In this document: positions 1-64,000 of the stretch, piece by piece | How the letters are laid out: each line of letters starts with the position of its first letter | Position numbering within the stretch: position 1 is the stretch's first letter | DNA from: an uncultured Chthonomonas sp. | Lineage (GTDB): Bacteria; Armatimonadota; Chthonomonadetes; Chthonomonadales; Chthonomonadaceae | Direction: 5' to 3' | Assembly: GCA_903859705.1 (NCBI GenBank) | Contig: CAIONQ010000125.1 | Coordinates: forward strand, 1 to 64,000 | Length of the DNA stretch: 64,000 nt | Made by a program: the position numbers and the translations under genes | The notes under the pieces: generated by a model | What the model was told of the DNA's origin: nothing | The model's input: the letters and a program-made list of their open reading frames with translations, nothing else | Database searches by the model: none

Positions 1-61
1 GAACTCCACCACTAATTACATACTATCAGTGAACAATATATAGTAATACCTATCAATCAAT

Positions 62-196
62 TGTAGGGGCGCTGTTTACCGCGCCCATAAAGGATACTGC
101 ACCGCGACCATCGAATGAAACCAGCTCGAGGGTAAAATTCGCCCCAAATTTTCGATTTCAAACCCAAATCGGGCGCAGCAAGCGGCGCACCCTACA
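62..196. repeat. MITE-like element with ~25-bp terminal inverted repeats
   Basis: The left end at 62-86 starts TGTAGGGGCGCTG, and the right end at 171-196 finishes GGCGCACCCTACA. The right end, reverse complemented, matches the left along its whole length apart from one inserted base and about five transitions. The 84 bases between the arms have no coding potential. Short non-autonomous elements with this architecture are common in bacterial intergenic regions. A flanking target duplication is not obvious, and no second copy was noticed elsewhere in the window. Confidence 0.55.
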
Positions 197-438
197 GACA
201 CGGATGGCTGGTTTTGAAGGAGGCTAACTGGCGGAGGCACTTCAACCCGGACACAAATTACCCATAACTTAGCTCACACGTGAAGCGCTCTAACACAGCA
301 CTCTTCACCTGATCTACCAGAGCCTATCGACCCTGGCCACCAAAGTCCGATCTAAGGTGCCGCAAACGGAGGAGGGCACCAGAATAAAAGCCACGCTAAC
401 CGTGACTGCACCCTAAACCTGAGCTCAACCGTGTGCTA

Positions 439-692
439 CAAGCGGCGATCTGCCGCTAAAACACTGGCAACACAGCACAGGACACCCGCGCTGTAACTGT
501 GAGGTACGAACAGTGTATAACAGCGCTGTAACCCACAAAGCTCTTTCCCGACGCGGCGCTAAAACAAGCGGCGACCTGCCGCTAAAACTCCGGCAAAACA
601 GCCAGAACCACCCGCGCTGTAACTCTGGTGTTCTCTGAGGGCGCCGAGCGTGCTCGGATCAAGCGGTAGAGGCGAAGAGTGTATAACAGCGC
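439..692. repeat. Two imperfect ~125-bp tandem repeat units with hairpins
   Basis: Three blocks recur in the same order. A 24-base block beginning CAAGCGGCGA is at 439-462 and 565-588. CCCGCGCTGTAACT is at 485-498 and 611-624. AGTGTATAACAGCGC is at 512-526 and 678-692. The first block is itself a small hairpin (AGCGGC and GCCGCT arms), and GCGCTGT at the second block is complementary to ACAGCGC in the third. Each unit could therefore fold into a branched RNA or DNA structure. The second copy carries about 40 extra bases. No function is known. Confidence 0.5.
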
Positions 693-800
693 CTAAAAAG
701 AGGTTAAAGGGAAATAGGGAACGGGGGAAGCGGCACCCATTCAATCGCACCGAAGGCTCGCTTCCCCCTATCCCCTCAGATTTCAGGTATCCTTTGCAGC

Positions 801-1361
801 ATGAAATCAGAACAAAATCGACCACGTATTCGCTCCACCACTATCGTTGCTGTGCGCCGCAATGGGGAAGTGGCCATTGCAGGGGATGGGCAGGTAACTC
901 TCGAACATACCGTACTGAAACACACGGCTCATAAAGTGCGCCGCCTGTACCAACGGCGCGTGCTTGCTGGCTTTGCCGGATCGGTTGCCGATGCGCAATC
1001 CCTGGCGGATAGGTTTGAAAACAAGCTGGAAGGCAGCAATGGCAACCTTACCCGTGCCGCCATTGAGTTTGCCAAGGACTGGCGTACCGACCGTGTGCTA
1101 CGCCGCCTGGAAGCCATGATGATTGTTTCTGATGGCGAACTGCTGTACATCCTATCCGGTGATGGCAACATTGTAGAGCCGGATGATGGCGTTGCAGCCA
1201 TCGGCTCCGGTGGCAGTTACGCCTCGGCAGCTGCAAAGGCCCTGCTGAGAAACACTGAGCTTACGGCCCAGCAGATTGTTGCCGAAGCAATGAAGATTGC
1301 TGCGGAAATATGCATTTACACCAACGATCACGTTACGATCGATAGCCTACCACAGCCATAA
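801..1361 (+). CDS. hslV: ATP-dependent protease subunit HslV (ClpQ)
   Basis: HslV is the peptidase ring of the cytoplasmic HslUV protease, a bacterial relative of the proteasome beta subunit. The 186-residue product has the family core: [11 protein letters not shown] with the catalytic threonine at about position 13, [25 protein letters not shown] and the terminal ICIYTND region. Homologues normally start at or a few residues before the threonine. Here about 12 residues ([12 protein letters not shown]) precede it, and no ATG, GTG or TTG lies closer in frame, so the extension must be removed to expose the nucleophile. The partner ATPase gene hslU, usually adjacent, is not in the window. The next gene is a short-chain dehydrogenase. 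The family call is firm; the start is less so. Confidence 0.95.
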
Positions 1362-1425
1362 TTTCCGGCACGTTGTGTTGCCGATTTCGTCTCCTGGCCA
1401 TGGGGCCACACTCAGGGGGTTTACT

Positions 1426-2184
1426 GTGCTTGATCTTACCGGTCAACATGTTTTTATAGTGGGCGGAAGCCGGGGCATTGGTGCCGCTGCCGCTTTATCT
1501 GCCGCGGGCCAGGGCGCTGCCGTTACCATTAACTATGTAAGCAATGCCTCTGCGGCAGAAGCGGTTTGCGATAAAATTCGCGCTGCAGGCGGCAAGTGTT
1601 TTGCCATTCAGGCCGATGCCTCTCAGGAAGGCGCCCTGGAAACTGCCGTAGATGCCGCCACCGCAGAGCTTGGCCCACTTACGGGTATCGTGGTTTCGGC
1701 TGGCATTTTTGAGGGCCTGCCCATTGAAGAGATGACGGTGGACTTCTGGGATAAGGTGATGGCCATTAACCTGCGCACCACCTTCCTGGCAGTAAAGGCC
1801 GCAACGGCCCGCTTCCGGGCGGCAGGGAAGGGCGGGAGCATCGTTATCTACACATCCACGGCTGGCCAGCGCGGCTCTTCCGTGTTTTCGGCATATGCAA
1901 CCTCCAAGGGTGCCCAGATTCTGTTTATGAAATCTATGGCGCTGGAGCTTGCCGCAGATAAAATCCGCGTTAACTGCGTTGCCCCCGCATGGACAGAAAC
2001 CGACATGGCAGCCCCGAGCCTGGACTCTCTTGGCCGCGAAAAGGTTGCTGCGGGCTTCCCGCTTGGGCGCATTGGTTTGCCAACCGATATTGCGGCGGCC
2101 ACAACGTTTTTGCTTAGCCCCGAGGCGGCCTTCATCACTGGCAGCACCATTACCGTAGATGGCGGAATGGATATGCGCGGCTAA
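1426..2184 (+). CDS. SDR-family NAD(P)-dependent oxidoreductase
   Basis: This is a classical short-chain dehydrogenase/reductase of 252 residues, which uses NAD(P)H to interconvert an alcohol and a carbonyl in the cytoplasm. Visible elements are the cofactor loop GGSRGIG (13-19), the structural Asn in MAINLR (115), Ser144, and the catalytic YATSK motif (Tyr157, Lys161). The C-terminal TGSTITVDGGMDM resembles FabG-like members. The open frame extends back into hslV, but a GTG at 1426 preceded by an AGGGGG ribosome-binding site starts exactly at the conserved LDLTGQ segment, so I choose it. It lies 64 bases after hslV and may be co-transcribed. The substrate cannot be told; 3-oxoacyl-ACP reductase activity is possible but not specifically supported. 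Confidence 0.9.
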   Translation: MLDLTGQHVFIVGGSRGIGAAAALSAAGQGAAVTINYVSNASAAEAVCDKIRAAGGKCFAIQADASQEGALETAVDAATAELGPLTGIVVSAGIFEGLPIEEMTVDFWDKVMAINLRTTFLAVKAATARFRAAGKGGSIVIYTSTAGQRGSSVFSAYATSKGAQILFMKSMALELAADKIRVNCVAPAWTETDMAAPSLDSLGREKVAAGFPLGRIGLPTDIAAATTFLLSPEAAFITGSTITVDGGMDMRG

Positions 2185-2236
2185 ACCAGCCTTTGATCAA
2201 CGGTAGTTGCTTTACGAGCTATCCGGTTTCTTAACC

Positions 2237-3175
2237 ATGAAAATTCGATCGTTACTCTATCTACTGGTGGGCCTGGTGCTGGCCACCGCTCTTGTGGGAT
2301 CTGCAACAGCCGTTGCCGCCGAAGGCGGCAAAGACATGGCGAGCATGATGGAAGCTCAGCGCCATACACCTCTGTTATGGATGGTGGATGGCTGCTCTGT
2401 TATCATCCTGCTTGGCTCATGGCTGTTTGGGGCCGCCATTGAAGCGCAGCCTTCTGGTGGCCGCGGTGGGCTTGCTTCTCAGCAAGTGGCCCTGTTGATG
2501 GATAGAATTGCGGAGCTGGAAGCCCTTACACGTGAGCAGGAAGCCCGGGTAGAAACCCTGGAGCATGCAGGCGATGCATGGCACGATGGTTTTGATACCG
2601 AAGCAGCCCGGCTAACCGAACAGGCATTTCTTGCGCTTAGCGATGGCATTGAAGCCAATGCACAGCAGCTTGAAAACATAACCATGGCACTGCGGTATCA
2701 GCGTACCGAAATGAAAACGCTGAGATCGGCCATCAAGCAGGTTAGCACGCTGCCAGAACCTTCCGAGGCAGCCCCTTCGCTGGAATCTATACCGCGCCCA
2801 CCCCGGGCAGTTACACCCCAACTGAAAAAGGCTACCCCCACTCCAGAGGCAGAGCCAGGAACGGGCGAATCCGTTGTTGAAGATGAGGTGGAGGGCGGAG
2901 CAGTATTTGTGGAAGACGCAGCACCAGAAGCTGCAGCCGACCCCGAAGAAGCAGCGGCAGAGGCGGATGAGGCTGCCCTGGATGTGCAATCTGCCATATT
3001 CGAAACCGGTGAAGGCACCAGCACTGCCGCAAGCGTGAGCAGCGTGGAGATAGATGTAGATCAGATTCAGCGAGAGCGCGAAAACGCAGAGCTGAGAGCT
3101 GCGGCCACCGCAGAAGAGTTTAACAGCGGCAAAACCGCAAGGCGCTCGGTTTTCCGCAAGCAACGCGGCAAGTAA
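2237..3175 (+). CDS. Membrane protein with coiled coil and acidic tail, function unknown
   Basis: I do not recognise this 312-residue protein. The ATG start (MKIRSLLYLL) begins directly at a hydrophobic signal or anchor segment (about residues 4-30). An upstream in-frame TTG at 2207 is less likely. A second hydrophobic segment lies near residues 47-70 (SVIILLGSWLFGAA). It is followed by a heptad-like region (RIAELEALTREQEARVETLE) predicted to form a coiled coil. The C-terminal half is rich in Pro, Glu and Ala and strongly acidic, so probably disordered, and it ends in a basic cluster. The layout suggests an envelope-anchored scaffold or filament-like protein. It lies between the dehydrogenase and the next uncharacterised gene on the same strand. 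Confidence 0.75.
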   Translation: MKIRSLLYLLVGLVLATALVGSATAVAAEGGKDMASMMEAQRHTPLLWMVDGCSVIILLGSWLFGAAIEAQPSGGRGGLASQQVALLMDRIAELEALTREQEARVETLEHAGDAWHDGFDTEAARLTEQAFLALSDGIEANAQQLENITMALRYQRTEMKTLRSAIKQVSTLPEPSEAAPSLESIPRPPRAVTPQLKKATPTPEAEPGTGESVVEDEVEGGAVFVEDAAPEAAADPEEAAAEADEAALDVQSAIFETGEGTSTAASVSSVEIDVDQIQRERENAELRAAATAEEFNSGKTARRSVFRKQRGK

Positions 3176-3243
3176 TAGTTGATGGCCGGTTGCGTGCTGC
3201 CCCGGGGCACCGCACGTAACCGGCGGCCTAAAACGCACCCTTT

Positions 3244-3921
3244 ATGGAACCTTCCCTTAAAGAGATACTCACCGCATTGCAGCAAGCCTCTGCTGCAATG
3301 CCCGAAGACAGGGCCGTTCGCATGCGGTGCCCTGTTTGCATATCGGTTCGGGCCTCCGTTATTCGCGGCATCAAATCCCATTTTGTAGAGTTTATCAACG
3401 ACCCGGAAAGCAGGGTTAAGCTGCGGGCAGCGGGGGGCTATTGCCCTCAGCATGCCGAACTGCTGCCTTCTACAGGCGATGCCCTTGGGGCAGCCATCCT
3501 CTATGCAGACCTTACCGACCAGGCCATAGAAAAACTGCAGAACACTCCACTGCGTTCGGGGCTGCTACGGCGCGTTGCCAGCCAGAAGAAGCTGCAGCAA
3601 TGCCCCGCATGCCTTCAGCAATCCGAAGCGGAGGCACGCTATGCGCTGGCCCTGGCTGCAGGCCTGAATAATAGAGAGGTGTGGCAGGAGCTGGAGGCGG
3701 GGGCCGGACTGTGCACCACCCACCTGGAGCTTACGCTGCAGGCCGCACCAGCAGAGACGGCGGCAAAGCTAAAACAGCTGGAGCTACAGAAGCTTCAAGC
3801 ATTAAAGGTGGAGCTTGAGGAGGCGGTGCGCAAGCACGATTATCGTTTTAAGCACGAAGCGTGGGGGCCGGAGAAGGACGCCTGGCTGCGCGCTCCGGGC
3901 AAAATAACACGCCCAAAATAG
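3244..3921 (+). CDS. Cys/His zinc-knuckle protein resembling DUF6062
   Basis: The 225-residue product carries two matching CxxC...CxxH pairs. CPVC (about 29-32) is followed by CPQH (about 68-71), and CPAC (about 122-125) by CTTH (about 158-161). This looks like an internal duplication of a zinc-binding unit. The C-terminus contains HDYRFKHEAWGPEKDAWLRA, a segment I associate with the uncharacterised DUF6062 family; that assignment is from memory and moderate. No catalytic motif is evident. The gene is convergent with the DUF58 gene, and the two stop codons abut at 3921/3922 with no spacer. Confidence 0.75.
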   Translation: MEPSLKEILTALQQASAAMPEDRAVRMRCPVCISVRASVIRGIKSHFVEFINDPESRVKLRAAGGYCPQHAELLPSTGDALGAAILYADLTDQAIEKLQNTPLRSGLLRRVASQKKLQQCPACLQQSEAEARYALALAAGLNNREVWQELEAGAGLCTTHLELTLQAAPAETAAKLKQLELQKLQALKVELEEAVRKHDYRFKHEAWGPEKDAWLRAPGKITRPK

Positions 3922-4821
3922 TTACTTAAGCAGGCCATTCTGGCGCATATGCTTCAGCACCACTTCATCAAATGGAAAGCTGGTGGAGGTTCGCAAGTAG
4001 TCCACACCATATCTGTGGCTGAACGCTTCGATATCGGCACAAAATGCATCCAGCGTTTGCTGATACCGGGCAAGCAGCTGCGGATTAACGCTCATCTCTT
4101 TCATTTCACCGGTTTCGCTATCGATAATCCGTAAATCACCAACCAGATTGGGGGCCAGCTCCTCTTCGCTCAGCACATGCACCAGCGATACCTGGAAACC
4201 ACGCGCCACAAGGGCCTTTACGCCATCCTTCCAATCTGGATCAAAGAAATCCGAGAGCACAACGGCAATACCACGTGTTTTAGAGGTGGCAGCAAACCGC
4301 TTTAGCGAGGTACCAAACGAGGTACCGCCTTCCTGCTTTATCGATTCCAGGTACCTAAAAAAGGGCAGCACACCGCTGGTGCCTCGCTGTGTTGGCATGG
4401 GCCGGGCCAGGCTGGCAGCAAACGTTTGCACACAAACCCTATCGTAGTTAGAGAGGCCAATATAGCCGAGGGCTGCGGCCATCCGGATAGAGTAGTCGGC
4501 TTTTTTAGGGTTGCCAAAAGCCATGCTTTTGCTGCTATCGATTAGCAGAGCCAGGTAGAGATCCTCTTCCTCAACAAAAAGCTTTAAGAACATTTTGCCG
4601 AGGCGAGCGGCGGTGTTCCAATCGACATACCGCAGGTCGTCCCCGGGAACATACTCGCGGTAATCGGCAAACTCAATGCTTGTACCGCGCTTGATGGATC
4701 GTTTTTCGCCCTTCATTTGCCCGGCAAATGGCTTACGAGAGGAGAGCGATAACCGCTCCAGCTTTTTGAGAAAAGCTGCATCAAGAATTGCGCCGGGAGT
4801 TATATCCGAAGAGATAGGCAT
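3922..4821 (-). CDS. DUF58 domain protein (vWA-like)
   Basis: This 299-residue protein has the DUF58 signature GTSIEFADYREYVPGDDLR followed by YVDWN near residues 46-69. It also has a von Willebrand A-like metal site, LLIDSSKSM, near residue 92. Members usually act beside a MoxR-type AAA+ ATPase in assembling or chaperoning membrane or metal-dependent complexes. No moxR gene is present next door or in the window. Translation from the ATG at 4821 is supported by an AGGAGA box about ten bases upstream. The 253-base gap to the divergent aldo/keto reductase should hold both promoters, but I could not define them. Confidence 0.9.
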   Translation of the reverse strand: MPISSDITPGAILDAAFLKKLERLSLSSRKPFAGQMKGEKRSIKRGTSIEFADYREYVPGDDLRYVDWNTAARLGKMFLKLFVEEEDLYLALLIDSSKSMAFGNPKKADYSIRMAAALGYIGLSNYDRVCVQTFAASLARPMPTQRGTSGVLPFFRYLESIKQEGGTSFGTSLKRFAATSKTRGIAVVLSDFFDPDWKDGVKALVARGFQVSLVHVLSEEELAPNLVGDLRIIDSETGEMKEMSVNPQLLARYQQTLDAFCADIEAFSHRYGVDYLRTSTSFPFDEVVLKHMRQNGLLK

Positions 4822-5074
4822 GAAAAGGGCGTCTCCTGCAGCATAATACGGGAACTACTGAGCCAATTTGAATCGTCGGTAACCGGGGTGCAATTCGGTA
4901 AAACAGGGCTGCATTCCTGTATACGGTTGGCGCAAAGCTCACAAAGCAGCGCCCGGCTATCACACTCAATACGTGCCGGGGTGCATTCCCGGTTTCGGAA
5001 GCACAGGCTGCCTCAACAAACAGACCGCGTGTTGTGCGGTAAATAGCGCTTAAATACTCTCACAGAGGTTACAT

Positions 5075-5935
5075 ATGGAACGCAGAATTCTGGGCAGAAC
5101 AGGCAAAGAGCTTTCGATAGTGGGCATAGGAGGGGTGACGTTTGTTGGCGCGGATCAGGCAGAATCGGATAAGATTGTTGCAGAGGCTCTGGACCTTGGC
5201 GTGAATTACGTAGATGTGGCCCCGAGCTATGGAACCGATCAGGAAACCGAGAAGCGGCTTGGAGGCGCCCTGCTGGGCAAGCGCGACTCCGTATTTCTTG
5301 CGTGCAAAACCGGCCGACGAGACAAAGAGGGCGCCGAGGCTGAGCTGCTGCGCTCGCTTAAAAACCTGCAAACCGATTACTTTGATCTGTATCAGCTGCA
5401 CTCTATTACCACTATTGAAGAAGTGGATCAGGTATTTGCACCCGGCGGCGCCATGGGGACCATACTTGCTGCCAGAGATAAGGGTATTATCAAGCATATA
5501 GGGTTCAGTGCGCACTCTGTTGAGGCGGCACTGCACGCCATGGATCTCTTCGATTTCGAATCTGCGCTCTTCCCGATCAACTTTGTTACCATGATGAATG
5601 GCAACTTTGGCCCGCAGATTATTGCACGAGCACAGGAAAAAGGTGTAGCCCGCCTTGCGCTGAAGGCCATGGCACGAACCAGCTGGAAAGAGGGAGAGCC
5701 GGTTACGCACCCCAACTGCTGGTACCAGCCCCTTACGGACCCACATGTAGCAGAACTGGCCCTGCGATTCACGCTTTCGCAGCCCATTACTGCAGCCATA
5801 CCTCCGGGTGATGCCCGCCTGTTCCGCCTGGCGTTGAGCCTTGCACAGAACTTCCGGCCAATTACCGCAGAAGAGACGGAAGAACTGAAGGCCTATGCCG
5901 TGGGCCTGAACCCGATTTTCAAATATGCTGCCTGA
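5075..5935 (+). CDS. Aldo/keto reductase
   Basis: This is an NADPH-type aldo/keto reductase of 286 residues with a TIM-barrel fold. The catalytic tetrad is readable as Asp47 and Tyr52 (DVAPSYG), Lys78 (ACKTG) and His109 (LYQLHS). The N-terminal RRILGRTGKELSIVGIGG matches the family's opening strand. The ATG at 5075 has AGAGG six bases upstream. The reading frame overlaps the following thioredoxin-like gene by 11 bases, so the two are probably translationally coupled. The substrate is unknown. The sequence lacks the C-terminal Cys cluster of ferredoxin-type relatives. Confidence 0.9.
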   Translation: MERRILGRTGKELSIVGIGGVTFVGADQAESDKIVAEALDLGVNYVDVAPSYGTDQETEKRLGGALLGKRDSVFLACKTGRRDKEGAEAELLRSLKNLQTDYFDLYQLHSITTIEEVDQVFAPGGAMGTILAARDKGIIKHIGFSAHSVEAALHAMDLFDFESALFPINFVTMMNGNFGPQIIARAQEKGVARLALKAMARTSWKEGEPVTHPNCWYQPLTDPHVAELALRFTLSQPITAAIPPGDARLFRLALSLAQNFRPITAEETEELKAYAVGLNPIFKYAA

Positions 5936-6413
5936 TTCATTAACGGGGAAAAAGATCAAACTTACACGCAGAAAAGCAGCTGGCTGGGTGGCGCTTGGGG
6001 TTGGCCTTACTGGCAGCTTTCTGCTGGGGGCGGTTAGAGATGCGCACTATGGCGGCGATGTAACCTGGAGACAGAGTTACACCGTTGCCATGCGTGAGGC
6101 CGGAAGTGCACACCGGCCAATGCTGATTTCGTTCCATCGCTCCGATTGCGACTGGTGCCGAAAGATGGATGCGGACACGTTTACAGATTCGGCTGTAGTG
6201 GAAGCATCTCACGCTTACATATGTGTGCGTGTGGATGGCAGAACCGAACCAGAGCTTGCACTAAAATTTGGTGTTAGCGCCTATCCGTACACGGTGGCGA
6301 TGGATTCTGAAGGCAAGGTAATTGGCAGGCTGGAAGGCTACGCAAGCGCAACGGAATTTCAGCGCTTCCTTAAAAGCCCTGCTATCCCTCCGCAGTCTGC
6401 CTATCTTCCCTGA
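5925..6413 (+). CDS. Membrane-anchored thioredoxin-like protein
   Basis: The 162-residue product has a basic N-terminus, a single transmembrane anchor (about 18-37), and then a thioredoxin-fold domain. The redox motif CDWC is at residues 75-78 in the context ISFHRSDCDWCRKMDADTF, typical of the DsbD-gamma or thioredoxin_7 type. A cis-Pro position is supplied by AYPYTV. With a positive N-terminus the domain should face the periplasm, where it could reduce or isomerise disulfides. Overlap with the reductase gene indicates an operon. The partner protein is unknown. Confidence 0.8.
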   Translation: MLPDSLTGKKIKLTRRKAAGWVALGVGLTGSFLLGAVRDAHYGGDVTWRQSYTVAMREAGSAHRPMLISFHRSDCDWCRKMDADTFTDSAVVEASHAYICVRVDGRTEPELALKFGVSAYPYTVAMDSEGKVIGRLEGYASATEFQRFLKSPAIPPQSAYLP

Positions 6414-6616
6414 TGCTCTGCCTGCGGCACTTGCGCAACGCTTTGTTCTTCCCGCTCGCTTGCTCCGGTTGGATCCAGGCGTTTTAGCTCGGCTTCCACG
6501 CGGTGCAGTTCCCTGGTTAACCGCGCAGATCGCTGATACTGGTAGCCAACGGATGTGCCGGCAAACACGGCGGTGATCAATGGAATTAACACCATGATAC
6601 GATTGGTGGTTTTCAT
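6401..6616 (-). CDS. Small bitopic membrane protein with coiled coil
   Basis: The 71-residue product has one transmembrane helix (about residues 7-26) and then an amphipathic charged segment RSARLTRELHRVEAELKRLD that should form a coiled coil. I recognise no family. Its ATG overlaps the stop of the upstream small gene by four bases (ATGA), a typical coupled pair. Its 3' end overlaps the convergent thioredoxin-like gene by 13 bases. Real coding is likely but not proven. Confidence 0.5.
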   Translation of the reverse strand: MKTTNRIMVLIPLITAVFAGTSVGYQYQRSARLTRELHRVEAELKRLDPTGASEREEQSVAQVPQAEHQGR

Positions 6617-6876
6617 TTCAGGTCTCCCGCCTTTTGCACATTAACCGCCGGGTCTATAACCGTGATAGAACCTTCTGTTTGGTGGTTCTGCAGCATCTGA
6701 AGGTGTTCATTCTCGTGGTACAGCGCGTGATCTGTTATGTTTGCACGCAAGCCAACCTGCAAACTCCAACACAGACCTACGGCCATAATCGCTACCGATA
6801 ACAGTAGCGAGAGCCCAAATCGGCGTCTATCTGCCGCGCTGCTGAACTTGATCTCGAGCATAACTGGCCTCCTCAC
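6613..6876 (-). CDS. Small bitopic membrane protein
   Basis: The product of up to 87 residues has a basic cytoplasmic stretch, one transmembrane helix (about residues 20-44, LSLLLSVAIMAVGLCWSLQV) and a roughly 40-residue hydrophilic exterior tail. A second ATG at 6861 (MLEIKF) would shorten it by five residues. It is coupled by ATGA to the next small membrane gene, which suggests that the two proteins work as a heteromer. No family is recognised. Confidence 0.5.
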   Translation of the reverse strand: MRRPVMLEIKFSSAADRRRFGLSLLLSVAIMAVGLCWSLQVGLRANITDHALYHENEHLQMLQNHQTEGSITVIDPAVNVQKAGDLK

Positions 6877-7029
6877 CGAGGCGTTTTGTGCTGGCCCCGG
6901 TTGCCTGTTACCATTCTATCTCTGCTGCCCTGCATATGCATCCGCGAAACGGCATAGATTGCCTCGGAAGCCTGCCTACCTGAACGAACGGGCATCCAAA
7001 CCGGCAATTTTGAGCGTGATGCTGCTTGC

Positions 7030-7058
7030 TTGACAAAGAGAATCGGCAGGGGTAACAT
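7030..7058 (+). promoter_or_regulatory. Sigma70-type promoter for topA
   Basis: A perfect TTGACA (7030-7035) is separated by 17 bases from TAACAT (7053-7058), which matches four of six -10 consensus positions. This places the start of transcription about 90 bases before the topA start codon. The rest of the 6877-7156 gap shows nothing else I recognise. Confidence 0.6.
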
Positions 7059-7156
7059 AAGCCGCAGCCACCCTCCGGCCCTGCCGACCACATTCTCAAT
7101 TCACCCGAGCATGGTAATACGGCGCACGCAGTATGAGTTAAAGGTACGTAAATCGA

Positions 7157-9433
7157 ATGGCAAAAGCGCTGATTATTGTCGAGTCTCCGGCGAAAACAAA
7201 GACGCTGAAGAACTTCCTCGGCGAGAACTACCAGATAGAAGCAAGCATGGGGCATGTGCGCGATCTGCCTGAGAAGCGGCTGGGGGTTGATATTGAGCAT
7301 GATTTTGCCCCCACATATGAGGCCCTTAAAGATAGAGGCGATGTGCTAAAGCGGCTAACGGCTGCAGCAAAAGGTGTGGATATTGTTTATCTCGCATCGG
7401 ACCCTGACCGTGAAGGCGAAGCCATTTCCTGGCATCTTGCCGAGGCGCTGAAGCTGAAGAATCCGCAGCGCATACAGTTTAATGAAATCACCCGTAACGC
7501 CGTTCAGCAGGCCCTTGCAAACCCCAGAACCATCAACGAACCGCTGGTAGATTCTCAGCAGGCGCGGCGCATTCTGGATAGGCTTGTGGGCTATAAGCTC
7601 TCCCCGGTTCTCTGGAAAAAGATTCAAAAGGGCCTTTCGGCTGGCCGAGTACAATCGGTTGCGGTGCGCCTTATCTGTGAACGAGAGCGAGAGATACTGG
7701 CGTTTGTGCCAGAAGAGTACTGGTCGTTGACGGCAAATGTTACGCCGCAGCCGCCAGAAAAGCGATTTCCGTTTGCCGCTCGCCTTACGGGTAGGGGCGG
7801 CCAGAAGCTTGAGCCAAAAAGCCAGGCAGATATCGATTCTATCCTCTCTGCGATTAACGGTGCCAACTACCGAGTTGCCGAAGTTAAGAAACGAGAGCAA
7901 AAGCGCAACCCTTCACCGCCCTTTATTACCAGTACTCTGCAGCAAGAGGCATCCCGCAAGCTCGGTTTTGGCAACCGGCGCACTATGTCTGTTGCTCAGG
8001 CACTCTACGAAGGCGTGGAGCTTGGCACTCAGGGTAGCGTAGGTTTGATAACCTATATGCGAACCGACTCGGTGCGCGTAAGCACAGAGGCGCAGGGCGA
8101 GGCACGCACCTATATCTCCCAGCGCTATGGCGAACAGTACGTGCCGGTTACACCGCGTGTTTACCAGACCAAGAGCGCCGCGCAGGATGCGCATGAGGCA
8201 ATACGCCCAACATCCGCCATGCGCGAGCCGGAGATTGTTGCCCCCTTCCTTAATCAGGATCAACTGCGGCTATACAGGCTAATTTGGCAGCGGTTTGTTG
8301 CCAGCCAGATGATGCACGCCCTGATGGATGTTACCAGCGTTGATATCGATGCCCATAGCAGCAACGGCGCGCCCTACAACTTCCGAGCCACCGGTTCTGT
8401 AATCAAGTTCGATGGTTTTATGCGGGTTTACACCGAAGGCAAAGATACCGAAGAGGTTACCGACGACGAGCGGCCGCCATTGCCGGCCGTGGTTGCTGGC
8501 CAGAATCTTGACCTCATAAACCTGGATCCTAAACAGCACTTTACCGAGCCGCCACCCCGCTTTACCGAAGCCACGTTTGTTAAATGCCTGGAGGAGCTGA
8601 GCCTTGGCCGCCCAAGCACCTACGCAAGTATTATTCAGGTAATTCGGGAGCGCGAGTATGTAGAGCTGAAAGACAAGCGCTTCTACCCCACCGAACTGGG
8701 CTTTACCGTAACCGACCAGCTTGTGAAGCACTTCCCCAGCATTATGGACGTTAAGTTCACTGCGGAAATGGAAACCAAACTGGATGAGGTGGAGAGCGGC
8801 CACGTTAACTGGGTATCGCTGCTGAATGATTTCTACTCTCCCTTCTCTGATCAGCTGAAAAAGGCAAATGAGGAGATGGAAGACCTCCGCCCCAAGGCGG
8901 TGGAAACCGAAATTTGCTGCCCCAACACCGGCAAGCCTATGCTGCTGCGTAAGGGCCGCTTCGGCCCCTTCCTGGGATGCAGCGGATTCCCTGAATGCCG
9001 CAAAATTCTGAACCTGAACCCGGATGGCACCCCTGTAGAGGGCCTCGACTTCAAGTGCGGGCTGCTGCCGCAAGAAGCAAAAGAGCCCACAGACCCCTCT
9101 TCTCTGCCGAATGCCACTGAGCATGTTTGCCCGGATGGTAAAGGGGTAATGCTTGTGCGCCAGGGCCGCTTTGGCCCCTTCCTGGGATGCAGCAACTATC
9201 CGAAGTGCCGTACCACACTCAAGATAACCAGCGGCGGTGAGCTGCTGCCGGATCAGGAGTTTAAGTGCACATGGTCGGAAGAGCGTGCCGCCGCCTCTGG
9301 CCGTAAAAGCGCTGGTGGAGCAAGAAAAACCACAGCAAAAACGGCAACCAAAGCGACGGCAGCAAAGAAGACAACCACAAAAGCGGCGACAAAAACAACC
9401 ACCGCTAAATCCAAAGCGAAAACGGGAGAATAA
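7157..9433 (+). CDS. topA: DNA topoisomerase I (type IA)
   Basis: TopA relaxes negatively supercoiled DNA by single-strand passage. The 758-residue product opens with the Toprim domain (IIVESPAKTKT at 6-16, acidic DPDREG at 82-87). The nucleophilic Tyr300 sits in LITYMRTDS. Two C-terminal repeats, each containing GRFGPFLGCS (near 595 and 670), match the family's zinc-ribbon modules. Their first Cys pairs are degenerate (CCPNTGKPM and CPDGKGVM instead of CPxCG), so metal binding may be reduced. The protein ends in a long Lys/Ala/Thr tail like a histone tail, probably DNA-binding. The next gene starts four bases after the stop. Confidence 0.97.
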   Translation: MAKALIIVESPAKTKTLKNFLGENYQIEASMGHVRDLPEKRLGVDIEHDFAPTYEALKDRGDVLKRLTAAAKGVDIVYLASDPDREGEAISWHLAEALKLKNPQRIQFNEITRNAVQQALANPRTINEPLVDSQQARRILDRLVGYKLSPVLWKKIQKGLSAGRVQSVAVRLICEREREILAFVPEEYWSLTANVTPQPPEKRFPFAARLTGRGGQKLEPKSQADIDSILSAINGANYRVAEVKKREQKRNPSPPFITSTLQQEASRKLGFGNRRTMSVAQALYEGVELGTQGSVGLITYMRTDSVRVSTEAQGEARTYISQRYGEQYVPVTPRVYQTKSAAQDAHEAIRPTSAMREPEIVAPFLNQDQLRLYRLIWQRFVASQMMHALMDVTSVDIDAHSSNGAPYNFRATGSVIKFDGFMRVYTEGKDTEEVTDDERPPLPAVVAGQNLDLINLDPKQHFTEPPPRFTEATFVKCLEELSLGRPSTYASIIQVIREREYVELKDKRFYPTELGFTVTDQLVKHFPSIMDVKFTAEMETKLDEVESGHVNWVSLLNDFYSPFSDQLKKANEEMEDLRPKAVETEICCPNTGKPMLLRKGRFGPFLGCSGFPECRKILNLNPDGTPVEGLDFKCGLLPQEAKEPTDPSSLPNATEHVCPDGKGVMLVRQGRFGPFLGCSNYPKCRTTLKITSGGELLPDQEFKCTWSEERAAASGRKSAGGARKTTAKTATKATAAKKTTTKAATKTTTAKSKAKTGE

Positions 9434-9436
9434 ACT

Positions 9437-10492
9437 GTGAGCGGACCGAAGATAATCTCTGTTACTGCCGAGCCCTTCGATACTCCGCTGCACAGCCCCT
9501 TTGTAACCTCACAGGGAGCTGCAACTGCCGCAAAGGCAGTTCTGGTGCACATTGGGCTGGATGATGGCTCAGAAGCCACCGGGGAATCTGTGCCGGTTCA
9601 GTATGTAACCGGTGAAACCATAGAATCGGTGCTTGCAACAGTGGCCACGGTGGCCCCATTGATTATTGGTACACCCGTATCTTCCTACCGCGCGGCAGCA
9701 CGGGGCATTCAACTTGGTGCCCCAAACTCACCAAGCGCCCGCTGTGGCCTTGAGATGGCAGTGCTGGATGCCTTTTGCGCAAATGCCGGCATTAGCCTGC
9801 ACACCCTTCTTGGTGCCGCTGTGCCATCCATCGAAACCGATGTAACCATCCCGATTGTTCCCAACTCTGGCGAACTTGCCGCGGCTGCGTGGGAAATTGG
9901 CATTCGCATATTCAAAATCAAGGTTGGTGATGCAAACCGTGCGGCAGATTGGAAGCGAATAGACGACATACGCGCGGCAGTACCGAATGCACGTTTCCGC
10001 ATAGATGCCAACCAGGCCTACTCGCCAGAGGAAGCCATTGAGTTTATCCATCAGCTGGTTGCCACCGGGGCCGAGGTGGAGTTGCTGGAGCAACCGGTTG
10101 CTAAAGAGGATTTTGCCGGCCTTGGGCGCGTTGCCGAAGCAAGCCCGGTGCCTGTGTTTGCCGATGAAAGTTGCCGCACTCGGAAGGATGCCCTTACACT
10201 GGTAACCACAACCGCAGTGCATGGCCTAAACCTTAAGATTAACAAAAACGGCCTTTTTGGTGTTCTGGATATTATCGCCATTGCCACTGCGGCTGGCCGA
10301 AAACTAATGCTTGGCTGTATGCTTGAAACACGGCGTAGTATCGCTGTTTCTGCTGCCATCGCCTGTGGAACCGGTGCATTTCAGCACATCGATCTCGATT
10401 CACACCTGCTGCTAAACGAAGCGCTAACCGAAGGCGAAAAGGGCTTTGTTCAGCAAGGCCCGGTTATAACGCCCGCAGAAACAGGCCTGTAG
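9437..10492 (+). CDS. Enolase-superfamily dipeptide epimerase (L-Ala-D/L-Glu epimerase-like)
   Basis: This 351-residue member of the enolase superfamily has the full muconate-lactonizing subgroup active site. KIK (Lys160, Lys162) supplies one base. Asp190 (RIDANQ), Glu218 (LLEQPV) and Asp243 (FADES) bind Mg. Lys268 (LKINKNG) supplies the opposite base. The DLDSHL motif near 319-324 is the type used by dipeptide epimerases to hold the substrate amino group. Such enzymes epimerise L-Ala-D-Glu from recycled peptidoglycan. It begins with GTG only four bases after topA, so co-transcription is likely, although a functional link is not evident. Specificity is inferred. Confidence 0.85.
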   Translation: MSGPKIISVTAEPFDTPLHSPFVTSQGAATAAKAVLVHIGLDDGSEATGESVPVQYVTGETIESVLATVATVAPLIIGTPVSSYRAAARGIQLGAPNSPSARCGLEMAVLDAFCANAGISLHTLLGAAVPSIETDVTIPIVPNSGELAAAAWEIGIRIFKIKVGDANRAADWKRIDDIRAAVPNARFRIDANQAYSPEEAIEFIHQLVATGAEVELLEQPVAKEDFAGLGRVAEASPVPVFADESCRTRKDALTLVTTTAVHGLNLKINKNGLFGVLDIIAIATAAGRKLMLGCMLETRRSIAVSAAIACGTGAFQHIDLDSHLLLNEALTEGEKGFVQQGPVITPAETGL

Positions 10493-10555
10493 ATAACCCG
10501 CTAGAGACTTGCTGAGGGTACTGCCGGGAACCGCCTGTTACTGGAGACAGCAAGT

Positions 10556-11005
10556 ATGGAACGCCTCAAAAGCATCGTAGATTTGGAATTGTACTGCGAA
10601 AATATGCCCGGCAGCACCATTGACGGTAACCCTGGCTGCATGCTGGGCGTTCAAAAAAGTGCAGAAACCGTGCAGCAGGTTTCTGCTGACAATCCCACAG
10701 CATTCTTTGAGATTGAAGTAGAGTTCCTCTTAGATCCTGCCTCCGGAAAAATAGACTACAAAGGGCCATACGTTCATGGCAAATCCGGTGAGCGCTTTCT
10801 CTATTTTTGCTGGGGATTTGAGAGCCTTCACGGATGGCAGACAGTACGCAGAGCCAAGTTCTATCTCGATTCCATTACTCCTGTTCAGTGGAATGCGGCG
10901 ATGCAGATGTTTGAACCCGTAAGAGTGCGATTCAATATGACTGGCCCAAAAAATCAACCGCTTACTGCCAGCATTAAGGCTGTGAACTACGAAGTGCTTG
11001 CCTGA
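10556..11005 (+). CDS. DUF5990-like protein
   Basis: The 149-residue cytoplasmic protein resembles the uncharacterised DUF5990 family. Supporting features are an opening beta strand ending in a PG-containing loop (VDLELYCENMPGS), GVQKS, YKGPYVHGKSGERFLYFCWG, and a later RRAKFYLD strand. The family's role is unknown. The ATG follows a GGAG box by about nine bases. It sits alone at the end of the topA unit and is convergent with the receptor gene, separated by a hairpin. Confidence 0.7.
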   Translation: MERLKSIVDLELYCENMPGSTIDGNPGCMLGVQKSAETVQQVSADNPTAFFEIEVEFLLDPASGKIDYKGPYVHGKSGERFLYFCWGFESLHGWQTVRRAKFYLDSITPVQWNAAMQMFEPVRVRFNMTGPKNQPLTASIKAVNYEVLA

Positions 11006-11015
11006 AAATACAAAA

Positions 11016-11048
11016 TGCCCGGCAAAGAGCAAAGCTCCTTGCCGGGCA
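11016..11048 (-). terminator. Rho-independent terminator of the TonB cluster
   Basis: A long inverted repeat pairs TGCCCGGCAA (11016-11025) with TTGCCGGGCA (11039-11048), extended by GAGC/GCTC around an AAA loop. Read on the minus strand it is followed by a T-rich run (TTTTGTATTTT), as expected for a terminator just after the receptor gene. It may also stop rightward transcripts. Confidence 0.85.
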
Positions 11049-11060
11049 CAGAAACAGAAC

Positions 11061-13658
11061 TTAAAACTGCCCGAACACATTTAGCATAAACCGCCGGCCC
11101 TCCATAAACCGGGTTCCACTGAATCCGGACTGGAAGTTTATAACATCCCTCACATCAAACAGGTTGTTAATCTCAAAACCAACTCCACCCTTGCCATGGA
11201 ATAGCCGATTGCCCGTGCTTGCCTGCAAATCTACCACCGTGTGGGGTATTCGATTTACGGATGGAGGCACGGGGCTGCTTGCAAGCCCACTGGCATGGTT
11301 GATCATTACGCCGGCAGTATAACCGGATAACCAGTTGTAGGTTGCGCCGAGGCTAAGCGTATTTCGCTGATCGTGATCGTTGAAATTGGGCACCGGGGCG
11401 CCAGAGTTATCCAACCCATTGGGGGCGGCGATTGAGTAGGAGTAGTTGAGGTAAGACTCCCAACCATACTTCTTTTTTGTTTTTGGATCGATGATAAGGG
11501 GCGACAGCGTGTATGCAAACTCCAGGCCGTGCACGGCACCTACCTGGAAGTTTACTGCTGAGTACAACCCAATCATGCTTCCGGGTATCAGCAGGCCAGT
11601 ATCTACCTGGTTTCGCATCTGCTTTATATAGTAGGCCAGCTTAATGTGTTGCCCTTTGGAGATATCCCTATCGGCAGAAAGATCGTACTGATCCAGTGTT
11701 TCTGGCTGTATGGAGGAGCCAATGGAGGCACCCTGTGCAATTGGCGGGGTGTTAAACAACCGGTTGTACGAAAGCCGAAATACAGTGAGCGGATTGAGAG
11801 TGTAGGTTAGATTCAGGCGTGGTTCCAGCGCGGAAGTATCCACCGTTGCGCCAAGCGATTGCGTTTGCTTGAACCAATCGAACCGCATTCCGTAGTTTAA
11901 CCGGGTTTTCTTGTTAATATCCCAGCTATCCTGTGCGTAAGCGGCACGATAGAAGCCCGACCGATGAATGGTTACAATCGGTGACGTGCTCGAGGATGCC
12001 ACATACACCGGGTTGCCATCCACATCCGTAACTACGTTGCCACTTCCATCCACCAGCACCGCCCCGGCCGGGGCCAGATTGGGTGCAAGGGCAGCAAGGG
12101 CGTTTAGCGCAAGTTGGCTTGCCGGCACAATCTGATATGTTTCTGTGCCGTTTTGATCATCCACAAGGATGCCAGCTTTGTAGTTGTGAGCTCCACGGTT
12201 AAAGCTAAGGCTACCGGCCGTTTGCACGTGGTGGATGTTACGGGTGGCCGTTGGGTTGTACTCTATGGAGTTATCTACGGGCAACCCAAGCAGATTTACG
12301 GCAGGGTTGTTGTTGTGTACATCCTGGCCGGAGTGCATGAGCGTAACGGAAAAGATGCCCGTATCCCGCTTCGTTATCTGGTGCTTCCACAGCAGCGCGG
12401 CAAACTCGTTAACCTCCCGGGTGGTGATATCCATGCCATCTTCTTGCTGAGATGATAGCAGCATAGTGCCTGCCCCTGCTGCCGATGACCCAATTGCATC
12501 CGGGCGTGTACCATCCGCGTTCCTGAGCCCGAGAAAGCCAAATCCCTGGCCACCTGCCGCATACTTTGAATCTGTGATTCCTGTGCGGTTGTTTACCTGC
12601 TGAGTATCTGGGCTGCGGCTAATTGTTAATGTTAGGGAGTTGTTTGCATTCGGGTTAAAGTGAAGCTTCGCAAACATATCAATGCTTGCGCCCTGGTTAT
12701 GAGCTGTCTGTTTATCCGGCTGTTGCGGTTCTTGAGCCATATTGGTTCGGCTTGCCGCGATGTTTATTACATAAGATGCCCGGGAATTGATTGGCCCCAA
12801 CGCTGTGATATTGGATGTGAACGTGGAGTTGCTGCCGCCTGCAATCTCATACTCTGAGTGCGCATGCGCTACATCTGGTAGGGTGGAAACATTAAGCACT
12901 GCTGCCGTTTGGCCGCCAAATTCGGGGGCGAACCCACCGGTTATGATATCCAGAGACTGAATGGTGGCAGGAACAATGAGCGAGCCCTGCCTGCCAGAGA
13001 GGGAATCTGGAAGGGCAACACCATCGATAACGTACGCTATCTCGGAGTGTTCGCCACGAACGTGAACTTGCCCCGCAGAATCTTCTGTGGCTCCGGTAGT
13101 TGTTGAGGCCTTGATTGGGCTGCTGGAAGGGCCGGAAGAAGAACCGAGGCGGTTCTTAAGATCAGTACCTGTGAGCGTTGTTCCGCCGCCGGTATCGGAG
13201 CGCTTAACCACGCGCTTTGCCGTTACTTTTACATAGATATCCCTTACGGGAGGGCCAGCCTGTGCTGTAGGCTTTGCCTGTATAGTAACTTCCCCATCCA
13301 GTGGCACGAACACGGTTGCAGAGCTACCTGCACTGCAGATGCTCCAGGATGCCGGTTCAAAGGGAGCGGTGGCCGAGCCAGAGGTTAACCCGGCAGGCAG
13401 CACACAGGTGAAGTGCCTTCCGCTGAGGTCCTGTACACTCACCTGGGCTCCGTTAATCGGCAGGTGGGTCTTTGCATCCACCACCACAAATCTTATTGCA
13501 TTAACGGGCACAGCAGACTCTGCAGCCCTTGCCTGGCCGCAGGCTGCAACTGCGAGTAGCGCTGCGCCGGCAAGCTGCAACGGGCGGCGATTGCGATTGT
13601 ACGGGAAACGCGGGAGCCGATTTTCGGCGGCTGTCATAGGTTTTCGGTTGCTGTTCAT
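11061..13658 (-). CDS. TonB-dependent outer-membrane receptor
   Basis: The product has about 865 residues. It begins with a signal peptide (LAGAALLAVAACGQARA) and then a carboxypeptidase-regulatory-like beta domain (about 50-145). The plug follows (HVRGEHSEIAYVIDGVALPD near 200-220, FGGQTAAVLNVST near 248), then a long barrel region ending in a terminal Phe (NVFGQF), as for proteins inserted by the BAM complex. It imports a ligand across the outer membrane using TonB. The ATG at 13658 shares one base with the tonB stop (TGATG), so I prefer it to the TTG three bases earlier. The ligand is unknown; the upstream DUF2946-like gene hints at a metal. Confidence 0.92.
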   Translation of the reverse strand: MNSNRKPMTAAENRLPRFPYNRNRRPLQLAGAALLAVAACGQARAAESAVPVNAIRFVVVDAKTHLPINGAQVSVQDLSGRHFTCVLPAGLTSGSATAPFEPASWSICSAGSSATVFVPLDGEVTIQAKPTAQAGPPVRDIYVKVTAKRVVKRSDTGGGTTLTGTDLKNRLGSSSGPSSSPIKASTTTGATEDSAGQVHVRGEHSEIAYVIDGVALPDSLSGRQGSLIVPATIQSLDIITGGFAPEFGGQTAAVLNVSTLPDVAHAHSEYEIAGGSNSTFTSNITALGPINSRASYVINIAASRTNMAQEPQQPDKQTAHNQGASIDMFAKLHFNPNANNSLTLTISRSPDTQQVNNRTGITDSKYAAGGQGFGFLGLRNADGTRPDAIGSSAAGAGTMLLSSQQEDGMDITTREVNEFAALLWKHQITKRDTGIFSVTLMHSGQDVHNNNPAVNLLGLPVDNSIEYNPTATRNIHHVQTAGSLSFNRGAHNYKAGILVDDQNGTETYQIVPASQLALNALAALAPNLAPAGAVLVDGSGNVVTDVDGNPVYVASSSTSPIVTIHRSGFYRAAYAQDSWDINKKTRLNYGMRFDWFKQTQSLGATVDTSALEPRLNLTYTLNPLTVFRLSYNRLFNTPPIAQGASIGSSIQPETLDQYDLSADRDISKGQHIKLAYYIKQMRNQVDTGLLIPGSMIGLYSAVNFQVGAVHGLEFAYTLSPLIIDPKTKKKYGWESYLNYSYSIAAPNGLDNSGAPVPNFNDHDQRNTLSLGATYNWLSGYTAGVMINHASGLASSPVPPSVNRIPHTVVDLQASTGNRLFHGKGGVGFEINNLFDVRDVINFQSGFSGTRFMEGRRFMLNVFGQF

Positions 13659-14479
13659 CAATTCACCTGGAACTCAAAATGCAGTCTAACTTTGCTGCTT
13701 ATTGGCTCGCCATCCCGCATTGCAGGTTTAAAGCGCCACTGCTTCGCCGCGTTCAAAGCCAGATTATCCAGCTCTTTTCGGCCCGCCGATTGGCTAACTT
13801 CTACACCCGTAGGCACGCCATCTGGCCCAACGTTAACCTCAACTACGGCCGTTGCATCCAGAGGATCATTACGCAGGGTATCCGGAATTTCCGGCTGAAC
13901 CTGCTTGCCCTCTATGGGTGCGGCCTCAGTAAACACAGCTACATGCGCCGGCATAGGTGCAGGCGGCATGGGTGTTACTGGCGTTATAACTGGCTTAACA
14001 GGCGGATCCACAGGCTGTTGGGTAATGGTGGGCTTCGGTGGGTCTTTGGGCGTTACGGGTGCTGGCGCAGGTGCATCTGGCTTGCCACCCGAGGTGGTTT
14101 GCTTGCCTGCATTCGGCAGTTCACCAGGCTTCTGATTGCCTTGTTCAATGCCGGAGCCGCCATCTCCATCCGTTCCACCATTGCCAGCCACAGCAACGTG
14201 AACATGGTTTGCGGAACCATGGCTGGCACCGCTCTTGGCACCAGTAGATTTGCCACGCGCAACGGCGGCGGCCGTTTTGCGCTGAACAGCCTTTGGCGGC
14301 TCCTGATGAGGTGCCGCAGAGGGCGGTGCAAGCACCACCATTTTGGTTTCTACAAAGTGAGCCTGGATCTTCTTAAACGCACCAAAATGCGCCAGGATAG
14401 GCAGCAAAATGATGTGCGCGATTACGGAGATCACAATGATCCGCATCAGAAGAGGATTTTTTTGTCTTCTTCGCCGCAT
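13658..14479 (-). CDS. tonB: TonB-family energy transducer
   Basis: The 273-residue protein has a short basic N-terminus and one transmembrane helix (about 13-31) containing the His typical of TonB anchors (VIAHIILL). A long Pro-rich periplasmic spacer (PAPAPVTPKDPPKPT and similar) follows, and then a C-terminal TonB domain (VGPDGVPTGVEVSQSAG, ALNAAKQWRFKPAMRDG). It carries proton-motive-force energy from ExbBD to the receptor encoded immediately downstream. It lies 17 bases after exbD in the same leftward operon. Confidence 0.93.
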   Translation of the reverse strand: MRRRRQKNPLLMRIIVISVIAHIILLPILAHFGAFKKIQAHFVETKMVVLAPPSAAPHQEPPKAVQRKTAAAVARGKSTGAKSGASHGSANHVHVAVAGNGGTDGDGGSGIEQGNQKPGELPNAGKQTTSGGKPDAPAPAPVTPKDPPKPTITQQPVDPPVKPVITPVTPMPPAPMPAHVAVFTEAAPIEGKQVQPEIPDTLRNDPLDATAVVEVNVGPDGVPTGVEVSQSAGRKELDNLALNAAKQWRFKPAMRDGEPISSKVRLHFEFQVN

Positions 14480-14496
14480 AGGTTCCTCCCCTCAGG

Positions 14497-14910
14497 TCAG
14501 TCCTTCTCAGTGGCGATTGCGAAACGAGTGACTCCCGCTTTGCGGGCTTCATCCATTGCGCTCACAACCAGCCCATGCGTCACCATTTTATCGCCATTGA
14601 TAATCACCATATCTTTATCTGTGAGGTGAAGATTCTCAAGCTCATGGCGCAGTGTGGTCAGCGTTACCAACTTGGTATTCAGGTGGATGCTGTTATCACG
14701 CATGAGTGTGATGGTGATGTTTTGCGACGAGTGATCGTTGCTTGTGGATGCTTTTGGCAGGTTAACCGGCAAGCCGGCCTGCGTAACCATTGCAAGAGAC
14801 GAAACCATGAAGAAGAAGAGCAGAAACATCATAACATCGATCATGGGGATAACCACGATCTCGGCCTCTTCTACAGGCTTTCGGCGCGCAATTTTTACAC
14901 GCTTTCGCAT
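14497..14910 (-). CDS. exbD: Biopolymer transport protein ExbD/TolR
   Basis: The 137-residue ExbD/TolR protein has a basic start, one transmembrane helix with the essential Asp (IPMIDVMMFLLFFFMV), and a small periplasmic domain ending near MDEARKAGVTRFAIATE. With ExbB it forms the proton-driven motor that energises TonB. It lies ten bases after exbB and 17 before tonB, so assignment to TonB rather than to a Tol system is supported by context. Confidence 0.93.
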   Translation of the reverse strand: MRKRVKIARRKPVEEAEIVVIPMIDVMMFLLFFFMVSSLAMVTQAGLPVNLPKASTSNDHSSQNITITLMRDNSIHLNTKLVTLTTLRHELENLHLTDKDMVIINGDKMVTHGLVVSAMDEARKAGVTRFAIATEKD

Positions 14911-14920
14911 GAATGCCTCC

Positions 14921-15547
14921 TCAGTCGATTCTGCCCGTGAGGTAGTTCACAAGCTCAGCGCCGTAGTACTCCATGTCTTCAATCAATTTCTTAGATACGT
15001 TGGCGAAGTAGTTGTAGAAGATAAAGCCAAGCACAGCAAGGCTGATACCTGTAGCGGTGGAGATGAGCGCTTCGGAGATACCGCCGAGTACCTGCGTGGG
15101 GTTGGAAAGGCCCGTTTGGGAAGCTGCGCGGAAAGAGGTTATCATACCGGCTATGGTGCCGAGAAGGCCCAGAAGTGGGGCAATGTTGATGATGGTTTTG
15201 AGCACAGGAAGGTTGGCTTCCAGAGCAGGCTGTTCATTTGCAGCCTCTTGCTCCAGGGCCATCTCAATAGCATCTGCGCTTCTGCTGGCATTCTTGAGGC
15301 CACGCGCAAACATGCGCCCAACCGGCCCGCCCGCCTTCATACAGATGGCTGTTGCCTCATCGGAAGAAGCAGTTACGCCAGGCTTGTAGGCTGATCGTAC
15401 AGCCTCCAGAAGAGCATCTCCATCTACGGAAGCCTTGCGAAGGCTAATAAAACGCTCGAGCACAATGGCGATAAGCGCAATGGAGCAGATGATCAGCGGG
15501 TACATCATTACGCCGCCGTTTTTGATAAACGTAAGGACTGCAGACAT
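14921..15547 (-). CDS. exbB: MotA/TolQ/ExbB proton-channel protein
   Basis: The 208-residue protein has three transmembrane segments (about 15-33, 120-140 and 158-180). The conserved channel block LLGLLGTIAGMITSF is followed by the GGISEALISTATGISLAV stretch lining the ion path. It is the first gene of the exbB-exbD-tonB-receptor operon. Upstream lies a 261-base gap with only weak promoter-like boxes (TTGATA and TATTCC on the minus strand), so I do not call a promoter. Confidence 0.93.
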   Translation of the reverse strand: MSAVLTFIKNGGVMMYPLIICSIALIAIVLERFISLRKASVDGDALLEAVRSAYKPGVTASSDEATAICMKAGGPVGRMFARGLKNASRSADAIEMALEQEAANEQPALEANLPVLKTIINIAPLLGLLGTIAGMITSFRAASQTGLSNPTQVLGGISEALISTATGISLAVLGFIFYNYFANVSKKLIEDMEYYGAELVNYLTGRID

Positions 15548-15808
15548 TGTAGTTTTTTCTCACAAGCAGCGATTGCCGCAGGGAATAGCAAGTGCGCACA
15601 CCCTGTATCAACAGGCTGTGGCGATTGGAGACGGGTGAAAATGGGTAGGCAATGGTATCGGGCACATGGATGCGCAAGAAGCTGCTGCAGTTAAGTGGAT
15701 GCAGAATTACGCAAACAGCGTATGGCTGTGAAATGGCAACTGCCATGCAGCAGGTGACCAACAGCCTGTACGCAGCGATACTGCGAACACACACTTATGC
15801 CACGAGAA

Positions 15809-16219
15809 CTAATCCTGATTGGAGACGGAGGTGAAAACAGGAGGAGCACGGCTGCCGGGCATGGATGGCGCGGTACAGCCATTACACAGCTTCACACCGG
15901 AAGCTGCTATGGAAGAAGATGGCCCTACAACAGAAACATGCTGTGCGGCCAGTGCAGCTGAAACACTGCTGGCCTGCCACTCGCAGTAGGCACAATGCGT
16001 AGTATCGAGCAGGGGCCCACCCCGATTTGGGTTTACGGAGGTGGTTGTGTGGCCTGCCCGATGCATGGAGCATGCCGGAGCAGAACCGGCGATAAGAGGG
16101 TAGCCAGAATGACTGTGGTTGAGGGCACCTGCGGTACTCAGAATCAGATAGAGCGCGGCCATAAGCAGCGCCAGGGCTCTTTTTCCTATTCCGATTCTAT
16201 CCGGAGGTATCGAGGTCAT
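15809..16219 (-). CDS. Secreted or anchored Cys/His protein, DUF2946-like
   Basis: The 136-residue product has an N-terminal hydrophobic segment (about 15-33, LALLMAALYLILSTAGAL), then His-rich HSHSG, a CAYCEW motif near residue 76, a further CNGC, and a C-terminal SRAPP element. The combination of CxxC and RAPP recalls DUF2946 proteins, which often sit beside TonB-dependent receptors for copper or other metals. That assignment is from memory and tentative. The ATG is preceded by GAGGG. An extended -10 promoter lies about 70 bases upstream, and exbB follows after 261 bases. Confidence 0.6.
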   Translation of the reverse strand: MTSIPPDRIGIGKRALALLMAALYLILSTAGALNHSHSGYPLIAGSAPACSMHRAGHTTTSVNPNRGGPLLDTTHCAYCEWQASSVSAALAAQHVSVVGPSSSIAASGVKLCNGCTAPSMPGSRAPPVFTSVSNQD

Positions 16220-16529
16220 AATCCCTCAGCAAGGTTCGCCCAGGTAACGCCCTAACGGTGCTAATTGCTCCGAAAGTGGGGTGCCGAAAGTATACCACAA
16301 CACCGCCGCGCCTCAGCAAATGTGCCCATAGTTTTGGGTGCGATTTAGCGGAGATACCAGATGGGGAAGGAACCGAGATTGCGCGCGTAGAAGCTTTCCA
16401 TATCGGGTATTAGCCGTCACTGGAGGCACGCTTAGCGTGCACGCGCTCGCGTGCGGCCCGCCCAACCAGCATTGGTTTCCGATATATCTCAAATCTGCAG
16501 CTTTTGCAAACAATCAGAGGACCAGATCA
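16220..16529. other. Divergent intergenic region with nested GC palindromes
   Basis: The region separates the leftward DUF2946-like gene from the rightward oxidoreductase. At 16426-16440 GCACGC and GCGTGC flank TTA. At 16439-16454 GCACGCG and CGCGTGC flank CT. The shared GCGTGC arm means that the two hairpins exclude each other. This could be a regulatory switch in the leader or a REP-like unit. Nothing else is recognisable apart from the leftward promoter listed separately. Confidence 0.45.
16289..16319 (-). promoter_or_regulatory. Extended -10 promoter for the DUF2946-like gene
   Basis: On the minus strand TGGTATACT (an extended -10) lies 19 bases after TTGCTG. The predicted leader before the ATG at 16219 is about 65 bases long. 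The -35 match is modest. Confidence 0.45.
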
Positions 16530-17564
16530 ATGGCGAACAAGAAAGTACGTGTTGCCCTCATTGGTTCCGGTAGTATCGCCACCCACAGGCATGCTCCGGA
16601 ATATGCAGCACACCCGGATGTAGAGATCGTGGCATTTGTAGACCGTTACCCGGAGCGCGCTGAGAAGCTCGCCGCCAAGTACGGTGGTAAAGCCCTCTCT
16701 AAATATGAGGATGCACTTGCGCTGGATATAGATGCGGTTAGTGTGTGTGTACCGAACGCATTCCATGCACCCATCACTATCGCCGCTCTGAATGCGGGTA
16801 AGCATACGCTTTGTGAGAAGCCCATGGCCACTTCGGATGAAGAGGCCAGAGCTATGATTGCCGCTTCTGAGAAGGCTGGCAAGTTCCTGATGATTGGCCA
16901 CAATCAGCGCCTGATGCCGCTGCACGTAAAAGCCAAACAGCTGCTTGAAGATGGCGTAATTGGCAAGGTTATTACCTTCCGAACCTCCTTCTCGCACCCT
17001 GGCCCAGAAACCTGGAGCATAGAAGGCTCCACCGGCTGGTTCTTCGATCGCAAGCAGGCATTTGTTGGCTCCATGGGAGATCTGGGGGTACACAAGGCAG
17101 ACCTGCTGCGCTTCCTGCTTGGCGAAGAGATTGTAGAGGCCGCGGCCATGGTTGGCCACCTGTACAAGCCGATGGGTGATGTTGACGATAACGCAGTATG
17201 CATACTGCGCACCGCAAGCGGTGGCTTCGGCACGCTCACCTCTTCCTGGACCCACAACCCGGGCGAAGACAATACCACCACGCTTTACGGCAGCAAGGGT
17301 ATTCTGCGCCTTGGCTCCAACCCGGATTACAGCGTTGTTGTTGAACTGGCAACCGGTGAGAAGCAATACTACAAAGTTGGAAAGATGCAGACCAATGAGT
17401 CTGGCGGACAGTCCGACTCTGGCGTCATCAACGCGTTCATCAACTCTATTCAAACCAGCACCCCACCAACCATTAGCGGTGAGGAAGGCCGACGCGCACT
17501 GGCCGTTATTCTGGCATGCCTGAAATCTAACGATACCAAGGCATTTGCAACGGTAGAAATCTAA
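16530..17564 (+). CDS. Gfo/Idh/MocA-family oxidoreductase
   Basis: The 344-residue NAD(P)-dependent oxidoreductase has the Rossmann motif GSGSIA (11-16), the conserved EKP (CEKPMATS near 97), and a C-terminal alpha/beta domain with the DLGVHKADLLRFL segment typical of sugar-related dehydrogenases. The open frame extends 64 codons upstream, but the ATG at 16530 (MANKKVRVALIG) follows an AGAGGA box and matches the family start. Substrates in this family are mostly sugars, inositols or their derivatives; this one cannot be specified. It stands alone and ends at a strong hairpin. Confidence 0.92.
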   Translation: MANKKVRVALIGSGSIATHRHAPEYAAHPDVEIVAFVDRYPERAEKLAAKYGGKALSKYEDALALDIDAVSVCVPNAFHAPITIAALNAGKHTLCEKPMATSDEEARAMIAASEKAGKFLMIGHNQRLMPLHVKAKQLLEDGVIGKVITFRTSFSHPGPETWSIEGSTGWFFDRKQAFVGSMGDLGVHKADLLRFLLGEEIVEAAAMVGHLYKPMGDVDDNAVCILRTASGGFGTLTSSWTHNPGEDNTTTLYGSKGILRLGSNPDYSVVVELATGEKQYYKVGKMQTNESGGQSDSGVINAFINSIQTSTPPTISGEEGRRALAVILACLKSNDTKAFATVEI

Positions 17565-17570
17565 TCGTTT

Positions 17571-17606
17571 CTCCTCCGGTCCAGGCCGCGGCCTGGCCCG
17601 GAGGAG
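17571..17606 (+). terminator. 36-base near-perfect hairpin before recX
   Basis: CTCCTCCGG (17571-17579) pairs with CCGGAGGAG (17598-17606), and the interior CCAGGCCGCGGCCTGG (17581-17596) is a perfect palindrome. Only one T/C pair mismatches in an 18-bp stem. No T-run follows, so it is an imperfect terminator. The 3' arm contains GGAGGAG, the only good ribosome-binding sequence near the start of recX, so it may instead control recX translation. Confidence 0.6.
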
Positions 17607-18134
17607 TTGGCCCCATTTGCCTGGCCAACCTGGATACAGATAACATTGCATCGAAAAGACTATGAGGCGGCCCGTGAGGTCGCCTTTCGTTATCTTGGAT
17701 ACTCTGCACGCAGCGTGGTGGAGATGCGCCGCAGGCTGGAGCGCAGCGATTTTCCTGAAGACATAATTGCCAGGGTATTGGAAGAGATAGCTGCGCTTGG
17801 CTACCTTAACGACCAGGAATTTACCGAGAGATGGATAGAAGACAGAGCAGATAGAAAAGGTTATGGGCGTACACGCCTGGCTGCCGAGTTAAGCCGCAAA
17901 GGCATAGACAGAGAGCAGATTCAGGAAGCGGTGAGCAGCATAAGCGAGGAGGCCGAGTTTGAGCGTGCCCTGCTTGCTGCGGAGCGCAAGCAGCCTGCAG
18001 AACGCCTTGCGGCACTTGATTGCACCGCACGGCAAGAGGCTGAGCGCAGGTTAGGAGCCTTTTTGCAGCGCAGAGGATTTTCGTACGAAATTGTCAGGCA
18101 GGTATTGCGCAGAAGGCTGGAGAACATAGGATAA
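17607..18134 (+). CDS. recX: RecA regulatory protein RecX
   Basis: RecX modulates RecA filaments in homologous recombination and the SOS response. The product (up to 175 residues) shows the three-helix repeats of the family: AFRYLGYSARSVVEMRRRL, then IIARVLEEIAALGYLNDQEF, then ERWIEDRADRKGYGRTRLAAEL. The start is unsure. TTG at 17607 directly abuts the GGAGGAG arm of a hairpin with no spacer, while TTG at 17646 begins nearer the conserved part but lacks a clear site. No recA is nearby. The rny gene follows after 250 bases. Confidence 0.9.
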   Translation: MAPFAWPTWIQITLHRKDYEAAREVAFRYLGYSARSVVEMRRRLERSDFPEDIIARVLEEIAALGYLNDQEFTERWIEDRADRKGYGRTRLAAELSRKGIDREQIQEAVSSISEEAEFERALLAAERKQPAERLAALDCTARQEAERRLGAFLQRRGFSYEIVRQVLRRRLENIG

Positions 18135-18308
18135 CTTTCCGGTGCGGGTTCCGTAGTGCTGTATGTAGCGCAAGGAGCGTTCAGCTTGCCAGTCACCGGT
18201 GGGACCACTGCATTTCACAGTTTTTATGGGCGCCCAACTGGCTCTTTCGCGGCACTTATCTTAGTGTTCCGGGCAGGACGGGTGTTCTGTAAGTGGTGAG
18301 TGCATCCT

Positions 18309-18339
18309 GCCGTTATATCGCTCTCTCTCGGATAACGGC
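18309..18339 (+). other. Hairpin in the rny leader
   Basis: GCCGTTAT (18309-18316) and ATAACGGC (18332-18339) form a perfect 8-bp stem about 45 bases before the rny start codon. The 249-base space between recX and rny is otherwise without recognised signals. A role in control of rny, which is autoregulated in some bacteria, is conceivable but only inferred. Confidence 0.3.
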
Positions 18340-18383
18340 GAGAAAGTGTCGCCCTTGAGTTGTATCTGGAGGTGAGAGAGTCT

Positions 18384-19952
18384 ATGCCCAATATCGCCAA
18401 TATCTTAATTGCAGTTGTCCTGGCGATCGTGTTTACACTTTCGGCTGGATATGTTTTTCTTGTTCGCCCGTTAAAAGCGCGAGAATCGGAGCGGTTTCAA
18501 GAGTTAGCGCAGGGCCAGGCTGCTGATACTCAGCGGCACAAAGAGGATACTCTTAGAGAGCTGGACAACCTGAAGCGTCAGGCTGTTTTGGATGCCAAAG
18601 AAGAAGCCCTCAAACTGCGTACCGAAGTTGAGAACGAAAACCGGGAAAAACGAACCGAGATTCAGAGGTTAGAGCGAAGGCTGGACCAGAAAGAAGAAAA
18701 CCTGGGCCGACGTGAAGAAAGCCTGGAAGCACGTGATAGGCATATTCAGGAGCGAGATGCCGAACTGACAAAAATCAAACAGGAACTGGATTGCCTGCTG
18801 ACAAAGCGCATTACAGAACTGCAGAAAATTGCCGGGATGACTCGCGAGGAAGCCACTTCCGTATTCCTGAAAACGATAGAAGACGAGAGCCGGCACGAAG
18901 CGGCAAAGCTGGTTCGGGATATCGAAGATGCTGCTCGCAAAGATGGAGAGCGCAAAGCCCGCCAGATAGTTACCGACGTTATTCAGCGGTGTTCGGTAGA
19001 TCAAACTTCCGAAACAACTGTTTCTGTAGTGCCGTTGCCAAACGACGAAATGAAGGGCCGAATTATTGGCCGTGAAGGCCGGAACATTCGTGCCTTCGAA
19101 ACGATGACAGGCGTGGACCTGATTATCGACGATACTCCGGAAGCCGTGGTGCTTTCCAGCTTCGATCCGGTACGCAGGGAGATTGCTCGAATCGCCCTTA
19201 CCAACCTGATAGTGGATGGCCGCATTCACCCCGGGCGTATTGAAGAGCTGATTAAGAAGGCGCAGGCCGAGGTGGATGCCCGAGTTCAAGAAGCAGGCGA
19301 AAGCGCCGTGCTTGAAACAGGGCTTACGGGGCTATCTCCCGAGATTGTAACGCTTCTCGGTAAGATGAAGTACCGTACATCCTATGGTCAGAATGTACTG
19401 AACCACTCCATAGAAGTGGCTCTCCTTTGCGGTATGCTTGCCGCCGAGGTGGGTGCGGACGTTGCCGTGGCGAAGCGCGCGGGACTGCTGCACGACATAG
19501 GCAAAGCGGTAGACTTTGAAGTTGAGGGGCCTCACGCCCTTATCTCTGGAGAAATACTGCGCCGAAACCGGGAGCCAGAAGCCGTGGTACACGCTGCAGA
19601 AGCGCACCACCATGATGTTGAGCCCGCAACGGTGGAGGCTGTGCTGGTTATCTGCGGAGACCAGATCTCTGCGTCTCGGCCCGGAGCACGGCGCGAAACG
19701 TTGGAAACCTACGTTAAGCGCGTGCGGCGGATAGAAGAGATTGCGGATAGCTTCCCTGGCGTAGAGAAATCGTTTGCAGTGCAGGCCGGCCGCGAAGTGC
19801 GAATAATTGTTAAGCCGGACCATGTGGACGACCTGGGCTCCCTAAAACTGGCAAAGGATACAGCCAGGCGAATTGAAGAGGAGATGGAATACCCGGGCCA
19901 GATAAAGGTTACGGTAATTCGAGAAACGCGCAGCGTGGATTATGCGCGTTAG
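18384..19952 (+). CDS. rny: Ribonuclease Y
   Basis: RNase Y is a membrane-anchored endoribonuclease that starts mRNA decay. The 522-residue product shows an N-terminal membrane anchor (4-26), a long coiled coil (about 30-200), a KH RNA-binding domain (GRIIGREGRN at 225-234), and an HD phosphohydrolase domain with catalytic LLHDIGKA (His370, Asp371) and the later AHHHD. The ATG at 18384 has GGAGGTGA eight bases upstream, so the in-frame TTG at 18360 is rejected. The next gene is the YmdB-type phosphodiesterase, the same order as in Bacillus and relatives. Confidence 0.97.
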   Translation: MPNIANILIAVVLAIVFTLSAGYVFLVRPLKARESERFQELAQGQAADTQRHKEDTLRELDNLKRQAVLDAKEEALKLRTEVENENREKRTEIQRLERRLDQKEENLGRREESLEARDRHIQERDAELTKIKQELDCLLTKRITELQKIAGMTREEATSVFLKTIEDESRHEAAKLVRDIEDAARKDGERKARQIVTDVIQRCSVDQTSETTVSVVPLPNDEMKGRIIGREGRNIRAFETMTGVDLIIDDTPEAVVLSSFDPVRREIARIALTNLIVDGRIHPGRIEELIKKAQAEVDARVQEAGESAVLETGLTGLSPEIVTLLGKMKYRTSYGQNVLNHSIEVALLCGMLAAEVGADVAVAKRAGLLHDIGKAVDFEVEGPHALISGEILRRNREPEAVVHAAEAHHHDVEPATVEAVLVICGDQISASRPGARRETLETYVKRVRRIEEIADSFPGVEKSFAVQAGREVRIIVKPDHVDDLGSLKLAKDTARRIEEEMEYPGQIKVTVIRETRSVDYAR

Positions 19953-20092
19953 CAGGTAACCGGAAAGCCGGATAATGCGTCTGACTGTAAGCACGTTCAA
20001 CACTGTGCTGTCCCAGGCAGATAGCACCAACGACTGTATGAGTGCATCACGCCTGTAAAGCGCTACGGGCGTTTAGAAAGCAGCGTGTTCGT

Positions 20093-20890
20093 GTGAAGCT
20101 GTATCGCATAATGATGGTAGGTGATGTGGTTGGCAAAGTAGGCCGCCTTGCCTCACAGGAGTGGATACCAATCCTCAAGAAGGAACACTCTGTGGATTGC
20201 ACCATCGTTAACGCCGAAAATGCCGCAGCCGGCATCGGCATTACGCCGGAAATTGCCACGGGGCTGCTGGAGCGTGAAGGCGTAAATGTGGTTACTCTGG
20301 GCAATCATGCCTGGGGCAAACGCGAGATTTATCCCTATCTTGATCAGCAACCGCGGCTACTCCGCCCGGCCAACTACCCACCCGGCGCGCCGGGCCAGGG
20401 CTACGGTGTTTACCAGATTAATGGCGTACTTGTTGGGATTATATCGCTGCAGGGCCGCACTTTTATGGAGCCTGTAGACGATCCTTTTCGAGCAGTAGAC
20501 GAAATTCTGCAGATTCTGCAGAAGAAAACGCGTATAATATTCATCGACTTTCATGCGGAGGCGACATCGGAGAAACAGGCCTTCGGATGGTATGTGGATG
20601 GGCGTGCATCCGCTGTGGTTGGCACGCATACCCATGTACAAACGGCCGATGAACGTATATTAACGAATGGCACAGCCTATCTAACGGATGTTGGAATGAC
20701 CGGGCCAGTCGATTCAATCATCGGAATGCGCAAGGATATCGTGATACCACGATTTCTCAGCGGTCTTCCGGCACGCTTTGAGGTCGCCGACGGCGATGCT
20801 CAGCTCAACGGAGTTCTGATAGACGTGGATGTGGAATCTGGGAAGGCTGCGGCCATCCAGAGAATCCAGACCCCAATACAATCTCTCTGA
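20093..20890 (+). CDS. ymdB: YmdB-family metallophosphoesterase
   Basis: The 265-residue product is a TIGR00282/YmdB-type calcineurin-like phosphoesterase, a family with 2',3'-cyclic nucleotide phosphodiesterase activity in Bacillus. Metal-site motifs are MVGDVVG, NAENA, LGNHAW, DFHAEATSEK and GTHTHVQTAD. I choose the GTG at 20093 (VKLYRIMMVGDVVG) because the conserved core starts there; the frame is open from 20042. It follows rny by 140 bases, which matches a widespread gene pair. A role in RNA metabolism alongside RNase Y is inferred. Confidence 0.9.
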   Translation: MKLYRIMMVGDVVGKVGRLASQEWIPILKKEHSVDCTIVNAENAAAGIGITPEIATGLLEREGVNVVTLGNHAWGKREIYPYLDQQPRLLRPANYPPGAPGQGYGVYQINGVLVGIISLQGRTFMEPVDDPFRAVDEILQILQKKTRIIFIDFHAEATSEKQAFGWYVDGRASAVVGTHTHVQTADERILTNGTAYLTDVGMTGPVDSIIGMRKDIVIPRFLSGLPARFEVADGDAQLNGVLIDVDVESGKAAAIQRIQTPIQSL

Positions 20891-20972
20891 TGGCTCGGAA
20901 TTACAGGCACATCCTGTTTCTGAACGCAGCCACTACCCTTGAATCCATATCTCCTTCAGGAGGCAGTGTACA

Positions 20973-21974
20973 ATGAGCAATTCTCTTAAGTCGGTACTCG
21001 CTGGTGGGCTAGCCGCACTGGTGCTGTCTGCCGCAGGCGCAGCTGCTAATGCACAGTCTGAGCCGCTCTACCCCGGCGGTTCGCCGCAGAGCGCCGGCAT
21101 TGCCATTCACAGCTCCGGCTCCGGTGTTATCACAGCGGATACAGCACATGTTTATGCTGGTGGTGGTTCTCTGAAGCTGGTTACCCACGGGCTTTATCAG
21201 GGCGGCACAATTTCCCTGAATACGCCGTATAACGTTGGCCCACTGCTTTCCAATAAGAATGCTTATCTGCAATTTGCCTTTCAGCCCCCGGTTGCGGCAG
21301 GTGCGGGCGGCGCAGCAGGCAAGTTTGGTAACATGGGTGGCCCTGGCGGCATGAAGGGCATGGGCGGACCTCCCGGAATGAACACCGGCGGAACCGGAGC
21401 CAGCTCGGCAGGTAATCCGTTTGGTGGCAAAGGCGGCAAAGAGGGCGGATCTTCATCTTCCACACACTTTAACGCAGCAGAAGAACTCAAGAATTTGAGA
21501 ATTGTCTTCGTAACTTCGGGTGGCGCTACCATAGAGAAACGCTTCCCGGTTTCCTACGCTCGTGAAGATGCTGGCTGGAAGGTGCTGAGCGTACCGGTTT
21601 CCGCTTTGGGATTTTCCGATAGCGATAGCAAAATCAAAGAAGTACGTGTATTCGGTGATACAACCGGCACGATGTATATTGGCAAGATCAGCCCGCTGGT
21701 TGACTCTACTCATATCATGATCGATCCGATTGAAGAGAAGATCGTTACCGCAAATACCAAGTATCGGTATACCGCTTCGGCACGTGCCGGCGTTAGCCCG
21801 TTGGTTTATAGCTGGGATTGGGATGATCGAGACGGCATTCAGAACGATGCAGAAGGCCGCACGGCAGCTCACCTCTACCGACGTAGCGGAGACTATAAAG
21901 TCACTGTAACCGTGTCGGATCCTTTTGGGGTTAAGTCCACAGTATCCACCAAGTTTAACATTCACATTCCATAG
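20973..21974 (+). CDS. Secreted PKD-domain protein with Gly/Met-rich segment
   Basis: The 333-residue protein has a cleavable signal peptide (LAALVLSAAGAAANAQ, about residues 12-28), a beta-rich domain, and a low-complexity stretch of Gly, Met and Pro (about 108-160, with repeats such as GGPGGMKGMGGPPGM). A second beta region and a C-terminal PKD domain (YSWDWDDRDG, HLYRRSGDYKVTVTVSDPFG) complete it. PKD domains are common in extracellular or surface proteins of environmental bacteria. AGGAGG precedes the ATG. The function is unknown. A strong terminator follows. Confidence 0.8.
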   Translation: MSNSLKSVLAGGLAALVLSAAGAAANAQSEPLYPGGSPQSAGIAIHSSGSGVITADTAHVYAGGGSLKLVTHGLYQGGTISLNTPYNVGPLLSNKNAYLQFAFQPPVAAGAGGAAGKFGNMGGPGGMKGMGGPPGMNTGGTGASSAGNPFGGKGGKEGGSSSSTHFNAAEELKNLRIVFVTSGGATIEKRFPVSYAREDAGWKVLSVPVSALGFSDSDSKIKEVRVFGDTTGTMYIGKISPLVDSTHIMIDPIEEKIVTANTKYRYTASARAGVSPLVYSWDWDDRDGIQNDAEGRTAAHLYRRSGDYKVTVTVSDPFGVKSTVSTKFNIHIP

Positions 21975-21993
21975 GCACGCAACAATCTAAACG

Positions 21994-22032
21994 AAGAGCC
22001 TCGAACCGCTCTCGGTTCGAGGCTCTTTTTTT
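21994..22032 (+). terminator. Rho-independent terminator
   Basis: A 14-bp perfect stem (AAGAGCCTCGAACC with GGTTCGAGGCTCTT) around GCTCTC is followed by a T7 run, directly after the PKD-protein gene. Confidence 0.95.
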
Positions 22033-22057
22033 CGCATATGCCAGCTACGGGCCGCTC

Positions 22058-22087
22058 CCATACCTCTTCGGTATGGTGTGCTATAAT
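22058..22087 (+). promoter_or_regulatory. aroF promoter with overlapping inverted repeat
   Basis: An extended -10 (TGCTATAAT, core TATAAT at 22082-22087) lies 45 bases before the aroF start. There is no -35 box. At that place sits a perfect inverted repeat, CCATACC (22058-22064) and GGTATGG (22070-22076), which could be an operator for an aromatic-pathway repressor. Confidence 0.5.
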
Positions 22088-22131
22088 GGCTTCACTCAGA
22101 TCGTCTGGCACTTTACAAGGAGATTAAGCAG

Positions 22132-23154
22132 TTGATTATCATACTGGATCCCGGCGCGACCCCGGAACAGCGAGATTCGCTGACAACGGACCTCAAAGCG
22201 CGCGGATACGGCGTTCACCTTTCCGAAGGCGTAGAGCGCACCATTGTTGGCGTTATTGGCACCCCGGATCGTGACAAGAGCTACCTTGTTGAGCAGTTTG
22301 AAGCGTTGCCGTTTGTAGAGCGCGTTGTGCCTATTTTGAAGCCGTACAAGCTGGTTGGGCGCGCATTCAAGCCCGAAGGCACAGTTATCAATGTAAACGG
22401 TGTGAAGATTGGCGGTGGAAACGTATGTGTGATGGCCGGCCCCTGCACTGTTGAATCTCCCGAGATGCTTTTTGAAACGGCAGACTTTGTGAAGGCAAAT
22501 GGCGCGCACATTCTGCGTGGTGGCGCATTCAAGCCGAGCACATCTCCCTACTCTTTTCATGGTATGGGGGAAGCTGGCCTGCAGTTGCTTGCCGAAGCGC
22601 GCGACCGTACTGGGCTTGCCATCATCACTGAAGTTATGGATACTCGTGATGTTGAACTTGTTGGCAAGTACACAGACATATACCAGATTGGCACGCGCAA
22701 CATGACGAACTACTCGCTATTACGCGAAGTTGGCAATGCACGCAAACCCGTTATGCTTAAGCGCGGATGGGCAAGCACCATTGAAGAGTGGCTGCAGGCG
22801 GCTGAATATATTGCAAGCCAGGGCAATTATGAGATTATTCTGTGTGAGCGTGGAATTCGTACGTTTGAGAACTACACTCGCAACACGTTTGATATCAATG
22901 CCATTCCGGCTATCAAAGAGCTCTCGCACCTTCCGATATTTGCAGATCCATCTCACGCAACTGGCAAGCGTAGCCTGGTGAGCGCAGTGAGCCTTGGCGC
23001 TGTTGCCGCCGGTGCGGATGGCCTTATTTTGGAAACGCACCCCAACCCTGAAAAAGCGCTTAAAGATGGTCCGCAATCCCTTTCGTTCCAACAGTTCGGG
23101 GATCTTATTCGAGACCTCAAACCCATTGCAGCGGCCGTTGGCAAAACTCTCTAA
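22132..23154 (+). CDS. aroF: 3-deoxy-7-phosphoheptulonate (DAHP) synthase, type I-beta
   Basis: The enzyme condenses phosphoenolpyruvate and erythrose 4-phosphate in the first step of the shikimate pathway. The 340-residue product has an N-terminal ferredoxin-like regulatory domain (about 1-70). In type I-beta enzymes such as that of Thermotoga this domain mediates feedback inhibition. A barrel follows with AGPCTVES, LRGGAFKPSTSPYSF, QIGTRNM, LKRGW, CERGIRTFE and DPSHATGKR. The TTG start at 22132 is supported by AGGAG nine bases upstream. The tyrA ATG overlaps its stop codon by one base (TAATG), so the pair is coupled and aimed at tyrosine or phenylalanine. Confidence 0.95.
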   Translation: MIIILDPGATPEQRDSLTTDLKARGYGVHLSEGVERTIVGVIGTPDRDKSYLVEQFEALPFVERVVPILKPYKLVGRAFKPEGTVINVNGVKIGGGNVCVMAGPCTVESPEMLFETADFVKANGAHILRGGAFKPSTSPYSFHGMGEAGLQLLAEARDRTGLAIITEVMDTRDVELVGKYTDIYQIGTRNMTNYSLLREVGNARKPVMLKRGWASTIEEWLQAAEYIASQGNYEIILCERGIRTFENYTRNTFDINAIPAIKELSHLPIFADPSHATGKRSLVSAVSLGAVAAGADGLILETHPNPEKALKDGPQSLSFQQFGDLIRDLKPIAAAVGKTL

Positions 23155-24044
23155 TGTCCGGCCATAGTTCGATTAATCAACCGCTCGTAGGGCGCACCGC
23201 TATTATTGGGGTGGGTCTTATGGGCGGTTCTATTGGGTTGGCACTGCGCTCACGCAAGATATCCTCACAGGTTGTTGGGTGTGATTCATCTTTGGTGCTG
23301 ACTGAGGCCATTGATGTTGGCGCCATTGACCCGGATGGCAGCGCCACAGAGCCTCAAAAGGCCGTTGAAGGGGCAGACCTGATAATTCTTGCCGTGCCTA
23401 TACATGCAATGCGTGGCGTGCTGCAAGCAATTGCACCATATGTAGCTGCCAACGCCGTGGTTACAGATATTGGCAGCATCAAATCCTCCATCGTGCACTG
23501 GGGATCCGAAACTGTGGGACGCGCATTTATTGCTGGGCACCCTATGGCTGGCTCAGAGCGTACCGGCGTTCATGCAGCACGGCATGGCATGTTCGATGGC
23601 GCTGCGTGGGCCTTAATCCCACCAACTGTAGAACCAGAATACGAGGCCGAAGCTGCCTTGCGCCTTAACACCCTCTCAGCGGTTGTTACAGCAATGGGGG
23701 CGCGCCCGATCATCACATCCAGCGCAAGGCATGATAGGGCCGCTGCGCTCGTTAGCCACCTTCCCCACCTCATCTCTTTTGCATACAACGAAACAATTGA
23801 ATCGGATACGGAAGCTCTGCTGGCGCACAATTTGGCTGCCGGCAGCTACCGAGACCTAACCCGTGTTGCGGCATCAGACCCGGTATTGTGGCGCGATGTG
23901 TTTCTTGAGAATCGTGAGTGGCTGTTATGCGCGCTGGAGCGATACAGGCATTGCCTTTCGGATCTTGAACATTCAATACTAACTGGTGAACCAGAGCAAC
24001 TGCTTAAACGCCTTCAAAGCGCGGCTATCCACCTTCCAAATTAG
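23154..24044 (+). CDS. tyrA: Prephenate dehydrogenase
   Basis: TyrA oxidatively decarboxylates prephenate to 4-hydroxyphenylpyruvate (or arogenate to tyrosine) with NAD(P). The 296-residue product has the Rossmann motif GVGLMGGSIG (19-28), DIGSIKSSI, and the family landmark GHPMAGSERTG. The alpha-helical dimerisation region contains HDRAAALVSHLPHLISFA and LAAGSYRDLTRVAASDP. There is no ACT domain at the C-terminus, so feedback control probably rests on AroF. It is co-translated with aroF and ends at a strong bidirectional terminator. Confidence 0.95.
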   Translation: MSGHSSINQPLVGRTAIIGVGLMGGSIGLALRSRKISSQVVGCDSSLVLTEAIDVGAIDPDGSATEPQKAVEGADLIILAVPIHAMRGVLQAIAPYVAANAVVTDIGSIKSSIVHWGSETVGRAFIAGHPMAGSERTGVHAARHGMFDGAAWALIPPTVEPEYEAEAALRLNTLSAVVTAMGARPIITSSARHDRAAALVSHLPHLISFAYNETIESDTEALLAHNLAAGSYRDLTRVAASDPVLWRDVFLENREWLLCALERYRHCLSDLEHSILTGEPEQLLKRLQSAAIHLPN

Positions 24045-24078
24045 GAGTTACTCCCTCCATTTCAAGTTGCCCTGTAAA

Positions 24079-24118
24079 AATAAAACCCCTCGTGGATTAG
24101 TCCACGAGGGGTTTTATT
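24079..24118 (+). terminator. Bidirectional Rho-independent terminator
   Basis: An 18-bp perfect stem (24079-24096 with 24101-24118) around TTAG contains CCCCTCGTGGA and has A-rich and T-rich ends. It can therefore stop both tyrA transcripts and those of the convergent dockerin-protein gene. Confidence 0.95.
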
Positions 24119-24158
24119 GATTTGCTTCATTGCCACGAGGGCATTGGGGTGATCCTTA

Positions 24159-27100
24159 TTACTGATCGCCCTTCTGGCCAAGGTTCGCCTGGATCAGAGC
24201 AAGGTCGCGGGCAGTTACGATCCCATCGCCGTCAACATCCTCTGGTCCGGTCCACAGCTGGCCCATGTGCAGGAGACAGGCATTGACATCGTTGATGTCG
24301 ATAACGTTGTCGCCATGGCCGATGATAAGACCCGTTACCGCGTCCATAACCGGGTTACAGTCACCTGCAATGATCAGTGGGCTAACGATGGAGTTATTAG
24401 CAACGCCAACGCTCTTCATTCTCTTGGAGAGGAAGCCGTCTACCTTGAACCATACATCGAATGCACCCTGAACGGATACAGAAGAGAGCCACCAGCCGGA
24501 AGCATCAAGCTTGTTGATGTCACCTTCGATAGGCTGCGGGATCGGCGATGCATTGGTAGGAGCCGTGCCTGTGATCGGCTGGCCACCGCCCTGGAACTTA
24601 ACCGTGATGTTCAGCTTGGCGCGGTTGCCACGGTAATTCTGAAGGGTTGGGTACAGCTTGAATGCAGACTTGAACAGCGGACCAAGTACGGGATCCGAAG
24701 GAATGTACTTTGCCCACACGCCAAGGCCCTTGGTTGTGGCATACAGGTAAGATGTGCTCGGCTCATAATGAACCTTGCTAACACCAACACCCAGCGGGAA
24801 GGATCCATCCAGGCCGCCATTTACCCAACTCGCTCCACCATTTACGGTGTAGAACACACCCTGATCGGTGGATACATAGATGATCTGATCGCTATCATGC
24901 GGGATCACTTCAATCGAGTTGATCGGAATGTTTGGCAGCTTGCCGCCACCGGATCCGCTAATATCGGTAACGGTTGGGGTTGGGATCCAGTAACCGGTGT
25001 TCTGATCGAAGAAACCAGCATCGATATTGGTAATGCGATAGATGTTGGAGAGGTTGCCGCTGCCTGCGGTAACATCGTACACCTGTGCACCCACATCGTG
25101 AATTGCTGTGAGGGCACCGTTCAGCGTAATGGTTACATTCTGCTGAGAGATCTTGGTGATGTTGAAGTACTCGCCATCAACATATACCTGATCTCCAAAT
25201 CGGAAACCGGCAACGCTATCTAACGTGATTGTAGTATCGCCTACGGCAGTTGCGAGCGCAAGCTGGGTTAGCCCCTGGTTAAAGTGCTTGGAGAAGCCCA
25301 GGTAAACCGTTTTCGGCTTTTTGGTGCTGGTACCGATAGCGGAGACCAGGCCATTGAGCTGCGGTACGGTGTTGAAGTAGCGCTGAGTTACTGTAGAACC
25401 ATCGCCGCGGGTAATCTGGAACAAGTTGCCCGTATCGATGAACCCACTGTAAAGCTGGAAGTTCGTTCGATCAGGAGAGAACCACTGCAGGCCATTATTG
25501 GTACCGGCATACAGGTAGCGGTTGTCAAACTGGCTCAGATTAAGCGATGTAATGTAATCGTAGTACCGATACGGATTATCTGTATCCACCGTTGGCTGCG
25601 CCAGGCTGTTGCCAATATTGGTCCAGGTCATGGTGCCAATTGTGGGCGGTGTGGCTGGGCCAGCCAGGTTGCCAGGAACGTGTGCGCCGAGGATAACGTG
25701 CTGCTGGCCGTTGTAGATGTAATCGGGATTGTACCGATCCATAACTACGGGTGCACTGGCGTAGGCCTGAGTTAGCGGCGGCTGAGCGGCGGATAGATCT
25801 GCGGGGATGGGGGTAGACCCAAAGGTCTGTGCCCAGTCGTCCTCAGTCCATCGGAAGGAAGCACCAGCGTTTGTGAACGTTCCGGCAACATACTGGGTAC
25901 CGAACAGCATCGGGTTGATGGCTGTAAAGGTAGTCTTGTAATCGCCAGGGTTCTTCCAGGTAGTGTTGCCGCCATCGCGGTGTGGTGCACCATCGTGGAA
26001 AGAAGAAACCAGGATCTGTGTTGGATCCAGGAAGCCGAACGCACCACCAAGTAGGTCACTAACGCCGAGTGTTGCGTTGAGACTGGTGAAGCTATAGTTC
26101 GAGATACCGGGAGCATAGATCAGATGGTAGATACCACCTTCGGTAGCGATCTGAGTTTCGTTCGGGTTGAACGGGTTAACTGTGAATCCGTAGATGCCGG
26201 GATGCAGGTTATCGTAACCGGTGTAAACGTTGCCAATCGGGATCCAGTTATCAGCACCCGAGGGCGACTGGAACACATCATCGAGGCCAAGGTACACAAC
26301 ATCCACAGTGGTGGTTTTGCCCGGCTGGCCAAATGCACCAGTTGTGGAAGTAGTTGCCTTGGAAACTGCGATGGTGAAATCCTGCGAAGAGGTAGCCCAC
26401 ACATCGTTGCCAGCTGCATCGGTGGATGCCAGCGAGAACGAGATGGTTTGCCAGGATGTGCCGCCATCAACCGTCTGGTATATTGCCTTATCCTTCTCGC
26501 TAAGCACATAGAGCGTGCTAGCGTTGAAGGTGGAAGGGGCAATAGCAACGCGCATTGACTTCGGGTTTACTTGTTGCGGAATCTTACCCGTTACATCTAT
26601 ACCCGTGAGAATGTTGTTAGAACCACTGTTCAGGTTGTCAGCAGCTTGCCAGGTTAAACCATTATCCGTGGACCGCAGAACACCATAGAAATCAGCAGAA
26701 GCGTACAGCACCTGCTTGGCAGCGAGAGTACCGGCTGGATTAACACCGTACGTGATATCGCTGAAGTAAGCTGGCTGGCCTGTACCATTGGCAGGTATCT
26801 GGGTGGCAGGTTTAAAGGCAGGAATATACTGGTTGGTGCTGGCGACAGTCCAGGTGGTACCGCCATCGTAGCTGTTAGCAATAAATCCATCCGGAACGTT
26901 GTACTGAATGGTTTGCGGCTTAATGGTGTACTGGGTTACTGGCAACAGCGGGAAGCGTGTTCTCGCATACGTCTCAATCGCTGCCTGCGACTGGTTACGC
27001 CCGGCTGCCGCGATAATGTGGCTGTGGTTCTGTGGATCGATAACGATCTTACGAATAGTGTGGTTGGTAAACAGTGCCTGCGAGTTAGCCTGAACCGTAG

Positions 27101-27632
27101 CGTTAATTGTATAACCGCTGGTGGCTGTGGCTGTTGGGAACTTTATCTTCAGAATACCAGTGCCCAGGCCGCGCAGACCGTCATAGTCTCCGGTACCAAC
27201 GTACACTATAGTATCGTCAACGGGATCCACCACTACACTGCTGTAGGAGTAGCCGTACGGATTTGCAAGCGTTAGCTGAACCCATGTTACGCCCTTGTCA
27301 ACAGTTTTCCAGATACCGCCGGCTGCCGTTGCGGCGTAGTAAATGTTGCTGTTTTTCAGGTCGTAAGCCACGGCGTTCACACGGCCAGCAACCGCAGTGG
27401 GTCCCATGCCAAGCACTGTGGCTGGCTTAGATACTACCGTGTTATTGGGGCCGATGAAAGACCAGTTTGCGCCTGGTACTGTTGGCGCGGCCGGCGTGGC
27501 CACTCCAGTACCCAGAACTGTTTTGCCCTGCGCCGCCGCCGTTACCGGGAGCTGAGATGCTCCAATAACAGCGAGCCCCGCCAGAGCAGCTGATCTGGAG
27601 AACGCTCGAGATTTAAGGGTGTGTTGCCGCAT
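24159..27632 (-). CDS. Large secreted beta-propeller protein with dockerin-like C-terminus
   Basis: The 1157-residue product has a signal peptide (AALAGLAVIGASQLPVTAAAQG). Its long body contains Vps10/BNR-type propeller repeats (GGIWKTVDKGVTW, DGGTTWTVAS, TDNGLTWQ, VDGGTSWQ, VNGGASWVNGG). The C-terminus has two dockerin-like calcium motifs (DNVIDINDVNACLLHMGQ and DVDGDGIVTARDLALIQANL). It is probably exported to the surface or medium. Relatives bind or cleave glycans or act as structural propellers; I see no sialidase active-site signature. The ATG at 27632 has AGGAAGGA eight bases upstream, so I reject the longer frame to 27713. The gene is unlinked to other dockerin or cohesin genes in the window. 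Confidence 0.8.
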   Translation of the reverse strand: MRQHTLKSRAFSRSAALAGLAVIGASQLPVTAAAQGKTVLGTGVATPAAPTVPGANWSFIGPNNTVVSKPATVLGMGPTAVAGRVNAVAYDLKNSNIYYAATAAGGIWKTVDKGVTWVQLTLANPYGYSYSSVVVDPVDDTIVYVGTGDYDGLRGLGTGILKIKFPTATATSGYTINATVQANSQALFTNHTIRKIVIDPQNHSHIIAAAGRNQSQAAIETYARTRFPLLPVTQYTIKPQTIQYNVPDGFIANSYDGGTTWTVASTNQYIPAFKPATQIPANGTGQPAYFSDITYGVNPAGTLAAKQVLYASADFYGVLRSTDNGLTWQAADNLNSGSNNILTGIDVTGKIPQQVNPKSMRVAIAPSTFNASTLYVLSEKDKAIYQTVDGGTSWQTISFSLASTDAAGNDVWATSSQDFTIAVSKATTSTTGAFGQPGKTTTVDVVYLGLDDVFQSPSGADNWIPIGNVYTGYDNLHPGIYGFTVNPFNPNETQIATEGGIYHLIYAPGISNYSFTSLNATLGVSDLLGGAFGFLDPTQILVSSFHDGAPHRDGGNTTWKNPGDYKTTFTAINPMLFGTQYVAGTFTNAGASFRWTEDDWAQTFGSTPIPADLSAAQPPLTQAYASAPVVMDRYNPDYIYNGQQHVILGAHVPGNLAGPATPPTIGTMTWTNIGNSLAQPTVDTDNPYRYYDYITSLNLSQFDNRYLYAGTNNGLQWFSPDRTNFQLYSGFIDTGNLFQITRGDGSTVTQRYFNTVPQLNGLVSAIGTSTKKPKTVYLGFSKHFNQGLTQLALATAVGDTTITLDSVAGFRFGDQVYVDGEYFNITKISQQNVTITLNGALTAIHDVGAQVYDVTAGSGNLSNIYRITNIDAGFFDQNTGYWIPTPTVTDISGSGGGKLPNIPINSIEVIPHDSDQIIYVSTDQGVFYTVNGGASWVNGGLDGSFPLGVGVSKVHYEPSTSYLYATTKGLGVWAKYIPSDPVLGPLFKSAFKLYPTLQNYRGNRAKLNITVKFQGGGQPITGTAPTNASPIPQPIEGDINKLDASGWWLSSVSVQGAFDVWFKVDGFLSKRMKSVGVANNSIVSPLIIAGDCNPVMDAVTGLIIGHGDNVIDINDVNACLLHMGQLWTGPEDVDGDGIVTARDLALIQANLGQKGDQ

Positions 27633-28034
27633 CAGGGATATCCTTCCTGCTACTGACTGTCTGAAACCGCGCTCGATATGCGCTTGATCGCGATCCTTGC
27701 TGAAACAGAACAAGATGCAAGCCCAGGTAGTCTGTTGAATATCCGTGTTTACAGATAACGCAGCGCGCGAAATGGCCCGCAGTACAGGCCGTTGGCAACG
27801 CCGAAATCAACGATGATTCCTGAGCTGAGTATGAAGTGCATGAAACAGGCACTGGCGTAGTATTTCACGCACACTCGTGCCCGACTGTTCATGTTAATTT
27901 ACCCCATCTACTGTTTATTCCTGCAGTTGTAACCAATTTTTGTTAGATTCCACAATTTAGAATCCGACGAGTGCCGTAGTACCCATGTTGGCACTAAGTT
28001 GCTGGTTTGGCGATTCACGCATACCTGCCATGTA
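27633..28034. other. Intergenic region, no clear gene
   Basis: About 400 bases separate the dockerin-protein gene from the polymerase gene, both leftward. It should contain the leader and promoter of the former. A 47-codon minus-strand frame at 27749-27892, with GGGGT upstream of its ATG, is the only coding candidate. Its product has no recognisable features, so I do not call it. Confidence 0.4.
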
Positions 28035-30230
28035 TCAAAACAGATCCAGCACTCCCTGCCCGGCGGCCTCACGTTGCAGCTCTGCGGGCGCAGGAAAGAG
28101 ACTCGAGAAGCCTGGCCCCACCCCCGCCTCTAACCTGCATGCGAATCTGTACAATTTATCCAGGTAAAGGCGCGTATCCGGTTTAAAATCCACGGTTTCG
28201 CCTGTTTCAGATACTACTCCAAGTGTTCCATCGGAGCGGCTGTATACATATACATGCTCACCTATAGATATCCCCTGTGCAGCATCGGCCAGTTTGCGGC
28301 GCTGGCTGCTGGAAAATGTTTTTGATGTTACACGCTCTCGCCGGGTCAGGTCTCTCACGTTTACATTTCCTGCCGTTAACGCTGCCGCAATTTCCCGATA
28401 CAAATTCGCAGCTGAATCTGGGTGCCCCTCAAGCAGAAAGGCAACGGCCGATTCAAGAAATCGCCTGCCGAACATTTCATCTGATCGAGAGCGGAGCGAT
28501 GCTCCCTTTAGAAGGAGCTTACCCTCATAGGTTTCCAGCACATAATTCTTGGTTTTAATAGAAAGCATTCGCCGGTATCGGCCATCGAAAGCAAGGCGCA
28601 CTCCTGTTGGCAGGATTTCGCCAACCTGTTGCACATAAGCGCGCTCATCCGCTTCGCCCTCAACCCCTACCGGCGGCACAAAGTAAACACCATCGGTGTC
28701 TACCTCTATCACCTGGCTGCCATCCTGTGTTAGGCGGCCAGCAATGGCCAATACGGTATCGCGCCCTAATGCGGTCACTCGCCCTGCAGCGCTGCTATCG
28801 TTCCACGGAAATGGGCCGGCCAGGTATCCATAAAATGAGTTAATAAGCACCTTAAATGAGTTTTGCAAGCCATCCAGATACTGAGCTCTGGCCGGGTCTG
28901 GTTCACTGGCAGCCTGTTTCTTGGCTTGCACACGCCGCTCAGTCAATCCGTTGAGGGCAGGCAAAAACACTCCCAGAGTATCGCGTTCTGGGGCAATACC
29001 ATGTGCAAGCATGAGGCTGGGATACAGGCTCTCCACATCTGCCTTTACAACGCGCTCCATCACCCCGGTTTTGCGAACTTCTGTGTAGGCACCGGCGAAG
29101 GGCCGCCCCTGCTCTTTGATTGGGATGGAGTGCCCGGCATGCATATAAGCGCGGATAAGCATGGCATTGATCTTTTCGCCGCTGCCTGTTACCGCAGTAT
29201 TTTCGTAACTATCGGGCATCATCTGCGTTTGATAGAACTCAACTGGCGTTATCAAATCGGCCAGCAGCCGCGTTTCAATGGCATCGTGGCGCGCATACTC
29301 TCTCACACGCTCCGGGTCGGATCTATAGATGGAGGATATCTCTCTGCCTGGGAGCTCAATTCTATCTTCGGCTGCAAATCCGAACTGGCGTGCGCAGGCC
29401 TTTAACCCATAGCTGGTTAGCGATCCTTTAGCCCAATCGAACCGCTGAACTATCAAAAATGTATCCAGCACATGCCTGCCGTAGATGTGCACCGGGGTAA
29501 AGGGGCGAACAGCTCCTCCTATGGCGTAGCTGCGCTCTCGGCCCTTTACAGGATCGCTGCCATCACGCCCCAGGCTAAGCGGGATACCATTGCGCCGGGC
29601 ACGTTCCATCAAAAAGGGCAGGTCGAAGCCGAATACATTATGCCCTTCCAGCACATCCGGGTCGCAATCGCGAACAAGAGCACTGAATCGTTCGATAATT
29701 TCGACTTCTGTTCCCTCAATCAGTTGGAGCATCCCACGTGTATCGGATACCGCAACCATGAATACGGCACCATCCTCTGTAGTTGGATCCAGCCCGTTGG
29801 TTTCAATATCAAACTGCATGCGGTACACATCGGCAAAGGCCATATGCTTAAACAGGGTTTGACCTTTGCGCATCAAAATTGCGCGTGCACCCTCATACCC
29901 CAGGCAGGCGGTACCGGCATCTCTCAGGCCAAACCGGGCGTCACGCGCATCCCGCCAGTTATCAAAGGTTACAAGATATTTAAGGCCATTCCCCAACAGG
30001 CGCGTTACTTCGGACCTTGGCGCCTTTACTGGCGGGGCGGAGGTTAAGAGCCAGGGCTGAAACGGCACTTGTTCAGCCCGAACCACATGGCCTTCACGAA
30101 TATAAGCAACTGCGCCGTTTTGTGGGCCGGGTTCAATGGCAACAATATTAGGTTCGGTTGAGAATCCATACAGTGCCTCCTCTTCCGAAATTACACCGGC
30201 TGTAGCCGGGCGGGAACTTTTGTCTGCCAT
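28035..30230 (-). CDS. Family B DNA polymerase with 3'-5' exonuclease
   Basis: The 731-residue product is a complete family B polymerase. The proofreading motifs are Exo I FDIET (Asp141, Glu143), Exo [12 protein letters not shown] (Asp203) and Exo III YARHD (Asp316). The polymerase motifs are A, DVESLYPS (Asp398), [10 protein letters not shown] (460-468), and C, VDTDG (Asp511, Asp513). All catalytic acids are present, so it should be active. The final residues QGVLDLF resemble the beta-clamp-binding peptide at the end of E. coli Pol II, suggesting a clamp-assisted repair or translesion role. It is shorter than Pol II (783 residues). It is divergent from msrB. Confidence 0.92.
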
Positions 30231-30347
30231 AATTGGTTACAAGTATACCAGCGGCTCTGCGGTCGGTCAGGAATTCTCTCGGCATTACAGGTGCCCGCGT
30301 GTTTTGCCTGGCCAATGATTAATAAAGTGAAAGGGTTGTTCAAATCC

Positions 30348-30902
30348 ATGTCCATACGGCAATCTATACGATCCCTCATGTTTTCTGCGACGATTGCACT
30401 GATAGCTGTAGTTGCGGCTCCCACTGGAGGCCGTGCGCAGCAGGCTCCCGATGCTGCAAAGCAAGCAGCCTCCCCCGCCAAACCTTCAAAGCTGGTTAAG
30501 ACCGATGCGGAATGGCGCAAGATACTCACGCCCTCTCAGTACGAAGTAGCCCGAAAGGCCGGAACAGAGCGTGCATTTACCGGTGCTTATTGGGATAACC
30601 ATGCTGCAGGAACCTACTTTTGTGTTTGCTGCGGGCAGGAGCTCTTCGCCTCAGCAACTAAATTCGAATCTGGTACTGGATGGCCCAGCTTCTTCAAGCC
30701 TGTTGCAAAAACGGCTGTGAAGAACAAAGAGGATCACAGTTTTAATGAGCTTCGAACCGAAGTACTTTGTTCTCGGTGTGACGCGCACCTGGGGCATGTA
30801 TTTGATGATGGCCCTCAGCCAACCGGCCTGCGCTACTGCATGAACTCGGTAGCTCTTAAATTTGTTAAAACCGGCGGCAAAAAGCCGGACCTGCGTCAGT
30901 AA
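30348..30902 (+). CDS. msrB: Exported peptide-methionine (R)-S-oxide reductase MsrB
   Basis: MsrB repairs the R form of methionine sulfoxide in proteins. The 184-residue product carries a signal peptide (about 10-30, ending GGRAQQ), so it should work in the periplasm. The catalytic domain has zinc cysteines CxxC (92-95) and CSRC (141-144), [18 protein letters not shown], and the nucleophile Cys164 in [11 protein letters not shown]. The start is chosen at MSIRQ because it begins the signal peptide; an upstream ATG at 30315 is possible. The gene is monocistronic, with a terminator just after it. Confidence 0.92.
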
Positions 30903-30911
30903 TTCTAAACT

Positions 30912-30960
30912 AAATGCCCGCAATCTCGGCATCGCGCCAGGGTTGCGGGCATTTTTGTTT
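30912..30960 (+). terminator. Rho-independent terminator of msrB
   Basis: AAATGCCCGCAA (30912-30923) pairs with TTGCGGGCATTT (30943-30954) and is followed by a T-rich run. It also separates msrB from the convergent SnoaL-like gene. Confidence 0.9.
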
Positions 30961-30968
30961 TTGATGGT

Positions 30969-31409
30969 TCACACTGGAGAACGGTGAAAGTGCACCATCT
31001 TCCAGTGCCTGGTGCCCTCTTCCCCGGCAAACCTGACAAATACGCGGCTCTCGTTGTAGGATTGCCAATGTGGTTTGCCGGCATTATTAAACGTAATCAG
31101 GCGCGTGTAGCACACAATGGCTGTATTTGCATAAACCTGAACGCGGGGCGAAAGCATATCAAAGCGTACTGGTTGTGTGTCGCTTCCGGCCATTTGCTGA
31201 ATAAGTGAAGTATGAAATGCAAGCCCATCAATCCGATGATCACAAACATCTTCGTAGCAACTCAACTCATCCGAGGTGAGCAGGGCATACACTTCGGTAT
31301 CACCAGTTTGTATGGCATTTATCAGGGTCCAGGTTAACTGTAACAGCTCCTGTTGATCGGCATCAAACCCTGCAAGCACAGATTTCTCAAGCACGAATCG
31401 CACCCCCAT
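30969..31409 (-). CDS. CaMKII-association/SnoaL-like domain protein
   Basis: The 146-residue product matches the NTF2-like fold family related to the CaMKII association domain and DUF4440. An N-terminal helix (LLQLTWTLINAIQTGDTEVY) is followed by LTSDELSCYE, GLAFH and a terminal WKMVHFHRSP strand. Such domains assemble oligomers and may bind small ligands; no catalytic role can be assigned. Its ATG follows the TAA of the TPR gene directly (TAAATG), implying translational coupling. Confidence 0.8.
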   Translation of the reverse strand: MGVRFVLEKSVLAGFDADQQELLQLTWTLINAIQTGDTEVYALLTSDELSCYEDVCDHRIDGLAFHTSLIQQMAGSDTQPVRFDMLSPRVQVYANTAIVCYTRLITFNNAGKPHWQSYNESRVFVRFAGEEGTRHWKMVHFHRSPV

Positions 31410-32147
31410 TTAGAATAATTCGCTGAAGCTCATCTTGCGCACTCGTTCCACATAAACGTAATCAAACGGATCGAGGCGGCCGGCACTGCGGTAGTGAAAC
31501 AGCGCCTCGCGCTCGTACCCCAGTCTTACACACACATCTCCCAACAAACTGTGATAGGAGGCATTTTCTGGGTCTAACAACACTGCATTACGCAGAGCCT
31601 CTGCCGCGTCTATAAGCCGACCCCCCTGCATATAAACCACGCCCAACCGCACGCTATAGTAGGAATCTTCTGGTGCGTAGCGTGTTGCCTGGCTCATCTC
31701 AGCAATTGCTTCTGATGTACGGCCTATGCGTGCCAGCGTATCGCCTAGCCAGAAATGGTAAAAGCCATCGCCCGGCGCCAGATCACGGGCCATTTCTAAT
31801 TCTTTTAAAGCAGCACTGTGCAACCCCATCTCCACACAACAATCGCCCAGCTTGTAGTGGCAATATGGGTTCTCTGGGTGCAGATCCACGGCCTTCTTAA
31901 ACTCTGCCAGCGCCGCAAGTAGCTTGCCGTATCTGCGATACACTTCGCCTCGATTTACGCTGGCGATGGCTCGGCGGTGCCTGGAGGCGATTGCATATGC
32001 AGTAGGGGAACTTACCGACCGCTTACGAGCAGTGGGTTCGCCCTCTATAGCGCGCGTGCGCCTGGTGCGAACTGGTGGTTTCGGTTGTGGATCAACTTCG
32101 GACAACGCGAGCTTTCTCCAGAGGATATTGCGGAGGTGAAGAAACAC
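31410..32147 (-). CDS. TPR-repeat protein
   Basis: The 245-residue product has a basic, low-complexity N-terminal 60 residues, followed by about five tetratricopeptide repeats (for example ALAEFKKAVDLHPENPYCHY, ALKELEMARDLAPGD, AIAEMSQATRYAPED, AAEALRNAVLLDPENASYHS). It is probably a cytoplasmic protein-interaction scaffold. The GTG start at 32147 is the best in-frame option, but no good ribosome-binding site is visible. It is coupled to the downstream CaMKII-AD-like gene, which may encode its partner. Confidence 0.8.
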   Translation of the reverse strand: MFLHLRNILWRKLALSEVDPQPKPPVRTRRTRAIEGEPTARKRSVSSPTAYAIASRHRRAIASVNRGEVYRRYGKLLAALAEFKKAVDLHPENPYCHYKLGDCCVEMGLHSAALKELEMARDLAPGDGFYHFWLGDTLARIGRTSEAIAEMSQATRYAPEDSYYSVRLGVVYMQGGRLIDAAEALRNAVLLDPENASYHSLLGDVCVRLGYEREALFHYRSAGRLDPFDYVYVERVRKMSFSELF

Positions 32148-32245
32148 CGGGACTTACGTGGAAGTACGCAGCTATGCCGGGATCGGGCACTGCTGAGCCT
32201 ATTTAAACACAGGCTGTTTTTATGTGTCAAGCCACAGGCACGGAG

Positions 32246-32710
32246 TCAAAACTGTTTGCGGCTATCTAATAGCAGTGTTACGGGCCCGTTGTTAACCAGT
32301 TCAACATGCATCTCGGCACCAAACTTGCCATATTTTACGGGTATGCCTACCGCTGCAATTGCCTGGCCAAATGCTATATACAGTGGTTCGGCTGCCTCGC
32401 CAGAGGCGGCATCTGTAAAGCTGGGGCGCCTGCCCTTACGGGCATCGGCATAAAGAGTGAAGTTAGAAACTGCGATTACGGCACCACCCGTGTCTAACAC
32501 GGAAAGGTTGAGCCTTTCCCCATCGTCTTCAAATATTCGCAGGCTCGCCACTTTCTGGGCAAGGTATTCAGCATCTGCAATCGTGTCATCGGTACGGACC
32601 CCTACGAAGAGAACCAATCCATCGCCGATTTCGGAGATCGTTTCAAATATTCCGTCCGCTGTTGGGGTGGTTACCTTTGCCGAAAGCACACGCTGAACTA
32701 CAGCCCTCAT
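32246..32710 (-). CDS. dtd: D-aminoacyl-tRNA deacylase
   Basis: Dtd removes D-amino acids (and glycine from tRNA-Ala) from mischarged tRNA. The 154-residue product has the family opening MRAVVQRVLSAKV, the catalytic SNFTLYADARKGRRPSF block, and the cross-subunit NNGPVTLLLD motif with the Gly-cis-Pro pair. It is the usual length. It precedes the TPR and CaMKII-AD-like genes on the same strand after a 98-base gap, and an operon is possible. Confidence 0.96.
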   Translation of the reverse strand: MRAVVQRVLSAKVTTPTADGIFETISEIGDGLVLFVGVRTDDTIADAEYLAQKVASLRIFEDDGERLNLSVLDTGGAVIAVSNFTLYADARKGRRPSFTDAASGEAAEPLYIAFGQAIAAVGIPVKYGKFGAEMHVELVNNGPVTLLLDSRKQF

Positions 32711-32756
32711 GCATCTCCCCTTCGCTGGCCAGAATCAGATTATCCCGATTCGGCAG

Positions 32757-32762
32757 TATAAT
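32757..32762 (+). promoter_or_regulatory. Possible -10 box for the DUF1015 gene
   Basis: A perfect TATAAT lies 82 bases before the start codon in the divergent dtd/DUF1015 gap. No matching -35 box is visible, so the assignment is weak. Confidence 0.3.
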
Positions 32763-32843
32763 CCTATCCGATATGTCTTGATTGGCAGCCTGTTCTGCCG
32801 CTTGAGGCAAGCGCTTTTCTAACGTTTAGTAAGGACTCAGAAT

Positions 32844-34154
32844 ATGGCACACGCTGCTCCGTTTGCAGGCATACATTATAACCCGGAGAAGGTCTCCATT
32901 GGCGCCGTCGTTGGCCCACCTTATGATGTGCTCTCTCCCGCACAACAGGACGCTCTGTATGCGCAGGACCCGCACAACTTCGTTCGTATCATGCTGAACA
33001 AAGATCAGGATGGAGATTCCGAGGGTGCTGATCGCTATACTCGCGCCGCAGCATTCCTGAACTCATGGCTGGCAGAAGGCGTGTTGCAGCAGGATGCCGA
33101 GCCTGCATTCTACGAGTATGCTCAGAGCTTTGAGCACCCGCTTATCCCGGGCAAGATAGTGTGGCGGACCACGGTTTTCGTTGCGCTGAAGCTGGAACCC
33201 TACGAGAATGGTGTTGTGCTGCCTCATGAGGAAACACACCCGAAAGCCAAGGCAGATAGGCTGCTGCTGATGCGCGCCACGACTGCCAACCCAGAGCCGA
33301 TTTACGGCCTGTATGAAGACCCGGAGAACGCGGTTTCCGCCGCACTTAAGGCGGGCCGTGAAGGCACAGATCCCATACTAAAAGCGGTGTTCGATGGCCG
33401 AACAACGGCGGGCAGCGAGCAACATCTTATATACAAACACACTTCGCCAGAGGTAATTGCTGCTGTTCAGGCTCACCTTGGCAGCCGCCGAGTGTGGATT
33501 GCAGATGGCCACCACCGCTACGAGACTGCGCTTAACTACCAGCGCGAGAAAGCGGCATCAGGAGAAGCTCCTGGCTGCGATGCGCTATTAATTGGTCTTT
33601 CCGCATTTGAAGATCCCGGGCTGATTGTGCTGCCAACCCATCGCCTGGTTAAGGGCATTTCTGAGGAGAACCTTGCATCCTTGCCAGCCCTGCTCGAGCC
33701 CTACTTCACAGTAGAATCCGTATCTATCCCGGCACTGCGAGAGTGGATTAAGGTTCAAGATTCTGATATCCGCCGCTTTGGGATTGTGTTAAACGGCACC
33801 GGCCTGGCCCTCACCCTCAAAGATCTTGCACTTGCCGAATCGGAGCTGGATCAGAGCCACTGTGCGGCATGGCGTGCGCTGGATGTAACCATTCTGCAGG
33901 GATTTGTGCTGGATAAGGCACTCGGTATCTCCTGGCAGGATCTGGCACATACGCCGAATGTTGCGTACACGCGCGATGAAGAGGAAGCGGTTCAGAAGGT
34001 GGTTACCGGCGAATTCCAGCTCTCTTGCCTACTTCAGAACCCCACCGTTACAGAGGTGCGAGATGTTGCCTCGGCGGGAGACAAAATGCCCCAGAAATCC
34101 ACATTCTTCTACCCGAAGCTGTGGAGCGGCCTCGTAATCCGATCCCTAAAGTAG
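32844..34154 (+). CDS. DUF1015 family protein
   Basis: The 436-residue product belongs to DUF1015, a widespread family whose hallmark ADGHHRYETA is present near residue 225. Other conserved segments are GPPYDVLSP (24-32), NFVRIML, LPHEETHPKAKADRL (about 125-140) and the C-terminal PKSTFFYPKLWSGLV. The ADGHHRY motif resembles that of ParB-like nucleases, and some members have been linked to serine or inositol metabolism, but the activity is unsettled. AAGGA precedes the ATG. It is monocistronic. Confidence 0.93.
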   Translation: MAHAAPFAGIHYNPEKVSIGAVVGPPYDVLSPAQQDALYAQDPHNFVRIMLNKDQDGDSEGADRYTRAAAFLNSWLAEGVLQQDAEPAFYEYAQSFEHPLIPGKIVWRTTVFVALKLEPYENGVVLPHEETHPKAKADRLLLMRATTANPEPIYGLYEDPENAVSAALKAGREGTDPILKAVFDGRTTAGSEQHLIYKHTSPEVIAAVQAHLGSRRVWIADGHHRYETALNYQREKAASGEAPGCDALLIGLSAFEDPGLIVLPTHRLVKGISEENLASLPALLEPYFTVESVSIPALREWIKVQDSDIRRFGIVLNGTGLALTLKDLALAESELDQSHCAAWRALDVTILQGFVLDKALGISWQDLAHTPNVAYTRDEEEAVQKVVTGEFQLSCLLQNPTVTEVRDVASAGDKMPQKSTFFYPKLWSGLVIRSLK

Positions 34155-34174
34155 ATAAAATTCTACAAGATAGC

Positions 34175-34224
34175 AAATGGGGCCAGGCGAAGTTTCTTCC
34201 GCCAGGCCCCATTCCATTTTATTT
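34175..34224 (+). terminator. Rho-independent terminator
   Basis: AATGGGGCC pairs with GGCCCCATT, extended inward by GGCG/CGCC across one mismatch, and is followed by T-rich ATTCCATTTTATTTT. It ends the DUF1015 gene and faces the convergent dioxygenase gene. Confidence 0.85.
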
Positions 34225-34245
34225 TGATGCCACTGTTAATAAAGT

Positions 34246-35040
34246 CTATCCGTAAGCGCCAGTTGGCAAGAAGCCCAACAGCCTTTTGAGCCTCGGGTTT
34301 GCCCCTTCGTAACAATGTGCAGGCATCTGATAGTTCATGAACGGATAGTAGAACGTGTTCACCATTCGGCGCCCATAGCTAACCTGTGTTATGGCACGGT
34401 CTGTATCGCTGGTATTTGGCCCACCCCGGTGCCACACCTGGTTGTTAAACAACACCACACTGCCAGCTGGCCCCAGGCACGAGGTTATCTTTTCTTCCCA
34501 CTTTGTACCCTCCATCGTTGGAGGGCACGGCGCGCCAAAGAGATGGGAGCCGGGTATGAACTGACCGGGTCCGTTGTTCTCTGCCAGCACATCGGTAAGA
34601 TAGTAGTTGGCGGTAAACAGCAGTACTGGCAGGCGAACATTGGTTGGTGGCTCGCCATGCGTTACCAGATAGTGTGGCGCATCATCCTGATGCCAGGTGG
34701 TGATACCACCGCCACCCGTAAACGATTTGAAAGAGTTGTTATGCACAACATGGCAGCTATTGCCGCACAGCGCCTCTGCGAAGCTAACAATAGGTTCCAT
34801 CTCAAATAGCGCCAGGTTGGCGGCGCTTGTTTCGAACATTCTGGGATGCAGAGCAATAATCTTGCCGTTTTCTGAGTACTGGTCCAGTGCGCTATCCAGA
34901 TCGGCGCGCAGCTGAGCCACCATATCTGGCGTCAGCACATTTTTTAGAAAAAGGTATCCATCCCGGTGGAACTGCTCCACCCACGCATTCAGCTGCTCCT
35001 GGCCAACCGTACCATTCGCCAGGTAAGTTACATCTGCCAT
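34246..35040 (-). CDS. Phytanoyl-CoA dioxygenase (PhyH) family protein
   Basis: This is a non-haem Fe(II)/2-oxoglutarate oxygenase of 264 residues. The iron triad is His117 and Asp119 in TWHQDDAPH, with His204 in VWHRGGPNTSD, and Arg215 is placed to bind 2-oxoglutarate. The conserved GPGQFIPGSHLFG loop is present. Bacterial members hydroxylate diverse small molecules. The ATG at 35040 lies 17 bases after the upstream dioxygenase stop and is preceded by GGGGGA and AGGG boxes, so I reject the longer frame. The pair forms an operon divergent from a LysR regulator that probably controls it. Confidence 0.9.
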   Translation of the reverse strand: MADVTYLANGTVGQEQLNAWVEQFHRDGYLFLKNVLTPDMVAQLRADLDSALDQYSENGKIIALHPRMFETSAANLALFEMEPIVSFAEALCGNSCHVVHNNSFKSFTGGGGITTWHQDDAPHYLVTHGEPPTNVRLPVLLFTANYYLTDVLAENNGPGQFIPGSHLFGAPCPPTMEGTKWEEKITSCLGPAGSVVLFNNQVWHRGGPNTSDTDRAITQVSYGRRMVNTFYYPFMNYQMPAHCYEGANPRLKRLLGFLPTGAYG

Positions 35041-35057
35041 AGCCCTAACAATCCCCC

Positions 35058-35801
35058 TTATGCTATCCCTTTGAATCGTGCATCGGCCCACCGCTGGGCA
35101 AACTGAAGCTGCATTACGTAACGAGTTCTATCCGAAGTATTTGGTGCACCACGGTGCCACGTTTGATGGTTGGTGAAATAGATATCGCCTGCCTTGCAGA
35201 GAACGTCGGTAGGGCCAACTCCCTCAAAACAGGGCGTTTCCTGGCTTATAGGTTTGCGGCCGGAGTAGTGGCTGCCAGGCACATATTGTGTTGGTCCGTG
35301 CTCAACGGCATCGATGTCGCTGAGTGCAACCTGCACAGTAAACCAGAATACGGGCATTTTAATGCGGGCATCAAAACGTGGAATATCGGGAGGAAGGGGA
35401 AACTCAAGGACGTCATCCACATGCCACACGCTTATAGCGGTGCCTGGCTCATTTCGGATGACATTCAGTGCATTGAATCTGGCCTGAGGCCCTAGCACTG
35501 CTTCTACCAGCCCCGGGATTGGGCCAGCAGTAAGGCATGCTGCGTACAGCGGATCCAGCTCCGCACAGTATCGCAGCACAAAGGCGTTCATAGCATAGGA
35601 GGCAAACTTAGGCGGTATCTCGGACCTACGGTCAAAGTAGGAATCTGTCTGGTCTCGAAGTGCCTGCACTTCTTGCGGGGTAAACACCCCCGGCACAACC
35701 ACACAGCCTTCACGAGAGAAAATTTCAGCAATCTCTGCGTTTTTTTCTGCGCTGTATCCCTCTGGCGCAGTGGTACTTATTCGGATTGTGGGTTCCGGCA
35801 T
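35058..35801 (-). CDS. Phytanoyl-CoA dioxygenase (PhyH) family protein
   Basis: The 247-residue paralogue or partner of the next gene has the same oxygenase signature: His127 and Asp129 (VWHVDDVLEF), His216 (TWHRGAPNTSDR), Arg225, and GPTQYVPGSHYSG. An AGGAG box seven bases upstream supports the ATG at 35801 over the TTG just before it. Two tandem oxygenases suggest successive oxidation of one substrate or a heteromeric enzyme, but this is inference. Confidence 0.9.
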   Translation of the reverse strand: MPEPTIRISTTAPEGYSAEKNAEIAEIFSREGCVVVPGVFTPQEVQALRDQTDSYFDRRSEIPPKFASYAMNAFVLRYCAELDPLYAACLTAGPIPGLVEAVLGPQARFNALNVIRNEPGTAISVWHVDDVLEFPLPPDIPRFDARIKMPVFWFTVQVALSDIDAVEHGPTQYVPGSHYSGRKPISQETPCFEGVGPTDVLCKAGDIYFTNHQTWHRGAPNTSDRTRYVMQLQFAQRWADARFKGIA

Positions 35802-35941
35802 CAACGCTCTCCTTTGAGACCAACTGGCAACACAGCCTCATTTCTGCGCTGCCAGTGTTATCCCCTGCAAAGTATTGGTGCAAATTGGTTAATGTCCATG
35901 CAACAATCTCGCTCAAGGGTGTAACACGCAGCTATAAGCTT

Positions 35942-35979
35942 TGTCCAACCCGTATTATGAGATAGAGTAATAATGGACA
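35942..35979. promoter_or_regulatory. Nested palindrome, candidate LysR operator
   Basis: Outer arms TGTCCA (35942-35947) and TGGACA (35974-35979) enclose inner arms TATTA (35953-35957) and TAATA (35968-35972). The site lies between the divergent lysR-like and dioxygenase genes, where LysR-type regulators normally bind, and the inner repeat resembles a T-N11-A box. Confidence 0.55.
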
Positions 35980-36044
35980 GTTCACAATGGCGTGTTAATA
36001 CTGTTAGAGAACATACATCTCTCAGTAGGTCCCAGGCAAACACT

Positions 36045-36944
36045 ATGGATTTGACAGCACTCAGACTATTCTGTGATCTCGTTGAAACGGGATCCTTTTC
36101 ACGCACCGCAGAGCGATTTTCGCTTTCACAATCAGCGGTGAGCCAGAGACTGCGTACTCTGGAGCAGGATTACGGCCAGACTTTCATTGAGCGCTCTCAG
36201 GGACGCTCAAAGATCGAGGTTACGGAAGCGGGCCGTGTTCTGTACGAGGGTGGCCGCGTGCTCGTTGATCGGGCAAACGACCTTGACACCTTGATTCGGA
36301 GCCTTTCAGATGAGGCTGCTGGCACAATTCGCGTTGCCGCTGTCTACTCTCTTGGCCTGCACGCTATTCCGCCTCGCCTCAAGCCCTTCTTAACAGCTCA
36401 CCCGCGGGTAAATGTACACATCGAATACTGCCAAACCGGCAAAGTGATTACCGAGGTATTGAGTGGTGCGGCCGATGTGGGTGTTGTGGCAGTGCCGGGC
36501 TCTCGCTCCGGCATTGAGGTTGTGCCGTTTGCATCTGAGCCAATGTGCGTAATCTGCTCACCGAAGCATCCACTGGCAAAGTTTACAGAGCTGGCGCTAA
36601 CGCAGCTTAGCGGCGAAGCGTTTATTGCCTTTGAAGGCGATATCCCAACCCGCAAGCTCATTGATTCTCAGCTTGCCGCACGCAAGGTTTCCGTAAACAT
36701 CATTCAGGCAATTGATAACATCGAAACAATCAAAAACCTGGTTGAAATAGGCACCGGCATCTCCATAATTCCCACCGACACTGCGCATCAGCAACAGCTC
36801 GAGGGCACACTTTCCGTAATTCCGCTGGTGGCCGCAGATCGCTTTGAGCGCCCATCGGGCATGATACTGAAAAAATCCGGGCCTCGCCGAGCCGTTGTTC
36901 GAAAGTTTGTTGAAGAGATGCGGCTCAACCTTGAGCAGCCTTAA
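36045..36944 (+). CDS. LysR-family transcriptional regulator
   Basis: The 299-residue product has the N-terminal winged helix-turn-helix (MDLTALRLFCDLVETGSFSR, SQSAVSQRLRTLE at residues 1-50) and a C-terminal periplasmic-binding-like effector domain (IRVAAVYSLG, IGTGISIIP). The CysB/Cbl-like subgroup is suggested by its overall pattern only. The ATG at 36045 starts exactly at the family N-terminus; the frame opens 24 codons earlier. It is divergent from the two dioxygenase genes with a palindrome between, so it is likely their regulator. The effector is unknown. Confidence 0.92.
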   Translation: MDLTALRLFCDLVETGSFSRTAERFSLSQSAVSQRLRTLEQDYGQTFIERSQGRSKIEVTEAGRVLYEGGRVLVDRANDLDTLIRSLSDEAAGTIRVAAVYSLGLHAIPPRLKPFLTAHPRVNVHIEYCQTGKVITEVLSGAADVGVVAVPGSRSGIEVVPFASEPMCVICSPKHPLAKFTELALTQLSGEAFIAFEGDIPTRKLIDSQLAARKVSVNIIQAIDNIETIKNLVEIGTGISIIPTDTAHQQQLEGTLSVIPLVAADRFERPSGMILKKSGPRRAVVRKFVEEMRLNLEQP

Positions 36945-36966
36945 CCAGTAGGTGCTCTACTGGCCC

Positions 36967-37713
36967 TTACATCAGTCCCCGCTCTTTTAAGCTCACCCAG
37001 CGGTTGTGGCCAATCACAACATGATCCAGCACCTCCACACCCATTATCTTCCCGGCCTCCACAAGCCGGGAAGTTACCTGTATATCCTCCTGGCTGGGTG
37101 TTGGGTCTCCACTGGGGTGGTTGTGCGCAACGATAATTGAGGCCGCCGATAACGCCACCGCCGGTTTAAACACATCTCGAGGGTGAACCAGGCTGCTATC
37201 CAGCGTGCCCCGCGTAATTTCAAGGTTGCGCAGCAGCTTGTTCTTAGTATCCAGCAGCAGCGCTTTAAACACTTCTTGCTGTTCATCACGCAGCTCGCTC
37301 ATAACAACATTTGCTGCATCATCTGGCTTGCGGATCACCGGTTCATCCGTTGGGCTAACCTTTACAAGCCGCCTACCAAGCTCTGCCGCGGCAGCAATCT
37401 CAACCGATTTTGCAGGCCCCATTCCTTTTGTAACCTGCAATGTATCCAGGTTTGCATTCATCAAGCCGCGTAGGCCACCGCAATCACGCAGCAGCATCTC
37501 TGCCAGGCCCAGAGCAGATCGTTCGGAGTTGCCTGTTCGCAATAGAATTGCAATAAGCTCTGCATTGGAGAGCGAAGCCGGGCCATAATGAATCAGGCGT
37601 TCACGTGGTCGCTCTTCCGTAGGCATTTCACGTATAGAAACGTTATACTTTTCGATCAACCTGGAGCTTCCTTTCTCACGGATGCTTCGCGTTAAATTGC
37701 CATTAGTCTGCAC
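36967..37713 (-). CDS. radC: RadC family JAB/MPN-domain protein
   Basis: The 248-residue product has the RadC layout. An N-terminal helix-hairpin-helix-like region (ERPRERLIHYGPASLSNAEL, LLRTG) is followed by a JAB/MPN metalloprotease-like domain with the zinc motif HNHPSGDPTPS. Older links to DNA repair are disputed and the biochemical role is uncertain. The first start is a GTG at 37713; an ATG at 37626 would give a product starting at MPTEERPRERL, closer to many homologues. It is divergent from the next gene by only 17 bases. Confidence 0.93.
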   Translation of the reverse strand: MQTNGNLTRSIREKGSSRLIEKYNVSIREMPTEERPRERLIHYGPASLSNAELIAILLRTGNSERSALGLAEMLLRDCGGLRGLMNANLDTLQVTKGMGPAKSVEIAAAAELGRRLVKVSPTDEPVIRKPDDAANVVMSELRDEQQEVFKALLLDTKNKLLRNLEITRGTLDSSLVHPRDVFKPAVALSAASIIVAHNHPSGDPTPSQEDIQVTSRLVEAGKIMGVEVLDHVVIGHNRWVSLKERGLM

Positions 37714-37730
37714 ACCAGGCGGTATCCGGC

Positions 37731-38813
37731 ATGAACAAACGCCTTAAAAAACTTATTGCTGCCATTCTGCTTGTGCTGCTTGCCATAACTCCTATCGTGT
37801 TGTTACGCAAGCTCGATCATAGCCTCATTCACCATGGCGGCGTGCTTACCGGCCTGCCAGCTGGCCGTACGCTCTGGATCAACTCAAACGATGCCGTTAG
37901 CCTGCAGTTTACTGCAAGCGATTCTGGCAGGTTCAGAAACGGTGATAGTGTTGTATCCGCAGAACTGTGCAGCCTGAGAGCACACACACATGTTAGCATC
38001 GTTCAGCTAAATTCCTACCTTGCCCGGCATACGGCATCCATACCAGAGCAGTGGAGCATATCACCTGATAGAAACTGGCTATTGTTTCAATGTGACTTTG
38101 AGGGCAATGGCTGGAGCAGTGGCAGCCGGTGGGCGGCGTTCTCATTGATTCATCCAGAACTGCCAGTGGTTGCGCCTCAACCGAAAGGGTCAAGGCACTC
38201 TTGGACGGAGCGCAACGATGCGGCATGCTGGCTACCAGATAGCGAGCGCATCCTGACGTCTTCTAGCGAATCAGACAGTACGGTGTTGTTATCAAGCGTA
38301 CGCATGCCATGGACACAGCCTTCCCACGTACCCTTCGCACATACTACCCTCTATAGCCAGATATGCACGCGGGATGGGGTGCTTTACCAGTTGATGGCAC
38401 CGCAAAACAAGACTACTGAGTTTGTAGAGATCGCATCCCAGGGAATATACCCATCCCGACTGCCGCGCAACTCGTGGCATGCTAAGGTTCCAGCAAGTGG
38501 CAATCTCACCGAAGTAGCAATGTCACCAGATGCAACAAAAATCTTGTGGGCAGTCAGCTCCATTTCCCACTCCCGCATGTTTCCCATTTTGCAAAAACTG
38601 TTACCGAAATACGCTCCTCACTTTGCACCAAAAGACGTGGTAGCGGTGTATCTCACCGATGCCCATGGTGGCAATGTTCAGTGGCTTGGATCGGAAGATA
38701 CGCCGGTTTTGGATAAAAATAGCCGTATATCATATCTTACCTGGCTGCCGGATAGCCGCAGCTTTTCATTTAGTTATAAACAGGCTGTTTACCGTACAGA
38801 GGTAGCACGTTGA
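37731..38813 (+). CDS. Membrane-anchored TolB/PD40-like propeller protein
   Basis: I recognise no named family. The 360-residue product has an N-terminal signal anchor (KKLIAAILLVLLAITPIVLL) followed by several blade-like repeats of the WD40-like PD40 type (WSISPDRNWLLFQ, CWLPDSERILTS, VAMSPDATKILWAV, LTWLPDSRSFSFSY). It should lie in the periplasm or on the outer face of the inner membrane, in a binding role. Its last 25 bases overlap the convergent DUF3142 gene. Confidence 0.7.
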   Translation: MNKRLKKLIAAILLVLLAITPIVLLRKLDHSLIHHGGVLTGLPAGRTLWINSNDAVSLQFTASDSGRFRNGDSVVSAELCSLRAHTHVSIVQLNSYLARHTASIPEQWSISPDRNWLLFQCDFEGNGWSSGSRWAAFSLIHPELPVVAPQPKGSRHSWTERNDAACWLPDSERILTSSSESDSTVLLSSVRMPWTQPSHVPFAHTTLYSQICTRDGVLYQLMAPQNKTTEFVEIASQGIYPSRLPRNSWHAKVPASGNLTEVAMSPDATKILWAVSSISHSRMFPILQKLLPKYAPHFAPKDVVAVYLTDAHGGNVQWLGSEDTPVLDKNSRISYLTWLPDSRSFSFSYKQAVYRTEVAR

Positions 38814-40393
38814 GCTCCGGTTGCTCGCGTTGCTCCGGCATGCCTGTGGCCAGCGGTATCCAGCACCGACCAGTGCACCTGAACGGATTGTGCCGCCACA
38901 CGTATTGACCCGGCACGGATGGTTTGCCCCGGGTATATCCCATGGCGCAGCAGACGAATGCGGTTGGCCCTTGGCATAGCGCAGCGCACAGGTGAGCTGC
39001 CATCTGGCGGGGCAAACCATGTTTCCATAGTATCAAACTGCCCGGCATCTGCCTCTAACACGCCCGGTGTTTCACAATCTAGCACCACTTCAATGGCATC
39101 TGCAGTAGGCATTGCATTGGCGTTGCCTGTGTTCGTAACGCGCAGGGTTAGCTCCTGCGGAAGGTTATTTAGCGGCATGTGTGCTTCAGCAGCCTCCATG
39201 GCAGCCCTTTGTAACGATAACTTTACGCTCAAATCTGGCACCGAAGGCTTCCCCCGAATGGCTGCCTCTACTGTAACAAGTGGTAACGAAAGCAGCTCGC
39301 CCGGCTGTGGGTATCTGAACAGGAGAACCCCAACGCAATTATCCGGGCGGTCTGCATTAACGATATCCAGCTCTTTCCGAAGCAGCTCTGGCGTGGGTAT
39401 GGTGTACAAGAGTTTCCACCCGTTTCCTTTGCCACTTCTATCGGCGTGAATTGCTCTAAAAAGTGCTCCGTTTTCAAGTGTTCCCGGCGGCAGTCCGGTG
39501 TCATTAATAGCCGCAATCGAGCCATTTGCCAGGATTCTGCCGGACTTCTCAAGCTGAAATGCCGGATGGATAAACGCATCCGATAACGGCAGTTCATGAT
39601 ATAAGCCGCGCAGCTTGCCACTATCATCATACAACAGGGCATGGCCGTAGGCGGGCAGCCCCGCCCAGAACGGCATGCCAGTATCCCCCGCACGCTTAAG
39701 CCTTGCTTTAAGACGGGAAACATCTGATATGGCGGGCGAATCACCTGATTTTGATGGCAACTGAGCTTCATAGTACTGCGGCACCAGAAAGTTCACAGCG
39801 GCAGCCAGCGTGCCGATGCTCTTAGATGAGTACCAGGTGGAGAGTGCCGTTGCAGATAGCTGCCCACCAGGCCCAGAGACACCTTGCAGATTTTTTAACA
39901 GATCTGAGTAGCGGTTCAGCAGGCGCGTAGGGCAATCCATATCAATTTGCACACCACGCACCCTTGCCCCGGCACGGGCAGCTCGGGCAACCTCCTGCTG
40001 AATCGGCAAACGCATACTATCGGCCAGATCGCGCGTGGGTACCTTTTCGAACTGCCGAACCAGCGTGCTATCTATGTGAAAAACCAGGGTTACATCCGGG
40101 GCGCCAGGCGGTATATCCCAGATTTGCGGAAGGGTGAGCTGCAGGTGGGAATGCGCAAATTGAAACGTGCCCGCAATAACAAATAGCTGCCGTACCCCCA
40201 TATTGGCCAGCACCTTCACCTCGTCTTGCTCCAGATGAAACGGAATTTGCCAGTACCACATCGAAATCTGAAGGGGTGTCATTGCGCGATGCGAGCGTCG
40301 CCACACAGATTGGCTCAGTATTAGCAGGCACACTGCCGAAAGTAGCGCCGCCAACCGCCGTATCCAGATTGTGTGTTGTGGCTTGCTTTTCAT
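38789..40393 (-). CDS. DUF3142 family exported protein
   Basis: The product has 534 residues from the ATG at 40393 (540 from a GTG at 40411). A signal anchor (LAALLSAVCLLILSQSVW) is followed by a TIM-barrel-like domain with the DUF3142 core VRGVQIDMDCPT, RYSDLLKNL and LSATALSTWY near residues 150-190. A C-terminal beta domain follows with a CARDB-like strand pattern (LTLRVTNTGNANAMPTADAI). The family is uncharacterised but resembles glycoside-hydrolase-type barrels. It ends inside the 3' end of the convergent propeller gene. Confidence 0.8.
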   Translation of the reverse strand: MKSKPQHTIWIRRLAALLSAVCLLILSQSVWRRSHRAMTPLQISMWYWQIPFHLEQDEVKVLANMGVRQLFVIAGTFQFAHSHLQLTLPQIWDIPPGAPDVTLVFHIDSTLVRQFEKVPTRDLADSMRLPIQQEVARAARAGARVRGVQIDMDCPTRLLNRYSDLLKNLQGVSGPGGQLSATALSTWYSSKSIGTLAAAVNFLVPQYYEAQLPSKSGDSPAISDVSRLKARLKRAGDTGMPFWAGLPAYGHALLYDDSGKLRGLYHELPLSDAFIHPAFQLEKSGRILANGSIAAINDTGLPPGTLENGALFRAIHADRSGKGNGWKLLYTIPTPELLRKELDIVNADRPDNCVGVLLFRYPQPGELLSLPLVTVEAAIRGKPSVPDLSVKLSLQRAAMEAAEAHMPLNNLPQELTLRVTNTGNANAMPTADAIEVVLDCETPGVLEADAGQFDTMETWFAPPDGSSPVRCAMPRANRIRLLRHGIYPGQTIRAGSIRVAAQSVQVHWSVLDTAGHRHAGATRATGAQRATSVR

Positions 40394-40454
40394 TGCATTT
40401 AGGTCCGACACGTAGCAGTTTCTGCGTGCTGTTTAACGCGGCGGTGGGTTAATG

Positions 40455-40460
40455 TATAAT
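40455..40460 (+). promoter_or_regulatory. -10 box of the zinc-ribbon membrane protein gene
   Basis: A consensus TATAAT lies 30 bases before the TTG start at 40490. The best -35 placement (TTTAAC at 40432) is weak, so strength and exact start are unsure. Confidence 0.45.
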
Positions 40461-40489
40461 GGTGATTAAGTCTTGCTAAAGAGGTAGCT

Positions 40490-41269
40490 TTGATCACCTG
40501 CCCACGGTGTGGAAAACAGAATAACCCCGGTTCCGTTGCGTGCGTCAACTGCCGGCAGGCACTCCCCACGGCACCCGGCATGGTTCCGCCAACACTTCAC
40601 TCACCACCTACCCCAACGGTACCGTTTGGGACTGGCTCTCTATCAGAGGCAGCCAGGTGGGCCTCCAGATGCCTGGTATGCGGATTCGAACGCCCGGCGG
40701 GCCAACGGCCGGATGCCTGCCCTAAATGCCACATTCCGCGCGGGTATGTGGCGGACCCCTCAGACGTATTTGGGGCTCGCTGGGTGTTGCCACAGGATGC
40801 GGGCATCCGCATAGGAGCACCGGCAGCCCTGGTTTCTCTTCAACCAGAAAGTACCATTATCACGCAGAGGGTACGCGGTTGGAACTGGGCAGCCAGCTTT
40901 AACAGCACCTACTGGTGTGCACGGCATGGCCGCTGGGGAACCAGCCTCTTATGTCTCATGAATCTGTTGCTCTGGTCTCTGATCTTCATAGGTTCCCTTG
41001 TCCCGGAAACAGGTAAGAACGCCCAGGCGCCGTCTGCAGATGATTTCACATCTGTTAGTAACATTCTTTTTATGGTTAGTATAGGGTTCTGGTTTCTAAA
41101 AACCCTGTTGTTGGGTTACTTCGGCAACACTATTGCCATGAATACTGGCCGATATGCGGACAATGCAGCCTTGCATCAAGCAAATAAAGCCGCGATATCC
41201 CGGCAGGTTGTTCCTGCCATTATTATGCTGATAATTACGATTGTGGTGTTCATTCGCGCTGCGCTGTGA
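40490..41269 (+). CDS. Zinc-ribbon membrane protein, DUF2628-like
   Basis: The 259-residue product starts with a zinc ribbon (CPRCGKQNNPGSVACVNCRQ at 4-23). A Pro/Thr linker, a second CLVCG...CPKC pair (about 62-83), and a membrane domain of about three helices follow. The segment WNWAASFNSTYWCARHGRWG before the first helix and GYFGNTIAMNTGRYAD later recall DUF2628 proteins; this is tentative. The TTG start is supported by GAGG five bases upstream. No linked function is apparent. Confidence 0.7.
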   Translation: MITCPRCGKQNNPGSVACVNCRQALPTAPGMVPPTLHSPPTPTVPFGTGSLSEAARWASRCLVCGFERPAGQRPDACPKCHIPRGYVADPSDVFGARWVLPQDAGIRIGAPAALVSLQPESTIITQRVRGWNWAASFNSTYWCARHGRWGTSLLCLMNLLLWSLIFIGSLVPETGKNAQAPSADDFTSVSNILFMVSIGFWFLKTLLLGYFGNTIAMNTGRYADNAALHQANKAAISRQVVPAIIMLIITIVVFIRAAL

Positions 41270-41419
41270 TTCGCAGAGTTGCATCTGCTATTACTCCTTT
41301 GTTTGCCAGGGAGCTCCGTTACAAAGTCTCCCTGCCCCTGCTTGGCGGTATACTTTAGGGTAAGACGATACAGCGATTGATTACGTGTATCAGCTATTCA
41401 ATATAACGGAGATTCTATC

Positions 41420-42631
41420 ATGGCAGCAGACACAGTGGCTGAGCCGCTCTTCGCACAGGTTCAGCAGGCACCACCCGATCCTATTCTTGGGCTTACAGAG
41501 GCATTTCTTGCAGATATTCGACACGGTAAAGTAAACCTCGGCGTGGGCGTTTACCAGAATGGCGATGGCAAGGTACCCGTACTCAGCTCTGTACGCAAAG
41601 CCGAAGCGCTTGTTTATCAAACCGAAGAATCCAAGAGCTACCTGCCCATAGATGGATTGATGGCCTACAACAAGCAGGTGCAAACACTGTTGTTCGGCAC
41701 ACAATCTGAGGTACTTGCCGAGGGCAGAGCGGTTACCGTTCAGGCTCTTGGTGGCACAGGCGCTCTTAAAATAGGTGCAGACTTTCTGCGAAACGTATGT
41801 GGATCTACCGCGGTATGGATCAGCAACCCCAGCTGGGAGAACCACCGCGCCCTATTTGAGGCCGCTGGCCTCACAGTAAATACCTACCCGTACTACAACC
41901 CGGAAACGCATGGCGTTAATTTTGACGCGCTTGTTGCAACCCTCGGCGCCCTGGAGGCCAACTCCATAGTGCTGCTGCATGCGTGCTGCCACAACCCTAC
42001 GGGTGCCGATCTCACTCCCGCACAGTGGGATACCGTGATCAGCATCTGCAAAGAGAACTGCCTACTACCGTTCCTTGATTTTGCCTATCAGGGTTTTGCA
42101 ACCGGCATTGAAGAGGACGCATACGCTGTGCGTGCATTCGCCGCCTCCGGCCAGCGCTTCCTGATTGCCAACAGTTTCTCAAAATCGTTCTCGCTCTACC
42201 GCGAGCGTGTGGGCGCGCTTACGGTTGTGGCGGGGTCGGCTGGTGAGGCCAAAATTCTGCTCAGCCAGATCAAGCGCGTTATCCGTACCAACTACTCCAA
42301 CCCGGCATCTCATGGCGCACAAGTGGTTTCTACCATTCTAAATAGCGTGGAACTGCGAGCGGAGTGGGAGCAGGAGCTTACCGAAATGCGCGTCCGAATT
42401 CGCGAAATGCGCGCGCGTCTGCTCGCCGCGCTGGAAGTAACCGGTAAAGACTTTGACTTCATCGTGAACCAGGCCGGTATGTTCTCCTATTCTGGCCTCG
42501 AGAAATCGGTAGTGCATAGCCTGCGCTCTGAATATGGCATCTACATTGTAGATAGTGGCCGAATCTGCGTGGCGGCTCTTAACCAGAAAAACGTTGAATA
42601 CGTTGCTCTGGCTATTGCAGCCTCCATCTAA
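41420..42631 (+). CDS. Aspartate/aromatic aminotransferase (class I)
   Basis: The 403-residue PLP enzyme belongs to the AspC/TyrB subgroup. Visible landmarks are the N-terminal DPILGLTEAF and KVNLGVGVYQ, CCHNPTGADLT, DFAYQGFATG, and the PLP lysine in NSFSKSFSLYRERVGAL. The conserved Arg that holds the substrate alpha-carboxylate lies in the C-terminal SGRICVAAL. Such enzymes transaminate aspartate, tyrosine or phenylalanine, and some convert 4-methylthio-2-oxobutyrate to methionine. The latter would fit the mtnP-mtnA genes nearby, but this is inferred from context. It lies 11 bases before rnc. Confidence 0.92.
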   Translation: MAADTVAEPLFAQVQQAPPDPILGLTEAFLADIRHGKVNLGVGVYQNGDGKVPVLSSVRKAEALVYQTEESKSYLPIDGLMAYNKQVQTLLFGTQSEVLAEGRAVTVQALGGTGALKIGADFLRNVCGSTAVWISNPSWENHRALFEAAGLTVNTYPYYNPETHGVNFDALVATLGALEANSIVLLHACCHNPTGADLTPAQWDTVISICKENCLLPFLDFAYQGFATGIEEDAYAVRAFAASGQRFLIANSFSKSFSLYRERVGALTVVAGSAGEAKILLSQIKRVIRTNYSNPASHGAQVVSTILNSVELRAEWEQELTEMRVRIREMRARLLAALEVTGKDFDFIVNQAGMFSYSGLEKSVVHSLRSEYGIYIVDSGRICVAALNQKNVEYVALAIAASI

Positions 42632-42642
42632 GAGACAGCGCA

Positions 42643-43437
42643 ATGAAATTGAAGGATCCCGGAGAGGCGCTAACCCATTTGTCTGAATCGGATTCAAGCA
42701 GGCTTGATCTCCTACAGGACCGCCTGGGAGTGTCTTTCCGGGATATTTCGTTGTTGGAGCGCGCCATCACGCACCGCTCTGCAACCTCTGAAAACCACCA
42801 ATTAAGCAATGAGCGCCTCGAATTTCTGGGCGATTCCATCCTTGGCCTCGTAATCTGCGAAGTTCTGTACAAAGAGTTTCCAGATCACTACGAAGGAGAA
42901 CTCGCCAAATTCAAAGCATTCATTGTGAGCGAAACTTCCCTTGCTGCAGCTGCCCTTGAGCTTGGCATCGAAGATTTTATTGTGCTTAGCCACGGCGAGG
43001 CCACCTCTGGTGGGCGTAAACGAAGCTCTATCCTATCAGATGCCCTTGAAGCAATCATCGGTGCCATCTATATGGATAAGGGCATCACATCTGCCCGCAA
43101 GTTTATCCGCAAGGTGCTGCGCAAAACGGTGAAGCTGGCAGAAACAGATCAGCACCGCGGCGATTACAAATCCTCGTTGCAGGAGCGAACCCAGGCGCTC
43201 TGCCGAACAGCCCCGCTGTACCGCGTAGTAATCGAAACCGGCCAGGATCACGATAAGACGTTTACCGTAGAGGCACTTCTGCAAGATCGTGTTATAGGCG
43301 CTGGTTCCGGCAAAACCAAGAAGCAGGCAGAACAATCCGCAGCGGCAAACGCCCTGCGCACACTTTCTGAGTGCTCAGACACAGACGAATCTCTGACTGA
43401 TGAGCAATTCCTAAACAATAATCCAACTACGAATTAG
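42643..43437 (+). CDS. rnc: Ribonuclease III
   Basis: RNase III cleaves double-stranded RNA during rRNA and mRNA processing. The 264-residue product has the catalytic domain with the signature NERLEFLGDSILG (about 56-68), SDALEAIIGAIYMDKG for the second acidic pair, and a C-terminal dsRNA-binding domain (DYKSSLQERTQAL, GSGKTKKQAEQSAAANAL). About 25 acidic, Asn-rich residues extend the C-terminus. It is packed between the aminotransferase and mtnP genes with small spacers, so likely in one transcript. Confidence 0.97.
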   Translation: MKLKDPGEALTHLSESDSSRLDLLQDRLGVSFRDISLLERAITHRSATSENHQLSNERLEFLGDSILGLVICEVLYKEFPDHYEGELAKFKAFIVSETSLAAAALELGIEDFIVLSHGEATSGGRKRSSILSDALEAIIGAIYMDKGITSARKFIRKVLRKTVKLAETDQHRGDYKSSLQERTQALCRTAPLYRVVIETGQDHDKTFTVEALLQDRVIGAGSGKTKKQAEQSAAANALRTLSECSDTDESLTDEQFLNNNPTTN

Positions 43438-43451
43438 CGAGGGATACAACC

Positions 43452-44261
43452 ATGGAGGCACCCGCAGCCGACATCGGCGTTTTTGGCGGAAGCGGATTCT
43501 ATAGTCTTCTGTCTGGTGTTCAAGAACTAAAGATAGAAACCCCATTTGGCGAACCAAGCGATTCGGTGTTTCTGGCTGAATTTGAAGGCAAGCGTGTTGC
43601 ATTCTTGCCCCGCCATGGCCGCCACCACACCATCCCACCCCACAAAATTAACTATCGGGCCAATGTGTGGGCCATGAAGAGCCTGGGCGTGCGCTACCTC
43701 ATTAGTCCGTGTGCAGCTGGCAGCCTGCAAACCCACGTTAAACCGGAACACTTTGTTGTGTGTGACCAGTTTGTAGACCGCACGCGCGGCCGCCTCGATA
43801 CATTTTACGAGGGGCCAGAGGTGCACCACATCAGCAGTGCCGATCCCTATTGCCCACACCTGCGCAAAATCGCCATCGATGTAATTCGAGAACATGGCAT
43901 CACAGTTCATGAGCACGGAACCGTTGTGGTGGTGAATGGCCCACGCTTTTCTACCCGCTCTGAGAGCCAGTGGTTTACTCGTGCAGGCTGGGAAGTTATC
44001 AGCATGACCCAGTACCCGGAAGGCTACCTTGCGCTGGAACAGGCCATGGCTGTAGTGAACATCGCGCTGATAACAGATTACGACTGTGGGCTGGTTGCGG
44101 AAGGTGAAATTGCGCCTGTTACTCAGGAAGAGGTTTTCTCGGTGTTTCAGAAGAATGCCGAGCGTGTTAAGAATGTGGTGCTGGAGATGATCCGCAGAAT
44201 ACCGCTTGATCTGGATAGCCCGTGCCATCACGTACTGGAAGGCTCTAAAGTAGGCGGCTAA
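43452..44261 (+). CDS. mtnP: S-methyl-5'-thioadenosine phosphorylase
   Basis: MtnP phosphorolyses methylthioadenosine, a by-product of polyamine and ethylene-type pathways, to adenine and methylthioribose 1-phosphate. The 269-residue product has the phosphate-binding start FGGSGFY, PRHGRHHTIPPHKINYRAN, GPRFSTRSESQWF, and SMTQYPEGYLALE with the purine-site region. It is 14 bases after rnc and 29 before mtnA, which uses its product. The adenine could be recovered by apt, also in this window. Confidence 0.95.
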   Translation: MEAPAADIGVFGGSGFYSLLSGVQELKIETPFGEPSDSVFLAEFEGKRVAFLPRHGRHHTIPPHKINYRANVWAMKSLGVRYLISPCAAGSLQTHVKPEHFVVCDQFVDRTRGRLDTFYEGPEVHHISSADPYCPHLRKIAIDVIREHGITVHEHGTVVVVNGPRFSTRSESQWFTRAGWEVISMTQYPEGYLALEQAMAVVNIALITDYDCGLVAEGEIAPVTQEEVFSVFQKNAERVKNVVLEMIRRIPLDLDSPCHHVLEGSKVGG

Positions 44262-44290
44262 TTGGCACGCAGGAGGCATCACACAACAGC

Positions 44291-45415
44291 ATGACAGCCA
44301 CTCCCTCAGGCAACAAGAAGGCACCCATCCAGACGGTAGCATGGTCTTTCGGCAAAGTACGCCTCATCGATCAGACGGCTCTGCCAGATCGTATCGAATT
44401 TATAGAGTACTCCTCATGGAGAGATGTTGTTGAGGCAATACGCACCATGGTGGTGCGTGGTGCGCCCGCCATTGGCTGTACAGCCGCGCTTGGTATGGCG
44501 CTTGGCGCACGTTCTATCATTGCCGAAAGCAGAGAGGCCTTTAAGGCCCGATTCACCGAAATGGCAGATGCCTTCCGGGGGTCGCGCCCAACAGCAGTAA
44601 ACCTGTTCTGGGCCATCGACCGCATGATGGAGATTGTGGATACTCTGCCGGGCAACACAATCGACCTGAAGGACGCCATTGTTGACGAAGCTTTGCGCAT
44701 GCTGGATGAGGATATTGAAACCAACCGCCGCATGGGCCGCTTTGGCGCAGATCTGCTGCCCGATGAGGGAGCCGTGCTAACGCACTGCAATGCTGGTGCA
44801 CTTGCCACGGTGGGTTATGGCACCGCCCTCGGTGTTATTCGGGCGGCGGTAGAGGCTGGCAAAACCATTAAAGTGTATGCCGACGAAACGCGCCCACGAC
44901 TGCAGGGCATGAAGCTTACCGGCTGGGAACTCGCACAGGATGGAATTGATGTAACGGTGATTGCAGACAATATGTCTGGAATGCTGATGCGGCGCGGAGA
45001 CATTGATTGTGTGGTGGTGGGTGCAGACCGCATTGCAAGCAATGGGGATACAGCCAACAAAATAGGCACATACAATGTGGCCGTGCTGGCAGCTCACCAC
45101 GGTATCCCATTCTATGTGGCAGCCCCCTACTCAACCATAGATTTCGCGCTTGAAACAGGCGAAGAGATCCCAATCGAAGAGCGGGATCATGAGGAGATGA
45201 CTCACATAAACGGGCACAGAATTATGCCAGAAGGCGTGCCCACAATGAACCCGTCCTTTGATGTAACTCCTCACGATCTTGTAACTGCGTTCATCACAGA
45301 GCGCGGCATTATCTATCCGCCATTCAAGCAGAACCTGAAACAAGAAGAGGAAACTGAAGAATCTGGCGCTGCCCAGATCGAGGGCGCGAAACCGCATCTT
45401 GCACTTTCCAACTGA
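44291..45415 (+). CDS. mtnA: Methylthioribose-1-phosphate isomerase
   Basis: MtnA converts methylthioribose 1-phosphate to methylthioribulose 1-phosphate in methionine salvage. The 374-residue product contains RGAPAIGCTAALGMALG, the catalytic Cys in LTHCNAGALATVGYGTALG, DETRPRLQGMKLTGWEL, and the catalytic Asp in VVGADRIASNGDTANKIGTY. This set is specific to MtnA rather than to eIF2B-type regulators. It follows mtnP immediately. The later salvage genes mtnB, mtnC and mtnD are not in the window. A hairpin terminator follows. Confidence 0.95.
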   Translation: MTATPSGNKKAPIQTVAWSFGKVRLIDQTALPDRIEFIEYSSWRDVVEAIRTMVVRGAPAIGCTAALGMALGARSIIAESREAFKARFTEMADAFRGSRPTAVNLFWAIDRMMEIVDTLPGNTIDLKDAIVDEALRMLDEDIETNRRMGRFGADLLPDEGAVLTHCNAGALATVGYGTALGVIRAAVEAGKTIKVYADETRPRLQGMKLTGWELAQDGIDVTVIADNMSGMLMRRGDIDCVVVGADRIASNGDTANKIGTYNVAVLAAHHGIPFYVAAPYSTIDFALETGEEIPIEERDHEEMTHINGHRIMPEGVPTMNPSFDVTPHDLVTAFITERGIIYPPFKQNLKQEEETEESGAAQIEGAKPHLALSN

Positions 45416-45444
45416 TAAGCGGCATACCATCATATGGTTTTATT

Positions 45445-45480
45445 GCGCCGGTTTCTGCATAGGAACCGGCGCTTTCACGT
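45445..45480 (+). terminator. Terminator after mtnA
   Basis: GCGCCGGTTTC (45445-45455) pairs with GGAACCGGCGC (45462-45472) and is followed by a short T-rich stretch. It ends the aminotransferase-rnc-mtnP-mtnA unit. Confidence 0.7.
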
Positions 45481-45599
45481 TTGGGTGCTCACTGTACGGT
45501 CACATTGTAAAAATCTGATAGCAATAGGGTAAAAAGGAATCAATGCTGTTTGCCCAATCTGCGGTAACAAATCTGTTGCTGAAATACCCGGTGAAATCT

Positions 45600-48500
45600 A
45601 TGAAAAAGCGCCTGGTTGCTGTCATTGTTCCAATTGTCATTCTGGTGGGTATGGTTGGATTTGTTTCATACAGAAACCGGCCAACAACGCCAGAGGTCTT
45701 CGTTACTCGGGCAGCTGGCCAGCCAGCCGTAACCTGGCACACCATGCAACCTGCCTGGCGCACGCCCACTGGAGATGCGAATACAGGACAGCAGATAGCA
45801 CAGCTTGATATTGTTGACAACATTGCACTTTACATAAACGGCACCACTCTTTATGCACTGGATATACAAACAGGCGAGCCGAAATGGCATAGAGATCTGA
45901 TGCAGGATGGAGCACACGGCAATTCAAACCAGAACCTTGAGGTCCACATCAAATCTGATGAGGATAGCCGCGTTTTTGTTTATGAGCAGTTTGCCGAGTT
46001 CAACTCTGGTGGTGTTTCTCCAACCGCTCAATCCATGGCTGCCTGCCTGGAATTACAAACTGGCAAACCCCTGTGGAAGTCAACTATTGCCGGACCGATT
46101 AGTTCTGAGCCAGCCATTGCCAACAATAATCTGCTTTTTGTAATGGCTTCTGGCGAAGTTACTGCCCTTAACAAAGCAAACGGACAACCTGCCTGGCGAA
46201 AGCTGATAAGCAGAACGTTGATGAGCATTCCGCAGAACGTAGTGCCACCCCGAAATGAGGTGAAGTTTGCAGGCGGTATTTGCATTGCAAGGGTTGGCGG
46301 CAAGCATTACCTCCGATTGGATCCGGACACGGGGGCAAAAATCTGGTCTGCATCGGTAAGTGCTGAAGAAAACATGGATGAGAGCCTCAGCAATAGTGGC
46401 ATCAACTACATGGTGGTATCCCAATCCGGAGTGTTCATCCTCAATGACTACTACACGGCGCTCAACCCAACAAACGGCAAGCCGCTCTGGGAAGCTCAAG
46501 CTCCAGATGGGCTTTCGTTATCTGGCCAAATCCAGACGCCAATACTCACAGAAAACGATGTAATCTTTATCAACGGCAGTAAGTTAGAAGCGTATAACAG
46601 AATTACCGGCAAGCCGCACTGGGCCAGGGAGTTCAAGAATCCTCAAGGTGACTTCGGCATCAATATCAGCCAGCTAACCTGGGACAGATTGGATCCGACG
46701 CACCGTTGCCTTTATATGGTTGGCCAGACGAATACGCCTGTAGTGCACCGCAAAATTCTGCCATCTCGCGCTGTGTCGGACATTGGTATCCAGATCGCAA
46801 TAGACCCGGCCACTGGCAAGGAGCTGTGGCGCGCTATGCTGCCAGATCTGTTTCCTTCGGCAGCAATAGTTGCTGGCAACAAGGTATTTGGCTGTGATGG
46901 TTCAACCACCGCTGTTGCCGAAGCACACTCCCCGGCAGTTTCATTTTCTATGCTGCGTGGTGAACGGCAATCGATGGCGCGCCGCATGCTGCAGATATCT
47001 ACTGTCTGGCAACCTGGTGCAGAATCCTTTATAAGCAGGCTGATTAGCAGGATCTTTTCCGGAACCAGCAACCATGCAAGCAAAGCAACTACCAGCGAAA
47101 CGCGTGCAGCGCTCACCATTTTGCAGCTTGGAAAAGATAGCACACCGGCCCTTACCGAGATGCTGGAATCGGCAGTGAGTATTGCGGATAAATTGAACCT
47201 TTCTACAGATCAGCTGCTGGAATCTAGCTTGTTATCTACCTCAATGGGCTATATCTGTGATGTTAACGATCCTGATATTGAGCCTGTAATACTCCGTATG
47301 TTTGCGGCCAAACACAAACCGGGCACACTGGCAGCGCTGGCTTCCATTTTGGTACAGCTAAACACTGGCAGGGCTTTTAACGCCCTGTTTACCTATGCGA
47401 AGACCTGTACCGATGCCGACTTTGCTACCGGGGAGGCTGCACTGTACTACATCTGCAGATTCGCACCACAAACAGGCGGTGCCTCACCGGTTACGCAACA
47501 GCAGGTTACCTCCTATTTAATGAGCACCCTGAACGACCCAAATGCCGCGGCCTGGATCAAACGGTTTGCCTGTTTCGAGCTGGCACACAACCGGGGTACG
47601 GCGGAGCTTGAGGCGGCACGAAACGTGGTTAGGGCCGTGCCTTCCACGCGGTTAATGCCAGACTTTGCCACACTGAAGTCAAGCTTCGGTGCCGGCTCCG
47701 GCATCAACACCCTGCGGACAGCGCCAATTGCTCAGGTTAAGTGCCCGGATGGCAAGCTCCGTGGTCTCTTCCTTGCATCTTATTTCAGCAACCGAGACCT
47801 GTGGCTGGCAGACTCTTTGGATGGGAAACAGTGGAAACATCCGGTGCTTGTTGAGCCAAACAACCGGTATAGTGAAGCCTCCTGCGAGCTTACTGTAGCA
47901 AGTAAGGCACCGTTGAGGCTGCACTTCAGCGGTTTGAAAGTTAGAAACGCCACTTCTGATGATATTGATGTTGCAGCCCTTACAATAGACAGTGATGGAG
48001 ATGGAATACCAGATCACACCGAACAGCAGCTTGGCCTGAGCCCCAGTACAAAACAGACCCAGGGCACGTTTGTTCCAGATGCGTTTAATCTGGTTCCTCA
48101 ATACCATGTTCGTAAACTCACCGAACAGGAGCAGATATTTTCTGCTCTGGTCTCCGCACTTGCCCAGTATCTTCAATTGACCCACCGGTTTAAGCCAACG
48201 GTGCCTACCCAGCTTTCGGACTTTCTGACCAGCCGTGGATGTCTGGTTCCATGTATGGGCCCTGCAAACAGGCCGGTGCCTGTGGAAAGTACCGACGTCC
48301 CCGTGATTTTCCCTCAAGGTGACTATGTGTCATCAAGTGTAGTATTTCTTACTTCAGGCCAAAATGAGGCGGGGTTTGCTAAATCAAACTCAATTAATTT
48401 CCGGGTCAGTATGGGGTATAGCTGGTTTGCGCCAGGAAATTACTCCGTACCCTATTCGTTGAGCAAAGATGGAAATTCGGCGCGTGTTTGTGCTGCGCTA

Positions 48501-48635
48501 ACGGGATCAGATCGGCCGGTATTTGAAATTGAAGTGCGGAGAGTGGCAGGGAAGTGGATACCTGCTGAGTGCCGGCTCATGACAGAGAACCGCCAGAGCT
48601 ATGCACGATGCCCCGCACCAATAGCTACGCCCTAG
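45600..48635 (+). CDS. Exported PQQ-like beta-propeller protein with calcium-binding repeat
   Basis: The product of about 1011 residues begins with a signal anchor (KKRLVAVIVPIVILVGMVGFV). Seven PQQ-like propeller repeats follow (GEPKWHRDL, GKPLWKST, GQPAWRKL, GAKIWSAS, GKPLWEAQ, GKPHWARE, GKELWRAM), as in BamB-type and alcohol-dehydrogenase-like proteins, then a helical middle region. A thrombospondin type 3-like calcium motif (DSDGDGIPDHTEQQLGLSP, about residue 800) precedes a C-terminal beta domain. An upstream ATG at 45543 with AAGGA is an alternative start. No PQQ-enzyme active site is visible, so a structural or ligand-binding role is more likely. Confidence 0.75.
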   Translation: MKKRLVAVIVPIVILVGMVGFVSYRNRPTTPEVFVTRAAGQPAVTWHTMQPAWRTPTGDANTGQQIAQLDIVDNIALYINGTTLYALDIQTGEPKWHRDLMQDGAHGNSNQNLEVHIKSDEDSRVFVYEQFAEFNSGGVSPTAQSMAACLELQTGKPLWKSTIAGPISSEPAIANNNLLFVMASGEVTALNKANGQPAWRKLISRTLMSIPQNVVPPRNEVKFAGGICIARVGGKHYLRLDPDTGAKIWSASVSAEENMDESLSNSGINYMVVSQSGVFILNDYYTALNPTNGKPLWEAQAPDGLSLSGQIQTPILTENDVIFINGSKLEAYNRITGKPHWAREFKNPQGDFGINISQLTWDRLDPTHRCLYMVGQTNTPVVHRKILPSRAVSDIGIQIAIDPATGKELWRAMLPDLFPSAAIVAGNKVFGCDGSTTAVAEAHSPAVSFSMLRGERQSMARRMLQISTVWQPGAESFISRLISRIFSGTSNHASKATTSETRAALTILQLGKDSTPALTEMLESAVSIADKLNLSTDQLLESSLLSTSMGYICDVNDPDIEPVILRMFAAKHKPGTLAALASILVQLNTGRAFNALFTYAKTCTDADFATGEAALYYICRFAPQTGGASPVTQQQVTSYLMSTLNDPNAAAWIKRFACFELAHNRGTAELEAARNVVRAVPSTRLMPDFATLKSSFGAGSGINTLRTAPIAQVKCPDGKLRGLFLASYFSNRDLWLADSLDGKQWKHPVLVEPNNRYSEASCELTVASKAPLRLHFSGLKVRNATSDDIDVAALTIDSDGDGIPDHTEQQLGLSPSTKQTQGTFVPDAFNLVPQYHVRKLTEQEQIFSALVSALAQYLQLTHRFKPTVPTQLSDFLTSRGCLVPCMGPANRPVPVESTDVPVIFPQGDYVSSSVVFLTSGQNEAGFAKSNSINFRVSMGYSWFAPGNYSVPYSLSKDGNSARVCAALTGSDRPVFEIEVRRVAGKWIPAECRLMTENRQSYARCPAPIATP

Positions 48636-48749
48636 AAGCCTGACTGCCTGAAAAGAGACTCGATAAAGGATTTATTATCTGCCGTGTCATAACTTGCTCC
48701 AACATGCTCAGTACCACAACTGAGCCAACGGTTTGCCGGAGAATCAACC

Positions 48750-48791
48750 ATGAGCAGTGTGGCCGTGCTAACTCCCGATCAAAAAGAGTAA
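48750..48791 (+). pseudogene. 5' end of a PhyH gene cut off by an in-frame TAA
   Basis: An ATG at 48750 with a GGAGA box upstream opens a frame reading MSSVAVLTPDQKE, then TAA at 48789-48791, then FYRDGYLKFGRVIDDQ, continuous with the dioxygenase frame that follows. The segment on both sides of the stop fits the usual PhyH N-terminus, in which the stop position would be Gln or a similar residue. A single base change (for example CAA to TAA) explains it. Confidence 0.8.
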
Positions 48792-48809
48792 TTTTACCGG
48801 GATGGGTAT

Positions 48810-49619
48810 TTGAAGTTTGGCAGGGTGATAGATGACCAGACGGTAGAGCAACTGCGCAGTGCGCTGGATAACACGATTCAGGAAGAGCTTACGCGAGAAG
48901 ACTACTCTGGACTACCGCCCGAGTTTGCCTTTGGGCACGATAGGCGCGGTGAGGATGGTTCACGCCCTGTGCGCGCAATCCATCAGTTTGTGAATATGTG
49001 GAAGGTATCTCCAGAGTTTGCGCAGGTGATGCACAACCCACTTATCACGGGCGCTATTCGTGAACTGATGGAGACACAGGACATTCGGCTGTGGCACGAT
49101 CAGGTTATTTCCAAACCACCCGGCGATAATGGCCACTTTGCATGCCATCACGATTTTTATTTCTGGCCCCTGGATAGGCCATCCATGATAACATGCTGGT
49201 TAGCGCTGGACGAGGCCACGCCGGAGAATGGCTGCATGCATGTTGTGCCGGGTAGCCACCGCGATCCACGTTACCAGCCAATAACGGCGGAGCTTACAGA
49301 GGATTTGCACCTATCACCCGCCCCACCTGGCCCGGGCGAGCCCGGCAGCCTTTACAACGATATCCGCACATGGATGCCGGAAAAAACAAAGCCTGTTGTG
49401 CTAAAGGCCGGGGAGTGCATGTTTCATCACTGCCTGAACTGGCACCTTACGCCGCATAATAGCACAAACAATCAGCGCAGGGCATTTGTAACCATATTTA
49501 TGCCGGATGGTGCGCGCTATAAGCACGATCAATCTCCGAACCACCCGTGCACTTCGTACCTGCATCTGGCCGATGGGGCCAAAATGGAGGGTCCGAATTT
49601 CCCTTTGTGCGGTGTGTAG
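48810..49619 (+). CDS. Phytanoyl-CoA dioxygenase family protein, N-terminally disrupted
   Basis: The frame from the TTG at 48810 gives 269 residues with an intact oxygenase core: HxD at His113 and Asp115 (ACHHDFYFWPLD), the MHVVPGSHRDP loop, the distal histidine in LNWHLTPHNSTNNQRR, and an Arg for 2-oxoglutarate. The natural start lies at 48750 but is separated by a TAA codon (see the 48750-48791 entry). The protein may therefore be lost, made from TTG by re-initiation, or restored if the TAA is a sequencing error. Its last 91 bases overlap the convergent GH16-like gene. Confidence 0.8.
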   Translation: MKFGRVIDDQTVEQLRSALDNTIQEELTREDYSGLPPEFAFGHDRRGEDGSRPVRAIHQFVNMWKVSPEFAQVMHNPLITGAIRELMETQDIRLWHDQVISKPPGDNGHFACHHDFYFWPLDRPSMITCWLALDEATPENGCMHVVPGSHRDPRYQPITAELTEDLHLSPAPPGPGEPGSLYNDIRTWMPEKTKPVVLKAGECMFHHCLNWHLTPHNSTNNQRRAFVTIFMPDGARYKHDQSPNHPCTSYLHLADGAKMEGPNFPLCGV

Positions 49620-50398
49620 TCTGTACTGTGCCCTACTTTTTTTTGAGAGGCGCCTGCGGCAGTAAATTGGAAGCTGCGTATTACAACTTCTGCCTCTTTA
49701 CCATCTGCAGGTGCCATGCCCCGAAATAGCCAGAAGTTGATTAGCACCGATTCGGGATCCTGGCTGATTCTACGATCTGAGTTTTCCGGCCTGTAACTCC
49801 AGGCATCCAGTGGGGTTGGCTTGCCCTTAAGGCCAAAAGTGCTTGAGGCGAAGGCCACGCGATCGGTTTGCCACTTAAATTGATGGGTGAACAGTTTGGC
49901 GCCGGCCGGAATCTGAAATGTGCGGGAACCATGTGGCTCGCCTTCTTTAGCTGGCCAAACGGTGAAGTTCCCCGCAGGCGCAGCATCCTGACCCCAGCGG
50001 GCTATTTCGATATCAATTTCATGGGTGCCATCTGGACCAACATCTGCGGTGGGGTAGTTAAACAGGCCCAATACCACGTTTCGATCCAGATCCCCTGTTG
50101 TGTTCTCAACTTCAAAACCGTATGTGCCGAAGCCAAACCGCTTTAAAGACCTCACCTCGGCGCATTGCCACTTGCCACCCAGGTTAGTTATGCGCAGATG
50201 CAGCCTGCCTTTAGAATCCACCCGCACATTTTCGGGCTTCCAGATGTTGGGGCCTGGCCCCATACTCTCCGAGCTCTTCACTGCCCATTCGTACCCTGCA
50301 AACCGAATGTGCTGCTCGGTATCTGCATGCAGTGCGTTTGCCGGCATGAGCGCCCAAAGGGCTGCAGCAGCCTGCACAATGCCTTTTTTAGTAAACAT
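49529..50398 (-). CDS. Secreted GH16-like glycoside hydrolase
   Basis: The 289-residue product has a signal peptide (MFTKKGIVQAAAALWALMPA, cleavage after ALHA) and a concanavalin A-like jelly roll. The glycoside hydrolase family 16 catalytic motif is HEIDIE (Glu127, Asp129, Glu131). GH16 enzymes cleave beta-1,3/1,4-glucans or galactans; the substrate here is unknown. Its ATG lies inside the last 11 bases of the upstream mannonate-dehydratase-like gene, so the two are coupled. The final 30 residues, encoded antisense to the third dioxygenase gene, look like an unrelated extension. Confidence 0.8.
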   Translation of the reverse strand: MFTKKGIVQAAAALWALMPANALHADTEQHIRFAGYEWAVKSSESMGPGPNIWKPENVRVDSKGRLHLRITNLGGKWQCAEVRSLKRFGFGTYGFEVENTTGDLDRNVVLGLFNYPTADVGPDGTHEIDIEIARWGQDAAPAGNFTVWPAKEGEPHGSRTFQIPAGAKLFTHQFKWQTDRVAFASSTFGLKGKPTPLDAWSYRPENSDRRISQDPESVLINFWLFRGMAPADGKEAEVVIRSFQFTAAGASQKKVGHSTDYTPHKGKFGPSILAPSARCRYEVHGWFGD

Positions 50399-51578
50399 GC
50401 ATGGTTCCATCTGCGCGCCGTACCAGCGGCATCCAGGCTTGCTTGTATGGGTATGCTGCCGCCTTCTCTTCATCTATATCAATTCCAAGGCCAGGTTTCT
50501 CTGAGGGCGTAATGAATCCTGATTTCATTTCGCAGGTGCCGCTAACCACATCATAGGTGGCGTCCGGGTAGCGGGTCCACTCCTGTACGCCAAAATTTGG
50601 GATAACACTCTGCAGCGCAACACTTGCCGCCTGTGCCACCGGGCCGATATCTGCTGCGCCATGAAACGCAGAGCGGACATTATATGGCTCGGCCATAATC
50701 ATGATTTTGCGCGCCTCTGTTAGGCCACCAACATGCAGGGGTTTGATGCGTATAAAATCTATCCAGTGGTTCTGGAAGAGTGGCAGGCAATCCCAACGCG
50801 AGGTGATTATTTCACCGATGGCGAGTGGCGTTGTGGAGGCGGCACGCAGTATGGGCCAGGATTCCCGATGCTCCGGCATCAACGGATCCTCGAGGAAGAA
50901 GAGGCGGTACTGCTCAAGCTCCTTAGCAAGCCTTGCAGCCTCGATGGGGCTGAGTTGTTCATGCACATCGTGGAAGAGCTCAATTTCATTGCCAAGCTTT
51001 TCGCGCAGATGTTTGAACATTGCAGGCACACTCAACAGATAGGGTGTTGGCTCGTAGATCTGTTCGGGTGGTGTGCCTGGCGACATCGGTGGATTGAGGC
51101 CCAGTACTCCGGCTCCGCCATAAACGCCAACCTGGCACCGCACCACTTTAAAGCCCTGCTCCATTAGCTGCCGGGCGCTATCTTCGGTTTCTACAACGTC
51201 TTTACCGAAGGCATGGCTGTAGCACATAACGCTATCTCGCGCTTTGCCGCCCAGTAACTGGTACACGGGCAAATTGGCCTGCTTGCCTTTGATATCCCAC
51301 AGTGCAAAATCGATGGCAGCCTGCGCGGCCGCAAATATGGGCCCGCCGCGCCAATAGGCGTGCCGATAAACTAGGTGCCAGATATCTTCAATCCTCTGTG
51401 GATCACGGCCAATAAGCAGGGGCGCAATGTGGCGTAACGCTTCTGCAACCACCGGCTCGCTGCCATTCAAGGTACCTTCACCCACGCCATACAGCCCCGG
51501 AACATCGGTATAGATCTTAAGAAAAACGTAGTTCCTGCCCGGGCACGTGACGATAACCTTTACATCTGTAATTCGCAT
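50388..51578 (-). CDS. Mannonate dehydratase-like enolase-superfamily protein (ManD/RspA type)
   Basis: The 396-residue product fits the ManD/RspA group of sugar-acid dehydratases. Features are RCQVGVYGG, the metal-binding FHDVHEQLSP, FFLEDPLMPEH and AIGEIITSRWDC, the catalytic loop FHGAADIGPVAQAAS, and NFGVQEWTRYPDATYDVV. These enzymes dehydrate D-mannonate or D-gluconate to 2-keto-3-deoxygluconate, although many members have low activity. Overlap with the GH16-like gene suggests a small polysaccharide- or uronate-use unit. Specificity is inferred. Confidence 0.88.
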   Translation of the reverse strand: MRITDVKVIVTCPGRNYVFLKIYTDVPGLYGVGEGTLNGSEPVVAEALRHIAPLLIGRDPQRIEDIWHLVYRHAYWRGGPIFAAAQAAIDFALWDIKGKQANLPVYQLLGGKARDSVMCYSHAFGKDVVETEDSARQLMEQGFKVVRCQVGVYGGAGVLGLNPPMSPGTPPEQIYEPTPYLLSVPAMFKHLREKLGNEIELFHDVHEQLSPIEAARLAKELEQYRLFFLEDPLMPEHRESWPILRAASTTPLAIGEIITSRWDCLPLFQNHWIDFIRIKPLHVGGLTEARKIMIMAEPYNVRSAFHGAADIGPVAQAASVALQSVIPNFGVQEWTRYPDATYDVVSGTCEMKSGFITPSEKPGLGIDIDEEKAAAYPYKQAWMPLVRRADGTMHVY

Positions 51579-51851
51579 AGAAATTTAAAAGCCTTCCCTG
51601 CCAGTATTCCTTGCCGCACACATACGGCAGCAGCAGGCAATATCCCTTCGCACTAAGCACATATCTTTTGCGTACAATAATTGAGGGTGTAGCCCATGCG
51701 GCAGCAGTTACAATGTGCATGCTGCCCGGCAGCAGTTGCGGGCAGGAACAACCCGTGTTTAACGCGAACAGATCAGTACAAGCGACCACAGATGGCGCTG
51801 GCAGCCCGGCTAACTAAAACCGGCAAACAGGCACTGCAAGGGGGATCAAAA

Positions 51852-52376
51852 ATGGGAGAGCTTCTGGCCGAGAAACTTGTGCGGGATGTTCCGGATTTTC
51901 CCAAGCCGGGAATTCTGTTCAAAGACATTACCCCTGTAGTGCAGGATTATGCGGCGCTGCAGGAAGTGATTACACGCCTGGCGCACTGGGCGCACGACAA
52001 GAAAATTGACGCTGTGGTTGGCATTGAAGCCCGTGGGTTTATCTTCGGAGCGCCGGTGGCACTGGCCCTTGGTGTGGGCTTTGTGCCGTTGAGAAAGCTG
52101 GGCAAACTACCGGCAGATACGATAGCCGAAGAGTATGCGCTGGAGTACGGCACAAACACGGTAGAGATGCACCGCGATTCTTTGAAACCCGGGCAGAGAG
52201 TGTTTATTATTGATGACTTGCTTGCCACGGGTGGCACCGCGGCAGCGGCGGGCCGGCTTGTGGAGCGCCTTGGCGCCGAGGTTGCAGGGTATGGATTCCT
52301 GATTGAGCTGGCGTTTCTGGAAGGGCGCAAGGTGCTGAGCGAGTATGAGATTTGCGCATTAATGCGCTTTGAGTAG
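51852..52376 (+). CDS. apt: Adenine phosphoribosyltransferase
   Basis: Apt converts adenine and PRPP to AMP. The 174-residue product has the family start (VRDVPDFPKPGILFKDITPV), GIEARGFIFGAPVALALG, and the PRPP loop VFIIDDLLATGGTAAAA. The ATG at 51852 follows GGGGGAT by six bases and matches the family length, so the 52-codon upstream extension is rejected. It could recycle adenine released by MtnP. The 273-base divergent gap before it has a weak TACAAT box but no convincing promoter. Confidence 0.96.
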   Translation: MGELLAEKLVRDVPDFPKPGILFKDITPVVQDYAALQEVITRLAHWAHDKKIDAVVGIEARGFIFGAPVALALGVGFVPLRKLGKLPADTIAEEYALEYGTNTVEMHRDSLKPGQRVFIIDDLLATGGTAAAAGRLVERLGAEVAGYGFLIELAFLEGRKVLSEYEICALMRFE

Positions 52377-52402
52377 AGTGTGAGAGATTCTGCCCTACAG
52401 AC

Positions 52403-52438
52403 TTCGGCCCGGTTATCCATATGGATAGCCGGGCCGAA
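52403..52438. terminator. 36-base palindrome between convergent genes
   Basis: TTCGGCCCGG and CCGGGCCGAA flank TATCCAT/ATGGATA with a single T-G pair, giving an 18-bp stem. It lies just after apt and before the convergent lipoprotein gene. There is no T-run, so termination strength is uncertain. Confidence 0.65.
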
Positions 52439-52471
52439 ATGTTGCCGGGTTTGTGAACCGTGGGGCACGGG

Positions 52472-53263
52472 TTATGGCGCAGGATAGTCCTGAACCCACA
52501 GCGCGCTTACTGGCTGGCTGGTATTGCTGGGCTGCCCGAAGATCAGTAAAGTGTAGGCGTTGCCCGCCGCAAAAGACTGTGTGTTGAGGTTGGTTGTTGC
52601 TTGCAGGGCAAGAGGCGTGGTAGGCGCAGTTACATCCACAACCGCCATGTTTACCAGGCTGGAGGTGGGTACTGCCGTGTACACATTGGTACCCGTGTTG
52701 TAACCATATCCCAGGCTGGCAAAGTTGGCTGCAACTGCAGCCGTTGGCACACCGCCGCTGGTGTTAAACAGGCCAACATTGTTGCTGTTGAGAGACACAT
52801 TTACCACGCGCACAGCGGCTGTGCCTGCAGCAAGCACAAGCTGGCCATTTACGTAGTTCGGCATCACCACAATTTTGGGAGCAAATGTTCCAAGCTGCCC
52901 GCCCTGCCCGGTAGCAAGCACGGTATAGGCGGTGTTGCTGCCGTTAAACGCCTGGTTGTTAAGCACTATCGGTGTGGTAGAAGGGCCAGAAGCGGTGAGA
53001 TTGTAGTTGCCGCTGGTTAACGATACGTAGCCACCGCTGTTTGCTACGGTGCCAAACCCTATGTTACCACCCGTAAGGTAGATGGTGTTGGCAAACAGAG
53101 TTAGTGAGCCATCCAGCCCTGTGGGGGGAACATAAGCATTGATGCTCTTTATCAGGCTCTGGCTTGCTGAGCTCGTACCTGTGCCGCACCCGTTGAGTGC
53201 AAACGCTGCACACGCGGCAGCCAGCGCACCCATACCTGCCAGAAATTCACGTCTAAATCGCAT
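52472..53263 (-). CDS. Lipoprotein with DUF4397-like repeats
   Basis: The 263-residue product has a basic N-terminus, a hydrophobic stretch and a lipobox (ALNGCG, Cys at about 26), so it should be a lipoprotein of the cell envelope. The mature part shows two similar beta-rich units that resemble DUF4397 (VRVVNVSLNS, GNAYTLLIFGQPS; NAYVPPTGLDGSLTLF, NTAYTVLATGQGG). The role is unknown. A GGA-rich box precedes the ATG. It lies downstream of the FecR-like gene on the same strand. Confidence 0.75.
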   Translation of the reverse strand: MRFRREFLAGMGALAAACAAFALNGCGTGTSSASQSLIKSINAYVPPTGLDGSLTLFANTIYLTGGNIGFGTVANSGGYVSLTSGNYNLTASGPSTTPIVLNNQAFNGSNTAYTVLATGQGGQLGTFAPKIVVMPNYVNGQLVLAAGTAAVRVVNVSLNSNNVGLFNTSGGVPTAAVAANFASLGYGYNTGTNVYTAVPTSSLVNMAVVDVTAPTTPLALQATTNLNTQSFAAGNAYTLLIFGQPSNTSQPVSALWVQDYPAP

Positions 53264-53368
53264 GTTGATCCTTTCAAGCCGCAGCGGCGGCTCAACCTCT
53301 CTGCTGCATCGCCATGCAGTCAGAAAATACTACCCTACCGCAGAACTCCTATGTAAGCTCACATGGTA

Positions 53369-54184
53369 TTACCAGTGCCTTCGGTAGCCTTCGCCATCCC
53401 TGTGGTGATGGCCATATCCCCCGCCAAAAATGATGGTGGGAATGATCACCGCGCCAGCCGGGGAGGTTATTCGCGGAAGTAAACTGTCTCTGTCATCGTT
53501 CCAGCGATCCCAGGAATCGGATGCTGGAGCCGTTCTCACAACAAAAGCCGCATCCGGGGATGCTAACGACAATGTATCGCCCGCAGAGAGCTGCACTTTT
53601 CCTTTGTCGCTCTGAACAACTGCCTTGCCTGATCTCACAATTACACGGGATTCACGATCGGTGCGGATGCTGAGACGCACCGGCCCACTGGCTGCAACCG
53701 CATACAACGGAAGATCAAGCTGATACACACCTCTGCCAGCCCGTGCAATTAAAGTGGCGGATCCATTATCAACGCTGATGCGAGTAAAACCACCTTTGGC
53801 ATCACTAAATAAAGTCTCCACAGTGGCTGTTGCGCCCTGGCCAATGCGCACCACGGCACCATCATCAAAACGTAACTCTGCTTTCCCAGAACCAGTGGCC
53901 CAAATCTGTGCGCCAGGTTGCAGTGCTGTTAACACTCTTGCTGGTTTCCAATCTGACCTGGTATCTGGACGCCATGTTACTGAGCCTGATACAAACTCGA
54001 TTCTGGCCATGCGCGTTCCAGTTTGAGGTGAAGGGGCCGCAGGAGCTGATGGGGCAGGCGAGCTGCCGGCCTCGCCAACCTTGTAACCATCCTGCGCGAA
54101 TACCTTAGGAGCGGAAGCAGCAACAAACAGAGCAATGGCCACGCCAGTCAGCAATCGTGCTTCTGCAAAATGAATACTGCTCAT
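53369..54184 (-). CDS. Exported FecR-domain protein
   Basis: The 271-residue product has a signal peptide (LTGVAIALFVAASAPKVFAQ), a Pro/Ala/Ser linker, and a FecR domain (VSGSVTWRP, VLTALQPGAQIWATGSGKAEL, FDDGAVVRIGQGATATV, VRSGKAVVQSDKGKVQLSAG). It ends in a Gly/His-rich stretch (GGGYGHHHRDGEGYRRHW). FecR in E. coli relays iron-citrate signals, but many family members are simply secreted beta-helix proteins. No sigma-factor gene is nearby, so regulatory function is not supported. AGGAG precedes the ATG. Confidence 0.8.
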   Translation of the reverse strand: MSSIHFAEARLLTGVAIALFVAASAPKVFAQDGYKVGEAGSSPAPSAPAAPSPQTGTRMARIEFVSGSVTWRPDTRSDWKPARVLTALQPGAQIWATGSGKAELRFDDGAVVRIGQGATATVETLFSDAKGGFTRISVDNGSATLIARAGRGVYQLDLPLYAVAASGPVRLSIRTDRESRVIVRSGKAVVQSDKGKVQLSAGDTLSLASPDAAFVVRTAPASDSWDRWNDDRDSLLPRITSPAGAVIIPTIIFGGGYGHHHRDGEGYRRHW

Positions 54185-54224
54185 GGAATTATTGCTCCTT
54201 TTGAGATCCCGATGACCTGCACGA

Positions 54225-54416
54225 ATGGATAACCGCCTTATATTGTTAAGACGTATTAACCATCTATATGTTCATTTACGTTTAGCAGTACCTGATACGG
54301 TTCCCATTCGCCTCTTCAAAAGAGACGGTGTGTGGTTTTTCACTGTATATAGGTTTGGAACTGCAGGTGGGGAGGAGTTGTACTCCTTAATAGACGATGT
54401 TGCAGTAACAACGTGA
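54225..54416 (+). CDS. Possible small protein of 63 residues
   Basis: The frame encodes a mixed-charge, soluble-looking peptide (for example VPIRLFKRDGVWFFTVYRFG) and sits between the FecR-like gene and the deacetylase gene. Its DNA is noticeably richer in A and T than its neighbours. No ribosome-binding site is visible before the ATG, and no family is recognised. It ends 34 bases before the deacetylase start. Confidence 0.35.
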   Translation: MDNRLILLRRINHLYVHLRLAVPDTVPIRLFKRDGVWFFTVYRFGTAGGEELYSLIDDVAVTT

Positions 54417-54450
54417 CGCTAATTTGAGTTTTAGTTTAGGAGCAACAAGG

Positions 54451-55572
54451 ATGGTTCGATTTTACTATTCAGATGCAATGATGGGCTACAACATGGGGCC
54501 CCACCACCCTATGCGCCCTATTCGGCTTAAACGCACGGTACAGCTGTTGGATGCCCTCGGCTTGCCCGGTAAAGTGCTGGAGATAGTTGCCCCCGAACTT
54601 GCAGACCCAGAAGAGGTTGCTGAAGTGCACGACAGGGGCTTTGTTGAGGCCCTGGCCGCCCTGGATAGAGGCGAAAATGTGCGCGGCCTGCACCGCTATG
54701 GGCTTGGAACGGGGGATAACCCTTTGTTTGAAGGTATTGGTGCCGCCTCGATGCGCTATGCAGGCGCATCAATACAGGCAGCACAAGATGTTATCAACGC
54801 GCATAACGGTGGCACACCTCCTGTGGCCTTTAATATTGCCGGTGGGCTGCACCACGCTCACTTTAGTTCTGCGGCAGGCTTCTGCGTACTGAACGATTGT
54901 GCCCTGGCAATCAATCGCCTGCGAAGGCAGTTCAAGCGTGTGGCGTATGTGGATATAGATGTGCACCATGGCGATGGAGTGCAGGAATTGTTTTACACAG
55001 ACCCATCTGTTTTAACACTCTCCATACACGAGTTTGCACATCACTTCTTTCCGGGTACCGGAGATGTAACCGAGATAGGATCTGGCGATGGGGAAGGTGC
55101 CTCGGTTAACATCCCGGTTGCACCGTACACGGGTGACGATGCCTGGATTATGGCCTGGAGAGAGGCAGCATTACCCATTCTGAAAGCTTTTAAGCCGGAA
55201 GCAATTGTGCTGCAACTTGGTGCAGACCCCCATGCGCTGGATCCGTTGGCACATGCATGCTTAACGGCGCAGGGCTGGCTTACAGCCGTTCAGGACATTG
55301 CAGCCCTGGGGCTGCCAACCGTTGCTGTGGGGGGAGGCGGTTATTGCCTGACCACCGTTTCACGCATGTGGGCACTGGCTGTGGGCGTGCTAACAGGCAC
55401 TAGCTTGCCAGATGCTGTACCCGAAACGTGCCCTTTGGCCTCTGAAATGCCATTTCTGTTAGATCATGAGGAGCCAGATGTTCCGGATTATCTTACAGAA
55501 GAAGCCGATGCCTACGCCACGCAAACTGTTGAGCTGGTGCGCAACAGGTTTTCAGAGTTTTACAGGTTGTAG
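54451..55572 (+). CDS. acuC: Histone deacetylase family protein (AcuC-like)
   Basis: The 373-residue zinc amidohydrolase resembles AcuC, which deacetylates proteins such as acetyl-CoA synthetase, and other class I HDAC-like enzymes. Motifs are NIAGGLHHAHFSSAAGFCVL (catalytic His pair), YVDIDVHHGDGVQELFYTD (metal Asp and His), QLGADPHALDPLAH (second Asp) and GGGGY (catalytic Tyr). The ATG at 54451 has TAGGAGC eight bases upstream; the in-frame TTG at 54424 is less likely. The target cannot be told. It is convergent with dapF. Confidence 0.9.
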   Translation: MVRFYYSDAMMGYNMGPHHPMRPIRLKRTVQLLDALGLPGKVLEIVAPELADPEEVAEVHDRGFVEALAALDRGENVRGLHRYGLGTGDNPLFEGIGAASMRYAGASIQAAQDVINAHNGGTPPVAFNIAGGLHHAHFSSAAGFCVLNDCALAINRLRRQFKRVAYVDIDVHHGDGVQELFYTDPSVLTLSIHEFAHHFFPGTGDVTEIGSGDGEGASVNIPVAPYTGDDAWIMAWREAALPILKAFKPEAIVLQLGADPHALDPLAHACLTAQGWLTAVQDIAALGLPTVAVGGGGYCLTTVSRMWALAVGVLTGTSLPDAVPETCPLASEMPFLLDHEEPDVPDYLTEEADAYATQTVELVRNRFSEFYRL

Positions 55573-55611
55573 CACATTTTGTACAGTGCAGATGCGGCCT
55601 GGCAGATGCTG

Positions 55612-56529
55612 TTAATGACCACCGCCGAGGGGATAGACGCCCTCGTAAACATACTCTGCCGGCCCACTCATCTCGATTACTTCGCCATCGCTCCATTTTA
55701 TTGTTAGCTCGCCGCCTTTAGAACGCACTGTAACTGGCCGAGAGCCATCTGCAAAGCCGTGCCGAATAGCAGTAACTGCCGAGGCGCAGGCACCCGTGCC
55801 GCAGCCAAAGGTTTCACCGGCTCCACGCTCCCACACGCGCAGGCTAAGGCGGTTGTCGCCATCGACATGGCACCACATCAGGCTGGTTCGATCTGGAAAT
55901 AGTGGATGCGCCTCAACTTTTGGGCTAACTGTAAAGAACGTATCATCATCTGGCAGTGCATCTACAAAGGTTACACTGTGTGTAGTACCGGTAGAAAGTG
56001 CAGTAACCACAAGAGACGAACCGCCCCCCAGATCCAGTGGATAATCGTAAACTTCTTGCAGAGCTACGCGCACGGGCACCGAAGGAGGATCGAAACGAGG
56101 AAGGCCCATGCCAACCGATATCGATTGGATTTCGCCGGCGGCGTTACGCACTGCGGATGCAGTACGGCTACCTGCAAGCGTGCCAATGGTAAGCGTATCT
56201 GTGGAAACAATGCCCCTATCGATGGCGTAGCGGGCAACGCAGCGCAGGCCATTGCCACATACATCCGGCGTGCCATCCGGATTGTACATGCGCATCATCA
56301 CATCAGCCAGGTTGCTGGTATCCAGAACTAACAGCCCATCTGCACCGATTCCGGTGTTACGATCACAGAGTTCCAGCGCCAGCGCCGACCAGTCGATATA
56401 ACAGGGTTCTCGGCCATCAACAACAACAAAGTCGTTGCCAATTCCCTGCATCTTTGTAAAGCGAAGCGCCGCACAGTCTGAAGACTGTGCAGCGCTCCTG
56501 TTATCACTTGTTTTGCTAAGATCTGCCAT
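55612..56529 (-). CDS. dapF: Diaminopimelate epimerase
   Basis: DapF converts LL- to meso-diaminopimelate for lysine and peptidoglycan synthesis, without a cofactor. The two catalytic cysteines lie in PDVCGNGLRC (Cys91) and ETFGCGTGACA (about 245). Other conserved parts are KMQGIGNDFVVVD and NTGIGADGLL. The 305-residue product has about 20 extra residues before the normal start, rich in Ser and Asp; the GAGGG box supports this ATG. It is the last gene of the ATP synthase run, 69 bases after atpG, in the place where atpD would usually follow. Confidence 0.96.
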   Translation of the reverse strand: MADLSKTSDNRSAAQSSDCAALRFTKMQGIGNDFVVVDGREPCYIDWSALALELCDRNTGIGADGLLVLDTSNLADVMMRMYNPDGTPDVCGNGLRCVARYAIDRGIVSTDTLTIGTLAGSRTASAVRNAAGEIQSISVGMGLPRFDPPSVPVRVALQEVYDYPLDLGGGSSLVVTALSTGTTHSVTFVDALPDDDTFFTVSPKVEAHPLFPDRTSLMWCHVDGDNRLSLRVWERGAGETFGCGTGACASAVTAIRHGFADGSRPVTVRSKGGELTIKWSDGEVIEMSGPAEYVYEGVYPLGGGH

Positions 56530-56598
56530 AAATCCCTCGTTGCGCGCATCAGTAACCGTGCGCAGAGGCCGCTTATCCGAGATGGCAGTTAATGGAAG

Positions 56599-57477
56599 TT
56601 AGCCCTTGAGCGCTTCCGCACCACCAACGATCTCCGAGATTTCCCGAGTAATACCCGCCTGGCGGGCCCGGTTAAGCTGCAGAGTAAGCGTGGTGATCAT
56701 CTTGCCAGCGTTGTCTGTTGCAGAGCTCATGGCCGTCATACGTGCACCATGCTCGCTCGCGTTCGATTCCAGGAAAGCCTGATAGACCTGCCCCTCCACG
56801 TATCTGGGAAGAAGGCTTTTCAGAAGCTCATCGGCGGAAGGAACGAAAATATAATCATCATTACCGGCACCAGCTGAAACCGTGCCGTCCTCCTGAGCTG
56901 GCTGCTGGATAGGCAGCAAAAGAACATCTGATGGTTTCTGTGTTATGGCTGTAAAGAACTGGGTGTACAGTAAATACAGCTCATCAATGGTGCCGCTTTC
57001 AAACGCATCTCGAACCACTTTGGTTATATCTCGAGATTCTGAGAAGCTTACACCCGTGTTGCCAAGTTCAAACTCGGCCACGACGTTGTATCCACGGCGC
57101 TTAAAGAACTGTACGCCTTTGCGGCCCGCACAGTAAAGGCGAACATGCTCCTTATCGTACTCCTTCAGCATTTCCAGCGTTTTTCGCAGGATTGCAGAGT
57201 TGTATGATCCGGCAAGGCCTCTATCTGCTGTGATGATCAAAAATCCGGTATGTTTCACCGGTCGAACAGCAAGCAGCGGGTGATCCAGTTCGCCACCAAC
57301 GCCTGCCGCAAGGCTGGTCATCATTTCACGCATGGTGAACGAGTACGGACGTGCGGCGGTAACTCGCTCCTGCGCCCGCTTCAGCCTGGCAGCAGCCACC
57401 ATTTTCATAGCCTTGGTGATCTGCTGTATGTTCTTCGCAACGCGGATGCGCTGCCGCACCTGTCGAATCGTTGCCAT
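56599..57477 (-). CDS. atpG: F1-ATP synthase gamma subunit
   Basis: Gamma is the rotating central shaft of F1. The 292-residue product has the N-terminal helix (RQVRQRIRVAKNIQQITKAMKMVAA), the Rossmann-like middle (LIITADRGLAGSYNS), and the C-terminal helix (AMSSATDNAGKMITTLTLQLNRARQAGITREI) that enters the alpha3beta3 core. GAGAGGAA precedes the ATG. It is separated from atpA by the PspA-like/oxidoreductase gene and followed by dapF rather than atpD. Confidence 0.97.
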   Translation of the reverse strand: MATIRQVRQRIRVAKNIQQITKAMKMVAAARLKRAQERVTAARPYSFTMREMMTSLAAGVGGELDHPLLAVRPVKHTGFLIITADRGLAGSYNSAILRKTLEMLKEYDKEHVRLYCAGRKGVQFFKRRGYNVVAEFELGNTGVSFSESRDITKVVRDAFESGTIDELYLLYTQFFTAITQKPSDVLLLPIQQPAQEDGTVSAGAGNDDYIFVPSADELLKSLLPRYVEGQVYQAFLESNASEHGARMTAMSSATDNAGKMITTLTLQLNRARQAGITREISEIVGGAEALKG

Positions 57478-57510
57478 GAGGTTCCTCTCTGTGGCGCCAC
57501 TTCCGGTTTA

Positions 57511-57532
57511 GGGAGCGCCATGTGGCGCCCCC
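57511..57532 (-). other. Intercistronic hairpin before atpG
   Basis: GGGAGCGCCA and TGGCGCCCCC, separated by TG, can pair with one G-U. It sits between the PspA-like/oxidoreductase gene and atpG, with no T-run after it on the minus strand. It could process or stabilise the atpG message, or attenuate transcription. Confidence 0.5.
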
Positions 57533-57583
57533 ATAATCTCAGCCTATGGCCCCGGAAGGGTCATTGTTACTCGTTACAGGCCC

Positions 57584-59551
57584 TTACTTGTTGCGTACTG
57601 CGGAGAGAAGCGCATCAACAAGGGCGTTATCTGCCGAAACAGGATCGTTCGGATAGCGATCGGCGATTTCATTGGCGAATGCCTTGAACTCGTTGAGATG
57701 AACCGGTTTTTTGCCGCGCATCTCGGAGAGGTAGGAAGCGCCTACAATTGCGGAGCAATCTGCGCCGAATTCGGCAGTCATAAGAGACTGCTGCCCGATG
57801 CGGATGCACTCCACCATGTTCTGAATTTCGCCGTAGAAAGAAGACGGCCAGTGCTGCCAGTTGGAGCCACTAACGCGCAGCTTGCGAGATACGTTACCGT
57901 AAGAATCGGTAACTACTGCAAAGCGCTTGCCATCCTCATTTATCATATCGATGCGGCCTGTGGAACCGATGTAGCACGTATCCGCCGAATCCTTCTCGCT
58001 CCAGGAGCCTTCAACATGAGCGGTGCTCCACTCGTTGTTCTCACTATTCTCAAAGCGGATCAGGATATGGGCATCGTCGTCTACGGTTACCTTTTGATAA
58101 CGGCCTTCAATAATTCGGTTTGGCATGCGAATGCTCATACCGAACGGCTGTGCTGCCTTTACGAAGGTTGGTGTTTTCTCGAGGCCAGTTATGAACCAGG
58201 CTGCGCCGATGGCGTGAATACCGTTATCCAGCAATGCGCCGCCACCACCAAAATCGCTGTTCCAGAAGCGCGGATTGCCCTCTGGGCCACCGTGAGACTG
58301 GTTGAGGAACATGGCAATCAGTTCGCCGATCTGCCCTGCATCCACCAGTTTCTTAACAGTGTAGTAATCCGGATCAAACAGCCAGTTCTCGTTGTGCTGA
58401 TAGAACTGACCGGTGCGCTTTACCGCTTCGATAACGCGCTGTGATTCCAGCCAGCTGCGAGAGATCGGCTTTTCGCACATTACGTGGAAACCGGCCTCCA
58501 GGCCCTGGATTGAAAGCGGCGCATGCAGCACCGGCTGCGTACACACATCCAGAAGCTCCGGACGGTCCTCTTTCATCTCAATGACCTGCTGAATATCCTC
58601 AAAAATGCGGATATTCTCGAAATCGGATTCGAGGCGAGCTACCTCGTCATGGTCGCCCTTTTCACGAGCGGCGGCAACCTTAACTTCAATAAGTTGTCGG
58701 TAGCGCTTGTGAACCAGATCCTGTGCTGTCTTATCCGGGTCTACAAACGCAACAAGCTGCAGCTGTGGCAACTCTACATGAGCCGGCAGGTGTGCTCCGC
58801 GGAAAATTCCGCCCGTACCGATGGCAGCAACCTTGACTCGCCGTTTCGGGTCCATTCGAGAATCCTCTTTTCCTGATATATACGCAGGTGCGGCTATGCT
58901 GGCCGACTGCGCGGTAACATGCTGTGTGCTCTCTGAACCCGGGCGCGTTCCGGCGCGCTTCTCAAGGTTCGCGAGCATCTGCTCAACACTTCTCTCTGTT
59001 TCTTCTGCCTGTGCCGCCATCACCGCGGCTTGAGGAGTAGCCGCTTCGGCCTGTGAAACCAGAGATTGAATTTTTGCGGTGGCACGATCCCACATCTCAT
59101 CGGCTGCGGAGCCGGTTGACGTGAGAGCCGCCAGCGTCTTTTCTTGCAGGGCTGCAAGCCGTGCGGATGCGGTGGCTTCCGCGGTTTTTACGGCGAGCGC
59201 AGCGTTTGTCGCTTGCGCATCCAACAGGGCTATCTGCACCTGTAAACGCTCAGCTTCGGCTCGCCGGGCTGCTGCGGCACTCTCGATATCTACAGCAAGA
59301 TCTGCACGCTGTATGGATCGAGCGAGCCGCGCCTTTTCTTCATAATCAGCGGCCTGCTTTATGAGAAGCTCGGCCTCCGCCATGAGGTTATTGCGTTGTG
59401 TGAGAATGGCAACGGCGCCCTCACGCTGCTCTGCCAGGGACTCTCGTATCTGGCGGATACCTTCGGAAAGTACTTTCCGTGGGTCTGCGTTCGGATCGCC
59501 GGCTGCCATTTCTGTACTCACTGTATCCGGATAGCCCTGTGCGGTTAGCAC
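57584..59551 (-). CDS. PspA/IM30-like coiled coil in frame with a Gfo/Idh/MocA oxidoreductase
   Basis: One open frame of up to 655 codons joins two unrelated parts. Residues ~25-205 (DPRKVLSEGIRQIRESLAEQ, KARLARSIQRADLAVDIES) follow the PspA/IM30 pattern but lack its first amphipathic helix. Residues 233-655 are a complete oxidoreductase: MDPKRRVKVAAIGTGGIFRG, CEKPISRSWLESQ, FGGGGALLDNGIHAIGAAW. At the junction an AGAGGA box lies seven bases before the ATG at 58855, so a separate 423-residue oxidoreductase may also be made. Upstream starts are weak (GTG 59551, GTG 59521, ATG 59509). The gene lies 12 bases after atpA and before atpG. PspA proteins guard membrane integrity and proton-motive force, which fits the setting; the link is inferred. 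Confidence 0.8.
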   Translation of the reverse strand: MLTAQGYPDTVSTEMAAGDPNADPRKVLSEGIRQIRESLAEQREGAVAILTQRNNLMAEAELLIKQAADYEEKARLARSIQRADLAVDIESAAAARRAEAERLQVQIALLDAQATNAALAVKTAEATASARLAALQEKTLAALTSTGSAADEMWDRATAKIQSLVSQAEAATPQAAVMAAQAEETERSVEQMLANLEKRAGTRPGSESTQHVTAQSASIAAPAYISGKEDSRMDPKRRVKVAAIGTGGIFRGAHLPAHVELPQLQLVAFVDPDKTAQDLVHKRYRQLIEVKVAAAREKGDHDEVARLESDFENIRIFEDIQQVIEMKEDRPELLDVCTQPVLHAPLSIQGLEAGFHVMCEKPISRSWLESQRVIEAVKRTGQFYQHNENWLFDPDYYTVKKLVDAGQIGELIAMFLNQSHGGPEGNPRFWNSDFGGGGALLDNGIHAIGAAWFITGLEKTPTFVKAAQPFGMSIRMPNRIIEGRYQKVTVDDDAHILIRFENSENNEWSTAHVEGSWSEKDSADTCYIGSTGRIDMINEDGKRFAVVTDSYGNVSRKLRVSGSNWQHWPSSFYGEIQNMVECIRIGQQSLMTAEFGADCSAIVGASYLSEMRGKKPVHLNEFKAFANEIADRYPNDPVSADNALVDALLSAVRNK

Positions 59552-59563
59552 AGGGCGGCGGCA

Positions 59564-61261
59564 TTACGCTTTGAACTGAGCTTTGTAAGCAGTGATCGCC
59601 TGAATGAGGGCGGCCTCTGTGTCTTTATCCAGGTTCTTGGTTTTGGCCAGCTTCTCCATAACATCTGGATAGTTCTCTGCCATGAACGGATGGAAGCCGA
59701 ATTCAAACTTCTGGATGCTGAGAACGGGAATATCATCCAGGTAGCCGTTGTTACCGGCATAGATGATGGTAACCATCTGCTCAACTGCCATTGGTTTGAA
59801 CTGTGGCTGTTTCAGGATTTCGATAAGGCGGGAACCGCGCTCCAACTGATCACGGGTTGCTTTATCAAGATCGGATGCAAACTGTGAGAAGGCCGCAACT
59901 TCGCGATACTGCGCGAGGTCGAGCTTCATTCGGCCTGCAACCTTGGCATCCTTCATTGCATTTACCTGAGCAGATCGGCCTACGCGGGAAACGGAGATAC
60001 CAACGTTAATGGCAGGCCGTACACCAGAGTAGAACAGGTCGGGCTCAAGGAAGATCTGTCCATCGGTAATCGAAATAACGTTTGTCGGGATATATGCAGA
60101 AACGTCCGACGCCTGAGTTTCGATGATTGGCAGTGCTGTAAGGCTTCCACCCGTACCCGGGAGCTTTCGGATCTCAAGATCGTCTGCACCATCAAGTTCG
60201 GTAATTGCCTTTTTCGCATGATCGCGGCCTTCGCCGCCATGGTATTCAACACCATCCACGCCGGTGGTTGCACCGCCAGGAGCGCTCTTGCTTACAATAA
60301 TGTAATCTTCGCGCATTTTGGCAGCACGCTCCAGCAGTCGGCTGTGGATGTAAAAAACGTCTCCAGGATACGCTTCGCGGCCCGGCGGGCGGCGCAGAAG
60401 CAGAGATACCTGGCGGTAGGCTACTGCGTGCTTGGAAAGATCATCGTAGATGATGAGTGCGTGCTTGCCCTGATCGCGGAAGTACTCACCGATGGAGCAA
60501 CCGGTGTACGGCGCGATGTACTGCAGCGCGGCCGGATCCGAAGCGTTGGCGGCAACAATTACCGTGTATTCCAGCGCGCCCGCTGCCTCAAGGGCGATGC
60601 GAACGTTGTTTACGGTGGTTGCCTTCTGGCCAATACCAACATAAATACAGATGACGTCGCCGCCCTTCTGATTAATGATGGTATCCAGCGCGATAGCAGT
60701 TTTACCCAGACCACGGTCGCCGATAATAAGTTCTCGCTGACCTCGGCCAATGGGAACAAGGGCGTCTACAGCCTTCAATCCGGTCTGTAGTGGCTCTTTA
60801 ACTGGCTGGCGGTCTACAACACCGGGTGCACGCGTTTCAATGTACGCGGTTTCATCGGTGATGATTGGGCCCTTACCATCCAGCGGGTCGCCAACTGCGG
60901 AAACAACACGTCCCAGAAGGGCATCGCCAACCGGCACTTCAATAATGCGCCCGGTGAGCTTTACGGTTGTACCTTCGCTGATCTTCTCGTCCGGGCCAAG
61001 GATAACAGCACCAACGTTATCCTCTTCCAGGTTGAGTGCGATTGCCTTGATAACCGCGCCGTTGTGATCCGTGATAGGGTTGCCCTTTTCATCAAGGAAC
61101 TCAAGCAGTTCGGATACCATGGCATCTTTCAGGCCATAGACGCGGGCGATACCGTCGCCTACCTGCAGAACGGTTCCGACACCGACTTCGGTGACTTCCC
61201 GGTTGTAGGACTGTAACTCCCTCTCAAGTATGGAGGTTATCTCTTCCGGTCGAATTGCCAT
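59564..61261 (-). CDS. atpA: F1-ATP synthase alpha subunit
   Basis: The alpha subunit forms the non-catalytic nucleotide sites of F1. The 565-residue product is about 55 longer than usual. Core motifs are [19 protein letters not shown] (P-loop 181-188, where most members have GDRQTGKT), [33 protein letters not shown], and [20 protein letters not shown]. The extra length includes a Gly/charge-rich insertion at about residues 316-370, between SRLLERAAK and GGSLTALP, roughly 35 longer than in E. coli. A smaller one lies near 56-68. The arginine of [10 protein letters not shown] is kept. The insertion is likely surface exposed. It is followed by the PspA-like/oxidoreductase gene. Confidence 0.97.
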
Positions 61262-61374
61262 ATTCTCTCCTGTGTAACCCTGTGGAGAAGGAACGACTCC
61301 AACGGCTACATTGATAAACTCTGAATCGGAGGCGGATGTTCCTGGACTGTGCCGGGATCCGCGGTTGGAAAGAT

Positions 61375-61923
61375 CTACGCTTCTGTAAGGAGCTGCTCTC
61401 TAAGCCGCTCCAGTGTTCCGCGCACGCTTCCGTCGAGAATGGTATCCTGCATGCGCACCACGATGCCGCCAATAATCGACGCATCAACACTTACCGTGAG
61501 ATCGACGTGACTTCCGGTTCGCTTCTGCAGGCTCTGAATAAGAGCAGCCTGTTCGGCCTCGGTGGGAGGCGTGGCGAAGGTGGCTTCAGCGCGAACGAGG
61601 TGCCTGGAGTTATCCGCCAGGTTCCGCAGCTCAAAGCGCACGGCAACAAGGATATCCTCGCGCCGCTTATCCACAAGCAGCAGTACGAACGCCAGGGTCA
61701 GGGCATCTATTGATCCTGAAAGAACCTTACCAACAAGCTCACGCTTGCGGCCGGCCGGGATTAGAGGCGTTTCCCATACCTGGCGAAACGATGCATTGGA
61801 TTCTAGCAGCTCCGCAATGGCGGTAATGTCTGCTTCAATGGTTGCCAGGTTGCCCTGCCGGGTAGCAGTGGCAAAGAGGGCGGTTGCGTAACGCTTTGCA
61901 GCGCGCAGATCCTTCTCAGCCAT
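61375..61923 (-). CDS. atpH: ATP synthase delta subunit
   Basis: Delta (OSCP) ties the peripheral stalk to the top of F1. The 182-residue product has the N-terminal helical domain ([17 protein letters not shown]), [31 protein letters not shown], and the C-terminal [36 protein letters not shown]. The ATG at 61923 lies inside the last codons of the b-subunit gene and has AGGAG upstream, so translation is coupled; the TTG six bases earlier is rejected. Confidence 0.95.
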
Positions 61924-62488
61924 TTGCAATCTCCTGGCCCGGCGTTACCGCAGCCCGCGCAATAAAGTCATTGATCAGGTGCCGCTGAACAGCATCTGTA
62001 TTGAGAGAAACCACCGTAGATTCTGCGGCATCCAGCGAAATCTGAACAATTTGCCTGCGCAGAAGTATGCGTTGGCGCGTTTGTTCGCGAGATAGCTCCT
62101 CTTCGGTGCGGCGCACAACAAGCTTAGCGGCACCTTGAGCATCTGCAATGATCTCATTGTGTGCAGCATCGGCTTCGCGCACGGCAGCGTCAATTCGCTC
62201 GCGGGATTCCGTTTCGATATTGCGCAACCGCTGGGCATACTCATCGTGCAGCCGCTGGGTTTCTGAAAGCGCCGTATCGATCTGGTTATGAACATCTTCT
62301 ACGCGGGTTTCGCGCTCGGTCAGCAACTGCTTTAGTGCTGGACGGCTAAAGACCGGCACGTTAACGAACCAAAGCAGGAGGGCAAACAGAATGAAGCCAA
62401 TCACCTGCGCCCCGAAGACGTTCGGATCCTCTATGGAAATGGGGCCAAATTGGAATTCGGCAAGTAGCACGATCGATTCTCCGATCAT
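61916..62488 (-). CDS. atpF: ATP synthase b-type subunit (second copy)
   Basis: The 190-residue protein has one N-terminal transmembrane helix (about 27-46, AQVIGFILFALLLWFVNVPV) and a long charged coiled coil (LTERETRVEDVHNQIDTALS and onward), the plan of peripheral-stalk b subunits. It is distinct from the other b-type protein encoded just upstream. The stalk is therefore probably a b/b' heterodimer, as in photosynthetic and several environmental bacteria. It overlaps atpH. Confidence 0.9.
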   Translation of the reverse strand: MIGESIVLLAEFQFGPISIEDPNVFGAQVIGFILFALLLWFVNVPVFSRPALKQLLTERETRVEDVHNQIDTALSETQRLHDEYAQRLRNIETESRERIDAAVREADAAHNEIIADAQGAAKLVVRRTEEELSREQTRQRILLRRQIVQISLDAAESTVVSLNTDAVQRHLINDFIARAAVTPGQEIANG

Positions 62489-62583
62489 ATACTGCGTGAT
62501 TTCCCCGGTGCCTAAAGCAGCGTTCAGGCGATCGCTCCTGAACGATCGGATAACTGAACCGGGGACCTGTGCATGCCCACAAA

Positions 62584-63093
62584 CTACGCGTTCGCTGGCT
62601 CCAGGGAAATTCTATCTTCTACAGCGATGCGCAGTTGAACTGTATCTACAGCGGTACCCAGCGCCTTGCTGGCCGCGTCGACAGCGAGCCCAACCATGTT
62701 TCCGCGCAACGACTGCAACGCATCCGATGTTTCGCGCTCCAGGCTGGCAATGCCGCTCTGAAGCGTGGATTCTGATTGCGCGCGTGCCTCGGCCAGGATG
62801 CGCTCTCGCTCAGCCTGTGCCTCTTTGATGGCATTCTGAATATGTGTACGTGCCTCGGCCTCTACCTGGGTTAAGCGTGCCAGATAATCGGTTCGAAGCT
62901 GCTCCATCTCATGCTGCAGCCTATCGCGCTGAGCGTATGCATCTGCAATTTCCTTATCTCGCGCCTTGAGGTGCGCAAGCATGGGCTTCCAGAAGAATGC
63001 GTTCATCACAAGCAGCAGTACGATGAAGAGACCCAATTGGGTGACCATCACTACTGGGTCAAATGCCAACGTCTTGGCGATGGAAGTTAGCAT
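62584..63093 (-). CDS. atpF: ATP synthase b-type subunit (first copy)
   Basis: The 169-residue protein has one transmembrane helix (about 13-33, VTQLGLFIVLLLVMNAFFWKP) and a long amphipathic coiled coil (DKEIADAYAQRDRLQHEMEQ onward). The FFWKP junction is typical of b subunits. GAGGGA precedes the ATG. It lies between atpE and the second b-type gene. Confidence 0.92.
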   Translation of the reverse strand: MLTSIAKTLAFDPVVMVTQLGLFIVLLLVMNAFFWKPMLAHLKARDKEIADAYAQRDRLQHEMEQLRTDYLARLTQVEAEARTHIQNAIKEAQAERERILAEARAQSESTLQSGIASLERETSDALQSLRGNMVGLAVDAASKALGTAVDTVQLRIAVEDRISLEPANA

Positions 63094-63179
63094 GGGTTAT
63101 CCCTCTAAGTGTTATGCCCTCCGCCAATGCAAGCCCGTGGGCCTCCAGAGGCGGAGAGAGTAACGGGCGGTATTCTCGC

Positions 63180-63458
63180 CTACTTGCCTGCGGAGGACTT
63201 GATTGCTTCCAGAACCGCTTCGCTTGACGGCAGTTTGCCGGAAAGCATAAGGAAGACGAGCAGGGAGAAGATAACGAGGGACTCCATGAAGACGAGCGAC
63301 AAGATCATGGCAATCTGAAGTTTGCCGAGAATCTCCGGCTGTCGGGCCATGCCTTCAAGCGCTGAAGCCGCCGCCTTGCCCTGAGATATCGCAGCGCCAA
63401 CTGCAGCGATCGGAACACCAAGACCGACCGCCAGGGCCAGTGCCATAAAGTAAAGCAT
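63180..63458 (-). CDS. atpE: ATP synthase c subunit (rotor ring)
   Basis: The 92-residue hairpin protein has two membrane helices (about 5-28 and 47-72), the ARQPE loop (38-42), and the ion-carrying Glu59 in FMESLVIF. Gln26 in helix 1 and Ser60 next to the Glu match two ligands used by sodium-binding rings, while the usual Thr67 and Tyr70 of those rings are Leu and Phe here. The coupling ion is therefore unclear. The C-terminus extends about 20 polar residues beyond helix 2. AAAGGA precedes the ATG. Confidence 0.95.
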   Translation of the reverse strand: MLYFMALALAVGLGVPIAAVGAAISQGKAAASALEGMARQPEILGKLQIAMILSLVFMESLVIFSLLVFLMLSGKLPSSEAVLEAIKSSAGK

Positions 63459-63605
63459 TTTGCATCCTTTCGTGTCGTATCGACAGTGTGAACCGAGGCC
63501 CCCTTTTGGATGGGTGGTGTCGGGGCCTCGCGATGATTTGACTGTACGTCCCGATACCGCCTCAGGCGATATGGACAGCCAAGTTACAGAAGAGCTTCCT
63601 AACTA

Positions 63606-64000
63606 TCAGGAAGTATGCGTCGCATGCGCTGCTGCATCGTGCGGCGCATCCGCATTGTGTTCCCCGTGCCCCGCATGATCATCGTCATGATGGGATACGA
63701 GGGAAATGTAGATACAGGCCAGAGTTGAGAAAACCATTGCCTGAACCAGCGCAGTTAGCAGCGAAAGAAGCATAACCGGCGCATGAAATGGAATGAAGCG
63801 CGTAAGCTGACTTGCAGCGCCCAGACCGGCCAGAGCGAAGAGAATAACGTCTTCGCCGAAGATGTTACCGAAAAGCCTGATAGCAAGCGTTAGCGGGCGT
63901 ACAAGCTCGGAAATTACTTCCACCGGGAACATAAGGAAGAACATTGCAGGGAACTTGCCGAATTTGGGGCCCATGAAGTGGACCACGTACCCGCCAAGAC
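63606..64000 (-). CDS. atpB: ATP synthase a subunit, partial at window edge
   Basis: The frame runs past position 64000, so only the C-terminal part (about 130 residues) is seen. It has the stator helix SELVRPLTLAIRLFGNIFGED, with the Arg of LAIRLFGN that faces the c-ring Glu, and the last helix (LLSLLTALVQAMVFSTLACIYISL). An unusual tail of about 28 residues, rich in His and Asp (HHDDDHAGHGEHN), follows the last helix. It is the first visible gene of the leftward ATP synthase operon, with 147 bases before atpE. Confidence 0.95.
   Translation of the reverse strand, partial: LGGYVVHFMGPKFGKFPAMFFLMFPVEVISELVRPLTLAIRLFGNIFGEDVILFALAGLGAASQLTRFIPFHAPVMLLSLLTALVQAMVFSTLACIYISLVSHHDDDHAGHGEHNADAPHDAAAHATHTS

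Follow-up and report, generated by a model that had tools for sequence, protein, structure and literature searches.

We asked whether an in-frame stop codon close to the start of a dioxygenase gene in an uncultured Chthonomonas sp. is a real change in the organism, and whether any enzyme could still be made from the interrupted gene. The gene lies in the window (the whole stretch of DNA that was analysed, 64,000 nucleotides), which belongs to a 6.24-Mb genome of 179 contigs with a completeness of 95.66%, probably a metagenome bin.

A single stop codon interrupts an intact PhyH-type gene

The dioxygenase frame (48750-49619, + strand) starts with ATG, ends with TAG and, when translated, contains one internal stop. 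It reads MSSVAVLTPDQKE up to this stop and FYRDGYLKFG... after it, and the sole interruption is the TAA at codon 14 (Table 1), which confirms by translation what an earlier note on this DNA had claimed. The same note had placed a ribosome-binding site before the ATG and had held that the frames on the two sides of the stop jointly make up a PhyH N-terminus. Both points agree with our results: the GGAGA motif is present at the expected place, where its duplex with the anti-Shine-Dalgarno sequence has an energy of -6.6 kcal/mol (equalled at 5.1% of the sampled window positions), and the 13 leading codons match the N-terminus of the orthologues. A scan of 48550-49000 for sigma-70 promoters and terminators returned none of either. 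The ORF caller reported only 48810-49619 with a TTG start (269 aa), and the gene as called in this way is probably not the natural protein.

Several readings of the locus were rejected. A chance arrangement of ORFs was excluded by homology on both sides of the TAA, a frameshift by the reading frame being kept on either side of the stop, and an unrelated leader peptide by the match of the 13 codons to the N-terminus of the enzyme. At the other end of the gene, the 3' end of a convergent ORF (49529-50473, - strand), for which no Pfam match was found at E 0.001, covers the last 91 bases.

Table 1. Features at the 5' end of the dioxygenase gene (window coordinates)
Feature	Position	Strand	Observation
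Shine-Dalgarno-like GGAGA	48738-48742	+	7 nt before the ATG at 48750; seen in the sequence
First 13 codons, N-terminus of the dioxygenase gene	48750-48788	+	match orthologue N-termini in the same frame
In-frame TAA, codon 14	48789-48791	+	sense codon in 57/57 distinct relatives; in the middle of helix 9-18 in the model
Remaining PhyH-type dioxygenase frame, intact	48792-49619	+	275 codons and TAG; PF05721 match
TTG, earliest possible re-initiation codon after the TAA	48810-48812	+	in frame, 18 nt past the TAA

The frame after the stop matched PF05721 (PhyH) along the complete profile (1-213 of 213, E 1.3e-32), and the score of 114.3 bits, over the curated cut-off of 22, corresponds to a full-length domain. 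As this match starts at the codon immediately 3' of the TAA, a check based on Pfam domains misses the stop. H133 (49146), D135 (49152), H232 (49443) and R243 were all present and were invariant in 28 aligned sequences; following the pattern of the HxD...H fold, we take the first three to be the Fe ligands, and R243 to be the 2OG-binding Arg. The claim that the rest of the gene is intact, iron ligands included, was thereby borne out, and, judged by domain and motif, the predicted product is a PhyH-type Fe(II)/2-oxoglutarate dioxygenase. The predicted structure had a mean pLDDT of 79.5, with values of 92-98 across residues 11-30, and helix 9-18, which contains the TAA codon, and strand 20-25 fall in its confident part. 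The nearest solved structures, SnoK (5epa) and MysH (9c9n), have the same fold (Foldseek E about 1e-17) and share the whole Pfam domain and the HxD...H pattern with the window protein, whereas identity over the aligned fold is only about 22-23% and the early stop is a feature of the window gene.

All compared relatives have a sense codon at the position of the stop

Does this stop occur in related genes? The codon was read in every relative above about 47% identity that the searches yielded as a locus, with the start positions for the N-terminal alignment set by hand. Loci L009-L015 and L038-L044, apparently duplicate records, were counted once, and the close relative L044 (G036), labelled Actinomycetota, was placed in the phylum of the window. 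A sense codon was found at the TAA position in all 57 distinct homologous genes. The eight genes of the Armatimonadota clade (64-74% identity) had AGC, CAG, AAG, CGG, AAG, CAG, CAG and GGG, and the 49 genes from Poribacteria/Caldilineaceae had TTT, TTC, TAT or TAC.

The genus contains one further genome (G001, locus L038), in which the PhyH gene directly follows mtnP and mtnA. Two genes that are presumably mtnP and mtnA (43452-44261 and 44291-45415) also precede the PhyH gene in the window. Because the mtnP-mtnA-PhyH order is common to both genomes, the window gene is the positional orthologue of the G001 gene, and this orthology is firm. In the window, mtnA and the PhyH gene are separated by a PQQ-repeat gene (45543-48635, + strand, 1030 codons), which has no real counterpart in the genus mate (best E 4.1e-4). 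When the genus was searched at the DNA level, the hits were limited to the genome of the window and to a single genus mate (71%), and the locus of this species was not found a second time. A 30-base pattern that spanned the TAA and allowed any codon there had no match in viral contigs.

Within the genome itself, none of the 27 PhyH matches and none of the 73 ABC matches contained an internal stop. In 26 of the 27 PhyH genes the open frame includes a start codon before the domain, and the dioxygenase gene was the only one that lacked it. Among the genes checked, the dioxygenase stop is an isolated event. Two more PhyH genes stand in tandem in the window (34246-35091 and 35058-35804, both - strand), their ORFs overlapping by 34 bases.

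The gene has not decayed further

We then asked how old the stop could be. All 74 residues that are invariant among 27 relatives are kept in the window gene, as are 124 of the 126 residues invariant among seven close relatives. Because the dioxygenase gene showed no second stop, no frameshift and no loss of conserved sites, the stop is, judged from the sequence, a recent event at most and not the mark of an established pseudogene. In a tree of 12 sequences the end branch of the window gene (0.14) was the shortest of the six unresolved end branches of its clade, the other five measuring 0.18-0.30. Branch length and kept residues were used in place of dN/dS, which was set aside on account of saturation at synonymous sites in the comparison with the nearest relative (pairwise NG86: dN 0.21, dS not computable).

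When free drift was simulated, the chance of keeping the 124 residues without a new stop was 0.21 at 0.5% divergence and 0.06 at 1%, and none of 2000 runs did so at 2%. The best reading is that the nonsense change is younger than about 1% neutral divergence, a figure that is approximate since the 124 simulated residues were chosen as already kept. The count of further stops alone gave a looser 95% bound on divergence of about 0.11. The absence of decay means that the stop is very young, or that it is absent from the living population, or that the protein is still made.

Recent mutation or consensus error

Which of these is the case at codon 14? With slightly better than even confidence, we favour a real, very recent nonsense mutation in a normal, vertically inherited PhyH gene. 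This claim rests on one consensus base in one assembly, and conservation up to the stop is expected equally if that base is simply wrong. Since all 57 relatives have a sense codon and other decay is lacking, the data fit a recent nonsense mutation and an assembly error equally well; these are two of the three explanations that the earlier note had named, and both stand. In the case of an error, the population would have the sense codon, and a single base would have been miscalled or taken from a rare variant. We consider this rather unlikely, though it deserves to be taken seriously: the remainder of the gene is free of decay, and the assembly is one of 179 contigs and incomplete. The lack of internal stops in the 100 PhyH and ABC matches bears on the matter in both directions, as real disruptions look rare in this genome and a high rate of base errors is equally argued against. 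Moreover, the frame is correct on both sides of the TAA, which does not agree with an error of the indel type. A paper search on nonsense errors from metagenome assembly gave no result.

Belinky et al. 2021 (PMC7918605) describe in-frame stops as widespread in bacterial genes, most of them lasting no longer than population polymorphisms do. The dioxygenase stop resembles those stops in that a single nonsense codon is found in a conserved gene, with no sign of relaxed selection and with relatives that do not have it. That study focused on stops present in at least two species to limit artefacts, whereas the dioxygenase stop is present in one genome only, so that an artefact is harder to exclude. 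The stop fits this known and widespread class of short-lived in-frame stops, and no new mechanism is supported.

If the nonsense mutation is real, codon 14 would have turned into TAA very recently in the sequenced lineage, and translation would begin at the ATG and stop after 13 residues. The enzyme would then be lost, or made in trace amounts via leaky re-initiation at the TTG or via rare readthrough. We infer that the cells truly carry the TAA, as opposed to the consensus being wrong, and that expression is reduced. In this event the locus would capture the onset of the loss of an enzyme gene, or an allele of low expression, in a lineage of Armatimonadota; otherwise the stop matters only for annotation, through the 269-aa TTG-start call.

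Can the enzyme still be made?

One route would be re-initiation at the TTG after translation of the 13-codon leader, which would yield a protein without residues 1-20 at lower expression. The position of this codon, in frame and shortly after the stop, would allow it, and the G-rich stretch upstream of the TTG pairs with the anti-Shine-Dalgarno sequence as well as the natural site does (-7.0 versus -6.6 kcal/mol). The frame downstream of the TTG is fully conserved. At the next candidate start, GTG at 48825, upstream pairing is weak (-2.8). Yet the G-rich match lies close to the TTG, and a match of equal strength occurs at 4.1% of the sampled positions. The leader still resembles the N-terminus of the family, where drift would be expected under long use of the TTG, and in the structural model a TTG start would delete helix 9-18 together with the first residue of strand 20-25. 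Programmed re-initiation also finds no support in the relatives, none of which shares the arrangement (the stop occurs in 0 of 57). Since F15, G19 and Y20, which are invariant (28/28) and are kept in the window gene, lie before the TTG, it is improbable that this codon has long served as the start.

We therefore retain only part of the earlier proposal of re-initiation at this TTG: as an established mode of expression it is weakened by the three kept residues, while weak re-initiation as a leaky rescue is possible. As an explanation of the locus, re-initiation seems to us improbable. Termination-reinitiation in archaea and bacteria is the subject of PMC6728339. The dioxygenase gene resembles such arrangements in having a stop shortly before a possible start. 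It differs from them in that its stop and start do not overlap and that the intervening DNA encodes the conserved N-terminus of an enzyme instead of a spacer. It is highly improbable that recent selection has favoured the TAA as an expression damper, with the leader and TTG re-initiation, or low readthrough, providing a small and useful amount of enzyme.

We give hardly any credence to the possibility that readthrough or recoding of the TAA yields the full-length enzyme. In its favour, the whole reading frame is conserved before as well as after the TAA, and Belinky et al. (PMC7918605) suggest that readthrough is frequent in bacteria. On the other hand, no UUA anticodon was found among 44 tRNAs (Rfam; anticodons by ARAGORN) in this ~96% complete assembly, from which a tRNA may be missing; 23 of the window's 44 long non-overlapping ORFs end in TAA, and the stop is common to no relative. 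The genome also has two genes of the release factor family (PCRF). They are presumably RF1 and RF2, which each terminate translation at UAA. Reassignment of TAA, already judged unlikely in the earlier note, is contradicted by the ORF ends, the tRNA set and the two release-factor-type genes. Selenocysteine recoding was excluded, as the codon is TAA and not TGA; SelA and a tRNA-Sec candidate are present, but the anticodon of the latter (tca) corresponds to UGA. This candidate (L138, 69-167) lies about 1.2 kb from the SelA gene (E 1.5e-121; L194) on contig C149, and the Armatimonadota genome of the window probably makes selenoproteins.

Follow-up and report, generated by a model that had tools for sequence, protein, structure and literature searches.

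Does a single reading frame that joins a PspA-like helical region to a Gfo/Idh/MocA oxidoreductase inside an ATP synthase operon encode one protein or two, and does it have a bearing on the ATP synthase? Such a frame lies on the minus strand of the window, by which we mean the whole 64-kb stretch of DNA that was analysed, and runs without interruption from 57584 to 59551 between atpA and atpG (Table 1). A preliminary description of the locus had proposed that the gene is an in-frame fusion of a PspA/IM30 relative, lacking the membrane-binding first helix, with a full enzyme; that a ribosome-binding site and ATG at the junction could yield the free oxidoreductase; and that the gene could tie the state of the membrane, or redox state, to ATP synthase output. 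Comparison with related genomes bore out the fusion, its place between atpA and atpG and the absence of the first helix, confirmed the PspA kinship for the family as a whole and upheld the internal start at the level of sequence. The link to the ATP synthase fared poorly.

Counted from a GTG at 59551 the frame would encode 655 amino acids. The proteins of relatives begin where the ATG at 59509 aligns, so we took this ATG as the true start and ruled out the GTG; the fusion probably begins there.

Table 1. Coordinates of the fusion gene, its parts and its neighbours in the window.
Feature	Coordinates	Strand	Length	Basis or remark
Full-length fusion gene	57584..59509	-	641 aa	Open frame and start aligned with relatives
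PspA/ESCRT-III-like domain, residues 1-184	58958..59509	-		hhalign, PDB profile search, AlphaFold2, Foldseek
Linker	58856..58957	-	34 codons in the window copy	Predicted disordered, pLDDT <50 at residues 185-217
Internal Shine-Dalgarno-like sequence GGAAAAGAGG	58864..58873	-		8 bases upstream of ATG 58855
Internal in-frame ORF, Gfo/Idh/MocA oxidoreductase	57584..58855	-	423 aa	Pfam matches
atpA, upstream neighbour of the fusion	59564..61261	-		ORF
atpG, downstream neighbour of the fusion	56599..57477	-		ORF

The two halves of the frame

The window copy of the N-terminal domain matched the Pfam family PF04012 weakly, at 18.1 bits (E 0.002) against a curated cut-off of 33.9 bits. PspA_IM30 was nonetheless the best-matching Pfam family in 10 of 15 members of the domain family, and three relatives passed the cut-off (G006 at 40.4-40.6 bits, with E 3e-10 for 40.4; G005 at 38.8 bits; and G013, with its neighbours, at 34.7 bits). 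When the domain family was aligned by hhalign with the PspA of the Chthonomonadaceae, the match extended over 182 columns with P 99.1 and E 8e-19. Members scored up to 54 bits against the PspA profile compared with 10 or less for heptad-shuffled controls, and a profile search of the PDB with the domain gave nine hits, all nine to Vipp1 or PspA. AlphaFold2 predicted a helical hairpin at residues 10-130 of the window fusion (helices 10-65 and 69-130) followed by a helix at 136-185. Using the AlphaFold2 model of the G006 domain as a Foldseek query, we found Vipp1, PspA or ESCRT-III structures at all of ranks 1-21, with TM-scores that were modest because the long helices curve differently. The heptad shuffles, the ATP-synthase stalk controls and the searches of the PDB and of folds ruled out generic coiled-coil likeness in place of PspA kinship. 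Judged from these comparisons, assignment to PspA is weak if the window copy is taken by itself and firm for the family.

The domain resembles PspA and Vipp1 (IM30) of the bacterial ESCRT-III superfamily (PF04012) in its helical hairpin, in a later helix motif found in most members and in sequence kinship. It differs from them in having no alpha0, the N-terminal amphipathic membrane anchor, in an alpha3/alpha4 region that is shorter by about 12 residues, and in the attached enzyme. The loss of alpha0 is seen in the alignments, where the match to the top PDB chains starts at Vipp1/PspA residue 21-22, directly past this helix, and the hhalign match starts at column 19 of the Chthonomonadaceae PspA. 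PspA polymers need helices alpha4-alpha5 for their contacts, and the alpha5 motif aids their assembly. An alpha5-like motif is present in most members and missing in G001, G007 and G009, so not every member may polymerise. All 17 Chthonomonadaceae genomes encode a complete, alpha0-bearing PspA in a separate gene, and the domain profile matches just two genes per genome, namely PspA and the fusion (split in G001 and lacking the enzyme in G009). The presence of this alpha0-bearing PspA in every genome, taken with the PspA kinship of a domain without alpha0, indicates that the N-terminal domain is a PspA paralogue minus the membrane anchor.

The C-terminal half of the window protein matched PF01408 (E 2e-16), PF22725 (E 1.4e-14) and PF02894 (E 2.4e-9). 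These three families, which cover the Rossmann fold and the C-terminal domain, scored above cut-off in 21 of 21 sequences. A Glu-Lys-Pro motif (E346 K347 P348), D428 and H432, which are the catalytic positions of the Gfo/Idh/MocA family, were invariant in 21 sequences. The nearest solved relatives, at about 20% identity, are dehydrogenases of sugars or glycosides, among them DgpA and aldose-aldose oxidoreductase. With these and levoglucosan dehydrogenase the enzyme shares the Rossmann fold, the Glu-Lys-Pro motif and the C-terminal sheet; it differs from solved members of the family in an extra helical pair at residues 260-298 and, in Chthonomonadaceae, in the N-terminal PspA arm. The helical pair lies between early Rossmann strands and is found in stand-alone relatives as well.

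Among 291 Armatimonadota genomes, the close relatives beyond the Chthonomonadaceae are stand-alone enzymes of about 410-430 aa. Some of these adjoin genes for L-rhamnose isomerase, for nucleotidyltransferases or for an esterase-like hydrolase, and because of such neighbours the gene context points to sugar metabolism. The enzyme part is with certainty a complete Gfo/Idh protein with its motifs intact, and apparently an active NAD-type sugar dehydrogenase.

Conservation and origin of the fusion

We compared 17 genomes of the Chthonomonadaceae (Armatimonadota), counting the window species (G000). The fused frame is present in 15 of them (the window and 14 others), representing 10 genera, which rules out a frameshift or assembly error as the source of the fusion. 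The linker varies from 34 to 263 codons among these fusions. Its 2,042 codons in the 15 genomes contain no in-frame stop. The two alternative frames have 108 and 80 stops, and base-shuffled linkers a mean of 77 (minimum 46); the linker frame is open beyond chance. In two genera, for comparisons where dS was estimable, omega was about 0.04-0.05 in the enzyme, 0.06-0.09 in the PspA part and 0.19-0.6 in the linker, indicating that purifying selection extends over the PspA part and the linker.

These results bear on the idea that a stop codon was lost neutrally, leaving a functionless fused frame of which only the internal product matters. One relative, G001, does manage without the fusion. However, neither the selection on the PspA part and linker nor the absence of stops from the linkers is expected of such a frame, and three lineages gave up the internal start, not the fusion. 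We consider neutral stop loss very improbable.

A stop between the two parts in related genomes would, according to the preliminary description, have counted against the fusion. One such split was found: G001 encodes the domain as a separate gene of 182 aa with the enzyme in a different frame. The 14 other relatives are fused. A tree built from AtpA, AtpG and enzyme sequences pairs G001 with the fused G000 as its sister and places it within a group of fused relatives, so the split is derived and was ruled out as the ancestral state. The second exception, G009, groups with G007 in this tree and has retained the domain and lost the enzyme. In G009 the PspA-like domain stands by itself between atpA and atpG (L066, 1030-1575, minus strand) and may serve a separate function.

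In the out-group genome G055 the enzyme stands alone beside atpG and has its own Shine-Dalgarno sequence, so its place beside atpG is older than the fusion. The order of events indicated by these sequences is that the enzyme was already next to atpG before a PspA domain was joined to it in the ancestor of the Chthonomonadaceae. No second PspA fusion was found elsewhere in 201 Armatimonadota genomes; an 827-aa frame around PspA in G119 proved to be open by chance, upstream of a PspA of the usual kind.

PspA proteins almost never bear other domains, and here a fusion has been kept across at least 10 genera beside a normal PspA, after loss of the anchor. In a 2024 survey more than 98% of PspA homologues had no fusion of any kind; fusions to NlpC/P60 and PspAA were named, and its text never uses the word "oxidoreductase" (PMC11237479). 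We found no fusion of PspA to an oxidoreductase or other metabolic enzyme in the literature searched. The component parts are of known kinds, and their combination and the two-start design appear to be new.

The start codon at the junction

An in-frame ATG preceded by a Shine-Dalgarno sequence is found at the junction in 12 of the 15 fusions, including that of the window; in most of these the Shine-Dalgarno sequence is good, and that of G013 is weak. The ATG is absent in three lineages (G006, G007 and G008). Against codon-shuffled linkers, the predicted Shine-Dalgarno pairing had p values of 0.02-0.22 per linker, and some ATGs inside the enzyme scored equally. Since the linkers are A/G-rich and other in-frame ATGs do as well, pairing energy is weak evidence on its own; we rejected it as sole proof of internal initiation and turned to synonymous constraint instead.

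Synonymous divergence was scanned along the gene in eight-codon windows in two genera (g7 and g2). Among G010-G012 the window at the internal start had no synonymous change compared with a gene mean of 0.82 and was the lowest of 626 windows. The corresponding value among G002-G005 was 0.17 compared with a mean of 0.69, ranking fourth to fifth lowest of 629, and with six-codon windows the internal start became the lowest. Divergence climbed again at the internal ATG, where the constraint stops. This is the pattern expected of a ribosome-binding site that is used, and it supports selected internal initiation. From this pattern, the gene probably gives both the full-length fused form and the free enzyme.

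An unlikely alternative is that the product always has two domains and that the internal Shine-Dalgarno sequence and ATG are an unused relic of a formerly separate gene. The three lineages that retain the fusion without the internal ATG fit this idea, and linker codons rich in Lys, Gly and Glu yield Shine-Dalgarno-like sequences by chance at the p values given above. A relic would decay, however, and in both genera synonymous divergence at the internal start is the lowest of the gene or close to it, with the constraint ending at the ATG. If the two-start reading is correct, the gene would be an unusually clear case of an internal start under selection within a continuous bacterial frame. Its arrangement resembles that of in-frame internal-start genes such as those of phage endolysins, with one frame, two starts, a common stop and a C-terminal short form (PMC9430671). 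It differs in being a chromosomal metabolic gene with a long arm of scaffold type whose short form is the enzyme, and in that its two products are predicted from sequence.

Possible function and the ATP synthase neighbourhood

We lean, if not strongly, towards a reading in which two proteins come from the one frame: an alpha0-less PspA arm that would scaffold the sugar dehydrogenase, and free dehydrogenase subunits that would fix how many arms an oligomer has. The full-length product would consist of the alpha0-less PspA paralogue, the disordered linker and the dehydrogenase, and the internal Shine-Dalgarno sequence and ATG would yield the dehydrogenase by itself. Gfo/Idh enzymes commonly form oligomers, either dimers or tetramers. 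For this reason we infer that free subunits mix with fused ones and dilute the arms in each oligomer, as single phage endolysin genes with in-frame internal starts have been proven to give mixed oligomers (PMC9430671). The PspA arm may self-assemble or join PspA polymers in the cytoplasm and thereby gather the enzyme. We picture the arm as cytoplasmic and polymerising because PspA without alpha0 forms the same rods with no tubulation of membranes (PMC12358876), and Vipp1 without alpha0 forms rods and does not engulf membrane (PMC11919686). Lineages without the internal ATG (G006, G007 and G008) would then make the fusion only, and G001 would make two separate proteins.

A tentative and rather doubtful extension of this two-protein reading is that an ESCRT-III-type polymer serves as a cytoplasmic enzyme scaffold, with fused and free dehydrogenase held on alpha0-less PspA filaments or co-assembled with PspA and sugar oxidation tied to the membrane-stress state. 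If true, this would be a first instance in which a fold of ESCRT-III type has been put to use in organising an enzyme.

The domain could instead be a soluble partner or decoy that caps or titrates PspA polymers, with this activity set by the enzyme in response to a sugar or redox signal. An alpha0-less paralogue does coexist with full PspA in the same genomes, and the occurrence of the domain alone in G009 and as a separate gene in G001 suggests that it can act without the enzyme. Most lineages keep the fusion, however, which a free decoy would make unnecessary, and we regard this role as distinctly improbable.

The reading in which the gene links the ATP synthase to the state of the membrane or to redox state is the least probable. 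In its favour, 12 enzyme-carrying genomes of the family have the gene between atpA and atpG with atpA directly upstream (as it is of the solo domain in G009), and in G016 one gene separates it from atpA. The preliminary description had suggested atpA-atpG synteny as a check, and adjacency to atpA is kept in those 12 genomes and departs from the pattern in G014, G015 and G016. Operons are dispersed in the type species of the lineage (PMC4959169), so the preserved neighbourhood may reflect useful co-expression of the gene with the atp genes. Against coupling, G014 has retained the fusion away from the atp operon, and the fusion of G015 adjoins atpG but not atpA. The stand-alone enzyme of the out-group G055 already lies beside atpG, amid unrelated genes, before the fusion arose, and in other orders the enzyme is found near genes for L-rhamnose isomerase or sugar nucleotides. 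The co-location can also be explained as hitch-hiking. The proposed link to ATP synthase output or regulation is weak.

In several related families atpG is no longer next to atpA and lies amid unrelated genes (L068-L076 and L080). The interval between atpA and the stand-alone enzyme in G055 (L097, 1895-6448, minus strand) contains genes for an ADP-ribosylglycohydrolase, a macro-domain protein and an M29 aminopeptidase. The gap between atpA and atpG seems to gather genes.

A tRNA scan across the 64-kb window found none. An ORF at 28035-30230 (minus strand) resembles a B-family DNA polymerase, judged by eye only. The window also contains two different b-type stalk genes of the ATP synthase in tandem, b and b'-like (61916-62488 and 62584-63093, minus strand). 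Paired b and b'-like stalk genes also occur in phototrophs and some other bacteria. AtpA of this order, as seen in the window and in G006, G013, G016 and G055, has an insertion of about 50 residues just ahead of a 13-residue stretch; the insertion is absent in other Armatimonadota, where AtpA has 507-509 aa.
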